DNA of 64,000 nt. Source: Calditrichota bacterium (lineage in GTDB: Bacteria; CLD3). The number at the start of each line of letters is the position of its first letter. Position 1 is the first letter of the stretch. This document shows, in pieces, positions 1 through 64,000 of the stretch. The notes beneath the pieces were generated by a model. The model was not told the origin of the DNA. It worked only from the letters and a program-made list of their open reading frames with translations, and made no database searches. The stretch covers positions 143,769-207,768 of the forward strand of contig QQUF01000040.1 in assembly GCA_008501735.1 (NCBI GenBank), written 5' to 3'. Made by a program: the position numbers and the translations under genes.

Positions 1-15
1 AACGGAGCTATTTTT

Positions 16-1125
16 ATGTTCGAATCTATAAATTTTCAGCAAGAATTTTTAGGTATTCCTTTAGGAAGAGTTACAATTTCATTTTTAATTTTATTAGCGA
101 CTTTTGTTTTTCGCAAAATTTTTGACTCTATAATTTCAAAGCAAATCAGAAAATTATCTGATAAGACTAAAATCAAGTATGATGACATAATTGTTAGCTC
201 AATAATTCCGCCAATAAATGCATTAATTATAGTGATTGGCTGTTTTTATGCAGTTTCAGTTTTGAAACTAAACTTCATTGAGGGTGTAGATTTTAAAGAG
301 TTTCTTGCTAAAAGCTACAAAACAGCTTTTGCGGTTATTGGAATTTGGTGTGTTTTTAGATTGACCGAACTTTTTGTCGAGATAATTAAAAACCTAATTG
401 AAAAGTCTTCAGCTGATTCAGAGTTAGCTCACCAATTTACTCCTATGTTAAGACAATCTCTTAGAGTAACAATTGTAGTTCTGGGTGGAATTTTAGTAAT
501 TCAAAACCTTGGTTACTCTGTTGGGAGCTTGCTTGCTGGAGTTGGAATTGGAGGTTTAGCGATTGCTCTTGCTGCTCAAGATACTTTAGCAAATCTCTTT
601 GGTACAATTGTAATGCTTACAGACAAGCCATTCAAAGTTGGTGATTGGATTGAGTTTAAAGGTGTTGACGGAGATGTTGAGTCAGTTGGATTTCGTTCAG
701 TAAAAATCAGAACTTGGGCAAAGTCTTTAGTAACGATTCCAAATAAATTAATTACTTCCGAAGTTATTGAAAATTGGTCTGCAATGCCAAAACGGAGAGT
801 GAAAATGAAAATTGGAGTAACTTACGAAAGTAAACCTGAACAAGTTGAAAAACTCGTCATTAAAATTCGTGAGCTACTTAAGAACTCACCTGAAGTTAGC
901 CAAGACTTTTTCTTAGTTAATTTTACAGAATTCAACGCTTATTCATTAGACATTTTAATTTATTACTTTACTGTCTCAACTGCTTGGGCAGAGCATTTAG
1001 CTACTCGGCAAAAACTGAATTTAGAAATTATGAAACTTGTGGAAGAGCTCGGACTAAGTTTTGCTTTCCCAACTCACTCTCTCTACTTTGAAAACCAACT
1101 TAGTTCAGTGAACAGCGAAAAGTGA
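16..1125 (+). CDS. MscS-family mechanosensitive ion channel
   Basis: This 369-residue inner-membrane protein is expected to open under membrane tension and release solutes during osmotic downshock. Hydrophobic segments lie near residues 15-35, 60-82, 100-125 and 145-165. They are followed by the Gly/Ala-rich pore helix at about 170-196 (contains GVGIGGLAIALAAQD), the hallmark of the family. The beta domain follows (FKVGDWIEF, then VESVGFRSVKIRTW), and the C-terminal alpha/beta domain ends near residue 360. A GGAG ribosome site precedes the ATG. The gene is convergent with rny. Family assignment is firm; gating properties and ion preference cannot be read from sequence. Confidence 0.93.
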   Translation: MFESINFQQEFLGIPLGRVTISFLILLATFVFRKIFDSIISKQIRKLSDKTKIKYDDIIVSSIIPPINALIIVIGCFYAVSVLKLNFIEGVDFKEFLAKSYKTAFAVIGIWCVFRLTELFVEIIKNLIEKSSADSELAHQFTPMLRQSLRVTIVVLGGILVIQNLGYSVGSLLAGVGIGGLAIALAAQDTLANLFGTIVMLTDKPFKVGDWIEFKGVDGDVESVGFRSVKIRTWAKSLVTIPNKLITSEVIENWSAMPKRRVKMKIGVTYESKPEQVEKLVIKIRELLKNSPEVSQDFFLVNFTEFNAYSLDILIYYFTVSTAWAEHLATRQKLNLEIMKLVEELGLSFAFPTHSLYFENQLSSVNSEK

Positions 1126-1145
1126 ACAGTAAAAAGTTCAAAAAA

Positions 1146-1183
1146 AGACAAAAAAATGCGGATTTCATTTTATGAAATCCGCA
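1146..1183 (-). terminator. Rho-independent terminator of rny
   Basis: Arms 1157-1168 (TGCGGATTTCAT) and 1172-1183 form a perfect 12-bp stem with a 3-nt loop. Read on the minus strand the stem is followed by a T-rich tract (complement of the A run 1146-1156). It lies just past the rny stop codon. It may also slow transcription from the convergent mscS gene. Confidence 0.8.
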
Positions 1184-1202
1184 CAAATATTAATCATTAA
1201 AA

Positions 1203-2819
1203 TCAGGAAGCGATTGCTTTTTCAAATGATTTGTTACGATAATTGTTGTAGAAATTTTTCGGGTCGTCTGTAAGTTGAACTGCTTTTTTCTCGCGAATCA
1301 CAGTTACTTTAATTTGACCTGCGAAACGTAACTCTTCACGAATTTTATCCGCAATGTCTTCTGACAAAATGTTTGCTTCCAAATCATTAATTTGGTTTGC
1401 ATCGGCAATAACTCGGATTTCACGCCCTGCATTAATTGCGTAAACATTTCTAATTCCTTGAAATTGGTCAGTGATTTTTTCAAGGTTTTCAATTCTTTGA
1501 GCATAACTTTCGACACTGTCTCTTCTTGCTCCCGGACGAGAACTACTGATTTTGTCAGCAGCAGTTACGAGGACTGAAATTGGGTGAATCGGTTCTGCTT
1601 CGTCGTGATGTGCAAAAATACAATTGATAACAATAGGATGTTCTTTTGCTCTTTCGGCAATGTCAGCACCAAGAGTAATATGACTTCCTTCGGCATCTCC
1701 TGTTGCAGCTTTCCCAATATCGTGTAAAAGTCCAGCTCTCTTTGCTAAAATTGGGTCATAGCCCATTTCTGCTGCCATTTTGCCTGCAAGTGTTGCAACT
1801 TCAATTGAGTGAATTAAAACATTTTGTCCATAACTTGTTCGGTATTTTAACTTGCCAAGATTTTCTCTAATTTCTCTAGAAACATTTCTAATTCCAAGGT
1901 GTTTCAAAGTGTCATCAGCAGCTTTTCTTACAGAATCATCAACAACCTTTGTTGCTTTCTTAACAGCAATTTCAATGTTTCGAGGACTGAAATTATTTTT
2001 CTGAATGAGGCTTTTGATTGCAATTTTAGCGATTTCACGTTTTACAGGATTAAAGCAAGAAAGAGCAATGTTTTCAGGAATGTCGTCAAAAACTATGTTT
2101 ACTCCTGTGTATTCTTCGAACGCTTTGATGTTTCTTCCTTCGCGTCCAATGATTGCTCCTCTCATTCTTTCGTTTGGCAAAGTTACCACACTAACAGTTG
2201 AGTCAGAAGTGTGTTCTGCTGCAAGTCTTTGGATTGCCATCGAAATAATCCGTTTAGCTTCTCTGTCAGCATTTTCCATTGCTTGTTCTTTGGTGCGTGT
2301 TAAGTATTCGTAAGAATCTTTTTTGATTTGACGTTCAAAGTTATTGAAGATAATTTTCTTAGCTTCTTCTTTGTTCAATTCAGAAATTTGTTCTAATTTT
2401 TTTACTTCCTCTTGAATTATTTCATCAAGTTCTTTTTCACGTACAGTAATTTTTGTTTCATAGGATTTGAGTTGTTGCTCTTTTTTACTATTAAGTTTTT
2501 CCAAATCCTTTTGTTCGGAAATTAATTGCTTGATTTTAAAACGTTCTTCCGAAAAGTGTCTTTCTTGTTGCTTGGACTTATTTTTTACGACATCATTTTG
2601 TTTCTTAGCTTCGTTTGACGCTTGTTGAATTCTTTGTTTCGCTTTTTGCTTAGCTTCGTCAATTACTTTGCTTGCTTCTTGGTGTGCATTTTTAATGATT
2701 TCGTCAGCTTTTTTACCAGATTGAGAAACCTCATTTTGAATCAATTTATTTTTAATAAAAAATCCAATTAAAGCTCCAACAACAATAGAAAGCACTACAG
2801 GTACGAGTAATTCTAACAT
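1203..2819 (-). CDS. rny: Ribonuclease Y
   Basis: This 538-residue membrane-anchored endoribonuclease initiates mRNA decay. An N-terminal transmembrane helix (residues 3-22) is followed by a long Lys/Glu/Gln-rich coiled coil (about 30-200). Next come a KH RNA-binding domain (GREGRN at 225-230) and an HD phosphohydrolase domain whose metal-binding pair is H366-D367 in LLHDIGKA. The length and domain order match canonical RNase Y. It lies downstream of pepA on the same strand with a 74-nt gap. Identity is very secure. Confidence 0.97.
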   Translation of the reverse strand: MLELLVPVVLSIVVGALIGFFIKNKLIQNEVSQSGKKADEIIKNAHQEASKVIDEAKQKAKQRIQQASNEAKKQNDVVKNKSKQQERHFSEERFKIKQLISEQKDLEKLNSKKEQQLKSYETKITVREKELDEIIQEEVKKLEQISELNKEEAKKIIFNNFERQIKKDSYEYLTRTKEQAMENADREAKRIISMAIQRLAAEHTSDSTVSVVTLPNERMRGAIIGREGRNIKAFEEYTGVNIVFDDIPENIALSCFNPVKREIAKIAIKSLIQKNNFSPRNIEIAVKKATKVVDDSVRKAADDTLKHLGIRNVSREIRENLGKLKYRTSYGQNVLIHSIEVATLAGKMAAEMGYDPILAKRAGLLHDIGKAATGDAEGSHITLGADIAERAKEHPIVINCIFAHHDEAEPIHPISVLVTAADKISSSRPGARRDSVESYAQRIENLEKITDQFQGIRNVYAINAGREIRVIADANQINDLEANILSEDIADKIREELRFAGQIKVTVIREKKAVQLTDDPKNFYNNYRNKSFEKAIAS

Positions 2820-2853
2820 ATTTTACCTTTCAGTTTCAGGTTGTACCATAAGC

Positions 2854-2884
2854 AAACTGCCCTTGAAATATTCAAGAGCAGTTT
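2854..2884 (-). other. Stem-loop in the pepA-rny gap
   Basis: Arms 2854-2867 (AAACTGCCCTTGAA) and 2871-2884 pair over 14 positions with one G-U type pair in the minus-strand RNA and a 3-nt loop. There is no long T run after it on the minus strand, so it may be a weak terminator or a processing/stability element between the two genes. Confidence 0.5.
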
Positions 2885-2893
2885 CTAAAAATT

Positions 2894-4375
2894 TTATTGA
2901 TTTTGCATTTTGTCAATGATTGCAGGAAGAGTTCTAACCATAACTCCTGTTGCACCAGAGTCTAAATGTGATTTTCCACTTGTATCCCAAGCAGTTCCTG
3001 CGATGTCAAGGTGAACCCATTTAGTTGGCTCTTTTACAAAGTGTTTTAGGAAAAGTCCTGCTGTAATTGTACCGCCTAATCGACCACCAATATTTTTGAG
3101 GTCGCAGTAAGTACTTTTCAATAAATCTGCATATTCAGGATCTGTTGGGAGTTCCCAAACAAGTTCACCTGTAGAATCAGCAGTTTCAGCAACCAAGTTC
3201 CCGAAATCTTCATCATTGGTTAAATAAGCACTTCTGATTTTTGCGAAAGTAGCAACACACATTCCTGTAAGAGTTGCGAGGTCAATTATGTAATCTACTT
3301 TGTGGTGAGATTGTGCATAGTTGATTGCATCACAAAGAACCAAACGACCTTCTGCATCAGTGTTAATGATTTCGATTGTTGTTCCGTCCATTGCAGTAAT
3401 AACATCGCCAGGTTTTGTGGCTCTTGCACTTGGCATATTTTCAGCACAAGCAATCATTCCGATAACATTGTAGTCTGGTTTTAATGTTCCAATAATTTTC
3501 ATTGCTCCAACAACTGCTGCAGATCCACACATATCGAATTTCATTTCTTCCATTCCTGCTCCAGGTTTGAGAGAAATTCCACCTGCGTCGAAAGAAATAC
3601 CTTTTCCTATTAAAGCGATTGTAGGCTTGTTAGCAGATTTTGCTTTGTGAAACATTGAAAGTAAAAATGAAGGTTCATCGGAACCGTGTCCAACACTATA
3701 AAGTGAACCCATTCCGAGTTCTAAAATTTTTGCTTCATCAAGAAGTTCTGTTTCCATTCCAACTTCTTTACACATTTCCATTGCAGTGTCAACGATGCCT
3801 TTTGGAGTCATAATGTTTCCAGGGTTGTTTCCGAGAGTTCTTCCCAAATTCACACTATCGCCGACTGTTTTCCCGTTTGCTAAAGCTGTTGGACTAACTT
3901 CAGTTGATGCACCAATTGTACATTCTTTGATATTCGATTTTCTTTTTTTCTCGTCGTTTGATTTCAAAAAGTCTGATTGGTATTCAGCGATAATTGAACC
4001 TTCAACAACTGCCTGAGCATTTGCTAAAACTTCATCTCCTTCTAAGTAAAATGCCAAAGAAGAAATATCTTCTGTTTGGAATTTTCTAATTACAGTTCCA
4101 GCAGCATTTCTGATGGCTTGTGCATTAAATTTATCTTTCTTACCGAGACCGACTAAAGCTAATCTTTTTAGTCCACCGTTAAGGCTTGCTACGAAATCAT
4201 AAACATTGTTCTTTTTACCAGAAAGGTTTCCTTGTTTTTTGGCAAAAGAAATTACTCCGCCAACTTTGGAATCTAATTCATTTAAAAAAGTATTTTCGTC
4301 TTCTTCAAAGTAGAAAATTGCAGTAATATCTGCGTTGATGTTTTCGAGTGAGCCACTAAAGGATTTTATTTCCAT
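2894..4375 (-). CDS. pepA: Leucyl aminopeptidase (M17 family)
   Basis: This 493-residue cytosolic metallo-aminopeptidase removes N-terminal residues from peptides. The C-terminal catalytic domain holds the family metal ligands and catalytic residues: K258 and D263 in GKGISFDAGG, D281 in KFDMCGSAAV, and the M17 signature NTDAEGRL at 338-345. The N-terminal domain (1-160) is the variable regulatory part. There is no signal peptide. It is divergent from ggt across a 181-nt spacer and is followed by rny on the same strand. Identity is very secure; substrate range is inferred from the family. Confidence 0.96.
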   Translation of the reverse strand: MEIKSFSGSLENINADITAIFYFEEDENTFLNELDSKVGGVISFAKKQGNLSGKKNNVYDFVASLNGGLKRLALVGLGKKDKFNAQAIRNAAGTVIRKFQTEDISSLAFYLEGDEVLANAQAVVEGSIIAEYQSDFLKSNDEKKRKSNIKECTIGASTEVSPTALANGKTVGDSVNLGRTLGNNPGNIMTPKGIVDTAMEMCKEVGMETELLDEAKILELGMGSLYSVGHGSDEPSFLLSMFHKAKSANKPTIALIGKGISFDAGGISLKPGAGMEEMKFDMCGSAAVVGAMKIIGTLKPDYNVIGMIACAENMPSARATKPGDVITAMDGTTIEIINTDAEGRLVLCDAINYAQSHHKVDYIIDLATLTGMCVATFAKIRSAYLTNDEDFGNLVAETADSTGELVWELPTDPEYADLLKSTYCDLKNIGGRLGGTITAGLFLKHFVKEPTKWVHLDIAGTAWDTSGKSHLDSGATGVMVRTLPAIIDKMQNQ

Positions 4376-4556
4376 TCAATTCTCCAGAATTCTTTATTAA
4401 TAAGTTACATTTATCTAAGTTATTGAGATTTAATCTAACAAAATTATGTTTTTAATGCAATAATCATTAATTTTACAAAATCTAAATTTTTATAAGTTTT
4501 TTTCAATTTAATTTGCAATTTTTTCTTACCAAATACAACAATTCTAAGGACTCCAA

Positions 4557-6287
4557 ATGACACGTATTTTAGGAATTTTGACACTAATATTTTTTCTCTT
4601 TTCACAAAACTCTTTTGCAGCTTTTCCAAGACCGATTAAAGCAGATAGCGGAATGGTTGTTGCCGCCGAACAAATCGCTTCTGACGTTGGACTTGAGATT
4701 CTGAAAAAAGGTGGAAATGCAATTGATGCTTCCGTCGCAACTGCTTTTGCTTTAGCAGTAACCTATCCGCAAGCAGGAAATCTTGGTGGTGGCGGATTTA
4801 TGCTCATCAGACTTGCTGACGGAACTGAAAACTTCATTGACTACAGAGAAACTGCACCGAAAAAAGCAAACAAAAATATGTACTTGGACAAAGAAGGAAA
4901 TGTCATTGAAAACTTAAGCCTTTTTTCACACTTAGCGGTTGGAGTTCCCGGAACTGTTGCCGGAATGGCTTTAGCTTTGGAAAAATACGGAACAATGACT
5001 TGGCAAGAAGTTCTTGAGCCTGCAATAAATTTGGCTGAAAATGGTTTTGAAGTCGCAGGAGAACTTGCTTACAAACTCGAATCCAAAAGACCCGAAATGA
5101 CTTTTCACGAAGCAACTCGCAAAATATTTTACAAAGACAGTCTTCATTTTTCAGTCGAAGATTCAACTTTACAAGACAGTTTGTTTGCTTACAAGGAAGG
5201 CGAAATTTTGGTTCAAAAAGATTTGGCAGAGACTTTAAAACGAATTCAGCAACTTGGTTGGCGAGAATTTTACGAAGGTGAAACAGCCGAAAAAATTGTC
5301 CGAGAAATGAAAAACAACAAAGGTCTCATTTCTGCGGAAGATTTGAAAACTTACACTCCGATTGAGCGAAAACCTGTTAGTGGAACTTACAGAGGTTACA
5401 AAATAATTTCTGCTCCTCCACCAAGTTCAGGTGGAATTTTGTTAATTCAAATGTTGAATATGCTTGAGACTTTTCCGCTTGACTACATCGGACACGGTTC
5501 TTCGGAGCAAATTCATCATTTTACAGAAGTGCAAAGAAGAGCTTACGCAGACAGAAGCGTTTACCTTGGCGACCCAGATTTTTGGCAAATTCCTGACAGT
5601 GTTTTGACTTCAAAAACTTATGCGATGGAAAGACTCAGAGATTTGAGACGCTACAAACACACTCCAAGTAGCAGAGTCAAAGAAGGGAAAATCGAAAGCG
5701 AAGAAACGACACATTTTTCGATTGTTGACAAATTCGGAAATGCGGTTTCAAACACTTACACTTTGAACGGTAATTTTGGTTCTTGCATTGTTGCAGAAGG
5801 AACAGGAATTTTGCTCAACAACGAAATGGACGATTTTAGTGCAAAAAGCGGAAGTGCAAATATGTTCGGACTTCTCGGCAACGAAGCAAATTCGATTGCT
5901 CCTAACAAAAGAATGCTTAGCTCAATGACTCCGACAATTGTTACAAAAAATGATTCGCTTTTTATGGTAATCGGTTCTCCTGGAGGTTCGACAATCATCA
6001 CAACTGTTTTGCAAATCATTACAAATGTGATTGATTTCAGAATGAACATTGCTTCGGCGATTTGTGCAAGACGTTTTCATCATCAATGGCAACCTGACGC
6101 AATTTTCCTTGAACCCGGACAAATTTCACAAGACGTAATTCGCAACTTGGAAAATATGGCTTACAAATTTATCCCAAGAAGCAAAATTGGAAACGCACAA
6201 GGGATTTTGATAAATTACGAAAAAAACAGAATTGAAGGCTTTTCCGACCCAAGAGGTTTTGGAAAGGTTTCTTTTTTGAATGAATGA
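4557..6287 (+). CDS. ggt: Gamma-glutamyltransferase
   Basis: This 576-residue exported N-terminal nucleophile hydrolase transfers or hydrolyses the gamma-glutamyl group of glutathione and related peptides. A signal peptide covers residues 1-21 (ends NSFA). The proenzyme signature is SEETTHFSIVD; the predicted nucleophile and autocleavage site is T384, giving large and small subunits. The small subunit also carries the conserved SPGGSTI motif. An AAGGA ribosome site lies upstream of the ATG. The gene probably acts in periplasmic glutathione use. It is divergent from pepA; the next gene starts 18 nt after its stop. Confidence 0.95.
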   Translation: MTRILGILTLIFFLFSQNSFAAFPRPIKADSGMVVAAEQIASDVGLEILKKGGNAIDASVATAFALAVTYPQAGNLGGGGFMLIRLADGTENFIDYRETAPKKANKNMYLDKEGNVIENLSLFSHLAVGVPGTVAGMALALEKYGTMTWQEVLEPAINLAENGFEVAGELAYKLESKRPEMTFHEATRKIFYKDSLHFSVEDSTLQDSLFAYKEGEILVQKDLAETLKRIQQLGWREFYEGETAEKIVREMKNNKGLISAEDLKTYTPIERKPVSGTYRGYKIISAPPPSSGGILLIQMLNMLETFPLDYIGHGSSEQIHHFTEVQRRAYADRSVYLGDPDFWQIPDSVLTSKTYAMERLRDLRRYKHTPSSRVKEGKIESEETTHFSIVDKFGNAVSNTYTLNGNFGSCIVAEGTGILLNNEMDDFSAKSGSANMFGLLGNEANSIAPNKRMLSSMTPTIVTKNDSLFMVIGSPGGSTIITTVLQIITNVIDFRMNIASAICARRFHHQWQPDAIFLEPGQISQDVIRNLENMAYKFIPRSKIGNAQGILINYEKNRIEGFSDPRGFGKVSFLNE

Positions 6288-6305
6288 TTTAATAGGAGCA
6301 GTAAA

Positions 6306-8363
6306 ATGGAATTAAGTGAAACCTGTAAATATAAATTTACAGGTGAGCAAACAAAATGCTCTCAACCTAATTATCAAAATGAAAAATTTTGTATTTTTCA
6401 TTTTGATAATGTGGAACAAAAAAAACAGGATTTTACTATTGCCTTTGAAAATTACATAATGAGGTGTGAAGAAAACGTATTTATGGAACGTTATGATTTC
6501 AGAGGCTTCGTTTTTCCTGAAATATCCTTCAAAGGAAAAGAATTTTATAAAATTGTTGATTTTAGCTCAAGTAAATTTGTTGAAAATACTTTTTTTGAAA
6601 AAAGTCAATTTAATGAGGCTGCGGTCTTTAGAGATTGTGTCTTTTCAAGATTTGCATGGTTTCATTTATGTAAATTTTATGGAAATGCTGTTTTCAATGG
6701 TTGTAAGTTCTCGGGTAATGTAGATTTTGGTGAAAGTATATTTTCATACTATGCTCATTTCTTTGATATTGAATTTTTGGGAAATAGTACTTTTTATAAA
6801 TGTGCATTTAAAGGGATTGCCAATTTTTCACAAAGCAAATTCATTAACGATGTTGACTTTTCTCAAGCCACATTTTGGGGATACTCAAGTTTTAATAATG
6901 CCTGTTTCCTTAATCGTGTGGACTTTTTTCAGGCAAATTTCAATGAAGAAATAAAAATGAATGAATCTCATTTTACTTTCATGAAAAACCTGAAAGCATC
7001 AGGAATAAATTTTGAAAATTCAGTTCTTGAATCCGCTCATCTTTGGAAAATTGATAAACTTGAGGATTACTCTTTCAAAAATTCCTTTTTACTTTCAATC
7101 AGCTTTGCAAACAAGAGATTTATAAACTGTAATTTCACAGGTGCTTTATTCGATGCTGTTCACACAAGAGGCTGGCAACCTGATGATAAAACACTTAAAA
7201 ATACAAAATACATTTACACAAATTATTCAAAAGATGAAGACGGAAACTTAACTGTTGACCCAGAAAGTCGTGTTCCTGCTGACGGAAATTTTGGCGAAGG
7301 AGAACACAAAGATTTTACAATTGCACACTACTTGAGAGAGCCAATAAAATGGAGTTTTGCTTTAAAACTTCCTTTGGAAATCAGAACAGGAATTACAAAC
7401 TACATTCAGTTTTTCAAAGACTTTGTCCGAATTACTTTAGGAGTTGAAGTTGAAATTAGGTCTAAAAAAGAAGGCGGAAGAATTAGAGTTGAATTTGAAG
7501 CAGAGAACGAAGATGACAAGAAAGTGCTTAAAGGTAGTTTTGTAGAATTTATGAGGAAAGTTTTTGAAGACACCGAAAATCTAAATCTTGAAATTCGAGG
7601 TGGAACTGCAAAAGTTGAAGAAATTGAAAAGCTACAATTCAAGATGGAAAACAATATCAAAAACTTACAAATGGAACTCAAACTTGAGAAATATTTAAAT
7701 CTTAGTTTGAAAGAAGATAAAAGTGATTTTAAAGAACAAAACAAATTACTTGCTAGAGTAATTGAAAGCATTGAACAAAAGTCTTTACCTGAAAAAACTA
7801 CTTCCGAAAAATGCGATGTTAACACTTTTGCACTTTTCGCAGACTTAGCAGGTTTTTCAAAAGCAACGGCAGAAGACGAATCAATTCATAAAATCATTCA
7901 GGATTTTTTCCTAAAAGAAAGAGATGAAATTGAGCCAAAAGATGGAGTTGAAGAAGTCAAATCAAACGGTGATGACATTATCGCTTTTGGGCTTGACGGA
8001 ATGAGTTTAGTTTGGGTTGCCGAAGATTTGATAAATGATTTTCAAAAACTAAAAAGAGACTTTCAAGACTTTCCAATTAAAGGTTTTCGAGTTGTTCTTG
8101 GTTACGGAACTTGTACGAGACAAAAGGTCGGAGATAAAATTAGCTTTTCAGGAAATCCAATAATTGACACTGCTCGTGTTGACCAGCCAATGAAAAGATA
8201 CATTCAAGAAAACAACGAAGATTTGAATCAAATTTGGTGTACGGAAGATTTTAAAGATGAAATGACCCGAAGAGGTGAAAAAAGAATTTCTTTTGAGGAA
8301 CTTCCTGAAATGGATTTAGCCAAAGGTTATGAAAAGAAATTTAAACTTTTTAGGGTGAAGTAA
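6306..8363 (+). CDS. Pentapeptide-repeat protein with C-terminal class III cyclase-like domain
   Basis: This 685-residue protein has four visible parts. Residues 7-32 hold a Cys/His cluster (C7, C18, C29, H32) that could bind a metal. Residues 60-290 are degenerate pentapeptide repeats with Phe at the central position (for example VFRDCVFSRF, NFSQSKFIND), predicted to form a right-handed beta-helix. Residues 435-495 are probably coiled coil. Residues 505-640 resemble a class III nucleotidyl cyclase: FADLAGFS with D513, SNGDDIIAFG with D556/D557 as likely metal ligands, and GNPIIDTARVDQ with R624. The Asn usual before the transition-state Arg is not seen. No membrane segment is evident. An AGGAG site precedes the ATG. 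Cyclase fold is well supported; activity and product are unknown. Confidence 0.72.
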   Translation: MELSETCKYKFTGEQTKCSQPNYQNEKFCIFHFDNVEQKKQDFTIAFENYIMRCEENVFMERYDFRGFVFPEISFKGKEFYKIVDFSSSKFVENTFFEKSQFNEAAVFRDCVFSRFAWFHLCKFYGNAVFNGCKFSGNVDFGESIFSYYAHFFDIEFLGNSTFYKCAFKGIANFSQSKFINDVDFSQATFWGYSSFNNACFLNRVDFFQANFNEEIKMNESHFTFMKNLKASGINFENSVLESAHLWKIDKLEDYSFKNSFLLSISFANKRFINCNFTGALFDAVHTRGWQPDDKTLKNTKYIYTNYSKDEDGNLTVDPESRVPADGNFGEGEHKDFTIAHYLREPIKWSFALKLPLEIRTGITNYIQFFKDFVRITLGVEVEIRSKKEGGRIRVEFEAENEDDKKVLKGSFVEFMRKVFEDTENLNLEIRGGTAKVEEIEKLQFKMENNIKNLQMELKLEKYLNLSLKEDKSDFKEQNKLLARVIESIEQKSLPEKTTSEKCDVNTFALFADLAGFSKATAEDESIHKIIQDFFLKERDEIEPKDGVEEVKSNGDDIIAFGLDGMSLVWVAEDLINDFQKLKRDFQDFPIKGFRVVLGYGTCTRQKVGDKISFSGNPIIDTARVDQPMKRYIQENNEDLNQIWCTEDFKDEMTRRGEKRISFEELPEMDLAKGYEKKFKLFRVK

Positions 8364-8387
8364 ATTAAGTTTTGTTGTGCGTTTTTT

Positions 8388-8471
8388 GTGCGTTTTGCCC
8401 GCTAAAGCGTTCAACCCGCTGAGAGGAATGTTCGGATTTAGCGGGTCGAATGCGAATGCAGGCGAAACGCA
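8388..8471. repeat. REP-like palindromic element, copy A
   Basis: This 84-nt GC-richer element begins GTGCGTTTTGCCCGCT and ends GGCGAAACGCA. It matches copy B (9137-9220) at 79 of 84 positions in the same orientation. Internal pairing includes CCCGCTAAA with TTTAGCGGG and outer TGCGTTT with AAACGCA. An alternative partner for the right arm is TTCAACCCGCT. It lies between the convergent cyclase-like gene and the RAYT gene. Confidence 0.85.
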
Positions 8472-8533
8472 CCGCACTACACTCTCACTCTCTACGCACA
8501 GACCAAAATTATAAGTCATACAAACACAACATT

Positions 8534-9088
8534 CTAAAGCCAATACTTTTGCTTTACCTCTTTAATCATATCTTGTGAGAATTGATAGAACTCCTCTTTT
8601 GAGTTTTGTGGAAAGTCTTTTAAAATTAATTCCATTTTTGGTAGAGTGCCGTTTCGGTAGCCTGTAAAATCTCTGAAACTACTGTAATGCCAATCCTCTT
8701 GCTTTTCTACAAAACCAGCTCTAACAGGATTTTGATGAATGTAAATGACTAAGGTTAAAAAATATTTTGAGTCTTGAACAAGTTTTGCTTTACTGTGTCT
8801 TTGAAATAAACTTCCTGTTCTTTTGTACTTTCTGTTGAAGACTTGTGCATAAGAACTTAAAACGTAACTAAATTGTCTGACTAACTCTTTTAAATTTTCA
8901 GTTTCAACTTTAATCAAAAAATGAAAGTGGTTTGGCATCAAACAGTAAGCAATTACTTCTAAATGTTCGTCCAAATGGTAGCGGAATTTTTTTAGAAAAA
9001 GTAGGTAGTCTTTAGAATCCTTAAAAATATTCTCAGAGTTGATTCCACGATTGTAAAGGTGGTAAAATTCTCCATTTAGTAAATTCAT
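8534..9088 (-). mobile_element. REP-associated tyrosine transposase (RAYT)
   Basis: This 184-residue protein belongs to the IS200-related Y1 transposase family that acts on REP elements. It starts FYHLYNRGINSENIF and carries the HUH motif in YCLMPNHFHFLIK. The candidate catalytic Tyr lies in FSYVLSSYAQVFNRKYK, followed by GSLFQRHSKAK, YIHQNPVRAGFV and the WHYSSF block typical of RAYTs. It is flanked by two 84-nt REP-like elements in direct orientation, the expected substrates. The gene appears intact. RAYTs are usually single-copy, domesticated genes rather than free insertion sequences. Confidence 0.9.
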
Positions 9089-9136
9089 TTTTTGTCCTTA
9101 AATTTATTTGAGAAAGTTGTGCATTCTATTCTTTCT

Positions 9137-9220
9137 GTGCGTTTTGCCCGCTGAAGCGTTCAACCCGCTGTAAATAATGTTCGGATTTAGCGGGTCGAAT
9201 GCGAATGCAGGCGAAACGCA
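9137..9220. repeat. REP-like palindromic element, copy B
   Basis: This is the second 84-nt copy, upstream of the RAYT start, in the same orientation as copy A. Five positions differ: one A-to-G change in the left arm that keeps pairing as G-U, and four in the short loop region. Conservation of arms with variation in the loop points to selection on the folded single strand. The rest of the 9089-9310 spacer shows no gene. Confidence 0.85.
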
Positions 9221-9310
9221 ACAGACTCAATCTAATCTTTTGTTTTTGAAAAACAAATTTCCTAACTTAATCGCCACTTAAAACTTACATCAAAAAATAG
9301 GTCTTTAAAA

Positions 9311-11647
9311 ATGTTGGAAAAACGTCCTGTTCTGCTTGCTTCAATAATTTTAGCCGTTCTTGTAGCGGTAATTTTTTACGCTCCGATTTTTCAAGGGAAA
9401 GTCTTTGTCTCAGGAGATTCTCTTGCTCCTGCTGCAGCCGTAAAACCACTCGCAAAACATTTTTGGGAAACTTTTGAGTATCCGACTTGGAGTCCTTACA
9501 TTTTTGGAGGAATGCCTTCTGTCGGTTCCGTGATGTACACTCCTTTTGGTTATTTCCCTTACATTCCTTTCGAACTTTTGAACCAAGTTATTGACGTAAA
9601 TTTCCTACTGATTCACATTTTACATTTTCTTGCAACAGGGATTTTTATGTTCATCTTCTGCCGAAGTAAAGACCTTGACTTTTTTCCTTCACTTTTTGGA
9701 GCGATTGCGTGGACTTTTGCACCGTTTTTAATTGTGATGGAAACAGTTGGTCACGGCTCGCAACTTATGACAACTGCCTACATTCCGATAGTTTTTTGGG
9801 CGATTGACAAACTTTTTGAAAAACAGAATTTTTACTACCTTGCTCTCAGTAGCCTTTTGGTTGGAATGCAGTTTCAACGTTCGCACCCACAGATTTCTTA
9901 TTACACTTTGCTTCTTGTCGGGCTTTATTTTTTATTCAAAGTCGTTTACAACTTTAAGGACAAAGCAGAGCCTGTTGAGTCAGCAAAAATTCTCGGATTT
10001 CTTGCTGGTGCAGTTGCGATTGGACTTGGACTTGCAGCGATGATTTACTTACCAATTCACGAATACACACCTTACTCAATTCGCGGAATTTCAGATGGAA
10101 GTGGAGGTTCTGGAGGAGCAGGTTTTGAATACGCAACTCAATGGTCTTTGCACCCAAAAGAAATGATTACGTTTCTGGTTCCTTCATTTTTCGGATTTGG
10201 AGGGCAAACCTATTGGGGTTTTATGCCTTTCACCGATTATCCGAATTACGTCGGAATTGGAACAGTTCTTCTTGCAATTTTTACACTTGTTTACAAACGT
10301 GAAAGAATTACAGTTTTCTTTTGGACAGTTGTGATTTTGGCTTTTGTAATTTCTTGGGGAAAAGAGGCACCGATTCTTTACAAACCGCTCTACGACATTC
10401 TTCCTTACTTCAATAAGTTCAGAGTTCCTTCAATGATTATGGTTTTGGTTCAGTTCGGGCTAACATTTTTGGCTGCGAAAGGAATTCAGAACATTTTTGA
10501 AATTGCAAAACTTAAAGAAAATGACAAAGCCTTGGCAGATTTGACTAAAAAATTTATGTACGTTGGTGGCGGACTTTTGGCAGTTTTTGTAATAATTTTG
10601 GTTTCTCAAAGTGAGATTACAGATTCTTACAACATTTACAATTCGACAAAAGGAATCCCACAGCAATATTACAAACAGGTAAACTCTCAAAGATGGGATT
10701 TGCTTTCAAATGATTTGACACTTGGTTTTGTGTTCCTAATTGCTTCATTCGGTTTAGGATTTGCAGCAATTAAAAAATCAATTTCACCAATGATTCTTGG
10801 AGTTGGGCTTTGTGTTGTTTTGGTGTTTGATGTTTTCAGACTTGGTTTTGATTTGCAAGACCCGAAACCTTCAAAAAGTATTGAAAATTACTTGAAACCT
10901 ACTGCTGACGTGAATTTCCTCAAAAAAGACAAATCTGCTTACAGAATTTTACCGCTTGGTCGTTCAATTCAGAATTCAAATGTTTGGGCTGCTCACGAAA
11001 TCAGTACAATTCTCGGTTATCACCCTGCAAAAATTGGTCGTTACCAAAAAGCACTCGACAAAATCACACTTCAAAACCGAAGTTTTTTGAATATGCTTAA
11101 CGTGAAATATTTCGTTGTTGAAGGACAAAAAGGGCAGTTTCCTGGGACAAAGGAAGTTTTTTCGGCAGGCCAAAGAACTGTTTACGAAAACACTCTTGTA
11201 ATGCCAAGAGCCTTTTTTGTGAAAAGTTTTGAGACAGTAAAAGAAGAAGGTGAGACTTTCAGAAAAATGTCGGTTTTCGACCCGAATCAATTGGCTTTTG
11301 TTGAAGGCGAGTTGAATTTGCAAATTTCACCAAATTTCAACGGGCAAGTAAAAAGTATCAAAACTTCACTTCACACTCTTGAAGTCGAAACAGAAAGTAA
11401 TTCCGACGGGCTTTTGGTTTTGAGCGAAATTGGTTTTGAACCCGGTTGGAAAGCCTACATTGATGGAAATGAAACTGAAATTTTTCCTACAAATTATGTT
11501 TTACAAAGTGTCAAAGTTCCTGCTGGAAATCACAAAGTTGAGTTGAGAATGGAATTGGATTCTTTTCAATACGGAAAAATGGCAACAATTTTTTGTGCAT
11601 TGTTTTGCTTTGGAGCTTTAATTTTCTTTAGGAAACAACGTGAATAA
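9311..11647 (+). CDS. YfhO-family multi-span membrane protein
   Basis: This 778-residue protein has a transmembrane helix at residues 9-27, then about a dozen further hydrophobic segments to about residue 530, and a last one near 750-770. The early loop GDSLAPAAAVKPLAKHFWET followed by PTWSPYIFGGMPS is characteristic of YfhO-like proteins, which share the GT-C glycosyltransferase architecture. A soluble beta-rich region (540-745) precedes the last helix. It likely transfers a sugar from a lipid carrier to a cell-envelope acceptor, an inference from the family. Its 3' end overlaps the next gene by 8 nt. Confidence 0.8.
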   Translation: MLEKRPVLLASIILAVLVAVIFYAPIFQGKVFVSGDSLAPAAAVKPLAKHFWETFEYPTWSPYIFGGMPSVGSVMYTPFGYFPYIPFELLNQVIDVNFLLIHILHFLATGIFMFIFCRSKDLDFFPSLFGAIAWTFAPFLIVMETVGHGSQLMTTAYIPIVFWAIDKLFEKQNFYYLALSSLLVGMQFQRSHPQISYYTLLLVGLYFLFKVVYNFKDKAEPVESAKILGFLAGAVAIGLGLAAMIYLPIHEYTPYSIRGISDGSGGSGGAGFEYATQWSLHPKEMITFLVPSFFGFGGQTYWGFMPFTDYPNYVGIGTVLLAIFTLVYKRERITVFFWTVVILAFVISWGKEAPILYKPLYDILPYFNKFRVPSMIMVLVQFGLTFLAAKGIQNIFEIAKLKENDKALADLTKKFMYVGGGLLAVFVIILVSQSEITDSYNIYNSTKGIPQQYYKQVNSQRWDLLSNDLTLGFVFLIASFGLGFAAIKKSISPMILGVGLCVVLVFDVFRLGFDLQDPKPSKSIENYLKPTADVNFLKKDKSAYRILPLGRSIQNSNVWAAHEISTILGYHPAKIGRYQKALDKITLQNRSFLNMLNVKYFVVEGQKGQFPGTKEVFSAGQRTVYENTLVMPRAFFVKSFETVKEEGETFRKMSVFDPNQLAFVEGELNLQISPNFNGQVKSIKTSLHTLEVETESNSDGLLVLSEIGFEPGWKAYIDGNETEIFPTNYVLQSVKVPAGNHKVELRMELDSFQYGKMATIFCALFCFGALIFFRKQRE

Positions 11648-12878
11648 AATTAGACAGCTTATTAATTTTTTTCATAATAAACTAAATGTTTACAAGTTTA
11701 AAACAAAGTTCAAGCTAATCTTAATAATAATTGGCGGAATCTTTTCGATTGGGCTTGTTTGGTACATTCAAACTTTAGTTGATAAACTTCGCCAAGAATC
11801 TCGTGAACTTGTAAATTTTTATGCTGAAACTTACATCCTTGCTGCTACTCACGAATCAAGCGACAATTTGGATTTTATTTTTAATTCAATCATTCAGCGA
11901 ATAAACTTCCCAATAATCTATTCAAACACTGATAATGTGCCAAGTTACTGGAAAAATATTGAAATTCCACCAGAAGACATTACTCCCGAAAATGTTGCTT
12001 TGGTAAGTAAAATCATCGAAGAATTTGATGAGCTAAATGCACCGATTGCACTTTCTTACGGAGACGCAACTTTGGGCTATTTTCATTATGGGGATTCAGT
12101 TCTTATTGAAGATTTGGAGCGACTTCCGTTCATTGCTTTGACAGGAGTTGTGGTTTACATTCTCGTTGGGTTTATTGGGTTTACGAATATTCGTCAATCG
12201 GAAAGACAATACCTTTGGGTTGGACTTGCAAAGGAAACTGCTCATCAAATTGGAACTCCACTTTCTTCACTTTTGGGTTGGCTCGAACTTCTTTCTACGA
12301 ATGAAACGGACAAGGAAATTATCCAAATGTCCGTGAAAGAAATGGAAAATGATGTTAAAAGATTGAATTTGATTTCGCAAAGATTCTCGCAAATCGGCTC
12401 AGAGCCTGACTTAAAACCAACTCCAATTTGTCAAATTATTGAGGAAACAGTTGGTTACTTTCAGCGAAGAGTTCCGCAAACAGGAAAGTCAATTGTCGTT
12501 AGTTTTACCACAAAAATTTCGCCAACAGTGAATTTGAACGCAGGACTTTTTCAATGGGTTTTGGAGAATTTAATCAAGAATGCTTTGGACGCAATCGAAG
12601 CTCAAAAAGGCTTTGTAAAAGTTGAACTTACCGAATCAGCAGAAGAAGAAAATTTCATAATTGACGTAATTGACAACGGAAAAGGAATTGAAGGAACTTT
12701 CAAAAATGAGGTTTTTAATCCAGGGTTTAGCACAAAAAAAAGAGGTTGGGGTTTAGGACTTAGTCTTGCAAAACGAATTATAAACGAATACCACAACGGC
12801 AAACTCTTCGTTAAAGAGTCAAAACCCGGCAAAGGCACAACAATGAGAATTCTTTTAAACGTTAATAAAGAGGTTTAG
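11640..12878 (+). CDS. Membrane sensor histidine kinase
   Basis: This 412-residue kinase uses a GTG start that overlaps the preceding gene by 8 nt, suggesting translational coupling. Transmembrane helices at about 24-44 and 165-182 enclose a periplasmic sensor of about 120 residues with no recognised fold. The dimerisation helix carries the phosphoacceptor H202 in ETAHQIGTPLSSL. The ATPase domain shows the N box NLIKNALDAIE, the G1 box DNGKGIEG and the G2 box GWGLGLSLAKRI. No response regulator gene is adjacent, so it is an orphan kinase in this window. Stimulus unknown. Confidence 0.9.
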   Translation: MNKIRQLINFFHNKLNVYKFKTKFKLILIIIGGIFSIGLVWYIQTLVDKLRQESRELVNFYAETYILAATHESSDNLDFIFNSIIQRINFPIIYSNTDNVPSYWKNIEIPPEDITPENVALVSKIIEEFDELNAPIALSYGDATLGYFHYGDSVLIEDLERLPFIALTGVVVYILVGFIGFTNIRQSERQYLWVGLAKETAHQIGTPLSSLLGWLELLSTNETDKEIIQMSVKEMENDVKRLNLISQRFSQIGSEPDLKPTPICQIIEETVGYFQRRVPQTGKSIVVSFTTKISPTVNLNAGLFQWVLENLIKNALDAIEAQKGFVKVELTESAEEENFIIDVIDNGKGIEGTFKNEVFNPGFSTKKRGWGLGLSLAKRIINEYHNGKLFVKESKPGKGTTMRILLNVNKEV

Positions 12879-12917
12879 TCATAAAATAAAATTTTACCAT
12901 TTTATTTTATGACTAAA
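12874..12917. repeat. Perfect AT-rich hairpin overlapping a stop codon
   Basis: Arms 12874-12892 and 12899-12917 form a perfect 19-bp stem (begins TTTAGTCATAAAATAAAA) with loop TTTACC. The left arm contains the stop codon of the kinase gene, and the right arm ends next to the ribosome site (AAGGA) of the lipoprotein gene at 12928. No T run follows on the plus strand, so it may act on translation or RNA stability rather than as a plain terminator. Confidence 0.7.
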
Positions 12918-12927
12918 AGGAAAAACA

Positions 12928-14040
12928 ATGTTCAATAAAATTTTTTTATTTCTTTTTGTTACTCTCATTTCCTGTAATGAGCTTACAACTGGTTCAACTG
13001 TAAAAATTTACAAAGAAGGGGATAATCTTGATGTAACAATTTATTCATCTGAACAACCCAAGAAACTCTCAGATTATAATCAATTTGCATCTATGGTTGT
13101 TGGTGACGGAATTGCTATTATTAAACCTGACACTGTTCCTAAATTGATTAAAATAATTCACCCTTATCCAGATTTAATTTACAACTTAGCAAGAATAGAC
13201 AAAAACGGATATATTTGGCTTGTAGCATCTGACTACGATTTATCCATAAATGATTACATTTATGTAATTGATCCTCATTCGGAAACCATTTACAAATCAA
13301 TTAAAGTTCCAAGCGATTTAAGAGGTCCTGATGCAATCGCCTTCGGAGAAGATAAGGCATACTTTGTTGGAATTGGTTCTGGAAGGAGTATTGGGTTAGG
13401 TTCTATTGACAGAACGAATTTTTCCGTTGAAAATCTTGCAAAAATTGATAGTATTGGGTCTGCTATTCCTCCAGGATTAGAACTATTTAACGGTAGATTA
13501 TACTACTTTGGTATTTGGACAAGCCAAACTGATGACAGAAAGATTTTGCAATTTGATACTGAAAAAAATCAATTAGTTAAAACTGCACCATATTCAGGAC
13601 ATTACACATTTGATGATAATTACTTATATACGAATGGGTATTTTATTATTGGTGATACTACGTTACCAAAATTGTACAAAATAAATATTAACGAATTATC
13701 AGTTGAACAAGAAATCTCTTTTGGTGATAAATCGTATATAACTTGTAATGAAGAATTCATCTATTCTGCCAATAGGAGAAATCCAATAGTTGATGTATAC
13801 AACAAATTAGATCTAAAGAAAATTAAAACCATTGATTTTTCAAATCAAATTAAAATTCAAGGAAATTACTTTAATTCCAATTTTGGATTTATTTCAAAGG
13901 ATCTACTTATGGTAAACCAATCCTCTTTTTATAATGTAAGAACAAATGAATTTATGGATAGCGTATTCCCATTAAGTTATCCTATTGCAGAAAGCTTAGT
14001 GCTTGCAGAAGGTTTGGAATTAAAAAGTTTTTCAGAATAA
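12928..14040 (+). CDS. Lipoprotein of unknown function, probable beta-propeller
   Basis: This 370-residue protein begins with a lipoprotein signal peptide whose lipobox LISC places the lipidated Cys at residue 16. The mature part is rich in beta-strand-like repeats of about 45-60 residues (for example YDLSINDYIYVIDPHSETIY and the region KPKILQFDTEKNQ-like strands), as in PQQ/YncE-type propellers. No catalytic motif is seen. It is presumably anchored in the outer or inner membrane facing the periplasm. It is convergent with the L,D-transpeptidase gene. Confidence 0.6.
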   Translation: MFNKIFLFLFVTLISCNELTTGSTVKIYKEGDNLDVTIYSSEQPKKLSDYNQFASMVVGDGIAIIKPDTVPKLIKIIHPYPDLIYNLARIDKNGYIWLVASDYDLSINDYIYVIDPHSETIYKSIKVPSDLRGPDAIAFGEDKAYFVGIGSGRSIGLGSIDRTNFSVENLAKIDSIGSAIPPGLELFNGRLYYFGIWTSQTDDRKILQFDTEKNQLVKTAPYSGHYTFDDNYLYTNGYFIIGDTTLPKLYKININELSVEQEISFGDKSYITCNEEFIYSANRRNPIVDVYNKLDLKKIKTIDFSNQIKIQGNYFNSNFGFISKDLLMVNQSSFYNVRTNEFMDSVFPLSYPIAESLVLAEGLELKSFSE

Positions 14041-14046
14041 CAATTA

Positions 14047-14079
14047 AAAAGCGTTGCTCCCAAAAGAAGTAATGCTTTT
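14047..14079. terminator. Bidirectional terminator-like hairpin
   Basis: Arms 14047-14058 (AAAAGCGTTGCT) and 14068-14079 (AGTAATGCTTTT) pair over 12 positions including G-U pairs. The hairpin has A/T-rich flanks on both sides and lies exactly between two convergent genes. Confidence 0.6.
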
Positions 14080-14597
14080 CACTCATCGCAAATCGAAACT
14101 TCCGTTCCAACTTCCACCAAACAGTAAAGAATCTTGGCATCTTCACAAGTCAATTTAATACAGCCGAGTGAAGGTTTGTGAAAGTTTTTTGTGGCGTGAA
14201 TTTCGATACAACTTCCTGTTTTGCCTTCTGCGATGTCTTTTACATTTGGGTAATCTAAACACAAAACTACTGCTTCCTCGCCTCCGTAAGAATCTCTCCA
14301 AAGTTCTTCGTCAGTTGTGCCAAACTCACGTGAAAATTCTGTGGTTTTTAGCTTAGGATTCCAAAGTGCAAATGAATTGCCTTCGGTGATTTTGTAAAGT
14401 TTCTTTGAAGGGTTGTCTTCTTGAAAAACTGACGCTTTCCAAAGGATTTTATAATTTCCGACGGGAGTTTTTTTATCGCCTTCTTTGGTTTTACGAAGAC
14501 CGTTTGCTCCGATTTTGATATGAAAAGAGTGGAGAATTTTATCTCCACTCAAAACTTCAAGAACTAATGATTTTCCTTTAACAAGAATCTTAATCAT
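14079..14597 (-). CDS. L,D-transpeptidase (YkuD) family protein
   Basis: This 172-residue protein carries the YkuD catalytic motif near its C-terminus, with the conserved His in EIHATKNFH and the nucleophilic Cys in SLGCIKL. The family forms 3-3 cross-links in peptidoglycan or attaches proteins to it. Residues 42-60 contain GDKKTPVGNYKI, the other conserved YkuD block. No signal peptide is visible at the chosen ATG, which is unusual for an enzyme working in the periplasm. It starts 9 nt after the antiporter gene, suggesting a shared transcript. Confidence 0.85.
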   Translation of the reverse strand: MIKILVKGKSLVLEVLSGDKILHSFHIKIGANGLRKTKEGDKKTPVGNYKILWKASVFQEDNPSKKLYKITEGNSFALWNPKLKTTEFSREFGTTDEELWRDSYGGEEAVVLCLDYPNVKDIAEGKTGSCIEIHATKNFHKPSLGCIKLTCEDAKILYCLVEVGTEVSICDE

Positions 14598-14606
14598 TAG
14601 AGAAAA

Positions 14607-16013
14607 TTATAAAATAAACCAAACGATTACGAAGATTGGAACTAAAATTGGAATCGAGTATTTTACAGCATACTGAGCGAAAGCAGGCATTTCAACGCCA
14701 TTTTGTTCAGCAATTGATTTTACCATAAAGTTCGGTGCATTTCCGATGTAAGTCATTGCACCAAAGAATACTGCTGCTACTGAAATTGCTTCCAAATACC
14801 TAAAACCTTCTGCTCCACTTGCAATCAAATCGTGAGGAACTGGGAAACTAACTCCAAATTTTCCTAAAGCTGCACTGAGGAAGTTTAAGTAAGTTGGTGC
14901 GTTATCCAAAACTCCTGAAAGAGCTCCTGTTGCCCAATAAAAAGTATTAACGTCAAGTTTGTCGCCGTTTGTTGCTGCAAAGTTTCCGATTAGGCTAAGA
15001 GCAGGTTGCATTGTTAAAAAGATTCCGATAAACAAGTAAGCTACTTCGAGAATTGGCTCAAAGTTGAAATCGTTTTCTTTCATTGCTTCTTTATTAGAAG
15101 TTTTATAAGCTACAAATGCGATTGCAAAAAATAGAATTTCTCTTAATCCGAAAAGGTGGAAAGTGTAACCTTTAATAGTTTTTAGAATGTCGTGTAAAGG
15201 ACCGGAAGTAATTACTGCTGGGTCAAGGAAGATACAACCAACAGTTGCTAAAATATAAATTAGGCTTTTGAGTCCAACAAATTCTAATTTTCCACTCATT
15301 TCAGTTGAATCATCTTCGCCGTCTTTATTTCTTGAGTCAATTATAAAAAATACTACTACAACAAGACCAACACCAATTATCCAGAAATGCCAAAGATGAG
15401 TTAATGTCCAAAAAAATGGAACACCTTTCAAAAATCCTAAGAAAAGTGGTGGGTCGCCGATTGGAGTCAAAACTCCACCAATGTTCGAAACAACAAAAAT
15501 GAAAAATATTATGTGGTAAGGTTTCAAACGACCTTTATTAATTTTCATAAAAGGGCGAATGAGAAGCATTGAAGCTCCTGTTGTTGCCATTAAGTTTGCT
15601 AAAAAAGCACCAATTATTAAAATTGCTGAATTCAGCATTGGTGTAGCCTTTTTGTGAATTCGGATTAGGATTCCACCTGAAGCAATGAAAAGTGGTGTTA
15701 GTAAACCTATAAAAGAAAAATACTCTTCACCAGCGTGAATCAAAGTTGTTGTGTCGTGAAGAACAAAGATGTAATAGGAACCAGTTATCAAACCAAGAAG
15801 TGCAGCAATTTTGCCGTAATTATGATGCCAAAAGTGTGCATAAAATAGAGGTCCAGTTGCAATCATTAAAAGTAGAATCACAAATGGTAAAGTCATCCAA
15901 GGAGTTGGAAGTTCTCCTCCAGAGCCTGCAAAAACAGGTAAAGAGTTTAGTAAAATTATTGTCAGAATTAAAAACGGTGTAAGAATAACTTTATGGAGTT
16001 TTGGTCTTTTCAA
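14607..16013 (-). CDS. NhaD-type sodium:proton antiporter
   Basis: This 468-residue integral membrane protein has about 12 hydrophobic segments. It contains TTGASMLLIRPF and SNIGGVLTPIGDPPLFLGFL, motifs shared by the NhaD branch of the ion transporter superfamily. It probably exports Na+ or Li+ in exchange for protons. The first segment (11-29, ending PVFAG) may be cleaved or remain as an extra helix. Citrate or arsenite transport are the alternatives in the same superfamily, but the GDPPLF motif favours Na+/H+ exchange. The L,D-transpeptidase gene follows directly. Confidence 0.8.
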   Translation of the reverse strand: MKRPKLHKVILTPFLILTIILLNSLPVFAGSGGELPTPWMTLPFVILLLMIATGPLFYAHFWHHNYGKIAALLGLITGSYYIFVLHDTTTLIHAGEEYFSFIGLLTPLFIASGGILIRIHKKATPMLNSAILIIGAFLANLMATTGASMLLIRPFMKINKGRLKPYHIIFFIFVVSNIGGVLTPIGDPPLFLGFLKGVPFFWTLTHLWHFWIIGVGLVVVVFFIIDSRNKDGEDDSTEMSGKLEFVGLKSLIYILATVGCIFLDPAVITSGPLHDILKTIKGYTFHLFGLREILFFAIAFVAYKTSNKEAMKENDFNFEPILEVAYLFIGIFLTMQPALSLIGNFAATNGDKLDVNTFYWATGALSGVLDNAPTYLNFLSAALGKFGVSFPVPHDLIASGAEGFRYLEAISVAAVFFGAMTYIGNAPNFMVKSIAEQNGVEMPAFAQYAVKYSIPILVPIFVIVWFIL

Positions 16014-16063
16014 CTTGAAATCCTTGTTTTTATTTAGTTTTTAATGAGAACTGAAGTTTTTAT

Positions 16064-16960
16064 TTAGTAATTCTCTAATGAGCTATTCAAATAAAAGTAG
16101 TCTAAAGGGTTCACAAAAGTTCCGTTGTGCTTGATTTCATAGTGAAGATGATAACCTGTAGAACGACCACTATTTCCGACTAAACCAATTAAATCACCTT
16201 TTTTGACTTTCTGACCTCTTCTGACTTTGCTTACATAAAGATGCCCATAAGCTGTTTGGTAACCAAATTCGTGTTTGATTCGGACAAATTTCCCATACCC
16301 ACCATTCCTGCCTGAAAATCTTACAACTCCATCTGCAGTCGCATAGACAGGAGTTCTTTTCGGAGCAGCTAAGTCAATTCCGTTGTGTTTACGAATTTTT
16401 GAGGTAAAAGGGTCAAATCTTCTTCCGAATTTATCAGTTAATCTACCTCTTGGAACAGGGTTTGCTGTAGGAATTCCTCTTACGATTTGGATATTTTGCT
16501 CCAAAGTCGAAATAATTTGTTCGTATTCTTGTTGAGTGTTTTTTAACTCGGTTTCAAAATTTGAAAGTTTATTTACTACATCTTCCGAAAAAGTTCTGTA
16601 GTCGGCGACATTCATTTCTTCGTAATCATAAAATTCAAGGAAGTCAGTTTCGGAAGATTCGTCGTTCCAAACAGTTGGAAGCGAAGCCGCTAATCTGAGA
16701 TCATTTTCTCTTACTTGGATTTCTTTTAGTTCTTTTTCAAATCGGTCTAACTTGTTGTTTGCTAGTTCAAACTGACGAGTTAGTTTCTGATTTTCAGAAC
16801 GGAGTCTTAGAATCTCTTCGTGTCGGTAATATTTTGTGTAAAAATCAAAACCAACAAGAAAAATCAAAACCAAAGAAATTAGGGTAGAAACAGTAAGTAA
16901 AAATTTTCTGATGCCAAATTTGCTTCTCTTAGGTTGAGCAGCTTCATTTAACTTTTGCAT
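16064..16960 (-). CDS. M23-family murein metallopeptidase
   Basis: This 298-residue protein has one N-terminal transmembrane helix (about 21-42), a periplasmic coiled coil (about 50-150) and a C-terminal peptidase M23 domain (about 185-290). Zn ligands are visible as HNGIDLA and HLHYEI; the intervening GYGKFVRIKH and the GHLY strand also fit. It cuts peptidoglycan cross-links or, if inactive, activates an amidase. The coiled-coil plus M23 layout resembles the MepM/EnvC type. It lies 50 nt upstream of the antiporter gene on the same strand. Confidence 0.92.
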   Translation of the reverse strand: MQKLNEAAQPKRSKFGIRKFLLTVSTLISLVLIFLVGFDFYTKYYRHEEILRLRSENQKLTRQFELANNKLDRFEKELKEIQVRENDLRLAASLPTVWNDESSETDFLEFYDYEEMNVADYRTFSEDVVNKLSNFETELKNTQQEYEQIISTLEQNIQIVRGIPTANPVPRGRLTDKFGRRFDPFTSKIRKHNGIDLAAPKRTPVYATADGVVRFSGRNGGYGKFVRIKHEFGYQTAYGHLYVSKVRRGQKVKKGDLIGLVGNSGRSTGYHLHYEIKHNGTFVNPLDYFYLNSSLENY

Positions 16961-17069
16961 TCAAAAAATTCTCTTTCGTTTAGTTAAAAGATTGCCGAAT
17001 TTAATTCTTTAAGTTTTAATCTCCAAGAAAAATTGAATTCGGGATTTCGGTAAGCAAAATAATTTTTGC

Positions 17070-17103
17070 AAAAAAAAAGCCGAGACTTTTAAATCTCGGC
17101 TTT
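17070..17103 (-). terminator. Rho-independent terminator of rpsA
   Basis: Arms 17076-17085 (AAAGCCGAGA) and 17094-17103 (TCTCGGCTTT) form a perfect 10-bp stem. Read on the minus strand, the stem is followed by a run of T residues. It lies 18 nt past the rpsA stop codon. Confidence 0.9.
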
Positions 17104-17120
17104 AAAAAGAAAGTAAGATT

Positions 17121-19286
17121 CTATTTTTTTTCTTTTTTAGGTTTTTCTTCAGATGAAGTTTCTTCTTTAGTTTCAGCAGGAGCTTCTTCTGTTTTTTCTT
17201 CTGCAACAGGTTCAGCAACTTCTTCAACTTCTGCTTTAATGTCTTCGACAGCTTCTTTAACTTCCTCGACTACATCTTTAACAGTTTCGACTACATCTTC
17301 GACTTTTTCCTTAACGGTTTCGACTACTTCCTCAACTGCTTCTACAACAGTTTCAGTTTCTTCTTTAGCTTTTTCTACAACTTCTTCGACTACTGTTTCA
17401 GTAACTTCTTCAACAGTTTCTTCCGCTTTTGCAGATTCTTTTTCATTGTATTCGTCAACAAGCTTAGACTCTTCTTTTTTCAAGTGCTCAGTTTGTGAGA
17501 AAACAATTTTCTTTTCATCTTTGCTAAATTCGATAACAGCAAGGTCTAAAATATCACCTTCTTGAACATTTCTGTCATTTTCAAGGTGAGAATTAGGAAC
17601 GAAACCTTCAACTCCATCAAGCACTTCGACAATGACACCTTTATCAATCATTCTGATAATTGCACCTTTGACAGAAGTTCCTTCTGCAAGTTGTGATTCG
17701 AAACTATCCCAAGGGTTTTCGTCGATTTGTTTGTGTCCAAGAGCGATTCTTCTTTCTTCTCTGTTGATTGAAAGAACAACAACTTCGATTTCTTGTCCTT
17801 TAGAAACTATTTCGCCAGGGTGGCGAACTTTTTTCGTCCAAGAAAGGTCAGAAATGTGGACTAAACCGTCGATTCCTTCTTCGAGTTCAACGAATGCACC
17901 AAAGTTTGTTAAGTTTCTAACAATTCCTTTGTGAGTTGAACCGATTGGAAATCTGTCTTCAAGACTTTCCCAAGGATCTGGTTCGATTTGTTTTAATCCG
18001 AGAGAAATTTTTCTGACTTCTGGTTCGATGCTGAGAATTACAGCTTCAACTTGTTCACCAACAGTCAAAAGTTTAGAAGGGTGTTTGATATGTTGACTCC
18101 AAGACATTTCTGAAATGTGAATCAAACCTTCGATACCTTTTTCAAGTTCGACAAAAGCACCGTAATCAGTGATACTCACAACTTTACCTTTAACGATATC
18201 GTTGACGTTGTACCTAGTTTCCATATTTTCCCAAGGCTGTGGTTTCAAGAGTTTCAAGCTAAGTGAAATTCTTGTTTTCTCTTCATCGTAATCGGTAATC
18301 ATAACGTCTAATTCTTCATCTAAGCTGACAACTTCGCTTGGGTGAGAAATTCTTCCCCAAGAAAGGTCTGTGATGTGAAGAAGTCCGTCAACTCCGCCAA
18401 GGTCAATAAATGCACCAAAGTCAGTGATGTTTTTGACTGTTCCTTTAAGAGTAACACCTTTTTCGATTTTTTCGAGAGTCTCAACACGTTTGCCTTTGAG
18501 TGATTCTTCAATCAATGCTCTGTGTGAAACGACGATATTTTTTCTTGCTTCATTAACTTTAGCAATTTTGAATTCCATCTCTTTTCCGATGAGAGCATCA
18601 AAATCACGAACTGGTTTGACATCGATTTGCGAACCAGGTAAGAAAGCGTCAACACCACGAAGGTCAACAACGATTCCACCTTTAATTCTACGAGTACAAA
18701 CACCTGTGATAATTTCTTCACTTTCGGCTTTTGCGACAAGTTCGCTCCAACGTTCCATAAACTCGGCTTTTCTTCTCGAAAGAATCATATTGCCGTGTCT
18801 GTCTTCCATTGTTTGAATATAAACTTTGACTGAATCTCCGACTTTAAGTTCTTCGAGATTGTCAAATTCTTCAACGGAAATGCTGCCTTCTGTTTTGAAA
18901 CCGATGTCAATGATAACGTCTTTGTTACCAATTGTTACGATTTCTCCTGCGACAACTTCTTCCTCATTAATTTGAGAGAAAGTTCTGTCGTAGAGACCTT
19001 CCATTTCAGTCATTTGTTCGAGACTATATTCAGACTCTTCTTCTAAATCTTCGAGCTTGACCCAGACTTCTTCGTCTGACTCTTCTGCGATTTCGTGAGC
19101 CTTTTTCTTAGGCTCTACTTTCTTTTCTTCAACTGCTTCTACTTTAACTTCTTCAGTCTTAGTTTCTTCAGTTTTTTCTTCAACAACTTCTGCCTTTGTT
19201 TCAGAATCATTAGTTTTAGCTACTGTTTCGTTTGTCTCAGCTGCTTCAACGTTAGATGATTCTTCGTTTTTGTTTGTTTCTGTCAT
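17121..19286 (-). CDS. rpsA: 30S ribosomal protein S1
   Basis: This 721-residue protein holds six S1 RNA-binding repeats between about residues 108 and 620; repeats 3-5 are closest to each other (for example DFGAFIDLGGVDGLLHITDLSW and NFGAFVELEEGIDGLVHISDLSW, each split here by natural variation). S1 helps mRNA bind the 30S subunit. The N-terminal 110 residues are acidic Glu/Thr/Val-rich. The last 110 residues form a highly charged VEEV/VETV repeat tail ending in KPKKEKK. Both tails extend it beyond the typical 560-590 residues. cmk lies immediately upstream, a common pairing. Confidence 0.95.
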   Translation of the reverse strand: MTETNKNEESSNVEAAETNETVAKTNDSETKAEVVEEKTEETKTEEVKVEAVEEKKVEPKKKAHEIAEESDEEVWVKLEDLEEESEYSLEQMTEMEGLYDRTFSQINEEEVVAGEIVTIGNKDVIIDIGFKTEGSISVEEFDNLEELKVGDSVKVYIQTMEDRHGNMILSRRKAEFMERWSELVAKAESEEIITGVCTRRIKGGIVVDLRGVDAFLPGSQIDVKPVRDFDALIGKEMEFKIAKVNEARKNIVVSHRALIEESLKGKRVETLEKIEKGVTLKGTVKNITDFGAFIDLGGVDGLLHITDLSWGRISHPSEVVSLDEELDVMITDYDEEKTRISLSLKLLKPQPWENMETRYNVNDIVKGKVVSITDYGAFVELEKGIEGLIHISEMSWSQHIKHPSKLLTVGEQVEAVILSIEPEVRKISLGLKQIEPDPWESLEDRFPIGSTHKGIVRNLTNFGAFVELEEGIDGLVHISDLSWTKKVRHPGEIVSKGQEIEVVVLSINREERRIALGHKQIDENPWDSFESQLAEGTSVKGAIIRMIDKGVIVEVLDGVEGFVPNSHLENDRNVQEGDILDLAVIEFSKDEKKIVFSQTEHLKKEESKLVDEYNEKESAKAEETVEEVTETVVEEVVEKAKEETETVVEAVEEVVETVKEKVEDVVETVKDVVEEVKEAVEDIKAEVEEVAEPVAEEKTEEAPAETKEETSSEEKPKKEKK

Positions 19287-19338
19287 TAAAAACTCCTGCG
19301 GTGTTTTTTTATGCTCCCCAAGGGAGACTTTTTATTTT

Positions 19339-20007
19339 CTAAATTTTCTTCGTTTTTTGGTAAATGAAATCAACTTGCTCTTCCAAACTCAAATCTGAAG
19401 TATCCAATAAAATTGAATCTTCAGCAGGTTTTAGAGGTGAATGTTTACGATTTGAATCGTATTCATCACGCTTTTTAATTTCATCTACAATTTCGTCAAA
19501 AGAAGCCGAGATTCCTTTTGCTTCGTAATCAATAAGTCTTCTTTTGGCTCTAACTTCTGGAGTTGCGACCATAAAGATTTTCAAATCAGCATTTGTAAAA
19601 ACGACTGTTCCGATGTCTCTACCGTCAACAACCCAACTTCCTGTTTGTCCGATTTGCCTTTGAAGAGCAACCATCTTTTTTCGGACTTCGGGAATGTTAG
19701 AAATTTTGCTAATCGCTTTGTTAATTTCAGGAGTTCGAATTGCTTCACTCACATCTTTTTCGTCAAGTAAGACAGTTAAGCCTTTTTCGGAATAGTTGAG
19801 AGAAATTTTTGTTGAATCCAAAACTCTCTGAATTTCGGCAATATTTTTAAGGTCAACATTTTCTTCTAAAAATTTTAGGGTAATTGCTCGATACATTGCT
19901 CCAGTGTCTAAGTAGCCGATTTTGAGTTTCGTAGCTAAAAGCTTAGCTGTTGTACTTTTTCCTGAAGCGGCAGGTCCGTCAATTGCAATCAAAATTTTGT
20001 TTGGCAA
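19339..20007 (-). CDS. cmk: Cytidylate kinase
   Basis: This 222-residue enzyme phosphorylates CMP and dCMP. The P-loop is GPAASGKST at 10-18, followed by LGYLDTGAMYRA-like residues (IGYLDTGAMYRAIT) and the CMP-binding VVDGRDIGTVVF block; the LID region contains RAKRR. The length is normal. The cmk-rpsA order is conserved in many bacteria and supports the call. A divergent promoter region of about 87 nt separates it from the metallophosphoesterase gene. Confidence 0.96.
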   Translation of the reverse strand: MPNKILIAIDGPAASGKSTTAKLLATKLKIGYLDTGAMYRAITLKFLEENVDLKNIAEIQRVLDSTKISLNYSEKGLTVLLDEKDVSEAIRTPEINKAISKISNIPEVRKKMVALQRQIGQTGSWVVDGRDIGTVVFTNADLKIFMVATPEVRAKRRLIDYEAKGISASFDEIVDEIKKRDEYDSNRKHSPLKPAEDSILLDTSDLSLEEQVDFIYQKTKKI

Positions 20008-20094
20008 AAAATATTTTCTCTTTTAATTTGCACGTCATAATTAACCGTTTTTAACGATTTTTTAAAGCTAAACAATTTAAGAGATTAACTAATT

Positions 20095-21237
20095 TTGTCA
20101 AAACAAAAAATATTTTTACAAAGCATCATTTTATGCCTATCTGCTTTAGTTTCATTTGGTTGTGGTCAGAAGAAAATTATACAACCTGTTGTCCCTTTTG
20201 AAAGTGTAAAAACTCACAAAGAATTGCATTCATTTGTTGCTTTTGGTTGCCACGGAACAACTTTAATGTACCGAATTGGGAAAGATAAACTCCGACCGAC
20301 GATAAAAGAATACAAACAAGAAATGGTCGCTAAAACTCTTTGGGGGAATTTTCAGAAAGACAGATTTGAGAATTTGATTTTTCTTGGAGATAATTTTTAT
20401 CAAAATGGACTTTCACCAAATGTTGAAATGAGAGAAAAACAAATCGAATCTGTATTTGGTAAAAATTACCAAAACATTGTCGAGGAAATCGGTAAAGGAA
20501 ATGTTCACGCAGTTCCCGGAAATCACGATTACCAAGCAAAAGATTCTGATGGAAATTTCACCATTACTTTTCAAGAACAAGTGAATTGGACTTTTCATTA
20601 CTCAACACCAACTTCAACATTTTTGGCTGATAGCACTTTACAAATAATTTGGATTGATTCCGAGACAATGTTGTCTTTGCACGAAGGTTCTGAAAAATAC
20701 TACGAAGCCTTAAAGACTGAACTTCAAAAATACAATCAAAATCCAAAGGTTATTTGGCGAAGTTTGGCTTTACATCACCCAATTCAAACTTATGGTAAAC
20801 ACGGCGGAGCAAGAAATTATGGAAGTTTTATAAAATTTATTGAGCCTGTTTTACACTTTTTTACGAATCCGTTTAAGCAAGACATTTACTCTGTGAGTTC
20901 ACAAAATTTTCTTGAAAAATTACGAAATTCAATAATTGAGAGTGGAGTGAAAGTTGATTTTAGTTTTTCAGCACACGAACACAGTTTACACTTTATCGAA
21001 GAAGAGCAGGAAAATCCGTTGTTGCCAAAATTCGTAGTAATTTCTGGAGCAGCAGGAAAAACCACCGAAGTTTTTGAAAGCCAACCTGAAAAAGGAATTT
21101 GGAATGCGTCAAATTTTGGTTTTGCAAGATTCTACATAAATTCAAAAGAAATCGAAGTCGTCTTTTTCGACGGAGAAACAGGCGATATAATTTCGTGGGA
21201 AAATGGCAAGAAGACTAAGTTCTTGATTAGGAAATAG
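20095..21237 (+). CDS. Metallophosphoesterase lipoprotein
   Basis: This 380-residue protein has a lipoprotein signal peptide with lipobox SFGC (Cys at about residue 23). A TTG start is used because it is the only start that keeps the signal. Calcineurin-like motifs are present in order: FVAFGCHG, IFLGDNFYQNG, PGNHDY, LALHHP and SAHEHS. These supply the two-metal site, as in type 5 acid phosphatases. It probably removes phosphate from extracytoplasmic substrates. Its last 12 codons are duplicated at 22121, beyond the next gene. Confidence 0.85.
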   Translation: MSKQKIFLQSIILCLSALVSFGCGQKKIIQPVVPFESVKTHKELHSFVAFGCHGTTLMYRIGKDKLRPTIKEYKQEMVAKTLWGNFQKDRFENLIFLGDNFYQNGLSPNVEMREKQIESVFGKNYQNIVEEIGKGNVHAVPGNHDYQAKDSDGNFTITFQEQVNWTFHYSTPTSTFLADSTLQIIWIDSETMLSLHEGSEKYYEALKTELQKYNQNPKVIWRSLALHHPIQTYGKHGGARNYGSFIKFIEPVLHFFTNPFKQDIYSVSSQNFLEKLRNSIIESGVKVDFSFSAHEHSLHFIEEEQENPLLPKFVVISGAAGKTTEVFESQPEKGIWNASNFGFARFYINSKEIEVVFFDGETGDIISWENGKKTKFLIRK

Positions 21238-21259
21238 ATTTTGGAAGAAATTACTCACC

Positions 21260-22015
21260 TTAGTTTCCAAAAACATTGTTTAAGTTAATATTTACTCCAT
21301 AAGACATTATGAGCGGTTGGTATGAAAAGTCATCAAATTCCTTATTGTTCAAAAGAAATGAAAAACCGATTTGTATAACACCTTTAATATTTTCATTACC
21401 AATTTTAGATGTTAGAACAGGTTCTATAAAAAATTTTGAATAATTTTCCGTTAAATTTATCTCTTCAGAAAAAGTTGAGTACCAAAAGTATTTGGTAAGG
21501 TCTTGCTTTGCCTTTAAAAATGAAAATCGTGAAGAAAGACTTATTGAAAATAGTTTGTCCTTTCTAACAGAAAGAAAAGATGGCTGAATAAAAAAACGTT
21601 TCAATTTCACACTGTTAGAGGTATAAGGAGGTAAGAAAAACCCATCTCCGGAAGAGGCACTTTTGAGATTTCCAAATCCATAACCTCCGTAAACCTCAAA
21701 ATTTAGAGAACTATTTACTTCTGTAAAATACCCAGTACCAAATTCAATAAACTTATGTTCCTGATAATTATCATCTGAGTTATTATTTTTACCGATGTAG
21801 CTACCATTCACCATTAAACCAATGTTGTCAGTTGCAGCAAATGCTAATTGTCCGTCAAGACCAGACAAACCTAAATAACCGCCAATATGAATATCATTTT
21901 TTTCTGATAATGATGGAGTGCTTATAACATTTGGAAGATAAGTTGGAGAACAGTTAAATAAGATGAATGGAAGGAACAATATTCCCAAAATAGCTTTAAT
22001 TTTCTCGTTTAACAT
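21260..22015 (-). CDS. Lipoprotein, probable outer-membrane beta-barrel-like protein
   Basis: This 251-residue protein of unknown function begins with a lipoprotein signal (lipobox LFNC, Cys at about residue 22). The mature part shows alternating-hydrophobicity strands such as HIGGYLGLSGLDGQLAFAA and FEVYGGYGFGNLKS, in the style of small outer-membrane barrels. No enzyme motif is seen. It lies between the metallophosphoesterase gene and a duplicated fragment of that gene's 3' end, so it may be a later arrival. Confidence 0.55.
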   Translation of the reverse strand: MLNEKIKAILGILFLPFILFNCSPTYLPNVISTPSLSEKNDIHIGGYLGLSGLDGQLAFAATDNIGLMVNGSYIGKNNNSDDNYQEHKFIEFGTGYFTEVNSSLNFEVYGGYGFGNLKSASSGDGFFLPPYTSNSVKLKRFFIQPSFLSVRKDKLFSISLSSRFSFLKAKQDLTKYFWYSTFSEEINLTENYSKFFIEPVLTSKIGNENIKGVIQIGFSFLLNNKEFDDFSYQPLIMSYGVNINLNNVFGN

Positions 22016-22120
22016 TTATTGTAATCCAATTTTGATATTTTTGAGTCAGATTAAAATAACAAATTAATCGAATAAAAAAGAAATACTAAATTATACCCCA
22101 CTTTTACTTTTTTTTTCGTA

Positions 22121-22160
22121 GAAAATGGCAAAAAGACTAAGTTTTTGATTAGGAAGTTAG
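22121..22160 (+). pseudogene. Duplicated 3' end of the metallophosphoesterase gene
   Basis: Positions 22121-22155 match 21199-21233 at 33 of 35 bases and would encode ENGKKTKFLIRK in the same frame as the end of the intact gene. No upstream coding remains. The fragment ends in the stop region of cusA. It brackets the lipoprotein gene at 21260-22015. Confidence 0.75.
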
Positions 22161-25100
22161 TCTAATTTCTTTAATCCACGAATACAAAACAGGTACAACA
22201 AAAAGTGTAACCAATGCAATTACCATTCCGCCGAAAGATGGAATTGCCATTGGAACCATAATGTCTGAACCTCTTCCAGTACTTGTCAAAATAGGAATTA
22301 AAGCCAAAAGTGTTGTTGCAGTTGTCATCAAACAAGGTCTGATTCTGCGTTTTCCTGCTTCCAAAACTAAGTCTCGAATTTGTTGTTTTGTGAGATTCGC
22401 TTTGTCTTTGAAAGATTGCTCTAAATAAGTTGCCATCACAACTCCGTCGTCGGTTGCGATTCCAAAAAGTGCGATGAAACCAACCCAAACGGCAACTGAA
22501 AGATTTACAGGGAAAATGTTAAAGACTTCTCGCAAGTTGAAGCCCAAGAGTGAGAAGTTCAAAAACCAACTTTGGTCGTAAAGCCAAATCATCAAAAAAC
22601 CACCTGACCAAGCAACTAAAATTCCACTAAAAACCAACGCAGTAGTGGAAACTGACTTAAACTGAAAGTAAAGAATTAGAAAAATTATGAAAAGTGCAAG
22701 TGGCAAAACAACGGCAAGTTTTTTCTCCGAACGAATTTGGTTTTCATAATTTCCTGCAAACTTGTAAGAAACGCCGTCAGGAACAATCAACTCACCACTT
22801 CTAATTTTACCTTTAAGAAATTCATCAGCTTCTTCAACAACTTCGACTTCTGCAAATCCGTCTTTTTTGTCCAAAAGAACGTAGCCGACAAGGAAAGTAT
22901 CTTCGGATTTTATGACTTGCGGACCTCTTACGTATTCCACTGATGCGAGTTGGATTAGTGGAATTTGAACACCTTCGGGAGTTGGAACTAAAATCTTTCC
23001 AAGTGATTCGATGTCGTCTCGAAGTTCTCTTTGGTAACGAACTCGAATCGGATAACGTTCACGCCCTTCAACTGAAGTTGTGATTGTTTTTCCACCAATG
23101 GCAACTTCAATCACATTTTGAACTTGCCTGATTGAAATTCCGTAACGAGCAATTTCGTCTCTGTCAATTCGGATTTCCAAGTAAGGTTTTCCAACAATTC
23201 TGTCAGCGAAAACAGAAGCAGGTTCAACGGAAGGAACTTCTTTTAGTAATTTTTCAAGCTCAAGTCCAAACCTTTCGATTGTCTCTAAATTTGGACCTTT
23301 GACTTTAATTCCGATTGGAGCTCTCATTCCACTTTGTAACATCACAATTCTTGCTGCAATTGGTTGTAACTTCGGTGCAGAAGTTGTACCGGGAATTTTG
23401 GCAACTTTTACAATTTCTTTCCAAATATCATCAGGAGATTTTATTTCGGGTCGCCAATTTCTGAAAGGAAGTCCGTCTTCATTTTCAATCAAATTTTCTT
23501 CTGAATCGCGTTCGTATTCTCCATTTTCAAATTTATAATTAATCTTATTGCCGTTTTTGTCAACATTGTATTCGGGTTTATAATTTACAATTGTTTCAAC
23601 CATCGAAATTGGAGCTGGGTCAAGAGGTGAATCAGCTCTTCCAAGTTTTCCTACCACTAATTCTACTTCTGGAACAGACTTGATTTGTTTGTCTAATTTC
23701 TGAATGACATCTAAAGCTTCTCCGATTGAAGCGTGAGGCATTGTTGTTGGCATAAAAAGATAAGAACCTTCGTCAAGTGAAGGCATAAATTCCTTGCCAA
23801 GACCAGGAAATTCGTGAATTATTGTTGAGTAAATTTTATTCTCTTTTGCAAAATTTGGAATAATTTTCCCAACTGTTTTCTCTACTCCAAGCCAAACCAT
23901 AAATCCGCTTAGAACAATTCCTGACACTAAAATCAAAAATTTTGATTTGTTCTCAAGTGTCCAAAAAAGAAGGTTCGGGTAAATTCTAATGAAATATTTA
24001 AAAAGAAATAAAACACCAAAAATCAAAATTCCGACAAAAAGTAAATTCAATAAAATTCCTGCTTCGACTCCAAGAGGAAGCCAATGTTTAGTCAAAAAAT
24101 AAACAACAAGTGAAATTGCAAAAATATTTACTGCCAATGAGGAATGTTCTGCCACTACTTTTGGTAATTTAGACTCAAAAATTTTGTAAAGCCCGAAAGT
24201 TATTAAAATTAACCCAAGTAAAATACTTAGTGTTACTAAAGAATAAATTCCAAGCAGAACAAGAATTCCATTTAAAGACTTTTTCAAAGAATCAGACTTA
24301 ATTTTTCCTGTAAAAAGTAGTTGTGCAAAAGGTGGAATCATTGTCAAAGCAACAATCACAGAAGCGATGAGTGCAAAAGTTTTAGTGTAAGCAAGTGGTC
24401 TGAATAGCTTTCCTTCTGCGGCTTCCATTGTGAAAATTGGTAAAAATGAAATTACTGTTGTTGCTATTGCAGTCAGAATTGCTGAGCCAACTTCACTTGT
24501 AGCTTTAAAAATCACCTCAAGTTTATTGTCGTTTTCTTCTGATTTTTCGAGATGTCGAAGAATGTTTTCAGTTACGACAATTCCCATATCGACCATTGTT
24601 CCTATTGCAATTGCGATTCCAGAAAGTGCGACAATGTTCGCCTCAATGTCAAATAGTTTCATTCCGATAAAACACATTAAAACTGCAATCGGCAAAAGTA
24701 AAGAAATTAAAATTGAAGAATAAAAATGTCCAACCATTACTAATATTACAATGATTGTTACCAAGATTTCTTCGGTAAGAGCAGAATTTAGAGTTCCAAG
24801 AGTTTCGTTAATTAGACCAGTTCTGTCATAAAAAGGAACAATTTTTACTTTTGAAACTGTTCCGTCAGAAAGTGTTTTTTGTGGTAATCCAGTTTCGATT
24901 TCACTGATTTTCTGTTTAACATTTTTTATAACTTCGAGCGGATTTCCGCCGTAACGAGTAACGACAACTCCTCCAACTGCTTCTGCTCCTTCTTTGTCCA
25001 AAATTCCACGTCGAAGAGCTGGACCTAAGTTTACAGTTGCAATGTCTTTGATTAGAATCGGAACATTTTCGTTAGATTTTATTACGGTTTTTTCCAAATC

Positions 25101-25877
25101 TTCAAGAGATTTTATGTAGCCAACTCCACGAATGACGTATTCAACTTGGTTAATTTCAATTGTTTTTGCACCAACGTCAACGTTTGAATTTCGGATTGCG
25201 GTGTAAACTTCATTCAAGTTTACATTAAAATTTCTCATTGCATCTGGGTCAACGTCAATTTGGTATTCTTTGACAAATCCTCCAACCGAAGCAACTTCTG
25301 CAACTCCTTCCGCTGAACTTAGTGCGTAACGAACGTAGTAATCCTGAATAGAACGCAATTCGTGTAAATCCCAACCTCCAGTTACATTTCCATTTTCGTC
25401 TTGACCTTCCAAAGTGTACCAAAAAACTTGTCCAAGTGGAGTTGCGTCAGGTCCCAGAGTTGGTGAAACATTTTCGGGTAAAGTTCCTTTGGGTAAAGAA
25501 TTTAATTTTTCCAAAACTCTTGAACGAGACCAGTAAAATTCCACGTCCTCTTTGAAAATCAAATAAATCGAAGAAAAGCCAAACATCGAAAATGAGCGTA
25601 TTGATTTAACTCCGGGAATTCCAAGTAAAGCAGTTGTGAGTGGATAAGAAATTTGGTCTTCTACGTCTTGAGGAGATTTCCCTTTCCATTCTGTAAAAAT
25701 GATTTGTTGATTTTCTCCAATGTCAGGAATCGCATCAACTCTTACAGGATTTCTTGGAAGGATTCCTAAATCGTAGTCGAAAGGAGCAACAATTAATCCC
25801 CAAGCAATTGTGAAAAGCAGTAAAAGAATTACTACTAATTTATTTTCAAGGCAAAATCTGATTAATTTATCTAACAT
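22149..25877 (-). CDS. cusA: CusA/CzcA-type heavy-metal RND efflux pump
   Basis: This 1242-residue inner-membrane permease drives export of Cu+, Ag+ or divalent metals by proton flow as part of a tripartite pump. It starts with a TM helix, then EWKGKSPQDVEDQ and YPLTTALLGIPGVKSIRS, typical of the heavy-metal branch. TM4 carries AIAIGTMVDMGIVVTENI with the proton-relay Asp. It is about 200 residues longer than Escherichia coli CusA: extra hydrophobic helices lie at about 535-630, and an Asn/Glu-rich stretch lies at about 770-810. Last gene of the tolC-cusB-cusA operon, starting 4 nt after cusB. Confidence 0.93.
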   Translation of the reverse strand: MLDKLIRFCLENKLVVILLLLFTIAWGLIVAPFDYDLGILPRNPVRVDAIPDIGENQQIIFTEWKGKSPQDVEDQISYPLTTALLGIPGVKSIRSFSMFGFSSIYLIFKEDVEFYWSRSRVLEKLNSLPKGTLPENVSPTLGPDATPLGQVFWYTLEGQDENGNVTGGWDLHELRSIQDYYVRYALSSAEGVAEVASVGGFVKEYQIDVDPDAMRNFNVNLNEVYTAIRNSNVDVGAKTIEINQVEYVIRGVGYIKSLEDLEKTVIKSNENVPILIKDIATVNLGPALRRGILDKEGAEAVGGVVVTRYGGNPLEVIKNVKQKISEIETGLPQKTLSDGTVSKVKIVPFYDRTGLINETLGTLNSALTEEILVTIIVILVMVGHFYSSILISLLLPIAVLMCFIGMKLFDIEANIVALSGIAIAIGTMVDMGIVVTENILRHLEKSEENDNKLEVIFKATSEVGSAILTAIATTVISFLPIFTMEAAEGKLFRPLAYTKTFALIASVIVALTMIPPFAQLLFTGKIKSDSLKKSLNGILVLLGIYSLVTLSILLGLILITFGLYKIFESKLPKVVAEHSSLAVNIFAISLVVYFLTKHWLPLGVEAGILLNLLFVGILIFGVLFLFKYFIRIYPNLLFWTLENKSKFLILVSGIVLSGFMVWLGVEKTVGKIIPNFAKENKIYSTIIHEFPGLGKEFMPSLDEGSYLFMPTTMPHASIGEALDVIQKLDKQIKSVPEVELVVGKLGRADSPLDPAPISMVETIVNYKPEYNVDKNGNKINYKFENGEYERDSEENLIENEDGLPFRNWRPEIKSPDDIWKEIVKVAKIPGTTSAPKLQPIAARIVMLQSGMRAPIGIKVKGPNLETIERFGLELEKLLKEVPSVEPASVFADRIVGKPYLEIRIDRDEIARYGISIRQVQNVIEVAIGGKTITTSVEGRERYPIRVRYQRELRDDIESLGKILVPTPEGVQIPLIQLASVEYVRGPQVIKSEDTFLVGYVLLDKKDGFAEVEVVEEADEFLKGKIRSGELIVPDGVSYKFAGNYENQIRSEKKLAVVLPLALFIIFLILYFQFKSVSTTALVFSGILVAWSGGFLMIWLYDQSWFLNFSLLGFNLREVFNIFPVNLSVAVWVGFIALFGIATDDGVVMATYLEQSFKDKANLTKQQIRDLVLEAGKRRIRPCLMTTATTLLALIPILTSTGRGSDIMVPMAIPSFGGMVIALVTLFVVPVLYSWIKEIRLTS

Positions 25878-25881
25878 TTTA

Positions 25882-27732
25882 TTACTCGATTTTTTCTAAA
25901 ATTTCACCGCAACTGAACATTCTTGAGCCAAAATAAGGATTTTCAATTTCACTTCTTTCAGCTAACCAAGTTGCACCTTTGTTTCCAAAAGCCATTGGAC
26001 ATTTTGCAATAAAAACAACATTCTCAGCACCAAACATTTTTACAATTTTCGTTATTGTTTGGGAGAAAGGGGAAAAATATTTTCTTTGAGTTTCTAAGTC
26101 TTCTGAGTGAGAAAAGTGTTCTGAATCTTTGCGAAGTTGAGCAATTAAATTAAACCACTTTGTTCGATTAAGTTTATCCAAAAGTTCAATGTTGCAATCT
26201 TCAAAATCTGCCAAAATATTCTTTGCTAAATGTTTAGAGTGTTTGCTTTGGTCTTTGGAAAGTGCTTTTTGTAACGAAAAGTAAGATTCCAAAGAAATTG
26301 AGATTTGTTTGCGAAATTCTAAAGGAGAGTTCGCATTTAAAGTTTCAGACCTGACAGGTTTTAAAAACCTGTCAGGTCTATTTTCACTCATCATACTTGG
26401 TTTGGCAACGATTTGGAGAGCAGAGTCAATTTTGAAAGCACCGTTTGTAACAACTTCTTCGCCTTCTTGTAATCCATTTTTAATTACATAAAAATCTCCT
26501 GCACGAACTCCGAGATTTACTTCTCTTCCTTCAAAAGTTGGTTCATTTTTATTTGTAACTTTAACGTAAACTATTGCTCTTTTACCTGTAATCAAAACTG
26601 CTGATTTAGGGACAACCAAAGGTGCGTGAGTTTTTTGTTCTTTGTCAGCGAATCCCAATTTTTCTGCTTTTACTAAACTCATTCCACAGATGTCGCAATT
26701 CCCGGGATTGTTTTTAACGATTTCAGGATGCATCGGAGAAATCCATTTTCCTTCAAGGGAATTCTCGATGACTGAACCGTCTTCTGTAACTGTTGCTTTC
26801 AAAGTTGCTTTCACAAACATTTCAGGTTTTAATTTTTCGTCTTTGTTCACAACATTGAGGCGAACTTTTACAGTTCGTGTTTTTGGATTTAAAGTCGGTT
26901 CGATGAATGCAACTCTTCCTGTAAAAACTTCACTTGGGAACGCCGTTACACTAAATTCGACTTTTTGTCCGTAGTGTAAAAATTGTAAATCGGATTCGTA
27001 AGCATCAAGAAAAACCCAGACTTTTGAAAAATCTGCAATTTGGTAAAGTGGAGAACCTTCTTTGACGTAAATTCCTTCCGTTGCACTTTTGTGAATCACA
27101 ATTCCGTCAATTTCAGAATTAACAATTAAGTTTTGTTTTACTTTTTTAGTCTTTTCAAGTTCTTGAATTTGTTCAGAACTTACACCGAGAATCTCAAGTT
27201 TCTTTCGTGCCGATTTCTTTTGACTTTCAGAATTAGCGAATTGAAATGTTTGTAAAAATTCCTCTTGAGCAGAGACGAGTTCAGGACTGTAAATTTCTAC
27301 CAAATGGTCACCTTTTCGCACTCGGACTCCAGTGTAGTCAACAAAAAGTCTTTCAAGTCTGCCGTTAGTCCAAGCGGAAATAGTTTTGACTTTGGTTTCA
27401 TCGAGGACGATTTTTCCAACCATTCGGACTTCAACATCAACAAATTTTCTTTCAATTTTTGTTGTTTGTATTTCTGCAAGTTTCATCGCCGATTCGGACA
27501 TTTTGATTTCTCTTTCATTGCCTTCTTCGGAAGTGTCTTCAACAAGCGGAATCAAATCCATTCTACAAATCGGGCAAAGTCCCGGTTTAGGTAAACGAAC
27601 TTGTGGATGCATTGAACAAGTCCAAATTGTTGTGTTTGTTATTGAATCAGTTTCTGTTTGTGAGTGGTTGTGTTCTTCTTTTTTCTCACCACAAGCAACG
27701 AGAAACATCAAAAAAATTATTAAAATCTTCAT
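25882..27732 (-). CDS. cusB: CusB-type RND periplasmic adaptor with two metal-binding domains and DUF3347
   Basis: This 616-residue adaptor links the pump to the outer-membrane channel. A lipoprotein signal (FLVACG, Cys at about 14) is followed by a heavy-metal-binding domain (WTCSMHPQV and CPICRMDL, about 36-62). The membrane-fusion core with barrel-sandwich and hairpin segments spans about 80-320. A second heavy-metal-binding domain (SPMHPEIV and CDICGMSL, about 331-352) lies before the last adaptor part. A C-terminal DUF3347 domain (about 470-616) contains CPMAFGNKGATW. A repeat-derived palindrome encodes the linker at about 452-462. Overlap-free operon with tolC and cusA. Confidence 0.92.
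   Translation of the reverse strand: MKILIIFLMFLVACGEKKEEHNHSQTETDSITNTTIWTCSMHPQVRLPKPGLCPICRMDLIPLVEDTSEEGNEREIKMSESAMKLAEIQTTKIERKFVDVEVRMVGKIVLDETKVKTISAWTNGRLERLFVDYTGVRVRKGDHLVEIYSPELVSAQEEFLQTFQFANSESQKKSARKKLEILGVSSEQIQELEKTKKVKQNLIVNSEIDGIVIHKSATEGIYVKEGSPLYQIADFSKVWVFLDAYESDLQFLHYGQKVEFSVTAFPSEVFTGRVAFIEPTLNPKTRTVKVRLNVVNKDEKLKPEMFVKATLKATVTEDGSVIENSLEGKWISPMHPEIVKNNPGNCDICGMSLVKAEKLGFADKEQKTHAPLVVPKSAVLITGKRAIVYVKVTNKNEPTFEGREVNLGVRAGDFYVIKNGLQEGEEVVTNGAFKIDSALQIVAKPSMMSENRPDRFLKPVRSETLNANSPLEFRKQISISLESYFSLQKALSKDQSKHSKHLAKNILADFEDCNIELLDKLNRTKWFNLIAQLRKDSEHFSHSEDLETQRKYFSPFSQTITKIVKMFGAENVVFIAKCPMAFGNKGATWLAERSEIENPYFGSRMFSCGEILEKIE
26347..26379. repeat. 33-nt perfect palindrome inside cusB
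   Basis: Two 16-nt arms (AGACCTGACAGGTTTT and its complement) flank one central base. The same element with only the central base changed occurs at 60134-60166, and a variant lies at 40718-40748. Here it is translated as RPDRFLKPVR, in frame, in the linker between the adaptor core and the DUF3347 domain. Confidence 0.9.
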
Positions 27733-27744
27733 TGTTTTAACTTT

Positions 27745-28974
27745 TTAGTTTGTAATCATTTTTAGTTTTGCTAATGAAATTGCTTTTTTAGTTTTCGCCA
27801 TTTCAAGGTTTAGTTCAAATTCGAGAAGAGTTTTTTGTGCGTCAATTAAATTCAAAAAATCAAGTTTCCCGTTTTGGTAAGCCGTTTTGGTAACCTCAAG
27901 GTTTTGCTTTTCTTTTGGAATTAAAGTATTTTCGTAAAGTGTAATTTTTCTTTCTGAATCTTCAATTTCAAAGAAAAGTGATTCTGTTTCAAATTCAAAT
28001 TTGTTCAATTGATTTTGTTTTTTTTGCTCAACTGAATTTTGTCTAAACTTTGATTCACGGACTTTTGCAGAATATTTCTCACGCCAAATCGGAACGCTAA
28101 TTCCAAACATTAACATCAAAGGGTCTTTTCCGTCGTCTTTTAACTGAGTCGTTCCTGATTCTGTAAAAGCGTAATCGATTCCAAAAGTGAAGTTTGGGTA
28201 AAAATCTTTTTCTGAAAGTTTGGTTTTGGCTTTTTCTTTTTCAACCAAAAATTCTAAAGACTTGATGTTTGGATTTTGCAAAATCTCTGTTTTAAGTAGT
28301 TCCTTGTTCAAAGTTAGATTCTCAAAAACAAGTTTTACTTCTGGTAAAATGGCATTTGAAGAACGGTTTAAAAGGAAATTCAAGTTTGCTTGTCTAACTT
28401 TAAGCAGTTGGTTTAAAGTTTTGATTCTGTCTTTCAATTTCTCAATTTGAATTTCAGTTTGGATTAGATTCGCAAAACTTGTTTTGTTGTTTTCATACTT
28501 TGATTTTGTAACCGTAAGAATGTCTTCAAGCAAAAGCAAATTTTCTTGTGAGATTTTGATTTGAATCTGTGAGAAATAAAGTTCAAAGTAAGCCTTTTTC
28601 ACTTCAAAAAATAGCTTAACCTTTTCCCAGTCAAGTTCTTGTTTTAAAGATTCAGCTTCTTTTAAAACAACTTTTTCAGCAAGGTCAAGTTTACCGAAAA
28701 ACGGGAATTTTTGACTCAAACTAAGTTTTGCTTTTTGAGGTCCGACTTTGGTTTCTACTTCTTTGACAAAGTATGAAAAACTCAAAGTTGGGTCAGGTAA
28801 GGAACCGACTTGTGGAACTCTTTCAAGACTTGCTTTCCACGAATGGAATTTTGCTTTTAGAGAAGGGTTGTTTTCAGCTGAAAATTCCAAAAGTTCTTGT
28901 AAAGTTGAGTTTTGTGAGATTTCCTGCCCAAATAAATTTAATGGGATTAGAAGGATTAAAATTATGAGAAACAT
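27745..28974 (-). CDS. TolC-family outer-membrane efflux protein
   Basis: This 409-residue protein has a signal peptide (1-16, ending LFGQ) and two outer-membrane efflux repeats of long alpha-helices and short strands (for example FSYFVKEVETKVGPQKAKLS and ALSKDQ-like helical heptads). It is the expected outer-membrane duct (CusC/CzcC role) for the downstream cusB and cusA genes; only 12 nt separate it from cusB. A sigma-54-type promoter at 29010-29025 and two palindromic regulatory sites precede it. Confidence 0.9.
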   Translation of the reverse strand: MFLIILILLIPLNLFGQEISQNSTLQELLEFSAENNPSLKAKFHSWKASLERVPQVGSLPDPTLSFSYFVKEVETKVGPQKAKLSLSQKFPFFGKLDLAEKVVLKEAESLKQELDWEKVKLFFEVKKAYFELYFSQIQIKISQENLLLLEDILTVTKSKYENNKTSFANLIQTEIQIEKLKDRIKTLNQLLKVRQANLNFLLNRSSNAILPEVKLVFENLTLNKELLKTEILQNPNIKSLEFLVEKEKAKTKLSEKDFYPNFTFGIDYAFTESGTTQLKDDGKDPLMLMFGISVPIWREKYSAKVRESKFRQNSVEQKKQNQLNKFEFETESLFFEIEDSERKITLYENTLIPKEKQNLEVTKTAYQNGKLDFLNLIDAQKTLLEFELNLEMAKTKKAISLAKLKMITN

Positions 28975-29009
28975 TTATTCAAGTATCCAAATTAATTTTC
29001 AATTCAATT

Positions 29010-29025
29010 TCCAAGTTTCGTGCCA
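29010..29025 (-). promoter_or_regulatory. Sigma-54-type promoter of the tolC-cusBA operon
   Basis: On the minus strand this reads TGGCACGAAACTTGGA, preceded by T. It matches the -24/-12 consensus TGGCACG-N4-TTGCA except G for C in the -12 element. Spacing is exact. The tolC start codon lies about 36 nt downstream. Confidence 0.75.
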
Positions 29026-29072
29026 AAAAGATAAACCGTTTTAATGAAGATTAGCAATGATTTTTGAAAACA

Positions 29073-29092
29073 AGTGTAGAATATTCTCCACT
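29073..29092. promoter_or_regulatory. Palindromic upstream activator site 1
   Basis: The 20-nt imperfect palindrome AGTGTAGAATATTCTCCACT has a perfect 10-bp core AGAATATTCT. It lies about 65 nt upstream of the sigma-54-type promoter of the tolC operon. It is one of three related sites in the metal island. Confidence 0.7.
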
Positions 29093-29105
29093 TGGTGTAG
29101 AGATT

Positions 29106-29125
29106 AATGTGGAATATTCTAAACT
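29106..29125. promoter_or_regulatory. Palindromic upstream activator site 2
   Basis: AATGTGGAATATTCTAAACT shares the GAATATTCT core and the outer T-G-T and A-C-T positions of site 1. Its centre is 33 nt, about three helical turns, from site 1. It overlaps the end of the P-type ATPase gene by one base. Confidence 0.65.
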
Positions 29126-31251
29126 CAAATTATCATTTTCTTAAGTCTAAGCGAATTTAGAATAACTGAGACAGAACTAAAGCTCATTGCAGCTGCCGCA
29201 ATCATTGGACTTAGAAGAATTCCAAAAAAAGGATAAAAAATTCCTGCCGCAATTGGAATTCCAAGAGCATTGTAAAAAAAAGCAAAAAATAAATTTTGTT
29301 TAATGTTTGACACTGTTTGGTGACTCAAATGTCTTGCTTGTAAAATCCCTCTTAAATCACCTTTTACCAAAGTTATTCCTGCACTTTCCATCGCAACATC
29401 TGTTCCTGTTCCCATTGCGATTCCAACCTGAGCTTGTGCTAAAGCTGGAGCATCATTAATTCCATCTCCTGACATTGCAACAATTGCATTTTCATTTTGT
29501 AATTTTTTGACAATTTCAGCCTTTTGATGAGGTAAAACACCACCAATAACATTGCTAATTCCAAGTTTTTGTGCAACCGTTTCAGTTGTTGTCTGACTAT
29601 CTCCTGAAAGTAAAACAATTTTTATCCCTTCATCTTGTAAACCTTTTATTGCCTCAACAGTTGTATCTTTGATTGGGTCAATTATCCCAATAATTCCACT
29701 AATTAATGAATCAATTCCAATTAGAATTACAGTTTGCCCGTCTTTTCTTAAAGTTTCGATTTCCTCATTGAAATCGCTGAAATCAATTTTGAAATCAATC
29801 ATTAGTTGCTCATTTCCAAGCAAAACAACAGAGTTATTGACTTTGCCTTTGATTCCTTTACCTGTAAATGATTCAAAATCAGTGGCATTTGTAATCTGGA
29901 TTCCTCTTTCTTTTGCTCCTTGAATAATTGCTTCGGCTAAAGGGTGTTCACTTCCTTTTTCCAAACTTGCAGTCATTTTTAGAAGGTATTCTTCATCTAT
30001 ATTTTTGACAGTTCTCACAGTAATTAACTTGGGCTTTCCTTCTGTAAGAGTTCCTGTTTTATCGACAACAATTGTATCGACTTTACGCATAATTTCAATA
30101 GCTTCGGCATTTTTGAACAAAATTCCTTTTGTTGCACCTTTTCCTGTACCAACCATAATTGACATTGGAGTTGCAAGACCTAATGCACAAGGGCAAGCAA
30201 TAATTAAAACCGAAATTGCATTAATCAAAGCAAAAGCTAAACTTGGCTCAGGTCCCCAAATCGCCCAAATTATAAAAGTAAAAAGAGAAATTAAAATTAC
30301 CGTTGGGACAAAATAACCTGAAACTGTGTCAACAATTTTTTGAATTGGAGCACGACTTCTTTGAGCTTCTGAAACCATCGAAATTATTTTTGAAAGCAAA
30401 GTATCAGAGCCAATTTTTTCCGCTTTAATTATTAATGAACCTGTTCCATTAATTGTCGCACCAATTACTTTGTTACCAATTTCTTTTTGGACAGGAATTG
30501 ATTCGCCTGTAACCATTGATTCATCAATTGTACTAAGACCTTCAATGACAATTCCATCAACGGGAATTTTTTCTCCCGGTCTTACACGCAAATCATCGTT
30601 AATCTTAATTAATTCTAAACTTACTTCCTCTTCTGAGCCATCAGAATTAATTCTTTTTGCAGTTTTTGGAGCTAAGTCCAACAATTTTTTGATTGCTTGG
30701 CTGGTTTGGCTTCGAGCTTTTAATTCAAGAACTTGTCCAAGCAAAATTAAAGTAACAATGACTGCACCCGCTTCAAAGTAAACTTCAACTTGACCAAGTT
30801 CATTTCGGAAAGAATTAGGGAAAATTTCAGGAAAAATTGAGGCAACTAAACTGTAAATAAAAGCAATACTTACACCAAGTCCAATTAATGTAAACATATT
30901 TAGGCTTTTATTTTTTACGGATTGAATTGCCTTTTCATAAAATGGAAAAGCTGACCAAGTGGCAATTGGTATTGCAAGAATTAATTCAGTCCAAACCCGA
31001 AAGTTCTGAGAGAATAACTGAGAAATTGGCTTATTCGGTAACAAATCTCCCATAGCAATTATAAAAATTGGAATTGTTAGTACTGTCGAAAACCAAAACC
31101 TTTTCGACATACTTTTAAGTTCCAAATTGTCTTCATCATCAATACTAATCTCCTTCAATTCCAAATTCATTCCACATTTTGGACAATTTCCAAAAGTTTC
31201 CTGTTGAATTTCCGGATGCATAGGACAAGTATAAATTTTTTTGTTTGGCAT
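29125..31251 (-). CDS. copA: Copper-translocating P1B-type ATPase
   Basis: This 708-residue inner-membrane pump uses ATP to export Cu+ (or Ag+). It starts with a heavy-metal-binding domain ([17 protein letters not shown], residues 7-31) in place of the classical HMA domain. The transport-site motif CPC lies in [11 protein letters not shown]. The phosphorylated Asp is in [12 protein letters not shown], the actuator motif is TGESIP, the SEHPLAEAI motif binds ATP, and the hinge is [11 protein letters not shown] missing HMA domain is common in this subgroup. Third gene of an operon with the DUF2231 and Met-rich genes (24-nt spacing). Confidence 0.94.
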
Positions 31252-31275
31252 ATCTGCACCTATAGATTAATTGCA

Positions 31276-31788
31276 TTAATGTTTATGGTCGCGTTCTTCC
31301 TCGTGTTTATGGTCATCGTGATGAACTGAATCTTGCTCATTTTGAGTAGTATTAACTCCGTGTCCATAATTAAAAACTAAATTCGCTCCAATGTCTGCAC
31401 CGTAAATTAATAGAGAAGAAATTATGAGAAGCGATAAGATGAGAGTTTTCCTAAGGAACTTAATATCATATTTTTGTGATAAAAAAGTTGTGATTGCTGT
31501 TAGGACTAAAATTCCACTCATACAAATCATAATATCTCTATGAGAATGCACAATATTATGTCCGGGAGCACTGTGTCCGAAAAAATCTGTGTCTTTAAAA
31601 CCACTCAAAACTGCGATAATTGCCATAAAAGCTCCTGAATAAATTAACCATTCAGCAAACTTTTTAAACCTTTCATCTTTTTTGAAAATGAAAATAATTT
31701 CCATAACTAATGCACCAATTACAAATGCAATTGGAAAATGCACGAAAATCGGATGGATTGCGTTTATATTTTGAAAACCTTCAAGCAT
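31276..31788 (-). CDS. DUF2231 membrane protein with His-rich tail
   Basis: This 170-residue protein has four hydrophobic helices (about 17-35, 48-62, 88-105, 117-135). It opens with AIHPIFVHFPIAF, the DUF2231 hallmark with paired His residues. A metal-binding tail ends in HHDDHKHEEERDHKH. DUF2231 proteins often sit beside metal-efflux genes; a role in metal or haem/electron handling at the membrane is inferred only. Spacing is 23-24 nt to both neighbours, consistent with a single transcript from the sigma-54-type promoter at 32285. Confidence 0.8.
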   Translation of the reverse strand: MLEGFQNINAIHPIFVHFPIAFVIGALVMEIIFIFKKDERFKKFAEWLIYSGAFMAIIAVLSGFKDTDFFGHSAPGHNIVHSHRDIMICMSGILVLTAITTFLSQKYDIKFLRKTLILSLLIISSLLIYGADIGANLVFNYGHGVNTTQNEQDSVHHDDHKHEEERDHKH

Positions 31789-31811
31789 TGAATTTCTTTA
31801 TTTTTAAAATA

Positions 31812-32147
31812 TTAGTGTTTGTGGTTGCTGTGAGTGTCTTTTTCTTTTGAATCAGAATCGTCTTTATGCATCATTCCTTCCATCATTTTCATCATAGTAG
31901 AATGCATTTCGCCATCTTTCATCATCATTTTACACATTTTCATCATTTCATCTTTTTTGCCGTGCATTGTTTCCATCATTTTGGACATCATTTCCATTCT
32001 CATTTCCGGATTTGTGGCAATGTGATTCATTACTTGTTCAGTTTTTTTTGAGTCTTTCATTAACTCTTTAACATCGTCTGAACCAGCTTGTAAATTTTGG
32101 ATTAATGCAAATCCAATTAAGAATGAAACAAAGATTAATGTTTTCAT
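31812..32147 (-). CDS. Secreted Met/His-rich metal-binding protein
   Basis: This 111-residue protein starts at the ATG at 32147, chosen because AGGAG lies 6 nt upstream and a signal peptide (MKTLIFVSFLIGFALIQ, cleaved near LQAG) follows; a longer frame begins at 32201 but has no such signals. The mature part has about 22 Met residues in MM pairs spaced like a helix, one Cys (KMCKMMM), and a tail rich in His and Asp. Met-rich periplasmic proteins typically bind Cu+ or Ag+. It is the first gene of the copA operon. No known family is recognised beyond composition. Confidence 0.75.
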   Translation of the reverse strand: MKTLIFVSFLIGFALIQNLQAGSDDVKELMKDSKKTEQVMNHIATNPEMRMEMMSKMMETMHGKKDEMMKMCKMMMKDGEMHSTMMKMMEGMMHKDDSDSKEKDTHSNHKH

Positions 32148-32214
32148 TTTGAACTCCTGTAAAAGTTTAGTTTTTAGTTTATCAAAATACCACTGAAACA
32201 TTTTTATTTAAACA

Positions 32215-32259
32215 AAGGCACCTTGGATTTTGGAAAGAAACAAGGTGCCTTCAAAAAAA
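32215..32259 (-). ncRNA. Stem-loop in the 5' leader of the Met-rich gene
   Basis: Arms 32215-32225 (AAGGCACCTTG) and 32241-32251 form a perfect 11-bp stem with a 15-nt loop. It lies between the sigma-54-type promoter (32285-32300) and the Met-rich gene start (32147), so it would be in the leader RNA. On the plus strand it is followed by seven A, not T. A terminator for leftward RNA would need a T run after 32215, which is only partial (T-rich 32202-32210 on the plus strand is A-rich in that RNA). Function unknown. Confidence 0.5.
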
Positions 32260-32284
32260 TGGTTTTGGGAGCGATTAATTTTCT

Positions 32285-32300
32285 TCCAATATTTGTGCCA
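32285..32300 (-). promoter_or_regulatory. Sigma-54-type promoter of the Met-rich/DUF2231/copA operon
   Basis: On the minus strand this reads TGGCACAAATATTGGA, preceded by T. It has the same -24 and -12 elements and spacing as the promoter at 29010. The operon's first start codon lies about 138 nt downstream. Confidence 0.75.
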
Positions 32301-32380
32301 AAATCATTTATAGAAAATTAGTCAAGTAAAAAGCAAATCATTGTAACTTTAGAGGTCTCATTGGAGAAATAGCTACAACT

Positions 32381-32400
32381 ACTGTTGAATATTCTACAAT
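32381..32400. promoter_or_regulatory. Palindromic activator site 3
   Basis: ACTGTTGAATATTCTACAAT shares the core with sites 1 and 2; the inner TGT and ACA are inverted repeats. It lies about 98 nt upstream of the promoter at 32285 on the minus strand and only 13-32 nt upstream of the histidine kinase start on the plus strand. It could serve both as enhancer and as an autoregulatory site. Confidence 0.65.
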
Positions 32401-32412
32401 TTTGGAGTAATA

Positions 32413-33513
32413 ATGCTTGCAATTTTGAAATCCAAAAACGGTTTTTTAATTTTTCTGCTAATCCTTTTTATCAGTCTTGTGCATTACTCGATTCACTTGG
32501 ATATTAGTTACTTGCACGTAATTCTAAGACGACTTTATTACCTTCCTGTGATTTTAGCTTCGCTGACTTTTGGGCTTCGTGGTGGAATATTTTTTTCAGG
32601 AATTGTAACACTTTTTTATCTTCCTCATATTCTGCAACACGCTCATCATTCACAAAGTTTCCTTGCACAAATTGATAGATTTATTGAAGTTGGGTTCATC
32701 TTTGGATTTTCTTTTTTAATTGGGAGATTTACGGATTACCAACGTAAATCTCAAAAAATTGCTGAGCAAAAAACTATGGAAATTGAAGAACAATCCAAAC
32801 AAATTTTGTTGCTTGAGCAAAAATTAAATTTTGCTGACAAGCTCTCAATTCTCGGTGAACTTTTTGCAACAATGGCTCACGAAGTCAGAAATCCACTTGG
32901 TTCAATAAAAGGTGTTGCTGAGATTCTTGAAAGAAGATTTAAGGGTTCTAAAGAAGTAGAATTGATGCAAGTTTTGAATGAAGAAGTTGGTCGTCTTGAG
33001 GAAGTAGTTAGTAATTATTTGACTTTTGTAAAAAAGAAACCCGAAGAAAAATCCGAAGTTAGAACTCGAGATTTACTTGAATCTGTTGTAAAATTATTGA
33101 AACCTAAATTTGAAAAAAATGGCTTTGAAATTAAACTAATTTACGAAACTCAAGAAATTAAAAATTTTATGATTTTTGTTGATAAAATTCAACTTCAACA
33201 ACTTTTTTTGAATTTAATTTTAAACGCATTCTATTCTTTAAAATCAGGTGGTGAAGTTAAAATTGAAGTTTCACAAAATGAAAATTCAATAGTTTTCAAA
33301 GTAGTTGACAATGGGATTGGAGTCGAAGAAGAAAATAAAAAAAAGATTTTTGACTCATTTTTTACGACTCGTTCAAACGGAACAGGTTTGGGACTCTCAA
33401 TTTGTAAAAAAATAACAGAAGAGCACAAAGGAACAATTTCATTTTTTAGCGAAATTGAAAAAGGTACGACTTTTGTTATTACGTTGCCAATTGATGAAAA
33501 AACTTTAAACTAA
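32413..33513 (+). CDS. Membrane sensor histidine kinase of the metal island
   Basis: This 366-residue kinase has about four transmembrane helices (residues 11-28, 40-55, 58-72, 90-105) and a His-rich loop PHILQHAHHS at 71-80 that could sense metal. The dimerisation helix carries phosphoacceptor H156 in MAHEVRNPLGSIKG (NtrB-like). The ATPase domain shows NLILNAFYSL, DNGIGVEEE and GTGLGLSICKKI. GGAG precedes the ATG. The NtrC-type regulator two genes downstream is the likely partner. Sensing of copper or silver is inferred from the surrounding genes. Confidence 0.9.
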   Translation: MLAILKSKNGFLIFLLILFISLVHYSIHLDISYLHVILRRLYYLPVILASLTFGLRGGIFFSGIVTLFYLPHILQHAHHSQSFLAQIDRFIEVGFIFGFSFLIGRFTDYQRKSQKIAEQKTMEIEEQSKQILLLEQKLNFADKLSILGELFATMAHEVRNPLGSIKGVAEILERRFKGSKEVELMQVLNEEVGRLEEVVSNYLTFVKKKPEEKSEVRTRDLLESVVKLLKPKFEKNGFEIKLIYETQEIKNFMIFVDKIQLQQLFLNLILNAFYSLKSGGEVKIEVSQNENSIVFKVVDNGIGVEEENKKKIFDSFFTTRSNGTGLGLSICKKITEEHKGTISFFSEIEKGTTFVITLPIDEKTLN

Positions 33514-33532
33514 AATCTAAAAAAGGAAAAAA

Positions 33533-33871
33533 ATGTTTAAATCAATTTTACTAATCGCTTTAGTTGCGATAGTTTCCGTTTTTTACTCTTGTGCCGATAA
33601 GAAGGCAGTTGCTGAAACGACACAAATCAACCTTCCTTCAATGCAGTGTGAATCTTGCGTGGCAACAATCACGAAAGTTCTAAAATCTGTTGAAGGAGTC
33701 GAATCTGTAGAGATTAACCAAGAAACCAAAATTGCAAACGTAAGTTTTGACAAGACAAAAACCGAATTGTCAAAATTGGAAACTGCGATTACAAAAGCAG
33801 GTTACGATGCAAATGATTCTCAAAAAGACGGAACAGCTTACAATAATTTGCCTGAATGTTGTAAAATGTAA
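33533..33871 (+). CDS. Heavy-metal-associated (HMA) domain lipoprotein
   Basis: This 112-residue protein has a lipoprotein signal (lipobox FYSC, Cys at about 20) and an HMA domain from about residue 30 to 95. The metal-binding motif MQCESC replaces the usual MxCxxC with the same spacing. The tail ends in PECCKM, offering two more Cys. It likely captures Cu+ outside the cytoplasm and may pass it to the pump or to the sensor. It lies 19 nt after the kinase gene and before a terminator. Confidence 0.88.
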   Translation: MFKSILLIALVAIVSVFYSCADKKAVAETTQINLPSMQCESCVATITKVLKSVEGVESVEINQETKIANVSFDKTKTELSKLETAITKAGYDANDSQKDGTAYNNLPECCKM

Positions 33872-33880
33872 TTTAAATTT

Positions 33881-33918
33881 AAAGTCTGCAATTTTTATGA
33901 TTTTGCAGACTTTTTTAT
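33881..33918 (+). terminator. Terminator between the HMA gene and the regulator gene
   Basis: Arms 33881-33891 (AAAGTCTGCAA) and 33903-33913 form a perfect 11-bp stem followed by TTTTTTA. It would limit read-through from the kinase/HMA genes into the regulator gene, keeping regulator levels low. Confidence 0.8.
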
Positions 33919-33933
33919 TTCTGGATTAACCAA

Positions 33934-35262
33934 ATGAAAATTTTATTAATTGACGACGACAAAAACCTTCTCAAAGTAAACAAAATTCAACTTGAAGATT
34001 CAGGTTACAAAGTTATCACAGCAAACGACGGACAAGAAGGTCTGAGTGCTTTCAAAAAGTATGAATTCGATTTGATTCTTTGTGATATTCAAATGCCCAA
34101 AATGTCGGGTAAAGAAGTTCTTCAAGAAATTAGAAAGATAAATTCAGAAATTCCATTTATTGTAATTACGGCTTACGGCAGTGTTGACGATTCGATGGAA
34201 ATGGTTCGTTTTGGTGCAAATGATTACATTCAAAAGCCTTTTGGAGTCGAAAGGCTGGTTTTTACAATTGAGAAAAATTATCGACTTTCAAGGCTTAACA
34301 AAGAGAATAAATTCCTCAAACAAGAACTTAAAAACAAAGATTTTATTGAATTTAAAAGTGAATCTCCAAAATGTGAATTCATAAAAAATATTATCACAAA
34401 AATTAAAGATTCCTCTGCGACAGTTTTAATTACAGGTGAAACAGGTGTAGGAAAAGAAATTATCGCAAAAAATATTCACTTCTCGGGCAACAGACAAAAC
34501 TCTCCTTTTGTGGAAATAAATTGTGCTTCCGTTCCTGACACTTTAATCGAGTCAGAACTCTTTGGACACGAAAAAGGAGCTTTTACAGGAGCAAATGAAA
34601 AGCGAATCGGTAAATTTGAATTTGCCGACAAAGGCACTATTTTTTTAGATGAGATTGGCGATTTGAAACCTGATTTACAAGCAAAACTCCTGAGAGTTTT
34701 ACAAGAGAAAAAAATTGAAAGAATTGGCGGTAATAAACAGTTAGAAATTGATGTTCGGGTAATTGCCGCAACGCATAGAAATTTATTAGAGCAAATTCCA
34801 AAAGGGCTTTTCCGTGAAGACTTATTTTTTCGACTGAATGTGATTCCAATTCAAGTTCCGTCACTTCGGGAACGTAAGGAAGATATTTTGCCATTGGCAG
34901 AATTTTTCCTAAAAAAATATAATATTTTTAATAAAAATTTATTCTTATCCGAAAAATCTAAAAATGAACTGTTGGAGAATATTTGGAAAGGTAATGTGAG
35001 AGAATTGGAAAACACAATTGAAAGAGCTGTTTTACTTTCCGATTCAGAAAATATCGATTTAGGCTCTTATTCGAATGCTTCGATTCCAATTACTGGATTG
35101 ACAGAATTCCTCCAAACTTCTGAGATGGGACTTGAAGAAATTGAAATTCAAATCATTAAATCGGCTTTAGAAAAATTTGGTGGAAATAAATCACAAACGG
35201 CAAAAGCACTAAAAATTGAAAGACACATCTTACTTTACAAACTCAAAAAGTATAAAATTTAA
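33934..35262 (+). CDS. NtrC-family sigma-54-dependent response regulator
   Basis: This 442-residue activator has a receiver domain (phosphoacceptor D51, preceded by acidic DDD near residues 7-9). The AAA+ domain (about 135-365) has Walker A GETGVGKE, the sigma-54 contact loop GAFTGA, and Walker B FLDEIGD. A C-terminal Fis-type helix-turn-helix (about 400-442) ends GGNKSQTAKALKIERHIL. It is expected to remodel sigma-54 polymerase at TGGCAC-type promoters, and two such promoters precede the neighbouring metal operons. The GAATATTC palindromes are its probable binding sites. Confidence 0.95.
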   Translation: MKILLIDDDKNLLKVNKIQLEDSGYKVITANDGQEGLSAFKKYEFDLILCDIQMPKMSGKEVLQEIRKINSEIPFIVITAYGSVDDSMEMVRFGANDYIQKPFGVERLVFTIEKNYRLSRLNKENKFLKQELKNKDFIEFKSESPKCEFIKNIITKIKDSSATVLITGETGVGKEIIAKNIHFSGNRQNSPFVEINCASVPDTLIESELFGHEKGAFTGANEKRIGKFEFADKGTIFLDEIGDLKPDLQAKLLRVLQEKKIERIGGNKQLEIDVRVIAATHRNLLEQIPKGLFREDLFFRLNVIPIQVPSLRERKEDILPLAEFFLKKYNIFNKNLFLSEKSKNELLENIWKGNVRELENTIERAVLLSDSENIDLGSYSNASIPITGLTEFLQTSEMGLEEIEIQIIKSALEKFGGNKSQTAKALKIERHILLYKLKKYKI

Positions 35263-35284
35263 TAAAGATTTATGGGAGTAAAAA

Positions 35285-35350
35285 ATGAAGTTCAAGTTAG
35301 GCGAGATTAATATTGTTTGTAAAGACTTAGAGATAAAATTTTATTTGTAA
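35285..35350 (+). pseudogene. Truncated 5' copy of the VOC-family gene
   Basis: This 21-codon frame encodes MKFKLGEINIVCKDLEIKFYL and stops. It matches the first 16 residues of the intact VOC gene at 36546 (MNFKLGEFNIVCKDLEK) with 13-14 identities and clear nucleotide similarity. The remainder is absent. Together with the intact gene it brackets the methyltransferase gene. Confidence 0.8.
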
Positions 35351-35388
35351 AATCATTAGAAATCAAAGGTAAATTTCTAAACAATTAA

Positions 35389-35439
35389 TTTCTTTTTTGA
35401 ATTTGATTACATTTTGGGAATTCAAATTCAAAAAAGAAA
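35389..35439. repeat. Perfect 18-bp hairpin before the methyltransferase gene
   Basis: Arms 35389-35406 (TTTCTTTTTTGAATTTGA) and 35422-35439 are exact complements with a 15-nt loop. It lies 18 nt upstream of the methyltransferase start. It could terminate transcription from the regulator gene weakly or mark a rearrangement point. Confidence 0.65.
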
Positions 35440-35456
35440 AATGTTAGAATTTAAAA

Positions 35457-36524
35457 ATGCAGCAAAATCTAAAACCGAATAGACCGAAAATAATTACAAC
35501 TGAAATTGAAGGATTAGTTTTCAATCGCAGAATGAATATCGCTCATGCAATCGAAGCACTTTTGAGTAAAGAGTTCGTCCTTGTTGACGATTTTTACAGC
35601 ACAGGTTTACAGATTTTGGAAGAGCTAAACTTTTACTTAAAACAGAAATTTTCAAAGAAAGATTACAATTCGCAACGTGAAGCTCGTTCTGTTTTCAGAG
35701 AACTTTCGCACAAATTATTGTTGATGGTTAGTGACAATAGATTGGAAGTTCGGAAGTCACCGAAAATTGGTTGGCTGAAAATTTTGTATCCCGAAATTTC
35801 AGAATTTTTCATCTCGTTTCCTGACGTTCAAGGTTTGAACAGTTCGTGGCAATGGTTTCAAAATGGAATCAAGTTAGATATTTTGCCATTTCGTCTAAAA
35901 CCATATTTTGGCACTTACTTTCCGACAAGGTTTGACCATTTGGAACTTTTTGAAAATTGGTTGAAAACTTACAATGGAACTAAAAAGAATGCAATTGACA
36001 TTGGAGTTGGAAGCGGAGTTTTGTCTTTTCAAATGTTGCAAAACGGATTCCAAAATATTTATGGAACTGACTCTAATCCAAATTCAATTATTGGCTTAAC
36101 ACAAGAAGTTGAAAGATTGAAGTTTGGAAATAAATTCAATCTAAGTTGTGGAGATTTGTTTGCAAGTTTGGATTTTGCAACTGAATTGATTGTATTTAAT
36201 CCACCTTGGCTAATTGCAAATCACGAATTAGAAGAAGGAATTGATAAAGCGATTTACTACGAACCTGATTTGTTTCCGAGATTCTTTGAACAAGCTAAAA
36301 ATCATTTGGCAAAAGATGGTAAAATTGTAATGATTTTTTCAAATTTTGCAAAAGTTGTTGGTCAGGAAGTTAAAAACCCAATAAATGTTGAGTTAGGAAA
36401 TTTTAACCGATTTAGAAGAGTGGAATTTTTTCAAAAGAAACCAAAACCTTCCTCAAAAAAGACAAGGCGTAAAGATTGGCGACAAAACGAAAAAGTCGAG
36501 CTATGGGTTTTGTCGCACAAATAA
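35457..36524 (+). CDS. Class I SAM-dependent methyltransferase
   Basis: This 355-residue enzyme has the SAM-binding motif AIDIGVGSGVLSF (about 177-189) and the catalytic motif FNPPW (about 245). The NPPW motif is typical of methyltransferases acting on amide or amino nitrogens (HemK/N6-adenine type). The N-terminal 160 residues are not recognised and may select the substrate. The C-terminus is Lys/Arg-rich. It lies between a duplicated VOC gene fragment and the intact VOC gene. Substrate unknown. Confidence 0.8.
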   Translation: MQQNLKPNRPKIITTEIEGLVFNRRMNIAHAIEALLSKEFVLVDDFYSTGLQILEELNFYLKQKFSKKDYNSQREARSVFRELSHKLLLMVSDNRLEVRKSPKIGWLKILYPEISEFFISFPDVQGLNSSWQWFQNGIKLDILPFRLKPYFGTYFPTRFDHLELFENWLKTYNGTKKNAIDIGVGSGVLSFQMLQNGFQNIYGTDSNPNSIIGLTQEVERLKFGNKFNLSCGDLFASLDFATELIVFNPPWLIANHELEEGIDKAIYYEPDLFPRFFEQAKNHLAKDGKIVMIFSNFAKVVGQEVKNPINVELGNFNRFRRVEFFQKKPKPSSKKTRRKDWRQNEKVELWVLSHK

Positions 36525-36545
36525 AAAATTAATAAAGGTCTAAAA

Positions 36546-36908
36546 ATGAATTTCAAATTGGGTGAGTTCAACATTGTTTGTAAAGACTTGGAAAAGAGTT
36601 TACACTTTTATCAGGAAATTCTTGGTTTTGAATTTGTTGAAAAGGATTCGGGTGCAATGCGACTAAAATTCGGAGGTAATTATTTTCTACTTTTACCTTT
36701 CGCGAAAAATGAAAATATTAAAACTCCTTACTGTGAAAACCCTACTTTTTCTTTTGATATTTTAGTCGATGAAATTTCAGAAGCTAAAAAATATTTTCTC
36801 TCAAAAGGAGTAACAATCGAAGACGAAGAAACAGAAATTAGTGAAAGTTTTTGGATTCGAGACCCAGACAATCTTGTAATTGAAGTTGTTTCAAGTAGTT
36901 TGCAGTAA
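36546..36908 (+). CDS. VOC-superfamily (glyoxalase/dioxygenase-like) protein
   Basis: This 120-residue protein has the single-domain vicinal-oxygen-chelate fold pattern: CKDLEKSLHFYQEILGFE at the start, a central beta segment, and FWIRDPDNLVIEVV at the end, where the final Glu is a usual metal ligand. Family members are glyoxalases, dioxygenases or resistance binding proteins, so function is open. It is preceded by its truncated copy at 35285. Confidence 0.8.
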   Translation: MNFKLGEFNIVCKDLEKSLHFYQEILGFEFVEKDSGAMRLKFGGNYFLLLPFAKNENIKTPYCENPTFSFDILVDEISEAKKYFLSKGVTIEDEETEISESFWIRDPDNLVIEVVSSSLQ

Positions 36909-37035
36909 ACTTGTGATACAAATCACTTATCGAAAACTATAAGGCTTTCGCCGATAGTTCTGATAATTCAATTCATTTGTAGCTACTTTTACTTTCGGAA
37001 GTAGCATTTGAAGTAGCATTTCATAAAATCCCCTC

Positions 37036-37069
37036 AAAGTCGTTTGAATTTTTTCAAGCGGCTTTTTTT
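37036..37069 (+). terminator. Terminator downstream of the VOC gene
   Basis: Arms 37036-37048 (AAAGTCGTTTGAA) and 37053-37065 pair fully when G-U is allowed, followed by a run of seven T. Confidence 0.75.
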
Positions 37070-37189
37070 GTTCTCAAACCCAAATCACAATTCTCTAAAA
37101 AAGCTCAAGTTGCGAAATATCGCTAACAAATTGCTTGTGATATTTAACACAAGTTCAGTTTAAAGTCTTTGAAATCGCAATTTTGTTTT

Positions 37190-37205
37190 TGGCACTGCTT
37201 TTGAA
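37190..37205 (+). promoter_or_regulatory. Possible sigma-54-type promoter
   Basis: TGGCACTGCTTTTGAA, preceded by T, matches the -24 element exactly and has correct spacing to a TTG in the -12 position, but lacks the GC of the -12 consensus. It lies about 57 nt upstream of the secreted-protein start. Confidence 0.35.
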
Positions 37206-37262
37206 ATAACTAAAGCGAAACAACAAACGAAAACTTAAACTTAATTTTTTAGAGGTAATAAA

Positions 37263-38942
37263 ATGAAAACTTTAACAAACTTCACAACAACGATTTCACT
37301 TTTAGTGGGAATTTTTTCAGCAGCAAACTCACAGTCATTAACTTTTAGTGTTGATAATTACACAGGCACAACAACTGCTGGTCCTTTTATGTTTGTAAAC
37401 ACAGAAGGACAAAATGTTTTTGCTTACAAAGATTTTGATTGGAAATTTGGTAACGGACCTCAAGGACAAGCTCCAACAAGTTCTTCTTGCACAGCAGAAA
37501 ACTTGAATGTAGTAGCAGGAACAGGTGGAATAACACTTTTTGTAACTGGCTACGATTTAACAAGTTTCCACCACTTAGGAACCGGAGACAAAAGAATTTA
37601 CTCACACGGAAATGCTACTATCAATCTAAATGGAAATCCGGTTCTTGTTTTGACAGACTTGGTTTCTGAAGTTACAGTTTCTTATCCACCACCTCACGGA
37701 GCAGGAAATTTTGAATCAGGTTTTGGACAAGGTGTAATTGATGTTGGAGCAAGTGATGCAAATTGGGTTGCTGAGTTAGATCCATTTGGAACAGGAAATG
37801 TAGCTTTTGAATTCTCTTCTGTTTCACCGGTTGAGCAAAACCAAATTGGCTATTACGATTTTAATATCGAAATTAAGCCGATAACTGTAAACCGTCAAAT
37901 TATTATTAACCAACTTGCAGACGGTAACAACGAAAATGTGAATATGAATGGAATCGGTTTGGATTTCCAATTTGCAAACGCAACTTTTGGTGGTGGTGGA
38001 CAAGGAACTAATAATTTATTCGGAATGTTTGTTCCTGAAGACCCAACAGGCGATTTGCCTGCAGGAATTGAAATGATGAACAATGCTTCTTTCTGGCATC
38101 TCGGAACAACAATGTCTTCATTCTCAACTGAAATAACTTTTGATTTAACTCAACTTGGAATGGCTTTTGACCAAAATAAAGTTAGAATTTTAAGACGTGC
38201 TAATGCAGACTCAGAATGGGAAATTTATAATGACATTACAGTTGTCAATGGAACAACTGTTAAAGCTAACAATGTTACAGGTTTTAGTGACTGGAATATC
38301 GGGGAAGCAGAAGACGAACCACTTCCTGTAGAACTTTCAGCTTTCACAGCACAACAAAATGGCAGAGAAATTCAACTTAATTGGACAACCGCAACTGAGT
38401 TAGAAAACAAAGGTTTTGTAATCGAAAGAGCAACAAACGGCTTAGAATTTATTGAAATTTCAAGCTATGAAAATAACACAAGTTTAATCGGGCAAGGAAG
38501 TGTTAGCCACGAAACTAACTACACTTTTACCGACAAAAATGTAAATTTTGGAAACACTTACTCTTACAGATTAATTGACGTTGACTACAATCAAACAAAG
38601 AATACAAGTGAAGAAGTCTTTATAAAATTAGTTTTTGAAAATGAAGAAACAAACAACGCTAAACTTAGCTACGAATTGAAACAAAATTTCCCAAACCCTT
38701 TCAACCCAACTACAACAATAAGTTTCTTGATGAAAAAAGACGGTTTAGCAAAAGTAAGCGTTTACAACATTACAGGACAATTAGTAAAAACTTTAGTTTC
38801 AAAAGGATTGGCAAAAGGCGAACACAGTTTGACTTGGGACGGAACAGACAATTTCGGACAAAGTGTCGCAAGTGGAATCTACTACTACAAACTTGAAAGC
38901 GGAAACTTCACTGACATCAAAAAAATGACACTACTCAAATAA
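37263..38942 (+). CDS. Secreted protein with C-terminal sorting domain
   Basis: This 559-residue protein begins with a signal peptide (residues 1-23). The N-terminal 340 residues are beta-rich, Gly/Asn-rich and unrecognised. A fibronectin-like segment follows (PLPVELSAFTAQQNGRE, about 353-455). The last 85 residues form a FlgD/T9SS-type sorting domain: NFPNPFNPTTTISFL, then VYNITGQLVKTL, GIYYYKLESG and KKMTLLK. Such tails direct export and surface attachment through a type IX secretion-like route in this phylum. No secretion-system genes are in the window. Confidence 0.85.
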   Translation: MKTLTNFTTTISLLVGIFSAANSQSLTFSVDNYTGTTTAGPFMFVNTEGQNVFAYKDFDWKFGNGPQGQAPTSSSCTAENLNVVAGTGGITLFVTGYDLTSFHHLGTGDKRIYSHGNATINLNGNPVLVLTDLVSEVTVSYPPPHGAGNFESGFGQGVIDVGASDANWVAELDPFGTGNVAFEFSSVSPVEQNQIGYYDFNIEIKPITVNRQIIINQLADGNNENVNMNGIGLDFQFANATFGGGGQGTNNLFGMFVPEDPTGDLPAGIEMMNNASFWHLGTTMSSFSTEITFDLTQLGMAFDQNKVRILRRANADSEWEIYNDITVVNGTTVKANNVTGFSDWNIGEAEDEPLPVELSAFTAQQNGREIQLNWTTATELENKGFVIERATNGLEFIEISSYENNTSLIGQGSVSHETNYTFTDKNVNFGNTYSYRLIDVDYNQTKNTSEEVFIKLVFENEETNNAKLSYELKQNFPNPFNPTTTISFLMKKDGLAKVSVYNITGQLVKTLVSKGLAKGEHSLTWDGTDNFGQSVASGIYYYKLESGNFTDIKKMTLLK

Positions 38943-39080
38943 TGATTAATGTTTAATGACTAATGAATAATATTTTAGAGAGGCTCTGCCTCTCTTTTTT
39001 TGTTGGGAACAAAAATTTTTGTTCCCAACATTTTGTGTTACATTCCCAATTAATCATTAACCATTAATCAATAATCATTA
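38943..39080. repeat. Nested inverted repeats with terminator
   Basis: From outside in: AT-rich imperfect arms (TAATGATTAATGTTTAATGA near 38942 and a related inverted stretch near 39050-39080), then a classical terminator (AGAGAGGC at 38977-38984 with GCCTCTCT at 38988-38995 and a T run to 39001). A perfect 30-nt palindrome, 39001-39030, follows. Its 22-nt core GGGAACAAAAA/TTTTTGTTCCC recurs at 52337-52364. Confidence 0.8.
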
Positions 39081-39082
39081 GA

Positions 39083-40708
39083 ATGTTTTCAAATTATTTT
39101 ACATTAAAAAAGTTCGTTTCTGAATCACTTACGGAGCTTGTTGACTACAAGTTTTTACAGGCTTATTCTCAAAGAAAAAACAAACTTACTCTTGAGTTTA
39201 GCAAGGGCGAAGAAATTAGAAAATACGATTTTTGTGTTCACAGTAAAATTGCGGGTTTCGTACCGCAAAAGTTTTTGAAGCGTGCAAGGCAATCAATTGA
39301 GTTTTTCCAAGAACTCAAAGGTAAAAAAATCACAAAAATTCTTTTGGATTCGGAAGAAAGAATTATCCGAATTGAAATTGAAGAACGAGAATTGATTTTC
39401 AGAATTTTTGGTAAAGACTCAAACGTTTTTTTAGTGAAAGATGAAATTTGTATTGACGCTTTTAAGAGGTTGGGTTTCATTGGTGGACAAAAATTTGAAA
39501 CTAAAAAGCGTGTCGGAAATATTTTTCCAAATTCAGAATTTCAAATTTGGGAAAATGCCTTTACGGAGTCAGAACTAGAACCTGAGAAGTTTTTACAAAA
39601 AAAAGTAAATCACTTAGGCAAAACCTTAGCTCAAGAAATTCTTTTTAGAACAAACGAAAAAACTTTAGAAGAAATTTATAACGTAACTCAAGAAGTCCTA
39701 AAAGAATTTGTTACCTCAAAAGCTAAGATTTACTTAGACGAAAATGCTCCTGTAAAATTCTCACTTTGTGAACTCAAATCTCTTGGTAAAATGGAGTTCC
39801 AAGAGTTTGAAAACTTGGAAGAAGCGGTTCAATTTTTCGGCTCAAAATTTGAGAAGGCAGAAGCGTTTCAAAATCGAAAAGGTGCTTGTAAGAAAGTCCT
39901 ATCAAGCAAAAAAAAATCAGCTACAAAAGCCTTAAAAGAAAATTATCGAGTTTTTGAAAAACCTGACAACTCTGCTGAACTTCGGAAGTTCGGCGAAATG
40001 ATTTTGGCTTACTTTCACGAAGTCAAGCAAGGACAAAAGTCTGTAACTTTAAATGATTTTGAAACAGGTGAGCCGATTGAAATTCAGTTAAATCCTGAAT
40101 TTGCACCTGATGTGAATGCTAAAAATTATTTTAAAAGGTCTAAAAAACAAGTTCGTGCAATCGAAGGAGCTGAGAAAAGGATTAACGAGCTTGAACCCGA
40201 ACTTGAAGTAATTAATTCACTTTTAGAAGAGTTAGAGGAGAGTAAAACATTCAAAGAAATTGCGAGTGTTGAGCAAAAGTTAGCTGAACTCGGATTTTTC
40301 ACAAGCCAAAATGCACCGAATAAAAAAATCGGCAAAAGTATCACAAAAAAATATCGTGAAGTTGATTTGGGTGAGAATTGGAATGTTTGGGTCGGGCGAA
40401 ACAAAAATGAAAATGATGAGCTTACTTTAAAAGTTGCGAAAAAAGACGATTGGTTTTTCCACTTTTACGGAGGAGCAGGTTCTCATGTAATTCTTCGTCA
40501 AGAAGGTCGAAAAGGAAATCCGCCTTCTTACATTTTTGAAAAAGCAGCTTCTGTGGCAGCGTTTTACAGCGACGGAAAACACTCGTCAGTTGCACCTGTA
40601 ACTTACACACAAGTCAAGCACGTTTCAAAACCTCGTAAAGCACCAAAAGGCTTGGTAAAATTAAAATTTGAAAAGATTTTATACGTAGAACCGAAGAAAG
40701 AATTTTAG
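39083..40708 (+). CDS. rqcH: RqcH-like NFACT-domain protein
   Basis: This 541-residue protein has NFACT-N-like sequence at the start (residues 1-180), a middle helical region rich in Glu/Lys (about 260-400), and a C-terminal NFACT-R/DUF814 domain (about 430-530) with NWNVWVGRNKNEND and a DWFFHF-GGAGSHV block. In bacteria RqcH binds stalled 50S subunits and adds Ala tails. In this phylum homologues are less studied. The ATG has no clear ribosome site. The family is secure; the tailing activity is inferred. Confidence 0.8.
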   Translation: MFSNYFTLKKFVSESLTELVDYKFLQAYSQRKNKLTLEFSKGEEIRKYDFCVHSKIAGFVPQKFLKRARQSIEFFQELKGKKITKILLDSEERIIRIEIEERELIFRIFGKDSNVFLVKDEICIDAFKRLGFIGGQKFETKKRVGNIFPNSEFQIWENAFTESELEPEKFLQKKVNHLGKTLAQEILFRTNEKTLEEIYNVTQEVLKEFVTSKAKIYLDENAPVKFSLCELKSLGKMEFQEFENLEEAVQFFGSKFEKAEAFQNRKGACKKVLSSKKKSATKALKENYRVFEKPDNSAELRKFGEMILAYFHEVKQGQKSVTLNDFETGEPIEIQLNPEFAPDVNAKNYFKRSKKQVRAIEGAEKRINELEPELEVINSLLEELEESKTFKEIASVEQKLAELGFFTSQNAPNKKIGKSITKKYREVDLGENWNVWVGRNKNENDELTLKVAKKDDWFFHFYGGAGSHVILRQEGRKGNPPSYIFEKAASVAAFYSDGKHSSVAPVTYTQVKHVSKPRKAPKGLVKLKFEKILYVEPKKEF

Positions 40709-40717
40709 AAAAAAGAA

Positions 40718-40748
40718 AACCTGAAAGGTTTTAAAAACCTTTCAGGTT
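40718..40748. repeat. 31-nt perfect palindrome, variant family member and terminator
   Basis: Arms 40718-40732 (AACCTGAAAGGTTTT) and 40734-40748 flank one central base. It differs from the copies at 26347 and 60134 by paired changes. It lies between convergent genes and probably acts as a bidirectional terminator. Confidence 0.8.
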
Positions 40749-40756
40749 AAAATAAA

Positions 40757-42376
40757 TTATCCTAAAAATGGATAGCGGTAATTTGTAGGTGGAACGAAAG
40801 TTTCTTTGATTGAGCGAGGTGAACACCAACGCATTAAGTTGATTGCTGAACCTGCTTTGTCGTTTGTACCAGAAGCTCTTGCTCCTCCAAAAGGTTGTTG
40901 TCCGACAACTGCACCTGTTGGTTTGTCGTTAATATAAAAGTTTCCTGCTGCGTGAACTAAGGCTTTGCTCATTTTTTCAATTACATAACGGTCTTGAGAG
41001 AAAATCGCTCCCGTCAACGCATACTCGGAAGTTGAGTCAACAAGTGCTAAAGTCTCTTCAAATTTGTTCGGGTCGTAAACATAAATTGTGAGAATCGGTC
41101 CGAAGATTTCTTCACACATCGATTTGAATTTTGGATTAGAAGTAAGAATTACTGTTGGTTCAACAAAGTAACCTTTAGATTTGTCGCAGTTTCCACCGAA
41201 AACAACCTCTGAGTCGTCAGAATTAATTGCGTGGTCAATGTAAGATTTACATTTGTCAAAAGACGCTTCGTCAATTACAGCGTTTACAAAATTGCTGAAA
41301 TCTTCGACATCACCCATTGTAATTTCTGCCAAATCTTGTCCGACGTAAGTTTTGACTTCTTCCCAAAGATTTGAAGGAATGTAAGCTCTTGAAGCCGCAG
41401 AACATTTTTGCCCTTGATACTCAAAAGCACCTCTTGTAATTGCTGTTGCTAAAGCTTTTGGGTCTGCTGCTTCGTGTGCAAAAATGAAGTCTTTTCCACC
41501 TGTTTCACCGACAATTCTTGGGTAAGTTTTGTAGTTTGAAACATTTGCACCGATTGTTTTCCAAAAGCTATTGAAAACTCTTGTTGAACCTGTGAAGTGA
41601 ATTCCTGCAAAATTTCTGTCATTCAAAACAACGTCGGTAATGTCAGCACCACTTCCATAAACCAAGTTAATCACACCTTCAGGGACTCCTGCTTCTTTGA
41701 AGAGTTCCATCAAGTAGTGAGCAGAAAAAATTTGAGTTCTTGAAGGTTTCCAAAGAACAACATTTCCCATCAAAGCCGGAGCAGTTGGTAAGTTTCCTGC
41801 AATCGAAGTGAAGTTAAAAGGCGTGATTGCGTAAACAAAACCTTCGAGTGGTCTTTGCTCGGTTCTGTTCCAAATTCCTTGAGAAGAAATTGGTTGTTGT
41901 TCGCAAATTTCTTGCATAAACTGAACGTTGAATCTGAAAAAATCAATCAATTCACAAGCAGCGTCAATTTCAGCTTGAAAAGCATTTTTGGATTGTCCAA
42001 GCATCGTTGAAGCGTTGAGTAAATCTCTGTGAGTTGTTGTGAGGAGTTCAGCAGCTTTCAAGAAAATCGAAGCTCTATGTTCCCAAGACATTGCAGCCCA
42101 AGCCGGAGCAGCTTTCATTGCAGAATCAATTGCCATTTGAACGTGTTCTTTGTTTCCTTTGTGGTAACGAGCCAAAACGTGCTGATGGTCGTGTGGACAA
42201 ACAACTGTGTCCAAATTTCCTGTTTCGATTTTTTTACCACCGATTTCCAAAGGTAAGTTCAATTCTTCGGATTTCATTTTTTTGAGTGCCGCTTGCAAAG
42301 ACACTTTTTCAGGAGAGTTAGGAGCGTAACCTTTTACAGGTTCATTAACCGCTCTTGGAACTTTAAACATTGACAT
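40757..42376 (-). CDS. pruA: 1-pyrroline-5-carboxylate dehydrogenase
   Basis: This 539-residue NAD-linked aldehyde dehydrogenase oxidises glutamate gamma-semialdehyde to glutamate, the second step of proline breakdown. Family signatures are VGETGGKDFIF (general-base Glu) and YQGQKCSAASRAYIP (catalytic Cys); the C-terminal block is QQPFGGARASGTNDKAGS. Length matches the stand-alone long PruA/P5CDH type. No proline dehydrogenase gene is adjacent. It is in line with the Uma2 and ispG genes on the minus strand. Confidence 0.93.
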   Translation of the reverse strand: MSMFKVPRAVNEPVKGYAPNSPEKVSLQAALKKMKSEELNLPLEIGGKKIETGNLDTVVCPHDHQHVLARYHKGNKEHVQMAIDSAMKAAPAWAAMSWEHRASIFLKAAELLTTTHRDLLNASTMLGQSKNAFQAEIDAACELIDFFRFNVQFMQEICEQQPISSQGIWNRTEQRPLEGFVYAITPFNFTSIAGNLPTAPALMGNVVLWKPSRTQIFSAHYLMELFKEAGVPEGVINLVYGSGADITDVVLNDRNFAGIHFTGSTRVFNSFWKTIGANVSNYKTYPRIVGETGGKDFIFAHEAADPKALATAITRGAFEYQGQKCSAASRAYIPSNLWEEVKTYVGQDLAEITMGDVEDFSNFVNAVIDEASFDKCKSYIDHAINSDDSEVVFGGNCDKSKGYFVEPTVILTSNPKFKSMCEEIFGPILTIYVYDPNKFEETLALVDSTSEYALTGAIFSQDRYVIEKMSKALVHAAGNFYINDKPTGAVVGQQPFGGARASGTNDKAGSAINLMRWCSPRSIKETFVPPTNYRYPFLG

Positions 42377-42395
42377 TTATTTTTTCCTTAATTTA

Positions 42396-42974
42396 TTAAT
42401 TTTCTAAGAGTGAAAAATCAACTCTTTCGTAAATTTTTTTAACTGCTACTTCACAATTTGGAGAATTTAATGAAAAAAAATCTTCTAAAGAAACAATCTC
42501 TTTCAAACTCCAAACTCCTTTTTCATCTTTATGAAAATGTTCAATTCTTACTTCCGATTGAGAAACCAAAACGTAATCGGTTAAGCTTTCCAAACTTCTG
42601 TAAAGCATAAATTTTGTTCCTCTGTCGTAATCCTTTGTTGACTCCGATAGAACGTCAAAAATGACTTTGGGATTTGAAATCGTGTCTTGTCGATTTTCAT
42701 AAAATTTAATTTCACCACAAACTACAAAAATATCAGGGTAAGTGAAAAACTCATTTTGCGCTTGAACTCTTAAGCCAATGAAAAAGACTTCACAGATTTC
42801 CTTTTCTAAACAATCCATTAATAAAGCCGTCAAACTTCCAGAAATTCGATTATGGTTTGCTGTTCCACTTTCCATTTCTTGAATTTTTCCTTTGTGAAAT
42901 TGATGTCTTGATTCAGAAAATTCTTCCAAATCAAAGTACTCTTGCAAAGTCGAATTTTTTTCTAAGTTTTTCAT
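42396..42974 (-). CDS. Uma2-family (DUF820) putative endonuclease
   Basis: This 192-residue protein shows the PD-(D/E)XK-type layout of the family: TLQEYFDLEEFSESRHQFHKG at the start, then YPDIFVVCG and VIFDVLSESTKDYDRGTK containing candidate catalytic Asp, Glu/Asp and Lys. ATG at 42974 is preferred over an upstream TTG at 43004 because GGA lies 6-8 nt upstream and the family N-terminus starts there. Family members are restriction-endonuclease-like but their substrates are mostly unknown. It lies between ispG and pruA. Confidence 0.8.
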   Translation of the reverse strand: MKNLEKNSTLQEYFDLEEFSESRHQFHKGKIQEMESGTANHNRISGSLTALLMDCLEKEICEVFFIGLRVQAQNEFFTYPDIFVVCGEIKFYENRQDTISNPKVIFDVLSESTKDYDRGTKFMLYRSLESLTDYVLVSQSEVRIEHFHKDEKGVWSLKEIVSLEDFFSLNSPNCEVAVKKIYERVDFSLLEN

Positions 42975-43006
42975 TTTTTCCAATTTTGCGGTGCTAACGC
43001 TCAAAA

Positions 43007-45064
43007 CTACACTTTTTCAATCCATTTATCATTTTCTTTAATCAAGTCAACAAGTCGGTCAACCGCTTCAATTTCTGGAATTCCCGTTTTGACACACTCT
43101 TTTCCGACAAACAAATTTATCTTTCCCGGAACTGAACCAACGTAACCAAAATCTGCGTCAGCCATTTCTCCCGGACCATTTACGATGCAACCCATTATTG
43201 CGATTTTTACACCTACTAAGTGGTCAGTTCGTTTTTTGATTTTTTCGGTTACTTCTTGTAAGTCAAAAAGAGTTCTTCCACAACTCGGGCAAGAAATGAA
43301 ATCAGTTTTGGAAATTCTTGTTCTTGTCGCTTGTAAAATTCCGTAAGAGACACGAGCCAAAATTTCAGGATTTCCACTTCCGACAACCAAAACCGAGTCG
43401 CCAATTCCGTCGCAAAGCAAAGAACCGATTTCTGTCGCACTTCGCAAAAGTTGTTCCTCTTCTTCACCGAATGTGTTGGCAATTAAAGTGATGGGCAGTT
43501 TTGATTCTTTGTTTTCTAAAAACGCAGTTAGAAATCTGTAAAAAGGGACTGAACTAATTCCGGGTGAAGTTTTGAACGAAAAAGTAAGGTTTTCAAAATC
43601 CGTTTTTAAAATGGAATTAAGTTTTTCTTCTAAAATTTCAAAAGTAGAATCGGAGTCAATTTTAAAACAAATCTCTAACAACCTTTCTGAATTTTTTGCG
43701 AAAGAAATTGATTGAGTCAAAGTAGAGTTTTTTGTCCCATTTTCAACTAAAAGTGCAAACTTTGAAGCAACACTTTTGAACTTTTCAAAAACTTTTGCAC
43801 TTGAAGATTCAACTGTTAAAGCATTAAAAAAATCAGAGTTAAGTTTTTGTGCTTTTTTTACGAAGGTCTCAAATTTTTCAGCTTCACTTTCCTCAATCCA
43901 AAATCTAATAATTTCGGTTTTTGATTCTGCTTTTAAGCAATCATTTATAATTTTTACTGTTTCGGGGAAGTGTTCAAAGTCCTCAAAAAATTGCGTTTCA
44001 ACAGGAAGTGTGTAGTTTCCACCAAAGTTGAAAGTGCCGTTTTGGAGTTCAATTGTCTCACGTTTCTCGTAAACAAAAGGATTCCGTTTTTCTGAAATCT
44101 CTGAGTGTCTCACTCCGAGTGAGGCTCTCAGTTTTGATTCCGACTGAGAGCCTGAACTTGAAGTCAGACCCTCAGAAGAAATAAATTGATTGTATTTTTT
44201 AGCTAAAGCATAGGCGACAGGAATTTCGTGAATTGAGTCCTCTGTTAGCGAAACTCGAATTGTGTCGCCAATTCCGTCTTCAAGCAAAGAGCCAATTCCG
44301 ACAGCGGATTTAATTCTTCCGTCTTCTCCATCGCCTGCTTCCGTTACTCCAAGATGAAACGGATAATCCATTCCAAACTCGTACATTCTTGAGGCAAGAA
44401 GCCTGTAAGCCTGAATCATTACTTGAGCATTTGAGGCTTTCATCGAAATTATTAAATCTTTGTAGTTGTAAGATTCGCAGATTCTGACAAACTCTAGTGC
44501 TGACTCAACCATTCCTTCAGGAGTGTCGCCAAAACGATTCATAATTCTGTCTGAAAGTGAACCGTGATTTGTTCCGATTCTCATTGAAACGCCGTTAGTT
44601 TTACATTTTTTTACGAGAGGTGCAAATTTTTTTTCTATTCTTTCAAGTTCAGCTTGGTACTCAGAATCTGTGTATTCCAAAATTGCAAATTTCTTTTTGT
44701 CTGCAAAATTACCTGGATTGATTCTGACTTTATCCACAAAATCTGCTGCAATCATTGCTGCGTCAGGTTTGAAGTGAATGTCTGCAACGAGTGGAATTTT
44801 ATAGCCTCGTTTATGAATTGCCTCACGAATATTTTTTAAATTTTGGGCTTCTTTTAGTGAAGGAGCTGTGATTCTTACGACTTCACAACCTGCTTCGTAA
44901 AGTTCGATTGCCTCTTTTACGGTCTTTTCCGTGTCCATTGTGTGGGAAATTGTCATTGACTGAATTCGGATTGGATTGTTTCCGCCGACAGGAACATCAC
45001 CGACATTTACAACTCGTGTTGGTCTGCGTTTCCAAGAAAAATTATTTTCACAATATTTTTGCAT
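43007..45064 (-). CDS. ispG: 4-hydroxy-3-methylbut-2-enyl diphosphate synthase, long form
   Basis: This 685-residue iron-sulfur enzyme makes HMBPP in the MEP isoprenoid pathway. The N-terminal TIM barrel runs to about 290, with VRINPGNFADKKKF and MRIGTNHGSLSDR. A central extra domain (about 330-560) marks the form found in Bacteroidota, Chlorobiota and Chlamydiae. The C-terminal cluster domain has Cys ligands in CPSCGRTLFDLQ and GCIVNGPGEMADADFG. A repeat-derived segment encodes residues about 295-325 (SGSQSESKLRASLGVRHSEI) at the barrel/insert border. The gene is divergent from the PAS-HisKA gene. Confidence 0.95.
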   Translation of the reverse strand: MQKYCENNFSWKRRPTRVVNVGDVPVGGNNPIRIQSMTISHTMDTEKTVKEAIELYEAGCEVVRITAPSLKEAQNLKNIREAIHKRGYKIPLVADIHFKPDAAMIAADFVDKVRINPGNFADKKKFAILEYTDSEYQAELERIEKKFAPLVKKCKTNGVSMRIGTNHGSLSDRIMNRFGDTPEGMVESALEFVRICESYNYKDLIISMKASNAQVMIQAYRLLASRMYEFGMDYPFHLGVTEAGDGEDGRIKSAVGIGSLLEDGIGDTIRVSLTEDSIHEIPVAYALAKKYNQFISSEGLTSSSGSQSESKLRASLGVRHSEISEKRNPFVYEKRETIELQNGTFNFGGNYTLPVETQFFEDFEHFPETVKIINDCLKAESKTEIIRFWIEESEAEKFETFVKKAQKLNSDFFNALTVESSSAKVFEKFKSVASKFALLVENGTKNSTLTQSISFAKNSERLLEICFKIDSDSTFEILEEKLNSILKTDFENLTFSFKTSPGISSVPFYRFLTAFLENKESKLPITLIANTFGEEEEQLLRSATEIGSLLCDGIGDSVLVVGSGNPEILARVSYGILQATRTRISKTDFISCPSCGRTLFDLQEVTEKIKKRTDHLVGVKIAIMGCIVNGPGEMADADFGYVGSVPGKINLFVGKECVKTGIPEIEAVDRLVDLIKENDKWIEKV
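44091..44178. repeat. Repeat element inside ispG
   Basis: This stretch contains CTCACTCCGAGTGAG (7-bp hairpin), then AGGCTCTCAGT (44122-44132) pairing with 44143-44153, then CTGAACTTGAAGTCAG. A related copy lies in the intergenic region 60177-60254, sharing CTCACTC-GAGTGAGGCTCTCAG order and the distal GACTTGGAGTC-type arm. In ispG it is translated in frame. Confidence 0.75.
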
Positions 45065-45246
45065 TTTTTGACTTTCAGTGTTTTAATAAAATCGGGAAAA
45101 TTTAAGTTTTTGTAAAATTTTTTACACTAAAAAAAGAAATTAAGGGCTAAATTATATTTATCTCAATTCATTTCTTAGGAATTTATTTGTTTACGAATGG
45201 ATTTAAAACCTTTAGATAAGCAAACTTTTAAATAGTAGAAGTAAAA

Positions 45247-46017
45247 ATGCAAGAAACACAAGTTGAAAAATTAAATCAAGACATCAAATCTTTACAAGAA
45301 CAACTTGAAAAGGCAGAACAAAAAATTGCTACAACAGAAAAGAATTTTGAAAAACTTCGTGAAAAATTTGACTTAGTTTTTAAAAATACAATTGATATTT
45401 TTATGTTAGTTAGTGCGGTTACAGGAAAAATTTTTGATGTTAGTAGTTCTGTAAAGGAACATTTGGGGTATGAATCTGATGAATTAATAGGTAAAAAATT
45501 TGTTGAACTTTTTCCTCCTGAAGCAGAGGCACAAGGTGAGGTGATATTCGATAAAATAAGAATTTTCGATGGTGTTTTTGCTGAAGAAACTTTTTACAAA
45601 AATGATGGTTCTATTTGTTTTATGGATTTATCTGCTTTTATGGGAGAAATGGCTGGGACTAAGGTAATTTTTGCAACTTTAAGAGACGTTTCGGAAAGAA
45701 AGAAGAGAATTGAAGAAGTTGAAAAAGTTAAAAAAATGGAAGGTGCCTTAGCTATGTCAGGAGCTGTTAGTCACGAATTAAACCAACCTTTACAAATAAT
45801 CATAGGCTTTTCAGACTTAATAATTAAGGATAAAATAGACAAAGAAAAACTTGATGTTTATCTAAGTAAAATTAAAATTCAGTCGAAAAGAATGTCTAAA
45901 ATAATTGGCAAACTCACAAATATTACAGAATATAAAACTTTAAAATATATTGATTCATTTGAAATTATGGATATAAATGGTACAGAAGAAGAAACTGAGA
46001 ATCAAAATCTAACCTAA
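45247..46017 (+). CDS. PAS-HisKA protein lacking an ATPase domain
   Basis: This 256-residue protein has a coiled coil (1-45), a PAS sensor domain (about 45-155, with VSSSVKEHLGYESDELIGK), and a HisKA dimerisation domain with H176 in VSHELNQPLQIIIG. It ends about 60 residues later with no N, G1 or G2 box, so it cannot autophosphorylate alone. No transmembrane helix is seen; it is cytoplasmic. The next gene starts 19 nt downstream. It may be phosphorylated by another kinase, or serve as a signal-binding scaffold for the downstream fusion protein. Confidence 0.85.
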   Translation: MQETQVEKLNQDIKSLQEQLEKAEQKIATTEKNFEKLREKFDLVFKNTIDIFMLVSAVTGKIFDVSSSVKEHLGYESDELIGKKFVELFPPEAEAQGEVIFDKIRIFDGVFAEETFYKNDGSICFMDLSAFMGEMAGTKVIFATLRDVSERKKRIEEVEKVKKMEGALAMSGAVSHELNQPLQIIIGFSDLIIKDKIDKEKLDVYLSKIKIQSKRMSKIIGKLTNITEYKTLKYIDSFEIMDINGTEEETENQNLT

Positions 46018-46036
46018 AAATTCGGAGGAATTCGAG

Positions 46037-48835
46037 ATGACTTCCAAAGAATCAAAATCATTTGTTCAATCCACAATAGAATACTTTTGGGACGTGAACG
46101 ACCTTGAGAAACGAACTCACCAATTACGTAAAAAAATCAAAAACATTTTTGAACACGAAAGTCTTAACTACGAAAGCCTAAGGGATTTAGCAGTTTTAAT
46201 GATTTTCTACGGAACTCCACTTGACATTAGTGAAATTGTTGGAATGAAAGTCAGCAATTTAGAAAAAGTTGAAATGGGAAGATTTAAGCTAAACCTTAAA
46301 TCAGATGATGGTAGAAAGGAAAGGACTTTTGTGTTATCTACAGAAGTTTCAAATGCAATCGAGAAAATGATTCAAGTTGCTGAAATTCCCGAATATGCTC
46401 ATCTTTTTGTAAACCAAAACGAAAATCCGCTTTCGCACCCCGAACTTTTCAGAATTGTCCAAAATTATTCGAATGAAAAACTGCTTCGTCAAGTTGGTGC
46501 AGATTCGCGTTTGACTGTTCGTGACCAATATATGGTTTTACCAACTCCTGCAAGGCTTCAAGCAAACCCGAATTACTCTGGCAAAGATGTTACAATTGCA
46601 TTTTTAGATTCAGGGTTTTATCCACACCCAGATTTAGTTCAGCCGACAAACCGAATTTTGAAATACATTGATTTGACAGGAAGAAACGTTCCTTTAGAAG
46701 AACCAAATCTTGATGCTTGGCACGGAACGATGACAACTGTTTGTTGTGCTGGAAACGGCTATTCTTCAAATGGACTTTACAGTGGAATTGCCAAAAATGC
46801 GAATCTCGTTTTACTCGCAGTCGGTGAAGATGGCGGAATTGACAGAGACAATATTTTAAAAGGAATTCGTTGGGTAATTTCAAATCGTGAAAAATATAAC
46901 ATTAAGGTTTTAAACATTTCTTTAGGAAGTGGACTTGAAATTTCCTTCAGAAGCAGTCCGATTGATGAAGCCGCAGAACTTGCGATTCAAGCTGGAATTG
47001 TTGTCGTTGCAGCTGCTGGAAATGACCCGTTTAGACCGAGTGTTCCTCCTGCAAATTCGCCAAATGTAATTACTGTTGGTGGTTTCAATGACAAAAATGT
47101 TCCTTTTGAAACAAATTACTCGGCTTACCATTCGCAGTTTGGAAAAACAATTGACGGCTTGACTAAACCGGAAATTACTGCTCCTGGAACTTTAATCGCT
47201 GCTCCGATTCTACCCAAAACTCCACTCTTTGACAAAGCAAGAGTTCTGTTTTATTTGAAGTCAATTCCAGATTCTGACTTAAAGCAAGAAATTAAAAAGC
47301 TGACTAAAGTTCTTGAACTTGAAAAAGAAGAGATTCCAAAAATACCTCAAGAATTAAGGAAATTAATAGACTCACTAATTCAAAGAAACAAACTAATTTC
47401 TCCAACTTTTCAGCACGTTGACGGAACTTCTTTTGGAGCTCCTGTTGTTTGTTCGGTTGTTGCTCAAATGGTTGAAGCGAACCCAAATTTGCCACCTGAT
47501 TTGATTCGTGAAGTTTTGATTAGCACAGCAGTTTCTATCCCTCACATTCCACGAGAACGTCAAGGTTACGGAACAATTAATGCGATGGAAGCAGTTGAAT
47601 CGGTTGAAAGAGATGAATTTTTGCACTTTGTTACCCAAAAAGATTTCCCAAAAGTAGAAGGAAACCAAGTTACTTTTCATTTTGACGGTGGTGAAGATTG
47701 GGAAAAAGTTTCAGTTGCAGGAGATTTTAATAAATGGGACTCTAAAGCTAATCCACTCACTAAAATTAATGGAAATTGGGAAGCAAAAGTTGAAGTTAAG
47801 TTTCCTGGTCAGTACCGTTATAAATTTGTTCTTAACAATCATTTTTGGATTGAAGACCAGAAAAATAATGATGCCGAACCCGATTCTTTTGGTGGAATGA
47901 ATTCAGTTTTTGAAATAAATGAATACTCTTACTCCGAAGAGTCTTTTAATGAAATTTTCAAAATTTTGCACGTTGATAAAAACGAAAATTTGCGTGAAAA
48001 TGCTCTCAGTGCTTTGGATTTTAATTTTCGTTGGCAATCCTCTGCGAGAAGTTCTCAAGTTTTCAATTACTTCCAAAAATGTATGGAAAATGTTTTAGCA
48101 AAACTTGATTCTGAACCACCCAAAAAAGGCTTAGAAATTATTCAACTTTATAACTGTGGAACAATTCTTAGAACTAAAGATTTTTGCATTGGAATTGACA
48201 TTGTTACAACTCGTCACGTTTGGGGAGTGAACTGGAAAATTTCTGAAAAAATTGCATCAAAATTGACTGACAAATTAGATTTACTTCTTGTTACTCAAAG
48301 ACTTCCTGACCATTTAGACATCGACATTATTCACCAAATGCTTCGAAGAGACAAAGATGTTGTTGTTCCACAAGAAGACAAAGATTTGATTTCAAGCGAA
48401 TGCCAAGGGATAATGCCTTCAGGAAATCTTAATTTCAAATTTGGGAAAACAAATCTAAAGATTAACGCCTCAAGAGCTTTGCACAGTTTTGACGGAGGTC
48501 GCAAAATCACGCAAAGAAATTATGAGTTGAAGTTTAACCGCAAAAAAATACTTTTTCTTGCCGACCACGATTACACAAAGTTCTTGGACTCCGGTGGAAA
48601 AGTTGATATTTTATTTGCTAAAATTGGTGAGCTAAATCTTGATTTTACACCGATTGAAGCAAGGGAAATTTTACTTAAAAAAGTTCAACCAAAACTTTTA
48701 ATTCCAACTCACATTGCCGAACTTGGTCATCCTGTTGAATCTGGTCAAGGAAGTTACGACAAAGTTGCTGACAGTCTTAGAGGGTGTGAAATTAATTATA
48801 AAATGTTAAGTTGGAGTGAAAGTTTATTCATTTAA
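46037..48835 (+). CDS. Recombinase-like/subtilase/CBM48/beta-lactamase-fold fusion protein
   Basis: This 932-residue protein joins four recognisable parts. Residues 40-150 resemble the tyrosine-recombinase catalytic core (LRDLAVLMIFYG, VGMKVSNLE, KERTFVLS), but the usual catalytic Arg after the Gly-Thr turn is Asp (GTPLDISEIVG). Residues 183-520 are a subtilisin-family protease with D191, H229, N329 and S465 (GTSFGAP); a helical insert lies at 393-455. Residues 540-630 are a CBM48/AMPK glycogen-binding-like domain (VSVAGDFNKWD). Residues 700-925 look like a metallo-beta-lactamase fold, with TQRLPDHLD and IPTHIAELGH and only part of the metal ligands. No signal peptide: it is cytoplasmic. GGAGGAATTC precedes the ATG. 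Confidence 0.8.
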   Translation: MTSKESKSFVQSTIEYFWDVNDLEKRTHQLRKKIKNIFEHESLNYESLRDLAVLMIFYGTPLDISEIVGMKVSNLEKVEMGRFKLNLKSDDGRKERTFVLSTEVSNAIEKMIQVAEIPEYAHLFVNQNENPLSHPELFRIVQNYSNEKLLRQVGADSRLTVRDQYMVLPTPARLQANPNYSGKDVTIAFLDSGFYPHPDLVQPTNRILKYIDLTGRNVPLEEPNLDAWHGTMTTVCCAGNGYSSNGLYSGIAKNANLVLLAVGEDGGIDRDNILKGIRWVISNREKYNIKVLNISLGSGLEISFRSSPIDEAAELAIQAGIVVVAAAGNDPFRPSVPPANSPNVITVGGFNDKNVPFETNYSAYHSQFGKTIDGLTKPEITAPGTLIAAPILPKTPLFDKARVLFYLKSIPDSDLKQEIKKLTKVLELEKEEIPKIPQELRKLIDSLIQRNKLISPTFQHVDGTSFGAPVVCSVVAQMVEANPNLPPDLIREVLISTAVSIPHIPRERQGYGTINAMEAVESVERDEFLHFVTQKDFPKVEGNQVTFHFDGGEDWEKVSVAGDFNKWDSKANPLTKINGNWEAKVEVKFPGQYRYKFVLNNHFWIEDQKNNDAEPDSFGGMNSVFEINEYSYSEESFNEIFKILHVDKNENLRENALSALDFNFRWQSSARSSQVFNYFQKCMENVLAKLDSEPPKKGLEIIQLYNCGTILRTKDFCIGIDIVTTRHVWGVNWKISEKIASKLTDKLDLLLVTQRLPDHLDIDIIHQMLRRDKDVVVPQEDKDLISSECQGIMPSGNLNFKFGKTNLKINASRALHSFDGGRKITQRNYELKFNRKKILFLADHDYTKFLDSGGKVDILFAKIGELNLDFTPIEAREILLKKVQPKLLIPTHIAELGHPVESGQGSYDKVADSLRGCEINYKMLSWSESLFI

Positions 48836-48849
48836 AAAAGGGCAAAATT

Positions 48850-49224
48850 ATGAAATTAGAACACTTGAAAACAATACTCATCATTTTTATGGTTGGGGTA
48901 ATTTGGAATATTTTCCAAATGGCTTATAATTTTGATACTTCAACAACAGTAATTTTTATTGATTTAGCAATAATTATCTTATCAATTATTGCTTGTTTTG
49001 CCTTTGCTAAAAATTATAACCAAACAGCAGGAATGTTTATCATTGCAAGTTCAAATATTCACTTGGTCAGTTTTTTAATGGATATTTTTACAGGAAGATT
49101 TGAACTTAATTTATTTCTGTTTCAAATTCCTTCAATCATAATTGGGTTATTAATTTTAAAATGGTTCGCTAAAACTCGTAATGAGCGAAAAGAAATGCAT
49201 ACAAAAGGTGAGTTCTGCGTTTAG
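48850..49224 (+). CDS. Small four-helix membrane protein
   Basis: This 124-residue protein has four hydrophobic segments (about 8-26, 33-50, 59-78, 88-108) and a short basic tail. No family is recognised. It starts 14 nt after the fusion gene, so the three genes from 45247 form a likely operon. It might anchor or be a substrate of the protease, but nothing in the sequence shows this. Confidence 0.6.
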   Translation: MKLEHLKTILIIFMVGVIWNIFQMAYNFDTSTTVIFIDLAIIILSIIACFAFAKNYNQTAGMFIIASSNIHLVSFLMDIFTGRFELNLFLFQIPSIIIGLLILKWFAKTRNERKEMHTKGEFCV

Positions 49225-49230
49225 TTTTAG

Positions 49231-50109
49231 TTAAAGATACCCATATTTTTTAAGGTGATTTTCAAGGGCTTGCGAAAGGTCATTTTGTTGCTTTTTGTTT
49301 AAGTCCTTTTTCCATTTAGAGTTTGTATCTCTCACACTAAAATTATTAATCGTTTTTTCGAATTCACTGCTCCATTTGAGTTCCGAAAATTCTGTTACCA
49401 TTTTGAATATTCTCATTGGATTTTCACACAAATCTTCATATTTGATTTCAAGAAGATTTTCTTTTTTTACTAATTTCTTAGATATTTCATAAGAATCCAT
49501 CATAATCTTCCACTGAATTCCAGCTAAAACAATAAATGACTGTTCGGAATCTTCCCATTCTTTACGGTAATTTGATGGTAGTTTTCCCCAACGCCACTTA
49601 TAATCTCCTTGCCAACCTAACCAAAAATTTACATTCACAAGAGAATTTGCTACTGCTCTGCCATCTCGAATTACGTGAATAAACTTTGCGTCTTCAAAAA
49701 TTTCTGACAAAAACCCAACTCTTGACCAACCTGTAATTTTTACTAACAATCTGTTTCGTTTTTCTGTTTTGAGTTGTGAAATTATTTTTAGAAGTTTGTA
49801 TCTGTTTCGTTCTGAAACATCTTCTGCATAAATATCTCTAAAGGTTGAACTAAAACCATTACAATGAAAATCCCAAAAAGAATATCTTTCGCTTGCTTCA
49901 AACTTCTTTTTTAAAAATTTCCCAATTATTGGGTAATCAATCAGTTCCATCAGTTGAGTATTATATTGGGGTTTATTCGGGTATTTATCGCAAAGTTGTG
50001 AAAGCCAGTAAAGGTTCGGGTGTTCGGAAAACATTGTGTTAAAAATCGTAGTTCCACTTCTTCCTGTGCCGAAAATAAAAATAGGTTTTTGGATTTTTTC
50101 TAAGGACAT
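49231..50109 (-). CDS. Sulfotransferase family protein
   Basis: This 292-residue cytosolic enzyme starts with the PAPS 5'-phosphosulfate loop IFGTGRSGTTIFNTMF (residues 11-26) and has the 3'-phosphate motif FIHVIRDGRAVANSL (about 142-156). It should transfer sulfate from PAPS to a hydroxyl or amino group of a carbohydrate or other small acceptor. The DG-rich dinucleotide pattern and lack of a signal peptide fit a soluble sulfotransferase. It is convergent with the small membrane-protein gene and divergent from the response regulator. Confidence 0.88.
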   Translation of the reverse strand: MSLEKIQKPIFIFGTGRSGTTIFNTMFSEHPNLYWLSQLCDKYPNKPQYNTQLMELIDYPIIGKFLKKKFEASERYSFWDFHCNGFSSTFRDIYAEDVSERNRYKLLKIISQLKTEKRNRLLVKITGWSRVGFLSEIFEDAKFIHVIRDGRAVANSLVNVNFWLGWQGDYKWRWGKLPSNYRKEWEDSEQSFIVLAGIQWKIMMDSYEISKKLVKKENLLEIKYEDLCENPMRIFKMVTEFSELKWSSEFEKTINNFSVRDTNSKWKKDLNKKQQNDLSQALENHLKKYGYL

Positions 50110-50212
50110 AAAATTAAGTTTATTAAAATTTAGTGAGAAACTATTTGGAATTTACTTAATTTCTTTAAATCGTAAACAGGTTTTGTTTTTAATTTTTTAT
50201 CAAGATTTTAAA

Positions 50213-50890
50213 ATGCGAATTCTAATTATTGAAGACGACAAAAAAATTGTCAATGCTCTAACGAAAGGTCTAAAATCCGAAGGGTTTGCTATTGACTTTG
50301 CAAACGACGGCGAAAGCGGTGAAGAACTTGCTTTTGTCAATGATTACGACGCAATAATTTTGGATTTGATGCTTCCAAAACAAGACGGTTGGACAACTTG
50401 CAAAAATCTCCGTGAACAAAAAATTCTCACTCCAATCTTAATGCTTACAGCTCTTGATGACGTAGAAGATCGAATCAAAGGTCTCAATCTTGGTGCTGAC
50501 GATTACCTTCCAAAGCCTTTTCACTTCGGTGAACTTTTGGCAAGACTTCGTTCTTTAATCCGCAGAAACAGTGAAGACAGAACTTCGGTTCTTGAGCATT
50601 TTGGAATCACTTTGAACTTGGATTCTCACACTGCTTTTCGTGAAGGAAAGGAGATTTCTTTGACAACAAAAGAGTTTGCACTGCTCGAACTTTTTATGCT
50701 AAACCCAAATAAAATCTTGAGCCAAAGTCGAATTTTTGAACATTTGTGGGATATGAATTTTGACCCGAAAAGTAATGTCTTGGTAGCTTTTATAAAATAT
50801 TTGCGAAAGAAAATTGACAACGATTTTGACAAAAGATTGATTCACACTGTTCGAGGTTCGGGTTACATTTTTAGCGATAAAGAGTCGTAA
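50213..50890 (+). CDS. OmpR/PhoB-family response regulator
   Basis: This 225-residue regulator has a receiver domain (D51 phosphoacceptor, DD at 8-9, K of PKPFHF) and a C-terminal winged helix (about 130-225). The start at 50213 is chosen because it begins MRILIIEDD; a longer open frame reaches back to 50036 but overlaps the sulfotransferase gene and adds no conserved sequence. The partner kinase follows with no gap: its ATG directly follows this stop codon. Confidence 0.94.
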   Translation: MRILIIEDDKKIVNALTKGLKSEGFAIDFANDGESGEELAFVNDYDAIILDLMLPKQDGWTTCKNLREQKILTPILMLTALDDVEDRIKGLNLGADDYLPKPFHFGELLARLRSLIRRNSEDRTSVLEHFGITLNLDSHTAFREGKEISLTTKEFALLELFMLNPNKILSQSRIFEHLWDMNFDPKSNVLVAFIKYLRKKIDNDFDKRLIHTVRGSGYIFSDKES

Positions 50891-52318
50891 ATGTTTTCGA
50901 TTAAATCGAAAATCAATCTTGCTTACACACTCGTTTTTGGTGTCCTAATAATTTCATTTTCATTTGTAATTTATAAGAATGTCGAGCAAATTTTACTCAA
51001 TGAAATTGATGCAAATCTCAAAAGTTTTTTTGTAATTCTTGACAATGAAATCGAAGATGCTTTGATTGAAAGCAAAGGTGATTTTGAAATTCTTTACGAG
51101 TTGAAAAACCAAAAACCTCAAGGTTTGGAAAAGGCAGGTTTTCAGCTTTACTCACCCCAAAAACAAAAAATTATTCCTGACTCAATTTTACAAAATCTCA
51201 CTGAAATCGTTTCTTTAGAGGAAAAACTTGTCAATGGCGAACCGAACAACCTTTTCCAAATAATTGAAATTGATGGAGAAAAATTCAGAGTTCTTTGGAT
51301 TTTGCTTGAACTTCACGCTGACTACGAAAATTTCATCGAAGACGAAGAAAACGACATTTTTTACACGCTCCAACTTTACGCTTCAATGGAAAATATCGAC
51401 TCAAAGTTAAACAAGCTAATTTGGATTTTCTCGCTTGCGATTCCTCTTGGCTTGCTTTTTACGGCTTTTTTAAGTTTTTTTCTCTCAAAAGCTGCCTTCA
51501 AACCAATTTTGCAAATGGCAGAAACAGCCGAAAATATTTCCGCACAAAGCCTTGATTTACGTTTGGAACTTCCGGAAGCAAAAGACGAAATCAGAAACCT
51601 TGCCGAGACTCTTAACAAAATGATTGCACGAATTGACGACACTTTTAAAAGTCAAAAACAGTTCATTGCAAACGCTTCTCACGAGTTCAGAACACCACTT
51701 ACAATTATTCAAGCCGAACTTGAGTTAGCAGAAAAACAAACTGAAAATGAGGATTTAAAGGAAAGTCTAAAAATTGCACTTTCAGAAATTGACAATTTAA
51801 CAAACTTGACAATTTCACTTCTTACTCTGACAAAACTTGATGCTTTTCAGCTAAAATTGCACAAGAAACAAATCCGTCTCGATGAGCTTTTAATTGACGT
51901 TTACCAGTCTTTTAAAGCTCTTGCCGAATCCAAAAATATTAATTTGAATCTTGAAATTTCGGAAGCCGTTGAGATTTTGGCTGACCAAGAGAAACTCAAA
52001 CAAGTTCTTTTTAATTTGCTCAACAATGCTCTAAAATATTCCTCAGAGAATGGCGAAATTTCTTTGTCTTTAAATAAAATTTCAGAGCAAAAAATTGAAG
52101 TAATTGTTTCTGACAACGGTTTGGGGATTTTGGAAGAGGAATTACCTTTTGTGTTTAAAAGGTTCTTTCGCTCAAAAGAAACTCGTTCAAACATTCAAGG
52201 TTCAGGACTTGGCTTGGCGATTGTTAAAGAATTGGTTGAACTTCACGATGGCGAGATTTTGGTAGAAAGCAAAATCGGCAAAGGAACAAAAGTAATTGTT
52301 TCTCTACCGATAACTTAA
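50891..52318 (+). CDS. Sensor histidine kinase with HAMP domain
   Basis: This 475-residue kinase has transmembrane helices at about 9-28 and 176-198 around a 145-residue periplasmic sensor. It continues with a HAMP linker (about 200-250), a dimerisation helix with H264 in ASHEFRTPLTII, and an ATPase domain with the N box NLLNNALKYS, the G1 box DNGLGILEEE and the G2 box GSGLGLAIVKEL. It pairs with the preceding OmpR-type regulator. The layout resembles CusS/EnvZ-type systems; the signal is unknown. Confidence 0.93.
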   Translation: MFSIKSKINLAYTLVFGVLIISFSFVIYKNVEQILLNEIDANLKSFFVILDNEIEDALIESKGDFEILYELKNQKPQGLEKAGFQLYSPQKQKIIPDSILQNLTEIVSLEEKLVNGEPNNLFQIIEIDGEKFRVLWILLELHADYENFIEDEENDIFYTLQLYASMENIDSKLNKLIWIFSLAIPLGLLFTAFLSFFLSKAAFKPILQMAETAENISAQSLDLRLELPEAKDEIRNLAETLNKMIARIDDTFKSQKQFIANASHEFRTPLTIIQAELELAEKQTENEDLKESLKIALSEIDNLTNLTISLLTLTKLDAFQLKLHKKQIRLDELLIDVYQSFKALAESKNINLNLEISEAVEILADQEKLKQVLFNLLNNALKYSSENGEISLSLNKISEQKIEVIVSDNGLGILEEELPFVFKRFFRSKETRSNIQGSGLGLAIVKELVELHDGEILVESKIGKGTKVIVSLPIT

Positions 52319-52336
52319 AGAGAGTAAAATTTGAAA

Positions 52337-52364
52337 GTAGGGAACAAAAATTTTTGTTCCCTAC
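52337..52364. terminator. 28-nt perfect palindrome, probable bidirectional terminator
   Basis: Arms 52337-52350 (GTAGGGAACAAAAA) and 52351-52364 are exact complements with no loop. It lies between convergent genes. The core GGGAACAAAAA is shared with 39001-39030, while the outermost bases differ in a paired way. Confidence 0.8.
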
Positions 52365-52367
52365 ACA

Positions 52368-54767
52368 TTAAAATTCCCAACTTAGCCCAATAATTGGAGT
52401 TAAGCCGAAGTAAAGTGTGTCGTCTCGGAAATATCGAAAACCACCTTCTCCGTCTGGAACAGGAAGTTCGTCGTCGCCTAAAACGTCAAGGTCAAATTTT
52501 CTTAAGTTTTCGTGGTTGTAAACATTAATCACGTGCAGAAATGCTGACAAACGACTTTTGTTAAATTGAAAATGTCTGTTGATTCGTAAATCCATTCTTT
52601 GGTAAGCTGGGTAATCCGTGTCGTTGTAAACTTCGTGAACGGCATAAAAATGCAAAGAATCAACAGAAGCTCCTGGACTTCCTTGTAAAAATTTATGCTC
52701 GTAATGATAATTTGTTCTTGGCCAACCTGTGTAATATTGCCACGAAAGATTAAAGTGCCATTTTGCATTCGGGCGATAATTTAAATCTGCAAAAACAGTG
52801 TGCCTTTGGTTGTTCAAACGCGGAACTTTTCCTGTTCTTTCTGTTACTTGACCATCGTATTCAATGCTCTGAATGTCGTCTTCGGCTTTTGCTAAAGCGT
52901 AACTAAACCACCAAGAGATTTTTTTGCCCATATCGTATTTCAAAAAAACTTCGATTCCTTGAGCTAATGCACTGTTTATGTTTATTTTTACAAGGTCGTT
53001 TCTTTGTTCGAGAAACATTTCCATTGGGTCTCGCAAGTTTCTGTAAGTTGGATTTATTCGGGATAAATCCTTCCTGTAGGCTTCTGCCCTAAAATTAATT
53101 CCTTTGTCAAAAGTGTGTTCAAAACTCAAAACGTAGTGCTTAGCTAATTCGGCTTTGTTGAAAGTATCTTTTCCGTAGTTCACTTCGAGGTCGTTCATAA
53201 ATTGTGTTTGGTAGTAGTAACCCCAAGCACCTCTTAAGTAAGTATTTCTTCCGAAAGAGTAAGCCAAACTTAGTCTTGGACTCAAAAGTTTGTCGTTTGT
53301 GTAAGAAGCGTAATCGTAACGCAAACCTGCTTCCATAAATAATTTCGGCAAAACTTTGAAACGACTTGAAAGGTAAAAATTAGCTTGTTCGCCAGAAGGT
53401 TTAGTTTCAATGTCAACTTTGTCTTCATACTGATAAAGCTCGTCGTTTTGGTTGACTCTTAGCTCACTGATGAAAAAGTGATACTTGTAATCGGCATTTT
53501 GTTTTTTGAGTTCAAATCCTGTTTTGAGGAGGAAATTCTTTGTTGGAGACCAATTCCAGTCTTGTCTTAAACCAAAAAAATTGTAATTCCTTTTGTCTGA
53601 AACTGAAAAATCGCCTTTGTCTGCAAATTCGTATTTGTGAAAAGCACCAACTCTTTTGTGAGTTAGCAAACCTGTGGAAAGAATTGTTCGTGAAAATAAT
53701 TTGTTATTGTAAGTATTTTTCCAAGTTCCCCAAAAGTAGGTGTTTCCGTATTCGGTGTCGTTTCGGTCAAAGTTTCCGTCAGATTCATCGCGAACTTTCG
53801 TTTGGTCGCCTGCGTGAAGTGTGTGAAAAGTTACAGCATTTTTTGAGTCCATTTGGTACTCGACTTTTCCAAGTGCATCGTAGTAAGTCGGAATAATTTC
53901 GTCAAAACCTACTGCTTTTGCAATTTGGTCAAGCATTCCTCTTCGCACTGAAATTAAGTAAGAACCTTTTTCTTTTGCAAAAGCTCCTTGCGTGTAAAAT
54001 CTTGCATTCATAATGCTTAGCCCGACGGAAGTTTTCCGTTCACCGTTTCTGACCTTTTTCGTTCGCATATTAAAAACACCACTTTGTCTGTTTCCGTAAT
54101 CAGCCGAAAAACCGCCTGTGTAAAGGTCAATTCCTTCAATCGTCTCAACGTCAACAATGCTAAAAAGTCCGCCAACAAAATCTTTTTGGTGGAATGGGTC
54201 GTAAAGTTCCATTCCGTCAAGGTTAATCATAACTTCGTCAGCTTCACCGCCACGAATTGTAAATTTTGAAGAAAAATCATTTGCGGCGATTCCCGGAAGT
54301 CTTGCAACTACGCGAGTGATGTCTTCTGCCCAAGACATATTTTTGATGTCTCTTTCTGTCAAAGTTTGTCGTGAAGCTGGAGTTGCTTTGCTCAAAACTG
54401 TAAAAGAACCCGGGGTTACGACGACTTCACTCAAAGTTAAAGCGGATTCTTGGAGTCCGACTTTACCGAGATTTAGAGTATTTCCACTTTTCAAAACTAC
54501 ATTGGTTTTAGTGGTTGATTTGTAACCAATGAAGGAAAATGTAATTTCATAAGTTCCAGCTGATAAGTTTGGAATGACGAAATTTCCTTCTAAATCGGAA
54601 AAAGCACCTTTTTCAATTCCTTCAATTTGAATTGTAGCACTTGGCAAAGATTCTTGTGTTTTTGAATCTACAATTTTCCCTTTAATTGTTCCTTTTGATT
54701 CTGTTTGTGAGAAAATGCTTGAGCAAAGAAACAAGCTGAGAATGCAAAGAAATTTGATTGACTTCAT
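52368..54767 (-). CDS. TonB-dependent receptor with carboxypeptidase-like domain
   Basis: This 799-residue outer-membrane receptor imports large or scarce substrates using TonB energy. It has a signal peptide (1-20), a CarboxypepD-regulatory-like domain (about 25-105, GTIKGKIVDSKTQE), a plug (about 120-240, with PGIAANDF and RGGEADEVMINLDG) and a 22-strand-type beta-barrel ending in GLSWEF, with terminal Phe as expected. No SusD-like partner is nearby. Substrate is unknown; the barrel has no obvious metal or haem motif. Confidence 0.93.
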   Translation of the reverse strand: MKSIKFLCILSLFLCSSIFSQTESKGTIKGKIVDSKTQESLPSATIQIEGIEKGAFSDLEGNFVIPNLSAGTYEITFSFIGYKSTTKTNVVLKSGNTLNLGKVGLQESALTLSEVVVTPGSFTVLSKATPASRQTLTERDIKNMSWAEDITRVVARLPGIAANDFSSKFTIRGGEADEVMINLDGMELYDPFHQKDFVGGLFSIVDVETIEGIDLYTGGFSADYGNRQSGVFNMRTKKVRNGERKTSVGLSIMNARFYTQGAFAKEKGSYLISVRRGMLDQIAKAVGFDEIIPTYYDALGKVEYQMDSKNAVTFHTLHAGDQTKVRDESDGNFDRNDTEYGNTYFWGTWKNTYNNKLFSRTILSTGLLTHKRVGAFHKYEFADKGDFSVSDKRNYNFFGLRQDWNWSPTKNFLLKTGFELKKQNADYKYHFFISELRVNQNDELYQYEDKVDIETKPSGEQANFYLSSRFKVLPKLFMEAGLRYDYASYTNDKLLSPRLSLAYSFGRNTYLRGAWGYYYQTQFMNDLEVNYGKDTFNKAELAKHYVLSFEHTFDKGINFRAEAYRKDLSRINPTYRNLRDPMEMFLEQRNDLVKININSALAQGIEVFLKYDMGKKISWWFSYALAKAEDDIQSIEYDGQVTERTGKVPRLNNQRHTVFADLNYRPNAKWHFNLSWQYYTGWPRTNYHYEHKFLQGSPGASVDSLHFYAVHEVYNDTDYPAYQRMDLRINRHFQFNKSRLSAFLHVINVYNHENLRKFDLDVLGDDELPVPDGEGGFRYFRDDTLYFGLTPIIGLSWEF

Positions 54768-55478
54768 TTTGAACCTCGAATTTTAAATTTTGACCTTTTG
54801 TAATTCTGAAATCAATTTAGAAAGCCAAGATGAAACCAAAGTGAAAATTTAATGGTTAACTGATACGCAAAAAAGCAAAGAAGGGAATTGCCCACGAAAT
54901 ACACTAAAAACACGAAAAAAATGTAGTGGCAAACCTATGTGTTTTACCAAATTATGTCTTTACCCAGAAACTTCCTCAATAAATTTGAGGATTAGGATTG
55001 CGGACTTTAGTCCGTTTTTTTTACTAAGTAGTCGAGCAGAATTGTTTGACAAATTAAGAAACTGTCTGCTGCTAATTTTTACGTGTCTCTAACCACCTCT
55101 GAAAAAAATTCTAACGCTTCGCTTGAATTTATTTTCTGTCTCCTCCTTGGAAAAGGAGGAGTTTTTTGTCGTGCAAAGCACGATTTTTTCTTTTCCCCTC
55201 CTTTTCAAGGAGTGGGAATTTTTTCATTTTAGAAACCAAAGGTTTTTGAAAATGAAAAAATGGGGTGGTTAAAAGACTGCCAAAATTAGCTGAAAAATGT
55301 CAAATAAATTTGCTCGACTACTTACTTAACGGACTAAAGTCCTCAATCCTATTCATTGAATTTAATAACAATTACTAAACCAACTTTTGGATTCTTTTCT
55401 CCAAATTTTCACATTCATTTCATCTTTGTTTCGTTTATTAAATTTAGAATCTTTAAAAACTAAATTCGAGGTGTTCAA
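54768..55478. other. 711-nt intergenic region
   Basis: No protein gene is supported here. It carries a large inverted-repeat element (54981-55357). The stretches 54768-54980 and 55358-55478 hold AT-rich sequence with no evident structure other than the upstream region of the 55479 gene. Confidence 0.7.
54981..55357. mobile_element. MITE-like inverted-repeat element
   Basis: Left arm from AGGATTGCGGACTTTAGTCC (54994) and right arm ending GGACTAAAGTCCTCAATCCT (55331-55350) are imperfect inverted repeats. They continue inward through TAAGTAGTCGAGCA, TTTGACA and CTAATTTT to about 90 nt per side. Inside are TAACCACC/GGTGGTTA, CTCCTCC and CCTCCTTTTC palindromes. No protein is encoded. ATT flanks both ends and might be a target duplication. 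Confidence 0.75.
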
Positions 55479-56246
55479 ATGTTTCACAAATCACGAAAGT
55501 TAAAAACTATAAATTATTTTTTGGGGCTAATTGTTTTCGTCATTTTAGGCTGTTCTAATGACGACGAAAATATTAAACCTGTCATTTCGATTAATGACAA
55601 TGATGGTGCAAATTACAATCCGATAATTGAACCTAAAAATTTTGTAGATGAAATTAGTAATCCTTACTTGAATTTAATTCCAGGGAAAGTATGGATTTAT
55701 GAAGGAATTAATGATGATGGTGAAAACGAAAGAATTGAATTTGAAGTAACAGCTTTGCACAAAGAAATTCTTGGAGTTCCAATTACAGTTGTTCACGACA
55801 AAGTTTGGGTCGAAAATGAAATCGTTGAAGACACGAAAGATTTTTATGCCCAAGACAAAGAAGGCAATGTTTGGTATTTCGGTGAAGAAATTGACAACTA
55901 CGAAAAAGGCGTTCTCGTGAATCACGATGGAAGTTGGGAAGCTGGAAGAAATGAAGCAAAACCCGGAATCTTTCTTAAGGCAAATCCAAATGCAGGTGAT
56001 GTTTACAGACAGGAATTTTTACAAGATTCTGCCGAAGATTTGGAAGAAGTCTTAGGTGTCTCCGAAACAATTGAAACAGCTTTCGGAACTTTCGAAAATT
56101 GTATTAAAACTATGAATTGGAGCCCTTTAGACCCCGAAATTATCGAAGTGAAATTTTACAGCAAAGAAGTTGGCGGAATGGTTTATGAAACCAAAATTTC
56201 AGGTGAAGAAGGTTACCTTGAATTAGTGGAAGTTAAAAATCCTTAG
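55479..56246 (+). CDS. Lipoprotein of unknown function, paralogue 1
   Basis: This 255-residue protein has a lipoprotein signal (lipobox ILGC, Cys at about 25). It shares with the next gene the motifs PYLNL, KVWIYEG, AQDKEGNVWYFGE, SWEAG, NPNAGDVYRQEFL and FYSKEVGG across the whole mature length. The domain is not assigned. The pair probably arose by tandem duplication; this one is lipidated, the other is not. Confidence 0.65.
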   Translation: MFHKSRKLKTINYFLGLIVFVILGCSNDDENIKPVISINDNDGANYNPIIEPKNFVDEISNPYLNLIPGKVWIYEGINDDGENERIEFEVTALHKEILGVPITVVHDKVWVENEIVEDTKDFYAQDKEGNVWYFGEEIDNYEKGVLVNHDGSWEAGRNEAKPGIFLKANPNAGDVYRQEFLQDSAEDLEEVLGVSETIETAFGTFENCIKTMNWSPLDPEIIEVKFYSKEVGGMVYETKISGEEGYLELVEVKNP

Positions 56247-56251
56247 TTTAT

Positions 56252-56290
56252 AAAAAGCCAATTTTTTCCTCCGTGTAAGTTGGCTTTTTA
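56252..56290 (+). terminator. Terminator between the paralogues
   Basis: Arms 56252-56261 (AAAAAGCCAA) and 56280-56289 form a perfect 10-bp stem with T residues in the right arm and after it. Confidence 0.75.
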
Positions 56291-56323
56291 TTTTCATTTC
56301 AAACATTAAAGATTAGGTCGAAA

Positions 56324-57031
56324 ATGAAAATTTTTAGTTTAATAATTTTAATTTCAATTCTTGGGTTAAGTTTTGCTTCGGACAAATCTTTGCCCGAAGA
56401 ATACAACCCTGAAATCAAATCCGAAAATTTTATTAGTGAAATTAATAATCCTTACTTGAACTTAACAGTTGGGAAAAAATGGATTTATGAAGGAACTGAC
56501 GAAGACGAAAATGAAAGAATCGAAATCGAAGTTACGAACCAAGAGAAATTCGTAATGGGAATTAAAATGACAGTTGTTCGAGACAGAGTTTGGGTTGACG
56601 GCGAATTGGAAGAAGACACTTTCGATTGGTTTGCCCAAGACAAAGACGGCAATGTTTGGTACTTTGGCGAATGGGTTGACAATTACGAAAATGGAAAAAT
56701 CATTAATCATTCAGGCTCTTGGGAAGCAGGAGTAAAAGGTGCAAAGCCTGGAATAATTATGAAAGCAAATCCGAAAGTCGGCGATTCTTACAGACAAGAA
56801 TTTTTATCAGGCGAAGCAGAAGATATGGGCGAAGTTCTTAGCCTTAATCAGCAAATTAAAACAAGAGTTGGAAATTATACTGATTGTTTACAAGTCAAAG
56901 ATTGGTCGCCTCTTGAGCCAAAAGTTTCGGAATACAAATTTTATAGTAAAGAGGTTGGGAACTTGGTTTTGGAAAGAAAAGTTACAGGTGAAGAAGGTTA
57001 CATCGAACTAGTACAAGTTGTGAATCCGTAA
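56324..57031 (+). CDS. Secreted protein of unknown function, paralogue 2
   Basis: This 235-residue protein has a signal peptide ending near SFAS without a lipobox Cys, so it is predicted to be periplasmic or released. Residues 27-235 align with the lipoprotein at 55479 throughout (about half of residues identical by eye). The conserved YFGEWVDNYENGK and SYRQEFLSGEAED segments suggest a compact all-beta fold. No function is assigned. Confidence 0.65.
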   Translation: MKIFSLIILISILGLSFASDKSLPEEYNPEIKSENFISEINNPYLNLTVGKKWIYEGTDEDENERIEIEVTNQEKFVMGIKMTVVRDRVWVDGELEEDTFDWFAQDKDGNVWYFGEWVDNYENGKIINHSGSWEAGVKGAKPGIIMKANPKVGDSYRQEFLSGEAEDMGEVLSLNQQIKTRVGNYTDCLQVKDWSPLEPKVSEYKFYSKEVGNLVLERKVTGEEGYIELVQVVNP

Positions 57032-57063
57032 ATTAGAAAAAAAATTAATTTTCAAACCCTACG

Positions 57064-57118
57064 TAATCCTTCATTATTTTGATTTTAATAGAATCAAGTG
57101 GTGAAGGATTATTTTTAT
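57064..57118 (+). terminator. Terminator of the secreted-protein gene
   Basis: Arms 57064-57073 (TAATCCTTCA) and 57102-57111 pair fully, with extra pairing inside, followed by TTTTT. Confidence 0.75.
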
Positions 57119-57214
57119 AAAAAATTGTAGAAATTTTAAGTCTTTCCCTTTGTAAGTTAATTCTTGTTTGCTTAACTTAAAAAATGCAGTTTTCGTAAAC
57201 ACAAAGGTTTCCAA

Positions 57215-58564
57215 ATGAATTTTTTCAGAATAACTTTTATTTTAATTTTTCTAACTACTTCACTTTTTGCAAATGAAAATCAAGGTCATAATTTTATGAA
57301 AAACCCACCTGATTGGAGTAAAAATCTAACAATTTATGAAGTGAACCTGAGGCAATTTTCTGATAAAGGAGACTTTAAAAGTTTCGAGAAAAGTTTGCCA
57401 AAACTCAAAGAACTTGGTGTAGGAATAATTTGGTTTATGCCAATTCACCCAATCGGCGAGAAAAACCGAAAAGGCTCTCTCGGAAGTTACTACTCGGTTA
57501 AAGACTATTTTGGTGTAAATCCTGATTATGGAACAATGGAAGAGTTCAAAGCCCTTGTGGAGAAAATTCACAAAATGGGAATGTTTGTGCTAATTGACTG
57601 GGTTGCAAATCATTGTGCTTGGGATAATCCGATTCTTGAAAAAAATCCTGATTGGTTTACAAAAGATGAGAATGGAAACTTCAAACCGCCTGTTGACGAC
57701 TGGACTGACGTTGTTGACTTCGATTACGAGAACAAAGAATTACGAAAATATATGACAGAAGCTCTTAAGTTTTGGGTAAAAGAAACAAACATTGACGGTT
57801 ATCGCTGTGATGTTGCCGGAATGGTTCCTTATGATTTCTGGGAAGAAGCTGTTCCTGAAATTCACAAAATCAAACCCGTTTTTATGCTTGCCGAATGGGA
57901 AACGCCTGAAATTCATAACTCTTTTCATATGAGTTATGCGTGGGATATTCATAAAACTTTTAATGCAATTGCAAAAGGCAAGAAAAATGCTAAATCCATT
58001 GGCGAACTTGTCAAAAAAGAACTTAAGGAATTTCCAAAAGGTGCTTACAGAATGCACTTTACAACCAACCACGATGAAAATTCTTGGAACGGAACCGTGC
58101 AAGAAAGACTTGGAGAAAGTGCAAATGTATTTTCGGTTTTAACTTTTACACTTCCCGGAATGCCTTTGATTTACAATGGACAAGAAGCAGGAATGAACAA
58201 ACGTTTGGCTTTCTTTGAAAAAGATTTCATTGAATGGAAAAAACACCCAAATTTTGATTTGTTCAAGAAATTAGTTAAACTTAAAAAAGACAACAAAGCA
58301 CTTTGGAATGGCGATTTTGGTGGAAAATACATCAAACTTGAAACTTCAAACGATAACTCGGTTTTTGCTTTTTTACGCAAATTTGAAAACAATGAAATTT
58401 TTGTTGCAGTTAACCTTTCTGAAAAACCGCAGGAAGTAATTCTTGAAGGAAAAAATCTAAAAGGCAATTTTACAGAATATTTTACGAATGAAAAACTATC
58501 CTTTAACGATGAGAATCGCCTGAAATTAAAACCTTGGAGTTACAAGGTTTTTGTAAAAAAGTGA
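57215..58564 (+). CDS. Secreted alpha-amylase-family glycoside hydrolase (GH13)
   Basis: This 449-residue enzyme has a signal peptide (1-19) and a GH13 catalytic barrel. The four conserved regions appear in order: DWVANH, GYRCDVA with nucleophile D199, LAEWE with acid/base E227, and TTNHDEN with D287. A C-terminal beta domain (about 370-449) closes the protein. It likely cleaves alpha-1,4 glucans outside the cytoplasm. No transporter gene is adjacent. The compact 450-residue size fits a small neopullulanase/alpha-amylase type. Confidence 0.9.
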   Translation: MNFFRITFILIFLTTSLFANENQGHNFMKNPPDWSKNLTIYEVNLRQFSDKGDFKSFEKSLPKLKELGVGIIWFMPIHPIGEKNRKGSLGSYYSVKDYFGVNPDYGTMEEFKALVEKIHKMGMFVLIDWVANHCAWDNPILEKNPDWFTKDENGNFKPPVDDWTDVVDFDYENKELRKYMTEALKFWVKETNIDGYRCDVAGMVPYDFWEEAVPEIHKIKPVFMLAEWETPEIHNSFHMSYAWDIHKTFNAIAKGKKNAKSIGELVKKELKEFPKGAYRMHFTTNHDENSWNGTVQERLGESANVFSVLTFTLPGMPLIYNGQEAGMNKRLAFFEKDFIEWKKHPNFDLFKKLVKLKKDNKALWNGDFGGKYIKLETSNDNSVFAFLRKFENNEIFVAVNLSEKPQEVILEGKNLKGNFTEYFTNEKLSFNDENRLKLKPWSYKVFVKK

Positions 58565-58591
58565 TGAACTTTGAAGGCTAAAAAAATAGAT

Positions 58592-58648
58592 AGGATTGCC
58601 GACTTTAGTCGGTTAGATAAATTTTAACCTACTAAAGTCGGCAATCCT
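58592..58648. repeat. Inverted repeat, small relative of the 54981 element
   Basis: Arms 58592-58615 (begins AGGATTGCCGACTTTAGTCG) and 58625-58648 pair over 24 positions with one mismatch around a 9-nt loop. The arm is related to the terminal repeat of the element at 54981-55357. It lies between the amylase and FkbM genes. Confidence 0.75.
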
Positions 58649-58674
58649 GAATTTATTAACACAGGAAATAAAAA

Positions 58675-59490
58675 ATGAAATTTGAATACATTTTAGAGTG
58701 GGATTACAAAAAGCAATTCTTGAGCAGGAAAGTTGAAATTGACATTGTTAGCCTTGACCCAAATGATTTAATAATTAAAAGAATTACAAAATCTAAGAAT
58801 TTTTACGAATACGATTTACTGAATTATTTGAATTTGAGTGCAACTCACGGTGGAATTTTTATCGACGTTGGAACAAACATCGGAAATCATTCGATTTTCT
58901 TCGGAAAGTTTATGGCTGACCAAGTCGTTTGCATTGAACCTTCTTACCGTTTGCACCAAGTTCTTGAAAGAAACCTTAGTGTTAACAAAGTCAAAAACAG
59001 CACTTTATTAAAGATAGGAGTTGGAGCAGAACCAGGTTTCGCGAAGTTAGTTTTTCACCCTGACGACAAAGAACAAACAGGAATGACTCAACTTTCAACC
59101 GAAGTAAAAAGAACTGAAAATGTTAAACTTGTAGAAGTAAAAACTTTAGATTCTGTTGTTAAAGAAATGAAAGAAAAATTTCCTGACTTGCCCGTGAATT
59201 TAGTGAAAATTGATGTTGAAGGAATGCAAATGGAAGTTATGGAAGGCTTCAAGGAAACACTCGAAAATCACAAACCTCAACTTGTAATCGAAGCAAATTC
59301 AGAAGAAGAACAAACTGAACTTTTTGAATTTCTAAAGCCATTTGGTTACGAGCCAATCGGACAATTTTGTGCAACACCAACTTTTCATTTAATAATTCCA
59401 GAATTTCACAAAATCTCAAACATTCCAAAAATCGGGCAAAAGTTTTCTTACAATGTCCAACGTGTCAAACGTAAAATTTTTGGCTCATAA
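58675..59490 (+). CDS. FkbM-family methyltransferase
   Basis: This 271-residue SAM-dependent methyltransferase shows GGIFIDVGTNIGNHSIFFG (SAM motif, about 60-78), VCIEPSYRL and the VNLVKIDVEGMQMEVMEG block (about 176-193), typical of FkbM enzymes. These often O-methylate sugars in polysaccharides or glycolipids. It ends TAATG, overlapping the next start by one base, so the two genes are translationally coupled. Substrate is unknown. Confidence 0.87.
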   Translation: MKFEYILEWDYKKQFLSRKVEIDIVSLDPNDLIIKRITKSKNFYEYDLLNYLNLSATHGGIFIDVGTNIGNHSIFFGKFMADQVVCIEPSYRLHQVLERNLSVNKVKNSTLLKIGVGAEPGFAKLVFHPDDKEQTGMTQLSTEVKRTENVKLVEVKTLDSVVKEMKEKFPDLPVNLVKIDVEGMQMEVMEGFKETLENHKPQLVIEANSEEEQTELFEFLKPFGYEPIGQFCATPTFHLIIPEFHKISNIPKIGQKFSYNVQRVKRKIFGS

Positions 59491-60068
59491 TGAATGTTTT
59501 CATTCTACCAAAAGCTGACGGTGAATTTTTTCTTTTTGCAAACGCTCCTGAAATCGAAGAAACTCTTCCTGTAAGGTTTAACAAAATCAAGAAAATGTTT
59601 AATGAGTTTGAAAAGAAATCTGCAAAAAAACACCCAACTTCAAAGACAATTCAAGACTTAGATAAAATCAATGAGATTAGTGTTTTTTATCCATCGGAAT
59701 TTGAAGATTTTAAGGCGAGAGAAGTTTACCAAAACCTCATAAAAGAAGAAATTGAAAAGAATCAAAAACTCTTTTACTTGAACGGTGCTTTACTTCCTTT
59801 TAGTATAATTTTGACAGTTCTTCCAGCACCAAATTTTGTTTTTTACTACTTAATTTGGAAGACAGTTTCTCACTACAAAACGCAGGTTAGTGGAAATTCA
59901 GTCCAAAATAAAATGAGAGTTCTCTTTGTAGCTGACAAAAATTTAGACATTCTGAAAACTGAAATTACCAAAAAAGTAAACCTTTCCAGAAAATATAAAA
60001 TCAAAGAAATTGGTGAAGAGTTAGAAATTCCAAATTTAGACGAACTTTATGGAGCTGGGCTTTTTTAA
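59490..60068 (+). CDS. Hypothetical protein, possible K+/H+ exchange-related
   Basis: This 192-residue protein has one or two hydrophobic helices at about 100-128 (LLPFSIILTVLPAPNFVFYYL) followed by a SHYKT motif. The middle pattern of P-x-PNF-FYYLIWK resembles the mitochondrial K+-H+ exchange-related family, but the match is weak and by eye. The flanking regions are charged and unrecognised. It is coupled to the FkbM gene by a one-base overlap. Confidence 0.5.
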   Translation: MNVFILPKADGEFFLFANAPEIEETLPVRFNKIKKMFNEFEKKSAKKHPTSKTIQDLDKINEISVFYPSEFEDFKAREVYQNLIKEEIEKNQKLFYLNGALLPFSIILTVLPAPNFVFYYLIWKTVSHYKTQVSGNSVQNKMRVLFVADKNLDILKTEITKKVNLSRKYKIKEIGEELEIPNLDELYGAGLF

Positions 60069-60075
60069 AAACTTC

Positions 60076-60101
60076 GTGCGTTTTGCCCGCTAAGCGTTCA
60101 A
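60076..60101. repeat. Partial REP-like element, copy C
   Basis: GTGCGTTTTGCCCGCTAAGC and the next bases match the left arm of the 84-nt elements flanking the RAYT, minus one A. The right arm is missing. Confidence 0.7.
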
Positions 60102-60133
60102 GTTAAGCCGGAAAAGGTGTGTTTCAAGCCAAA

Positions 60134-60166
60134 AGACCTGACAGGTTTTGAAAACCTGTCAGGTCT
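60134..60166. repeat. 33-nt perfect palindrome, intergenic copy
   Basis: Identical arms to the copy inside cusB (AGACCTGACAGGTTTT and its complement); only the central base is G rather than A. Confidence 0.9.
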
Positions 60167-60176
60167 AAAATTGATT

Positions 60177-60254
60177 TTCTGAGATTCTCACTCGTAGTGA
60201 GGCTCTCAGTTTTTGGCTTTTAGTGAGAACCCGACTTGGAGTCGAAATCTCACA
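60177..60254. repeat. Intergenic copy of the ispG-type repeat
   Basis: TTCTGAGATTCTCACTCGTA and the following GTGAGGCTCTCAGTTTTT align with 44091-44140, and CCGACTTGGAGTCG aligns with the distal arm there. Confidence 0.75.
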
Positions 60255-60352
60255 ATTTTCAAAACTCATCAGATGGACTTGAAGCCATCGGATGAGAATT
60301 CCAATTTTTTGCGATTTTATGGCTCCAAGCCATCCAATCGCTTTTAAGAATT

Positions 60353-60805
60353 CTACCCAAAAAGCTCTTTCAAAACCTTCTGCCGATAATCAAAAACCTT
60401 TTCTAATTCTTTCTGAATGAGTCCGTTAAAAATATTTGAAATCGGACTAAAAGGTAGAGCGTAATGAACCAAATCTTCGAGTTCAACGCCGTTTGGAGTT
60501 TTGTTAAATCCGTGTTTGTGATGCCAGTATTTGTAAGGTCCTGAAACTTGAACATCAATAAAATAATCAGGCTCTTGAACTTGCGTAATTTCAGAAACCC
60601 AAGTTTGCCTTAGCCCAAGAAAAGGAGTAACACTGAAAGCCAAAACTAAACCCGGATAAGACTTCGGTGGAATCTCGGATTCGATTCTAAAATTCATTTC
60701 TTTTGGTGTGAGTTGAGCTAAGTTTTTCGCATTGGAAAAGAAATTCCAAGCCTCTTTTTGAGAAATACGAAGTTCTAATTTCTTGTGTAAAGTGTAGATT
60801 TTCAT
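60353..60805 (-). CDS. SRPBCC-family ligand-binding protein
   Basis: This 150-residue protein has a START-like helix-grip pattern: residues RISQKEAWNFFSNAKNLAQL near the start, a mid beta region with RQTWVSEITQ, and a long C-terminal helix (ISNIFNGLIQKELEKVF). Such proteins bind small hydrophobic ligands. No catalytic motif is seen. A repeat element (60851-60947) lies upstream. Confidence 0.8.
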   Translation of the reverse strand: MKIYTLHKKLELRISQKEAWNFFSNAKNLAQLTPKEMNFRIESEIPPKSYPGLVLAFSVTPFLGLRQTWVSEITQVQEPDYFIDVQVSGPYKYWHHKHGFNKTPNGVELEDLVHYALPFSPISNIFNGLIQKELEKVFDYRQKVLKELFG

Positions 60806-60850
60806 TCGACTACTTTCATATTTTTACTTTTGTCTTAAAAATTGTAGTTC

Positions 60851-60947
60851 TGCTCAACCACCCCACTTTTTCGTTTTCAGAAGCTAAAGTTTCAAACGAA
60901 AAACTTTAGTTTGTGGTTAAATTCAATTTTCGGGGGTGGTTTTAGCA
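60851..60947. repeat. Inverted-repeat element related to the 54981 element core
   Basis: Terminal TGCTCAACCACCCC (60851-60864) pairs imperfectly with GGGGTGGTTTTAGCA (60933-60947). Inside, CTAAAGTTT (60884-60892) pairs with AAACTTTAG (60901-60909). The AACCACCCCA-TTTTTC-TTTTCA pattern matches the complement of about 55233-55270 in the large element. Confidence 0.65.
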
Positions 60948-60979
60948 CACATTAAATTCTGCACAATTTTTAGAAATTT

Positions 60980-61993
60980 TCATTCTCTAATCGCAATCCC
61001 TTGAGTTCCGTCGCCAAGAACATATTTTTTTGTAACTGAATCGGCTTCCAAAATATTGACTGAATCGTCGTCAAAACACGAAATGTAGATTTTACCTTTT
61101 GAGTCAGAAACAATTCTAGTTGCACCAAAATCTGTACGAATCGGATTTTCCAAACCTCTTAGTAATTCCAAAGTTTCAGTGTTGTAGGAAAACACAATTC
61201 CCGAAGCAAAACCAAGAACTTCAAATCCTCCCGAAGCTAAGTAACCAATTTCGTTTACAATTTCCAAATCTGCAGGTTGCCCACCGACTTCCAAAGAGTC
61301 TGTAACTTCAAAAGTGTTTTCATCTAAAACGAAAATTTTACCTTCGATGTCTGAGTAATTTCCTGTGCAGACAACGTGGATTTTGCCATTTGGTGTGATT
61401 TCAATGTCTTGTGGGTTGAATCCAATTTTGATAGTTTTTTCGACTAAATCCGTTGCCAAATTAAGAACAGAGATTGAACCGCTGTTTGGGTAGTTTGTGT
61501 TTCCAACTAAAAGCTTGTTCCCAACTTTGCGAACACTTTGCGGAAATGCACCAACTGGAATCACTTTCTTAACTGAGAAGTCATTTAGGTTAACTTTGCT
61601 AACAGAATTGTCAAGCCAATTTGAGACATAAAAAGTTGAGTCGTCAGTAACTTCCAACATCCAAGGGTTTTTGTTTTCAGCCTCTTCTGCAAGTGGAAAA
61701 GTTCCGAGCAAAATTAAAGAATCGTTAGAATTAAAGTAAAATGCTGTTAAGTCGTTAGACTGTGAATTAATAACCAAAACAAGTGAGTCTTTCAAAACAA
61801 CTTGGTTTGGTGAAAGTCCGACTCCAACGATGTTGTTCTGAATTTCTTCTGTTTCAAGGTTCACAATGCTCAAGGTTTTTCCCAGAGAATTTACAGCAAT
61901 GATTGCTTTTGAAACAGGTTGCACTTTTTGTTCTTCCGAGTCAGATTCGCACCCAATAAAAAATATTGATAAAATTAATAAGACAATTGCCAT
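60980..61993 (-). CDS. YncE-like beta-propeller lipoprotein
   Basis: This 337-residue protein has a lipoprotein signal (lipobox FIGC, Cys at about 14). About seven repeats of 40-45 residues follow (for example KAIIAVNSLGKTLSIVNLET and the GFNPQDIEITPNGKIHVVCTG region, given here in parts), typical of a seven-bladed propeller that binds a ligand or partner in the periplasm. Its start overlaps the 3' end of surE by 19 nt, so translation may be coupled. Function unknown. Confidence 0.8.
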   Translation of the reverse strand: MAIVLLILSIFFIGCESDSEEQKVQPVSKAIIAVNSLGKTLSIVNLETEEIQNNIVGVGLSPNQVVLKDSLVLVINSQSNDLTAFYFNSNDSLILLGTFPLAEEAENKNPWMLEVTDDSTFYVSNWLDNSVSKVNLNDFSVKKVIPVGAFPQSVRKVGNKLLVGNTNYPNSGSISVLNLATDLVEKTIKIGFNPQDIEITPNGKIHVVCTGNYSDIEGKIFVLDENTFEVTDSLEVGGQPADLEIVNEIGYLASGGFEVLGFASGIVFSYNTETLELLRGLENPIRTDFGATRIVSDSKGKIYISCFDDDSVNILEADSVTKKYVLGDGTQGIAIRE

Positions 61994-62733
61994 TTTTCTA
62001 AATCCGCTAAAAATTTGTTGTTGGTAAGTTCGTACTGAATCGGAGTTATTGCAATTTTATTGTTCATAACTGCAACGTCGTCAACGTCAGGCTCTGTGTC
62101 AAGATTCATCTTTTTTCCACCAAGCCAATAATAAGTTCTTCCTGTTGGGTCGCTTCTTTTCTCAAAATATTCCACGTAACGAGCTTTGCCTTGTTTTGCA
62201 ACGACAATTCCATCGCAGTCTTTTTGCAAAACATTCGGAACATTCACATTCAAAAGCGTTCCTTGTGGCAAACCATTTTCAAGAACTTCTGGAATTAATT
62301 TTCTAAGGAAATTTTTTGCAAGTTCGTAAGTTTTTGGTTTCCAAGAATCTATTGAAGTTGCAATGGATTTGATTCCATTCATTGTTCCTTCCGAAGCTGC
62401 CGAAACCGTTCCCGAATAAATTACACTTTGTGCGGTGTTGCTTCCGTTGTTGATTCCTGAGAGAATCAAATCAGGCTTTGAGTCAAGAATTTGTGAACAG
62501 GCAATTTTTACACAATCTGCAGGAGTTCCACTAATTGCGTGTCCGAAGAATTTTCCGTCTTTTTCGACTTCAGTAACTCGTAGCAAAGTTGAAATCGTGA
62601 TTGCGTGACCTGCTGCACTTCGTTCAATGTCAGGAGCAACGATTGTTACTTTACCGAATTCAGAAGCGACTTTTGCAAGTTCTTCGATTCCTTTTGAAAA
62701 AATTCCGTCGTCGTTAGTTATTAATATTTTCAT
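61975..62733 (-). CDS. surE: 5'/3'-nucleotidase SurE
   Basis: This 252-residue metal-dependent phosphatase acts on nucleoside monophosphates during stationary-phase survival. Signatures are ITNDDGIFSKGI (metal ligands D8, D9), VAPDIERSAAGHAIT, SGTPADCVKIA and LILSGINNGSN. The length is normal. It lies upstream of the propeller lipoprotein on the same strand and is divergent from the nucleotidyltransferase gene. Confidence 0.95.
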   Translation of the reverse strand: MKILITNDDGIFSKGIEELAKVASEFGKVTIVAPDIERSAAGHAITISTLLRVTEVEKDGKFFGHAISGTPADCVKIACSQILDSKPDLILSGINNGSNTAQSVIYSGTVSAASEGTMNGIKSIATSIDSWKPKTYELAKNFLRKLIPEVLENGLPQGTLLNVNVPNVLQKDCDGIVVAKQGKARYVEYFEKRSDPTGRTYYWLGGKKMNLDTEPDVDDVAVMNNKIAITPIQYELTNNKFLADLEKWQLSY

Positions 62734-62937
62734 TTAAATCTCGATTTAATTCTAAAAATTTGGTTGCTCAAATTAAGAATTGATTCCCATTTTCTAAAGG
62801 CTTTTTGTAAAAAAATAAAAAGATGTAAATGAATTATTACCATTTGGTAAATATTGATAATTTGTTAGCAAATTCTTTGAATTCTCGTTAACTTTCCGAA
62901 AACATAAACTCGAAAATCAATTCGGAGAATTCATAGA

Positions 62938-63903
62938 ATGAAAGCTGTAATTATGGCTGGCGGTTTCGGCACAAGATTAAGACCGCTAACTTGCAACATT
63001 CCTAAACCAATGGTTCCTGTTGCGAATAAACCAATGATGGAACACATTGTCAATCTCCTTAAGAAATACGGCATTACAGAAATAGTTTCATTGCTTTACT
63101 ACCAACCAGAAGTGATTATGGATTACTTTGGTGACGGAAGTGATTTTGGGATTAAAATGCACTACGTCAAAGCCGAAGCAGACTACGGAACAGCAGGAAG
63201 TGTTAAGAATGCTCAGAAATATTTAGATGAAAGATTCATCATAATCAGTGGCGATGTTTTAACGGATTTTGACCTTGCAAAAGCAGTAGAGTTTCACGAA
63301 CAAAGTAATGCAATTTCGACTTTACTTTTGACTCACGCAGAAAACCCACTTGCATTCGGAGTTGTGATTACCGATAAAAATGGAAAAATCACTCGCTTCC
63401 TCGAAAAGCCTTCTTGGGGTGAAGTTTTTAGTGATACTATTAATACAGGAATCTACATTCTTGAACCTGAAGCTCTTGACTACATTCCTGAAAAAGAAGA
63501 CTTCGATTTTAGTAAAGACCTTTTTCCAAGGTTCTTGAATGAAAAGAAAAATCTATTTGGTTACGTTGCTGACGGTTATTGGCGAGATATTGGGAATCTT
63601 GAGGAATACATCGAAGCTCACAAAGACCTTTTGTCAGGTGAAGTAAGACCTCCAAAAATGTTTGAAAATGGCGAGCAAATGATTGACCCTTCTGCAAGGG
63701 TTAGTAATAATGCAAATTTAGTTGGTAGTGTAATTATCGGAAAGAATGCAGTTATCGGAAACAATGCCACAATTTCAAATGCAGTTGTAGGTGATAATAG
63801 TCAAGTTGAAGAAGATGCCAAACTTGATGGAGCGATTCTTTGGGAAGATGTTTCCGTTGGTGCACGTGCAAAACTTAAAGAAGTTTTTAATTCTAAAAAA
63901 TAG
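62938..63903 (+). CDS. Sugar-phosphate nucleotidyltransferase
   Basis: This 321-residue enzyme activates a sugar-1-phosphate with NTP. The signature is [13 protein letters not shown] (residues 7-19), followed by [23 protein letters not shown] and [19 protein letters not shown]. The C-terminal part (about 245-315) has hexapeptide-like left-handed beta-helix repeats ([18 protein letters not shown]). Closest are mannose-1-phosphate guanylyltransferases or glucose-1-phosphate thymidylyltransferases; the base cannot be decided. A CGGAG site precedes the ATG. Confidence 0.9.
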
Positions 63904-63930
63904 CCTGTCTTTGCTTATACAAATATCTTA

Positions 63931-64000
63931 ATGGGCTGTTGCACTCCAACTGACACATCATATGATTTCAAACGTTGGATTAGAGGATCTGTAAGCTCTG
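63931..64000 (+). CDS. Possible start of a gene cut by the window end
   Basis: An open frame starting ATG at 63931 encodes MGCCTPTDTSYDFKRWIRGS and runs off the window. It is in the same frame as the preceding gene after a TAG stop, has no clear ribosome site, and is too short to identify. Confidence 0.3.
   Translation, partial: MGCCTPTDTSYDFKRWIRGSVSS

Follow-up and report, generated by a model that had tools for sequence, protein, structure and literature searches.

A four-domain cytoplasmic subtilase from Calditrichota with a degenerate recombinase core, a CBM48 domain and a degenerate MBL-fold domain

The intracellular subtilisin proteases (ISP) of Bacillus and Planococcus carry an N-terminal LIPY/F inhibitory propeptide (PMC6220982), and in AMPK-beta1 the residues critical for glycogen binding are W100, K126, W133 and N150 (PMC4032982). 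The gene described here, located at 46037..48835 of the 64,000-nucleotide stretch of Calditrichota DNA that was analysed (the window, on the + strand of which the protease gene, its parts and the two flanking genes lie), encodes a protein of 932 aa that joins a pseudo-recombinase, a subtilase, a CBM48 and a degenerate MBL domain in a single chain. The original prediction, made from the DNA sequence, knew of no described system with this arrangement, and a search of open-licence papers has likewise found no description of such an architecture.

The open reading frame is uninterrupted, with a strong ribosome-binding site, GGAGG, ahead of the ATG, and scans for promoters and terminators gave a signal no better than chance. 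In the protein, Pfam recognizes Phage_integrase (PF00589) at residues 33-147 (40.8 bits, E 2.6e-10, cut-off 27.1), Peptidase_S8 (PF00082) at residues 182-512 (126.7 bits, E 1.4e-36, cut-off 21.8), both CBM_48 (PF02922, 31.7 bits, cut-off 22.4) and AMPK1_CBM (PF16561, 30.8 bits, cut-off 26.8) at residues 554-629, and Lactamase_B_3 at residues 744-892 with 23.3 bits, slightly below the cut-off of 24. An orthologue of 933 aa from another genus (L021), 59-60% identical to the window protein, has all four Pfam domains above their cut-offs and in the same order, with Lactamase_B_3 reaching 32.5 bits. Since two independent genomes share the four-part order, an assembly chimera is very unlikely, and a protein of 735 aa from another phylum, one of large genomes (L072), has a pseudo-recombinase followed by S8 and CBM48, without the MBL domain. 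Judged from these comparisons, the unusual layout is genuine, recurring in full in a second genus and in part in a second phylum; the predicted four-part fusion therefore stands, as does the absence of a signal peptide, as a simple hydropathy scan detects neither a signal peptide nor a transmembrane segment in the window protein or the relatives examined. Identity between the window protein and L021 is highest in the linker preceding the S8 domain (residues 148-176, 83%) and falls from S8 (69-76%) through CBM48 (59%) and MBL (54%) to the recombinase part (44%). The full-length AlphaFold model, built from three sequences, has a pLDDT of 42.8, which is below adequate confidence.

The N-terminal domain (residues 33-147, 46133..46477) is a truncated catalytic core of an Xer-type tyrosine recombinase, as indicated by the Pfam match, by alignment with Xer proteins and by a match to the XerA-like PDB entry 4a8e, and it corresponds to the first half of that core. 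In an alignment with Xer proteins from several genomes, Asp63 (codon 46223-46225) occupies the position of the catalytic Arg I, the segment reading GTPLDISE in place of the GLRxSE motif, just as had been predicted for this residue. In addition, the domain stops before the HxxR, second His/Trp and Tyr motifs, and the chain continues into the protease. The homology to the recombinase core fold is thus retained and the catalytic set (Arg I, Lys, His-x-x-Arg, His/Trp and Tyr) is not; with the catalytic Arg mutated and the core truncated, DNA recombination by residues 33-147 should be impossible. The N-terminal domain of L072 carries LYYGTPLDAEDICRL, in which GTPLD is kept. A profile built from the N-termini of the window protein and L021 detects L072 at E 4e-4, with no shuffle out of 3000 scoring as well as E 1; Pfam reports no recombinase in L072, so the homology of its N-terminus is supported, if modestly. 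The change from Arg to Asp is common to all three proteins, which come from two phyla, indicating that catalysis was lost long ago and that selection probably maintains the inactive form.

The linker that follows (residues 148-176, 46478..46564) is the best conserved block between the window protein and L021, and its last part is the LPTxxRLxA segment with which the S8 domain begins. It may also hold a relic of the Xer HTLRH...GADLR stretch, seen as KLLRQ...GADLR in L021. Autoinhibition of the LIPY/F type through VLPTPARLQA was considered and rejected, since by eye this segment aligns with the N-terminal strand of mature subtilisins and not with the propeptide. The LIPY/F inhibitory motif is absent ahead of S8 in the window protein and its relatives, and the shortest relatives begin about 3-15 residues ahead of the LPT segment. 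The S8 subtilase domain (residues 177-525, 46565..47611; PF00082) has an intact catalytic apparatus: the triad D191, H229 and S465, correctly identified in the original prediction, is invariant across the aligned relatives, and the oxyanion asparagine is present as N329. An insertion before the catalytic serine (residues 391-450, 47207..47386), delimited from alignments, is found in relatives of this S8 family and is short in L022.

Of the 9 genomes in the small phylum to which the window belongs, 8 encode the S8-CBM48 core, seven with one copy and one with two, which fits a housekeeping or regulatory role, and members without other flanking domains also occur there. Outside this phylum such proteins are rare. 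The large searches scored four or five candidates per genome, and the genome counts they yielded are lower bounds: at least 1 of 295 genomes in the Segetibacter class, namely the query genome itself; at least two further genomes with strong matches in a domain-wide sample of 386, one of them with S8 only; and at least 19 of 377 genomes with family members in the phylum of large genomes. The latter are mostly stand-alone S8 proteins of 380-450 aa, and most members in that phylum are without CBM48 (L074-L081). Other N-termini occur among the relatives, such as a Cys-rich, possibly zinc-binding one in L022 and L073. The S8 tree (supports 73/75) does not firmly place the pair formed by the window protein and L021 outside the other family. 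Among the relatives, a stand-alone S8 gene (L085 5017-7313) overlaps the last part of what looks from its sequence like a PP2C-type phosphatase gene, so that the two may be transcribed together, and an S8-CBM48 gene (L046 6301-8575) comes after a small gene that weakly matches double zinc ribbons.

The third domain (residues 538-632, 47648..47932) is a CBM48 of the AMPK-beta glycogen-binding type. Besides the Pfam matches, a PDB search with the orthologous domain from L021 ranks the glycogen-binding domain of AMPK beta-1 first (1z0m, E 2.8e-11), and W100, K126, W133 and N150 of AMPK-beta1 correspond to W567, K596, W604 and N622 of the window protein, all four being conserved. Among the 11 S8-CBM48 proteins encountered, 9 retain the full set of four, and L046 and L073 have lost some of it. 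A glycogen/starch synthase family protein (PF08323) was found in all nine genomes of the phylum, which alone is no proof of glycogen storage, and no conserved glycogen-gene neighbours were seen beside the genes of the relatives. The CBM48 tree (supports of about 81/84) does not separate an arrival of CBM48 with S8 from an arrival with MBL.

A helical linker (residues 633-697, 47933..48127), common to stand-alone CBM48-MBL proteins, leads to a UlaG/UPF0173-like MBL-fold domain (residues 698-932, 48128..48832), assigned from the above-cut-off Pfam match of L021, from alignment and from PDB matches; in agreement with the fold predicted for this region, a model of the domain of modest quality (pLDDT 54.9) has PDB matches at E below 0.001 that are all MBL-fold proteins. 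Both the window protein and L021 have QRLPDH (Q754-R-L756-P-D758-H759) in place of the HxHxDH motif, and H816, D843 and H892 are kept in the window protein. By standard MBL numbering, Q754 and L756 stand in for two of the three histidines of the Zn1 site; the Zn2 ligands are D758, H759 and H892, and D843 is the bridging residue. The earlier suggestion that part of the metal ligands is missing thus holds for the two Zn1-site histidines, and it needs correcting in that the ligands of one metal site are kept. The description of the flanking modules as sensor-like falls short for CBM48, the only one of them in which the ligand-binding residues are all retained. Separate CBM48-linker-MBL proteins of 400-441 aa, with HxHxDH intact, are present in four other genomes (L048-L051). 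Three of their genes (L048 9097-10332, L049 8541-9866 and L050 3830-5044) adjoin cbiG-like genes, in two genera of one phylum, or a hemA-like gene, in another genome; cbiG and hemA are tetrapyrrole-pathway genes, these neighbours being read from sequence, and L051 is without such a neighbour.

The protease gene is closely flanked on both sides. A gene for a protein with a coiled coil, PAS and HisKA and no ATPase domain (45247..46017) ends 19 bp before it, and a gene for a multi-span membrane protein of 124 aa (48850..49224) starts 14 bp after it. The linkage with the former is not conserved: the nearest relative has its PAS-HisKA orthologue (L063 2085-2846, 43% identical and also lacking the ATPase domain) on a different contig, beside selD-like and moaA-like genes, and its protease gene elsewhere, after ABC-exporter genes. 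For the small membrane protein, no convincing homologue was found across the window's phylum. The three genes, originally proposed to form an operon, are consequently not supported as a unit, and the conservation of PAS-HisKA without an ATPase domain in two genera and different gene settings points to a stable half-kinase and not a truncated gene. The surroundings in the window are those of an ordinary chromosome, with ispG (GcpE), aldehyde dehydrogenase, NFACT, sulfotransferase, two-component and TonB receptor genes. A gene for a putative nuclease of the Uma2 family (42396-43004) has ispG on one side and the aldehyde dehydrogenase gene on the other.

Tentatively, we favour a model in which the protein is a cytoplasmic and probably active protease that is tethered to alpha-glucan and flanked by regulatory or binding pseudoenzyme modules, its activity, glucan binding, regulation and substrates all being deduced from sequence. 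The CBM48 domain would tether the serine protease to alpha-glucan (glycogen) granules, where it would degrade or process a limited set of proteins, and the two pseudoenzyme parts, a truncated recombinase core and an MBL domain that have lost their own catalysis, may bind proteins or act allosterically, holding the protease in check or choosing its substrates. The glucan-binding part is weakened by its reliance on four residues, as domains of the CBM48 type are able to bind partners other than glucan, and the partial loss of these residues in L046 and L073 and the mostly CBM48-less members in the second phylum count against tethering. The main rival, which appears doubtful, is a general intracellular housekeeping subtilase serving turnover in stationary phase or starvation, its flanking domains being neutral passengers acquired by fusion. 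Such a role would agree with the occurrence of stand-alone S8 proteins in another phylum, with the S8-CBM48 members devoid of further flanking domains and with the lower conservation of the recombinase and MBL parts relative to S8; however, neutral passengers would be expected to decay into stops and deletions, whereas a pseudo-recombinase with the same Arg-to-Asp change persists in another phylum and the loss of the two MBL histidines is common to both four-part proteins.

The flanking domains could alternatively have kept functions of their own. The catalytic cores of recombinases make contact with DNA, and the fold remains conserved enough to score above the Pfam cut-off, so a core that still binds DNA might bring the protease to chromosomal targets, but this seems quite improbable given that the phosphate-contacting Arg is Asp in all three proteins and that this domain, besides being truncated, changes faster than any other part of the protein. 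The retained Zn2-site ligands, the bridging D843 and H816 would also be compatible with an MBL domain that still works as a one-metal hydrolase, which would make the protein a bifunctional enzyme; against this very improbable arrangement, both lost histidines are Zn1-site residues that the stand-alone relatives retain. Finally, the original prediction had raised a possible defensive role, which would make the protein a phage-defence or abortive-infection protease similar to IetAS, its flanking domains sensing infection and freeing a toxic cytoplasmic protease. The subtilase region does match the generic subtilase model of PADLOC and, weakly, IetS, but its score for the IetS equivalog is 25.2 bits against a cut-off of 900, and among the specific defence families of PADLOC and NCBIfam none fits. 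No AAA ATPase partner adjoins the protease gene, whose neighbours are the PAS-HisKA and membrane protein genes, and no defence genes or islands surround it; the relatives adjoin nuo, PP2C-like or outer-membrane genes, and most genomes of the window's phylum have a single copy. Viral and plasmid collections yielded no relatives of the family, the plasmid matches being ordinary S8 peptidases of less than 40% identity. Taken together, these observations speak against the defensive role and leave it highly improbable.

If the tethered-protease model is correct, a glycogen-binding protease would link bacterial carbon storage with regulated proteolysis. A wider interpretation, which we consider unlikely, is that the protein represents a new class of carbohydrate-responsive cytoplasmic proteases in which a dead tyrosine-recombinase core became a regulatory or substrate-recognition domain and glycogen status controls proteolysis. 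The recycling of pseudo-recombinase domains as protease modules is undescribed in the open-licence papers searched, and the retention of the Arg-to-Asp swap in three proteins from two phyla makes such domain reuse testable.

In comparison with the known systems, the window protein shares the Asp-His-Ser triad and the oxyanion Asn with peptidase family S8, the nearest solved relatives being 9ues and 3afg, although it has no secretion signal or I9-type prodomain and possesses the pre-Ser insertion and the flanking domains. It resembles the ISPs in being a cytoplasmic subtilase without a signal peptide, and differs from them in its multidomain build and in lacking their propeptide. With IetS it has the S8 catalytic domain in common, but it scores far below the family cut-off, has no IetA ATPase and carries other extra domains. 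From the Xer/XerA recombinases, whose first half of the catalytic core it shares, it is set apart by the Asp in place of Arg I and the missing HxxR, second His/Trp and Tyr, and from the UlaG/UPF0173-type hydrolases, with which it shares the MBL fold, by the loss of two Zn1-site histidines and by the position of the domain behind a protease. All four critical glycogen-contact residues of the AMPK beta glycogen-binding domain are present, in this case fused to a protease and not to a kinase scaffold. Finally, the CBM48-linker-MBL order is the same as in the stand-alone proteins L048-L051, with the window version fused behind the protease, which illustrates how two existing proteins that share CBM48, S8-CBM48 and CBM48-MBL, can become one.
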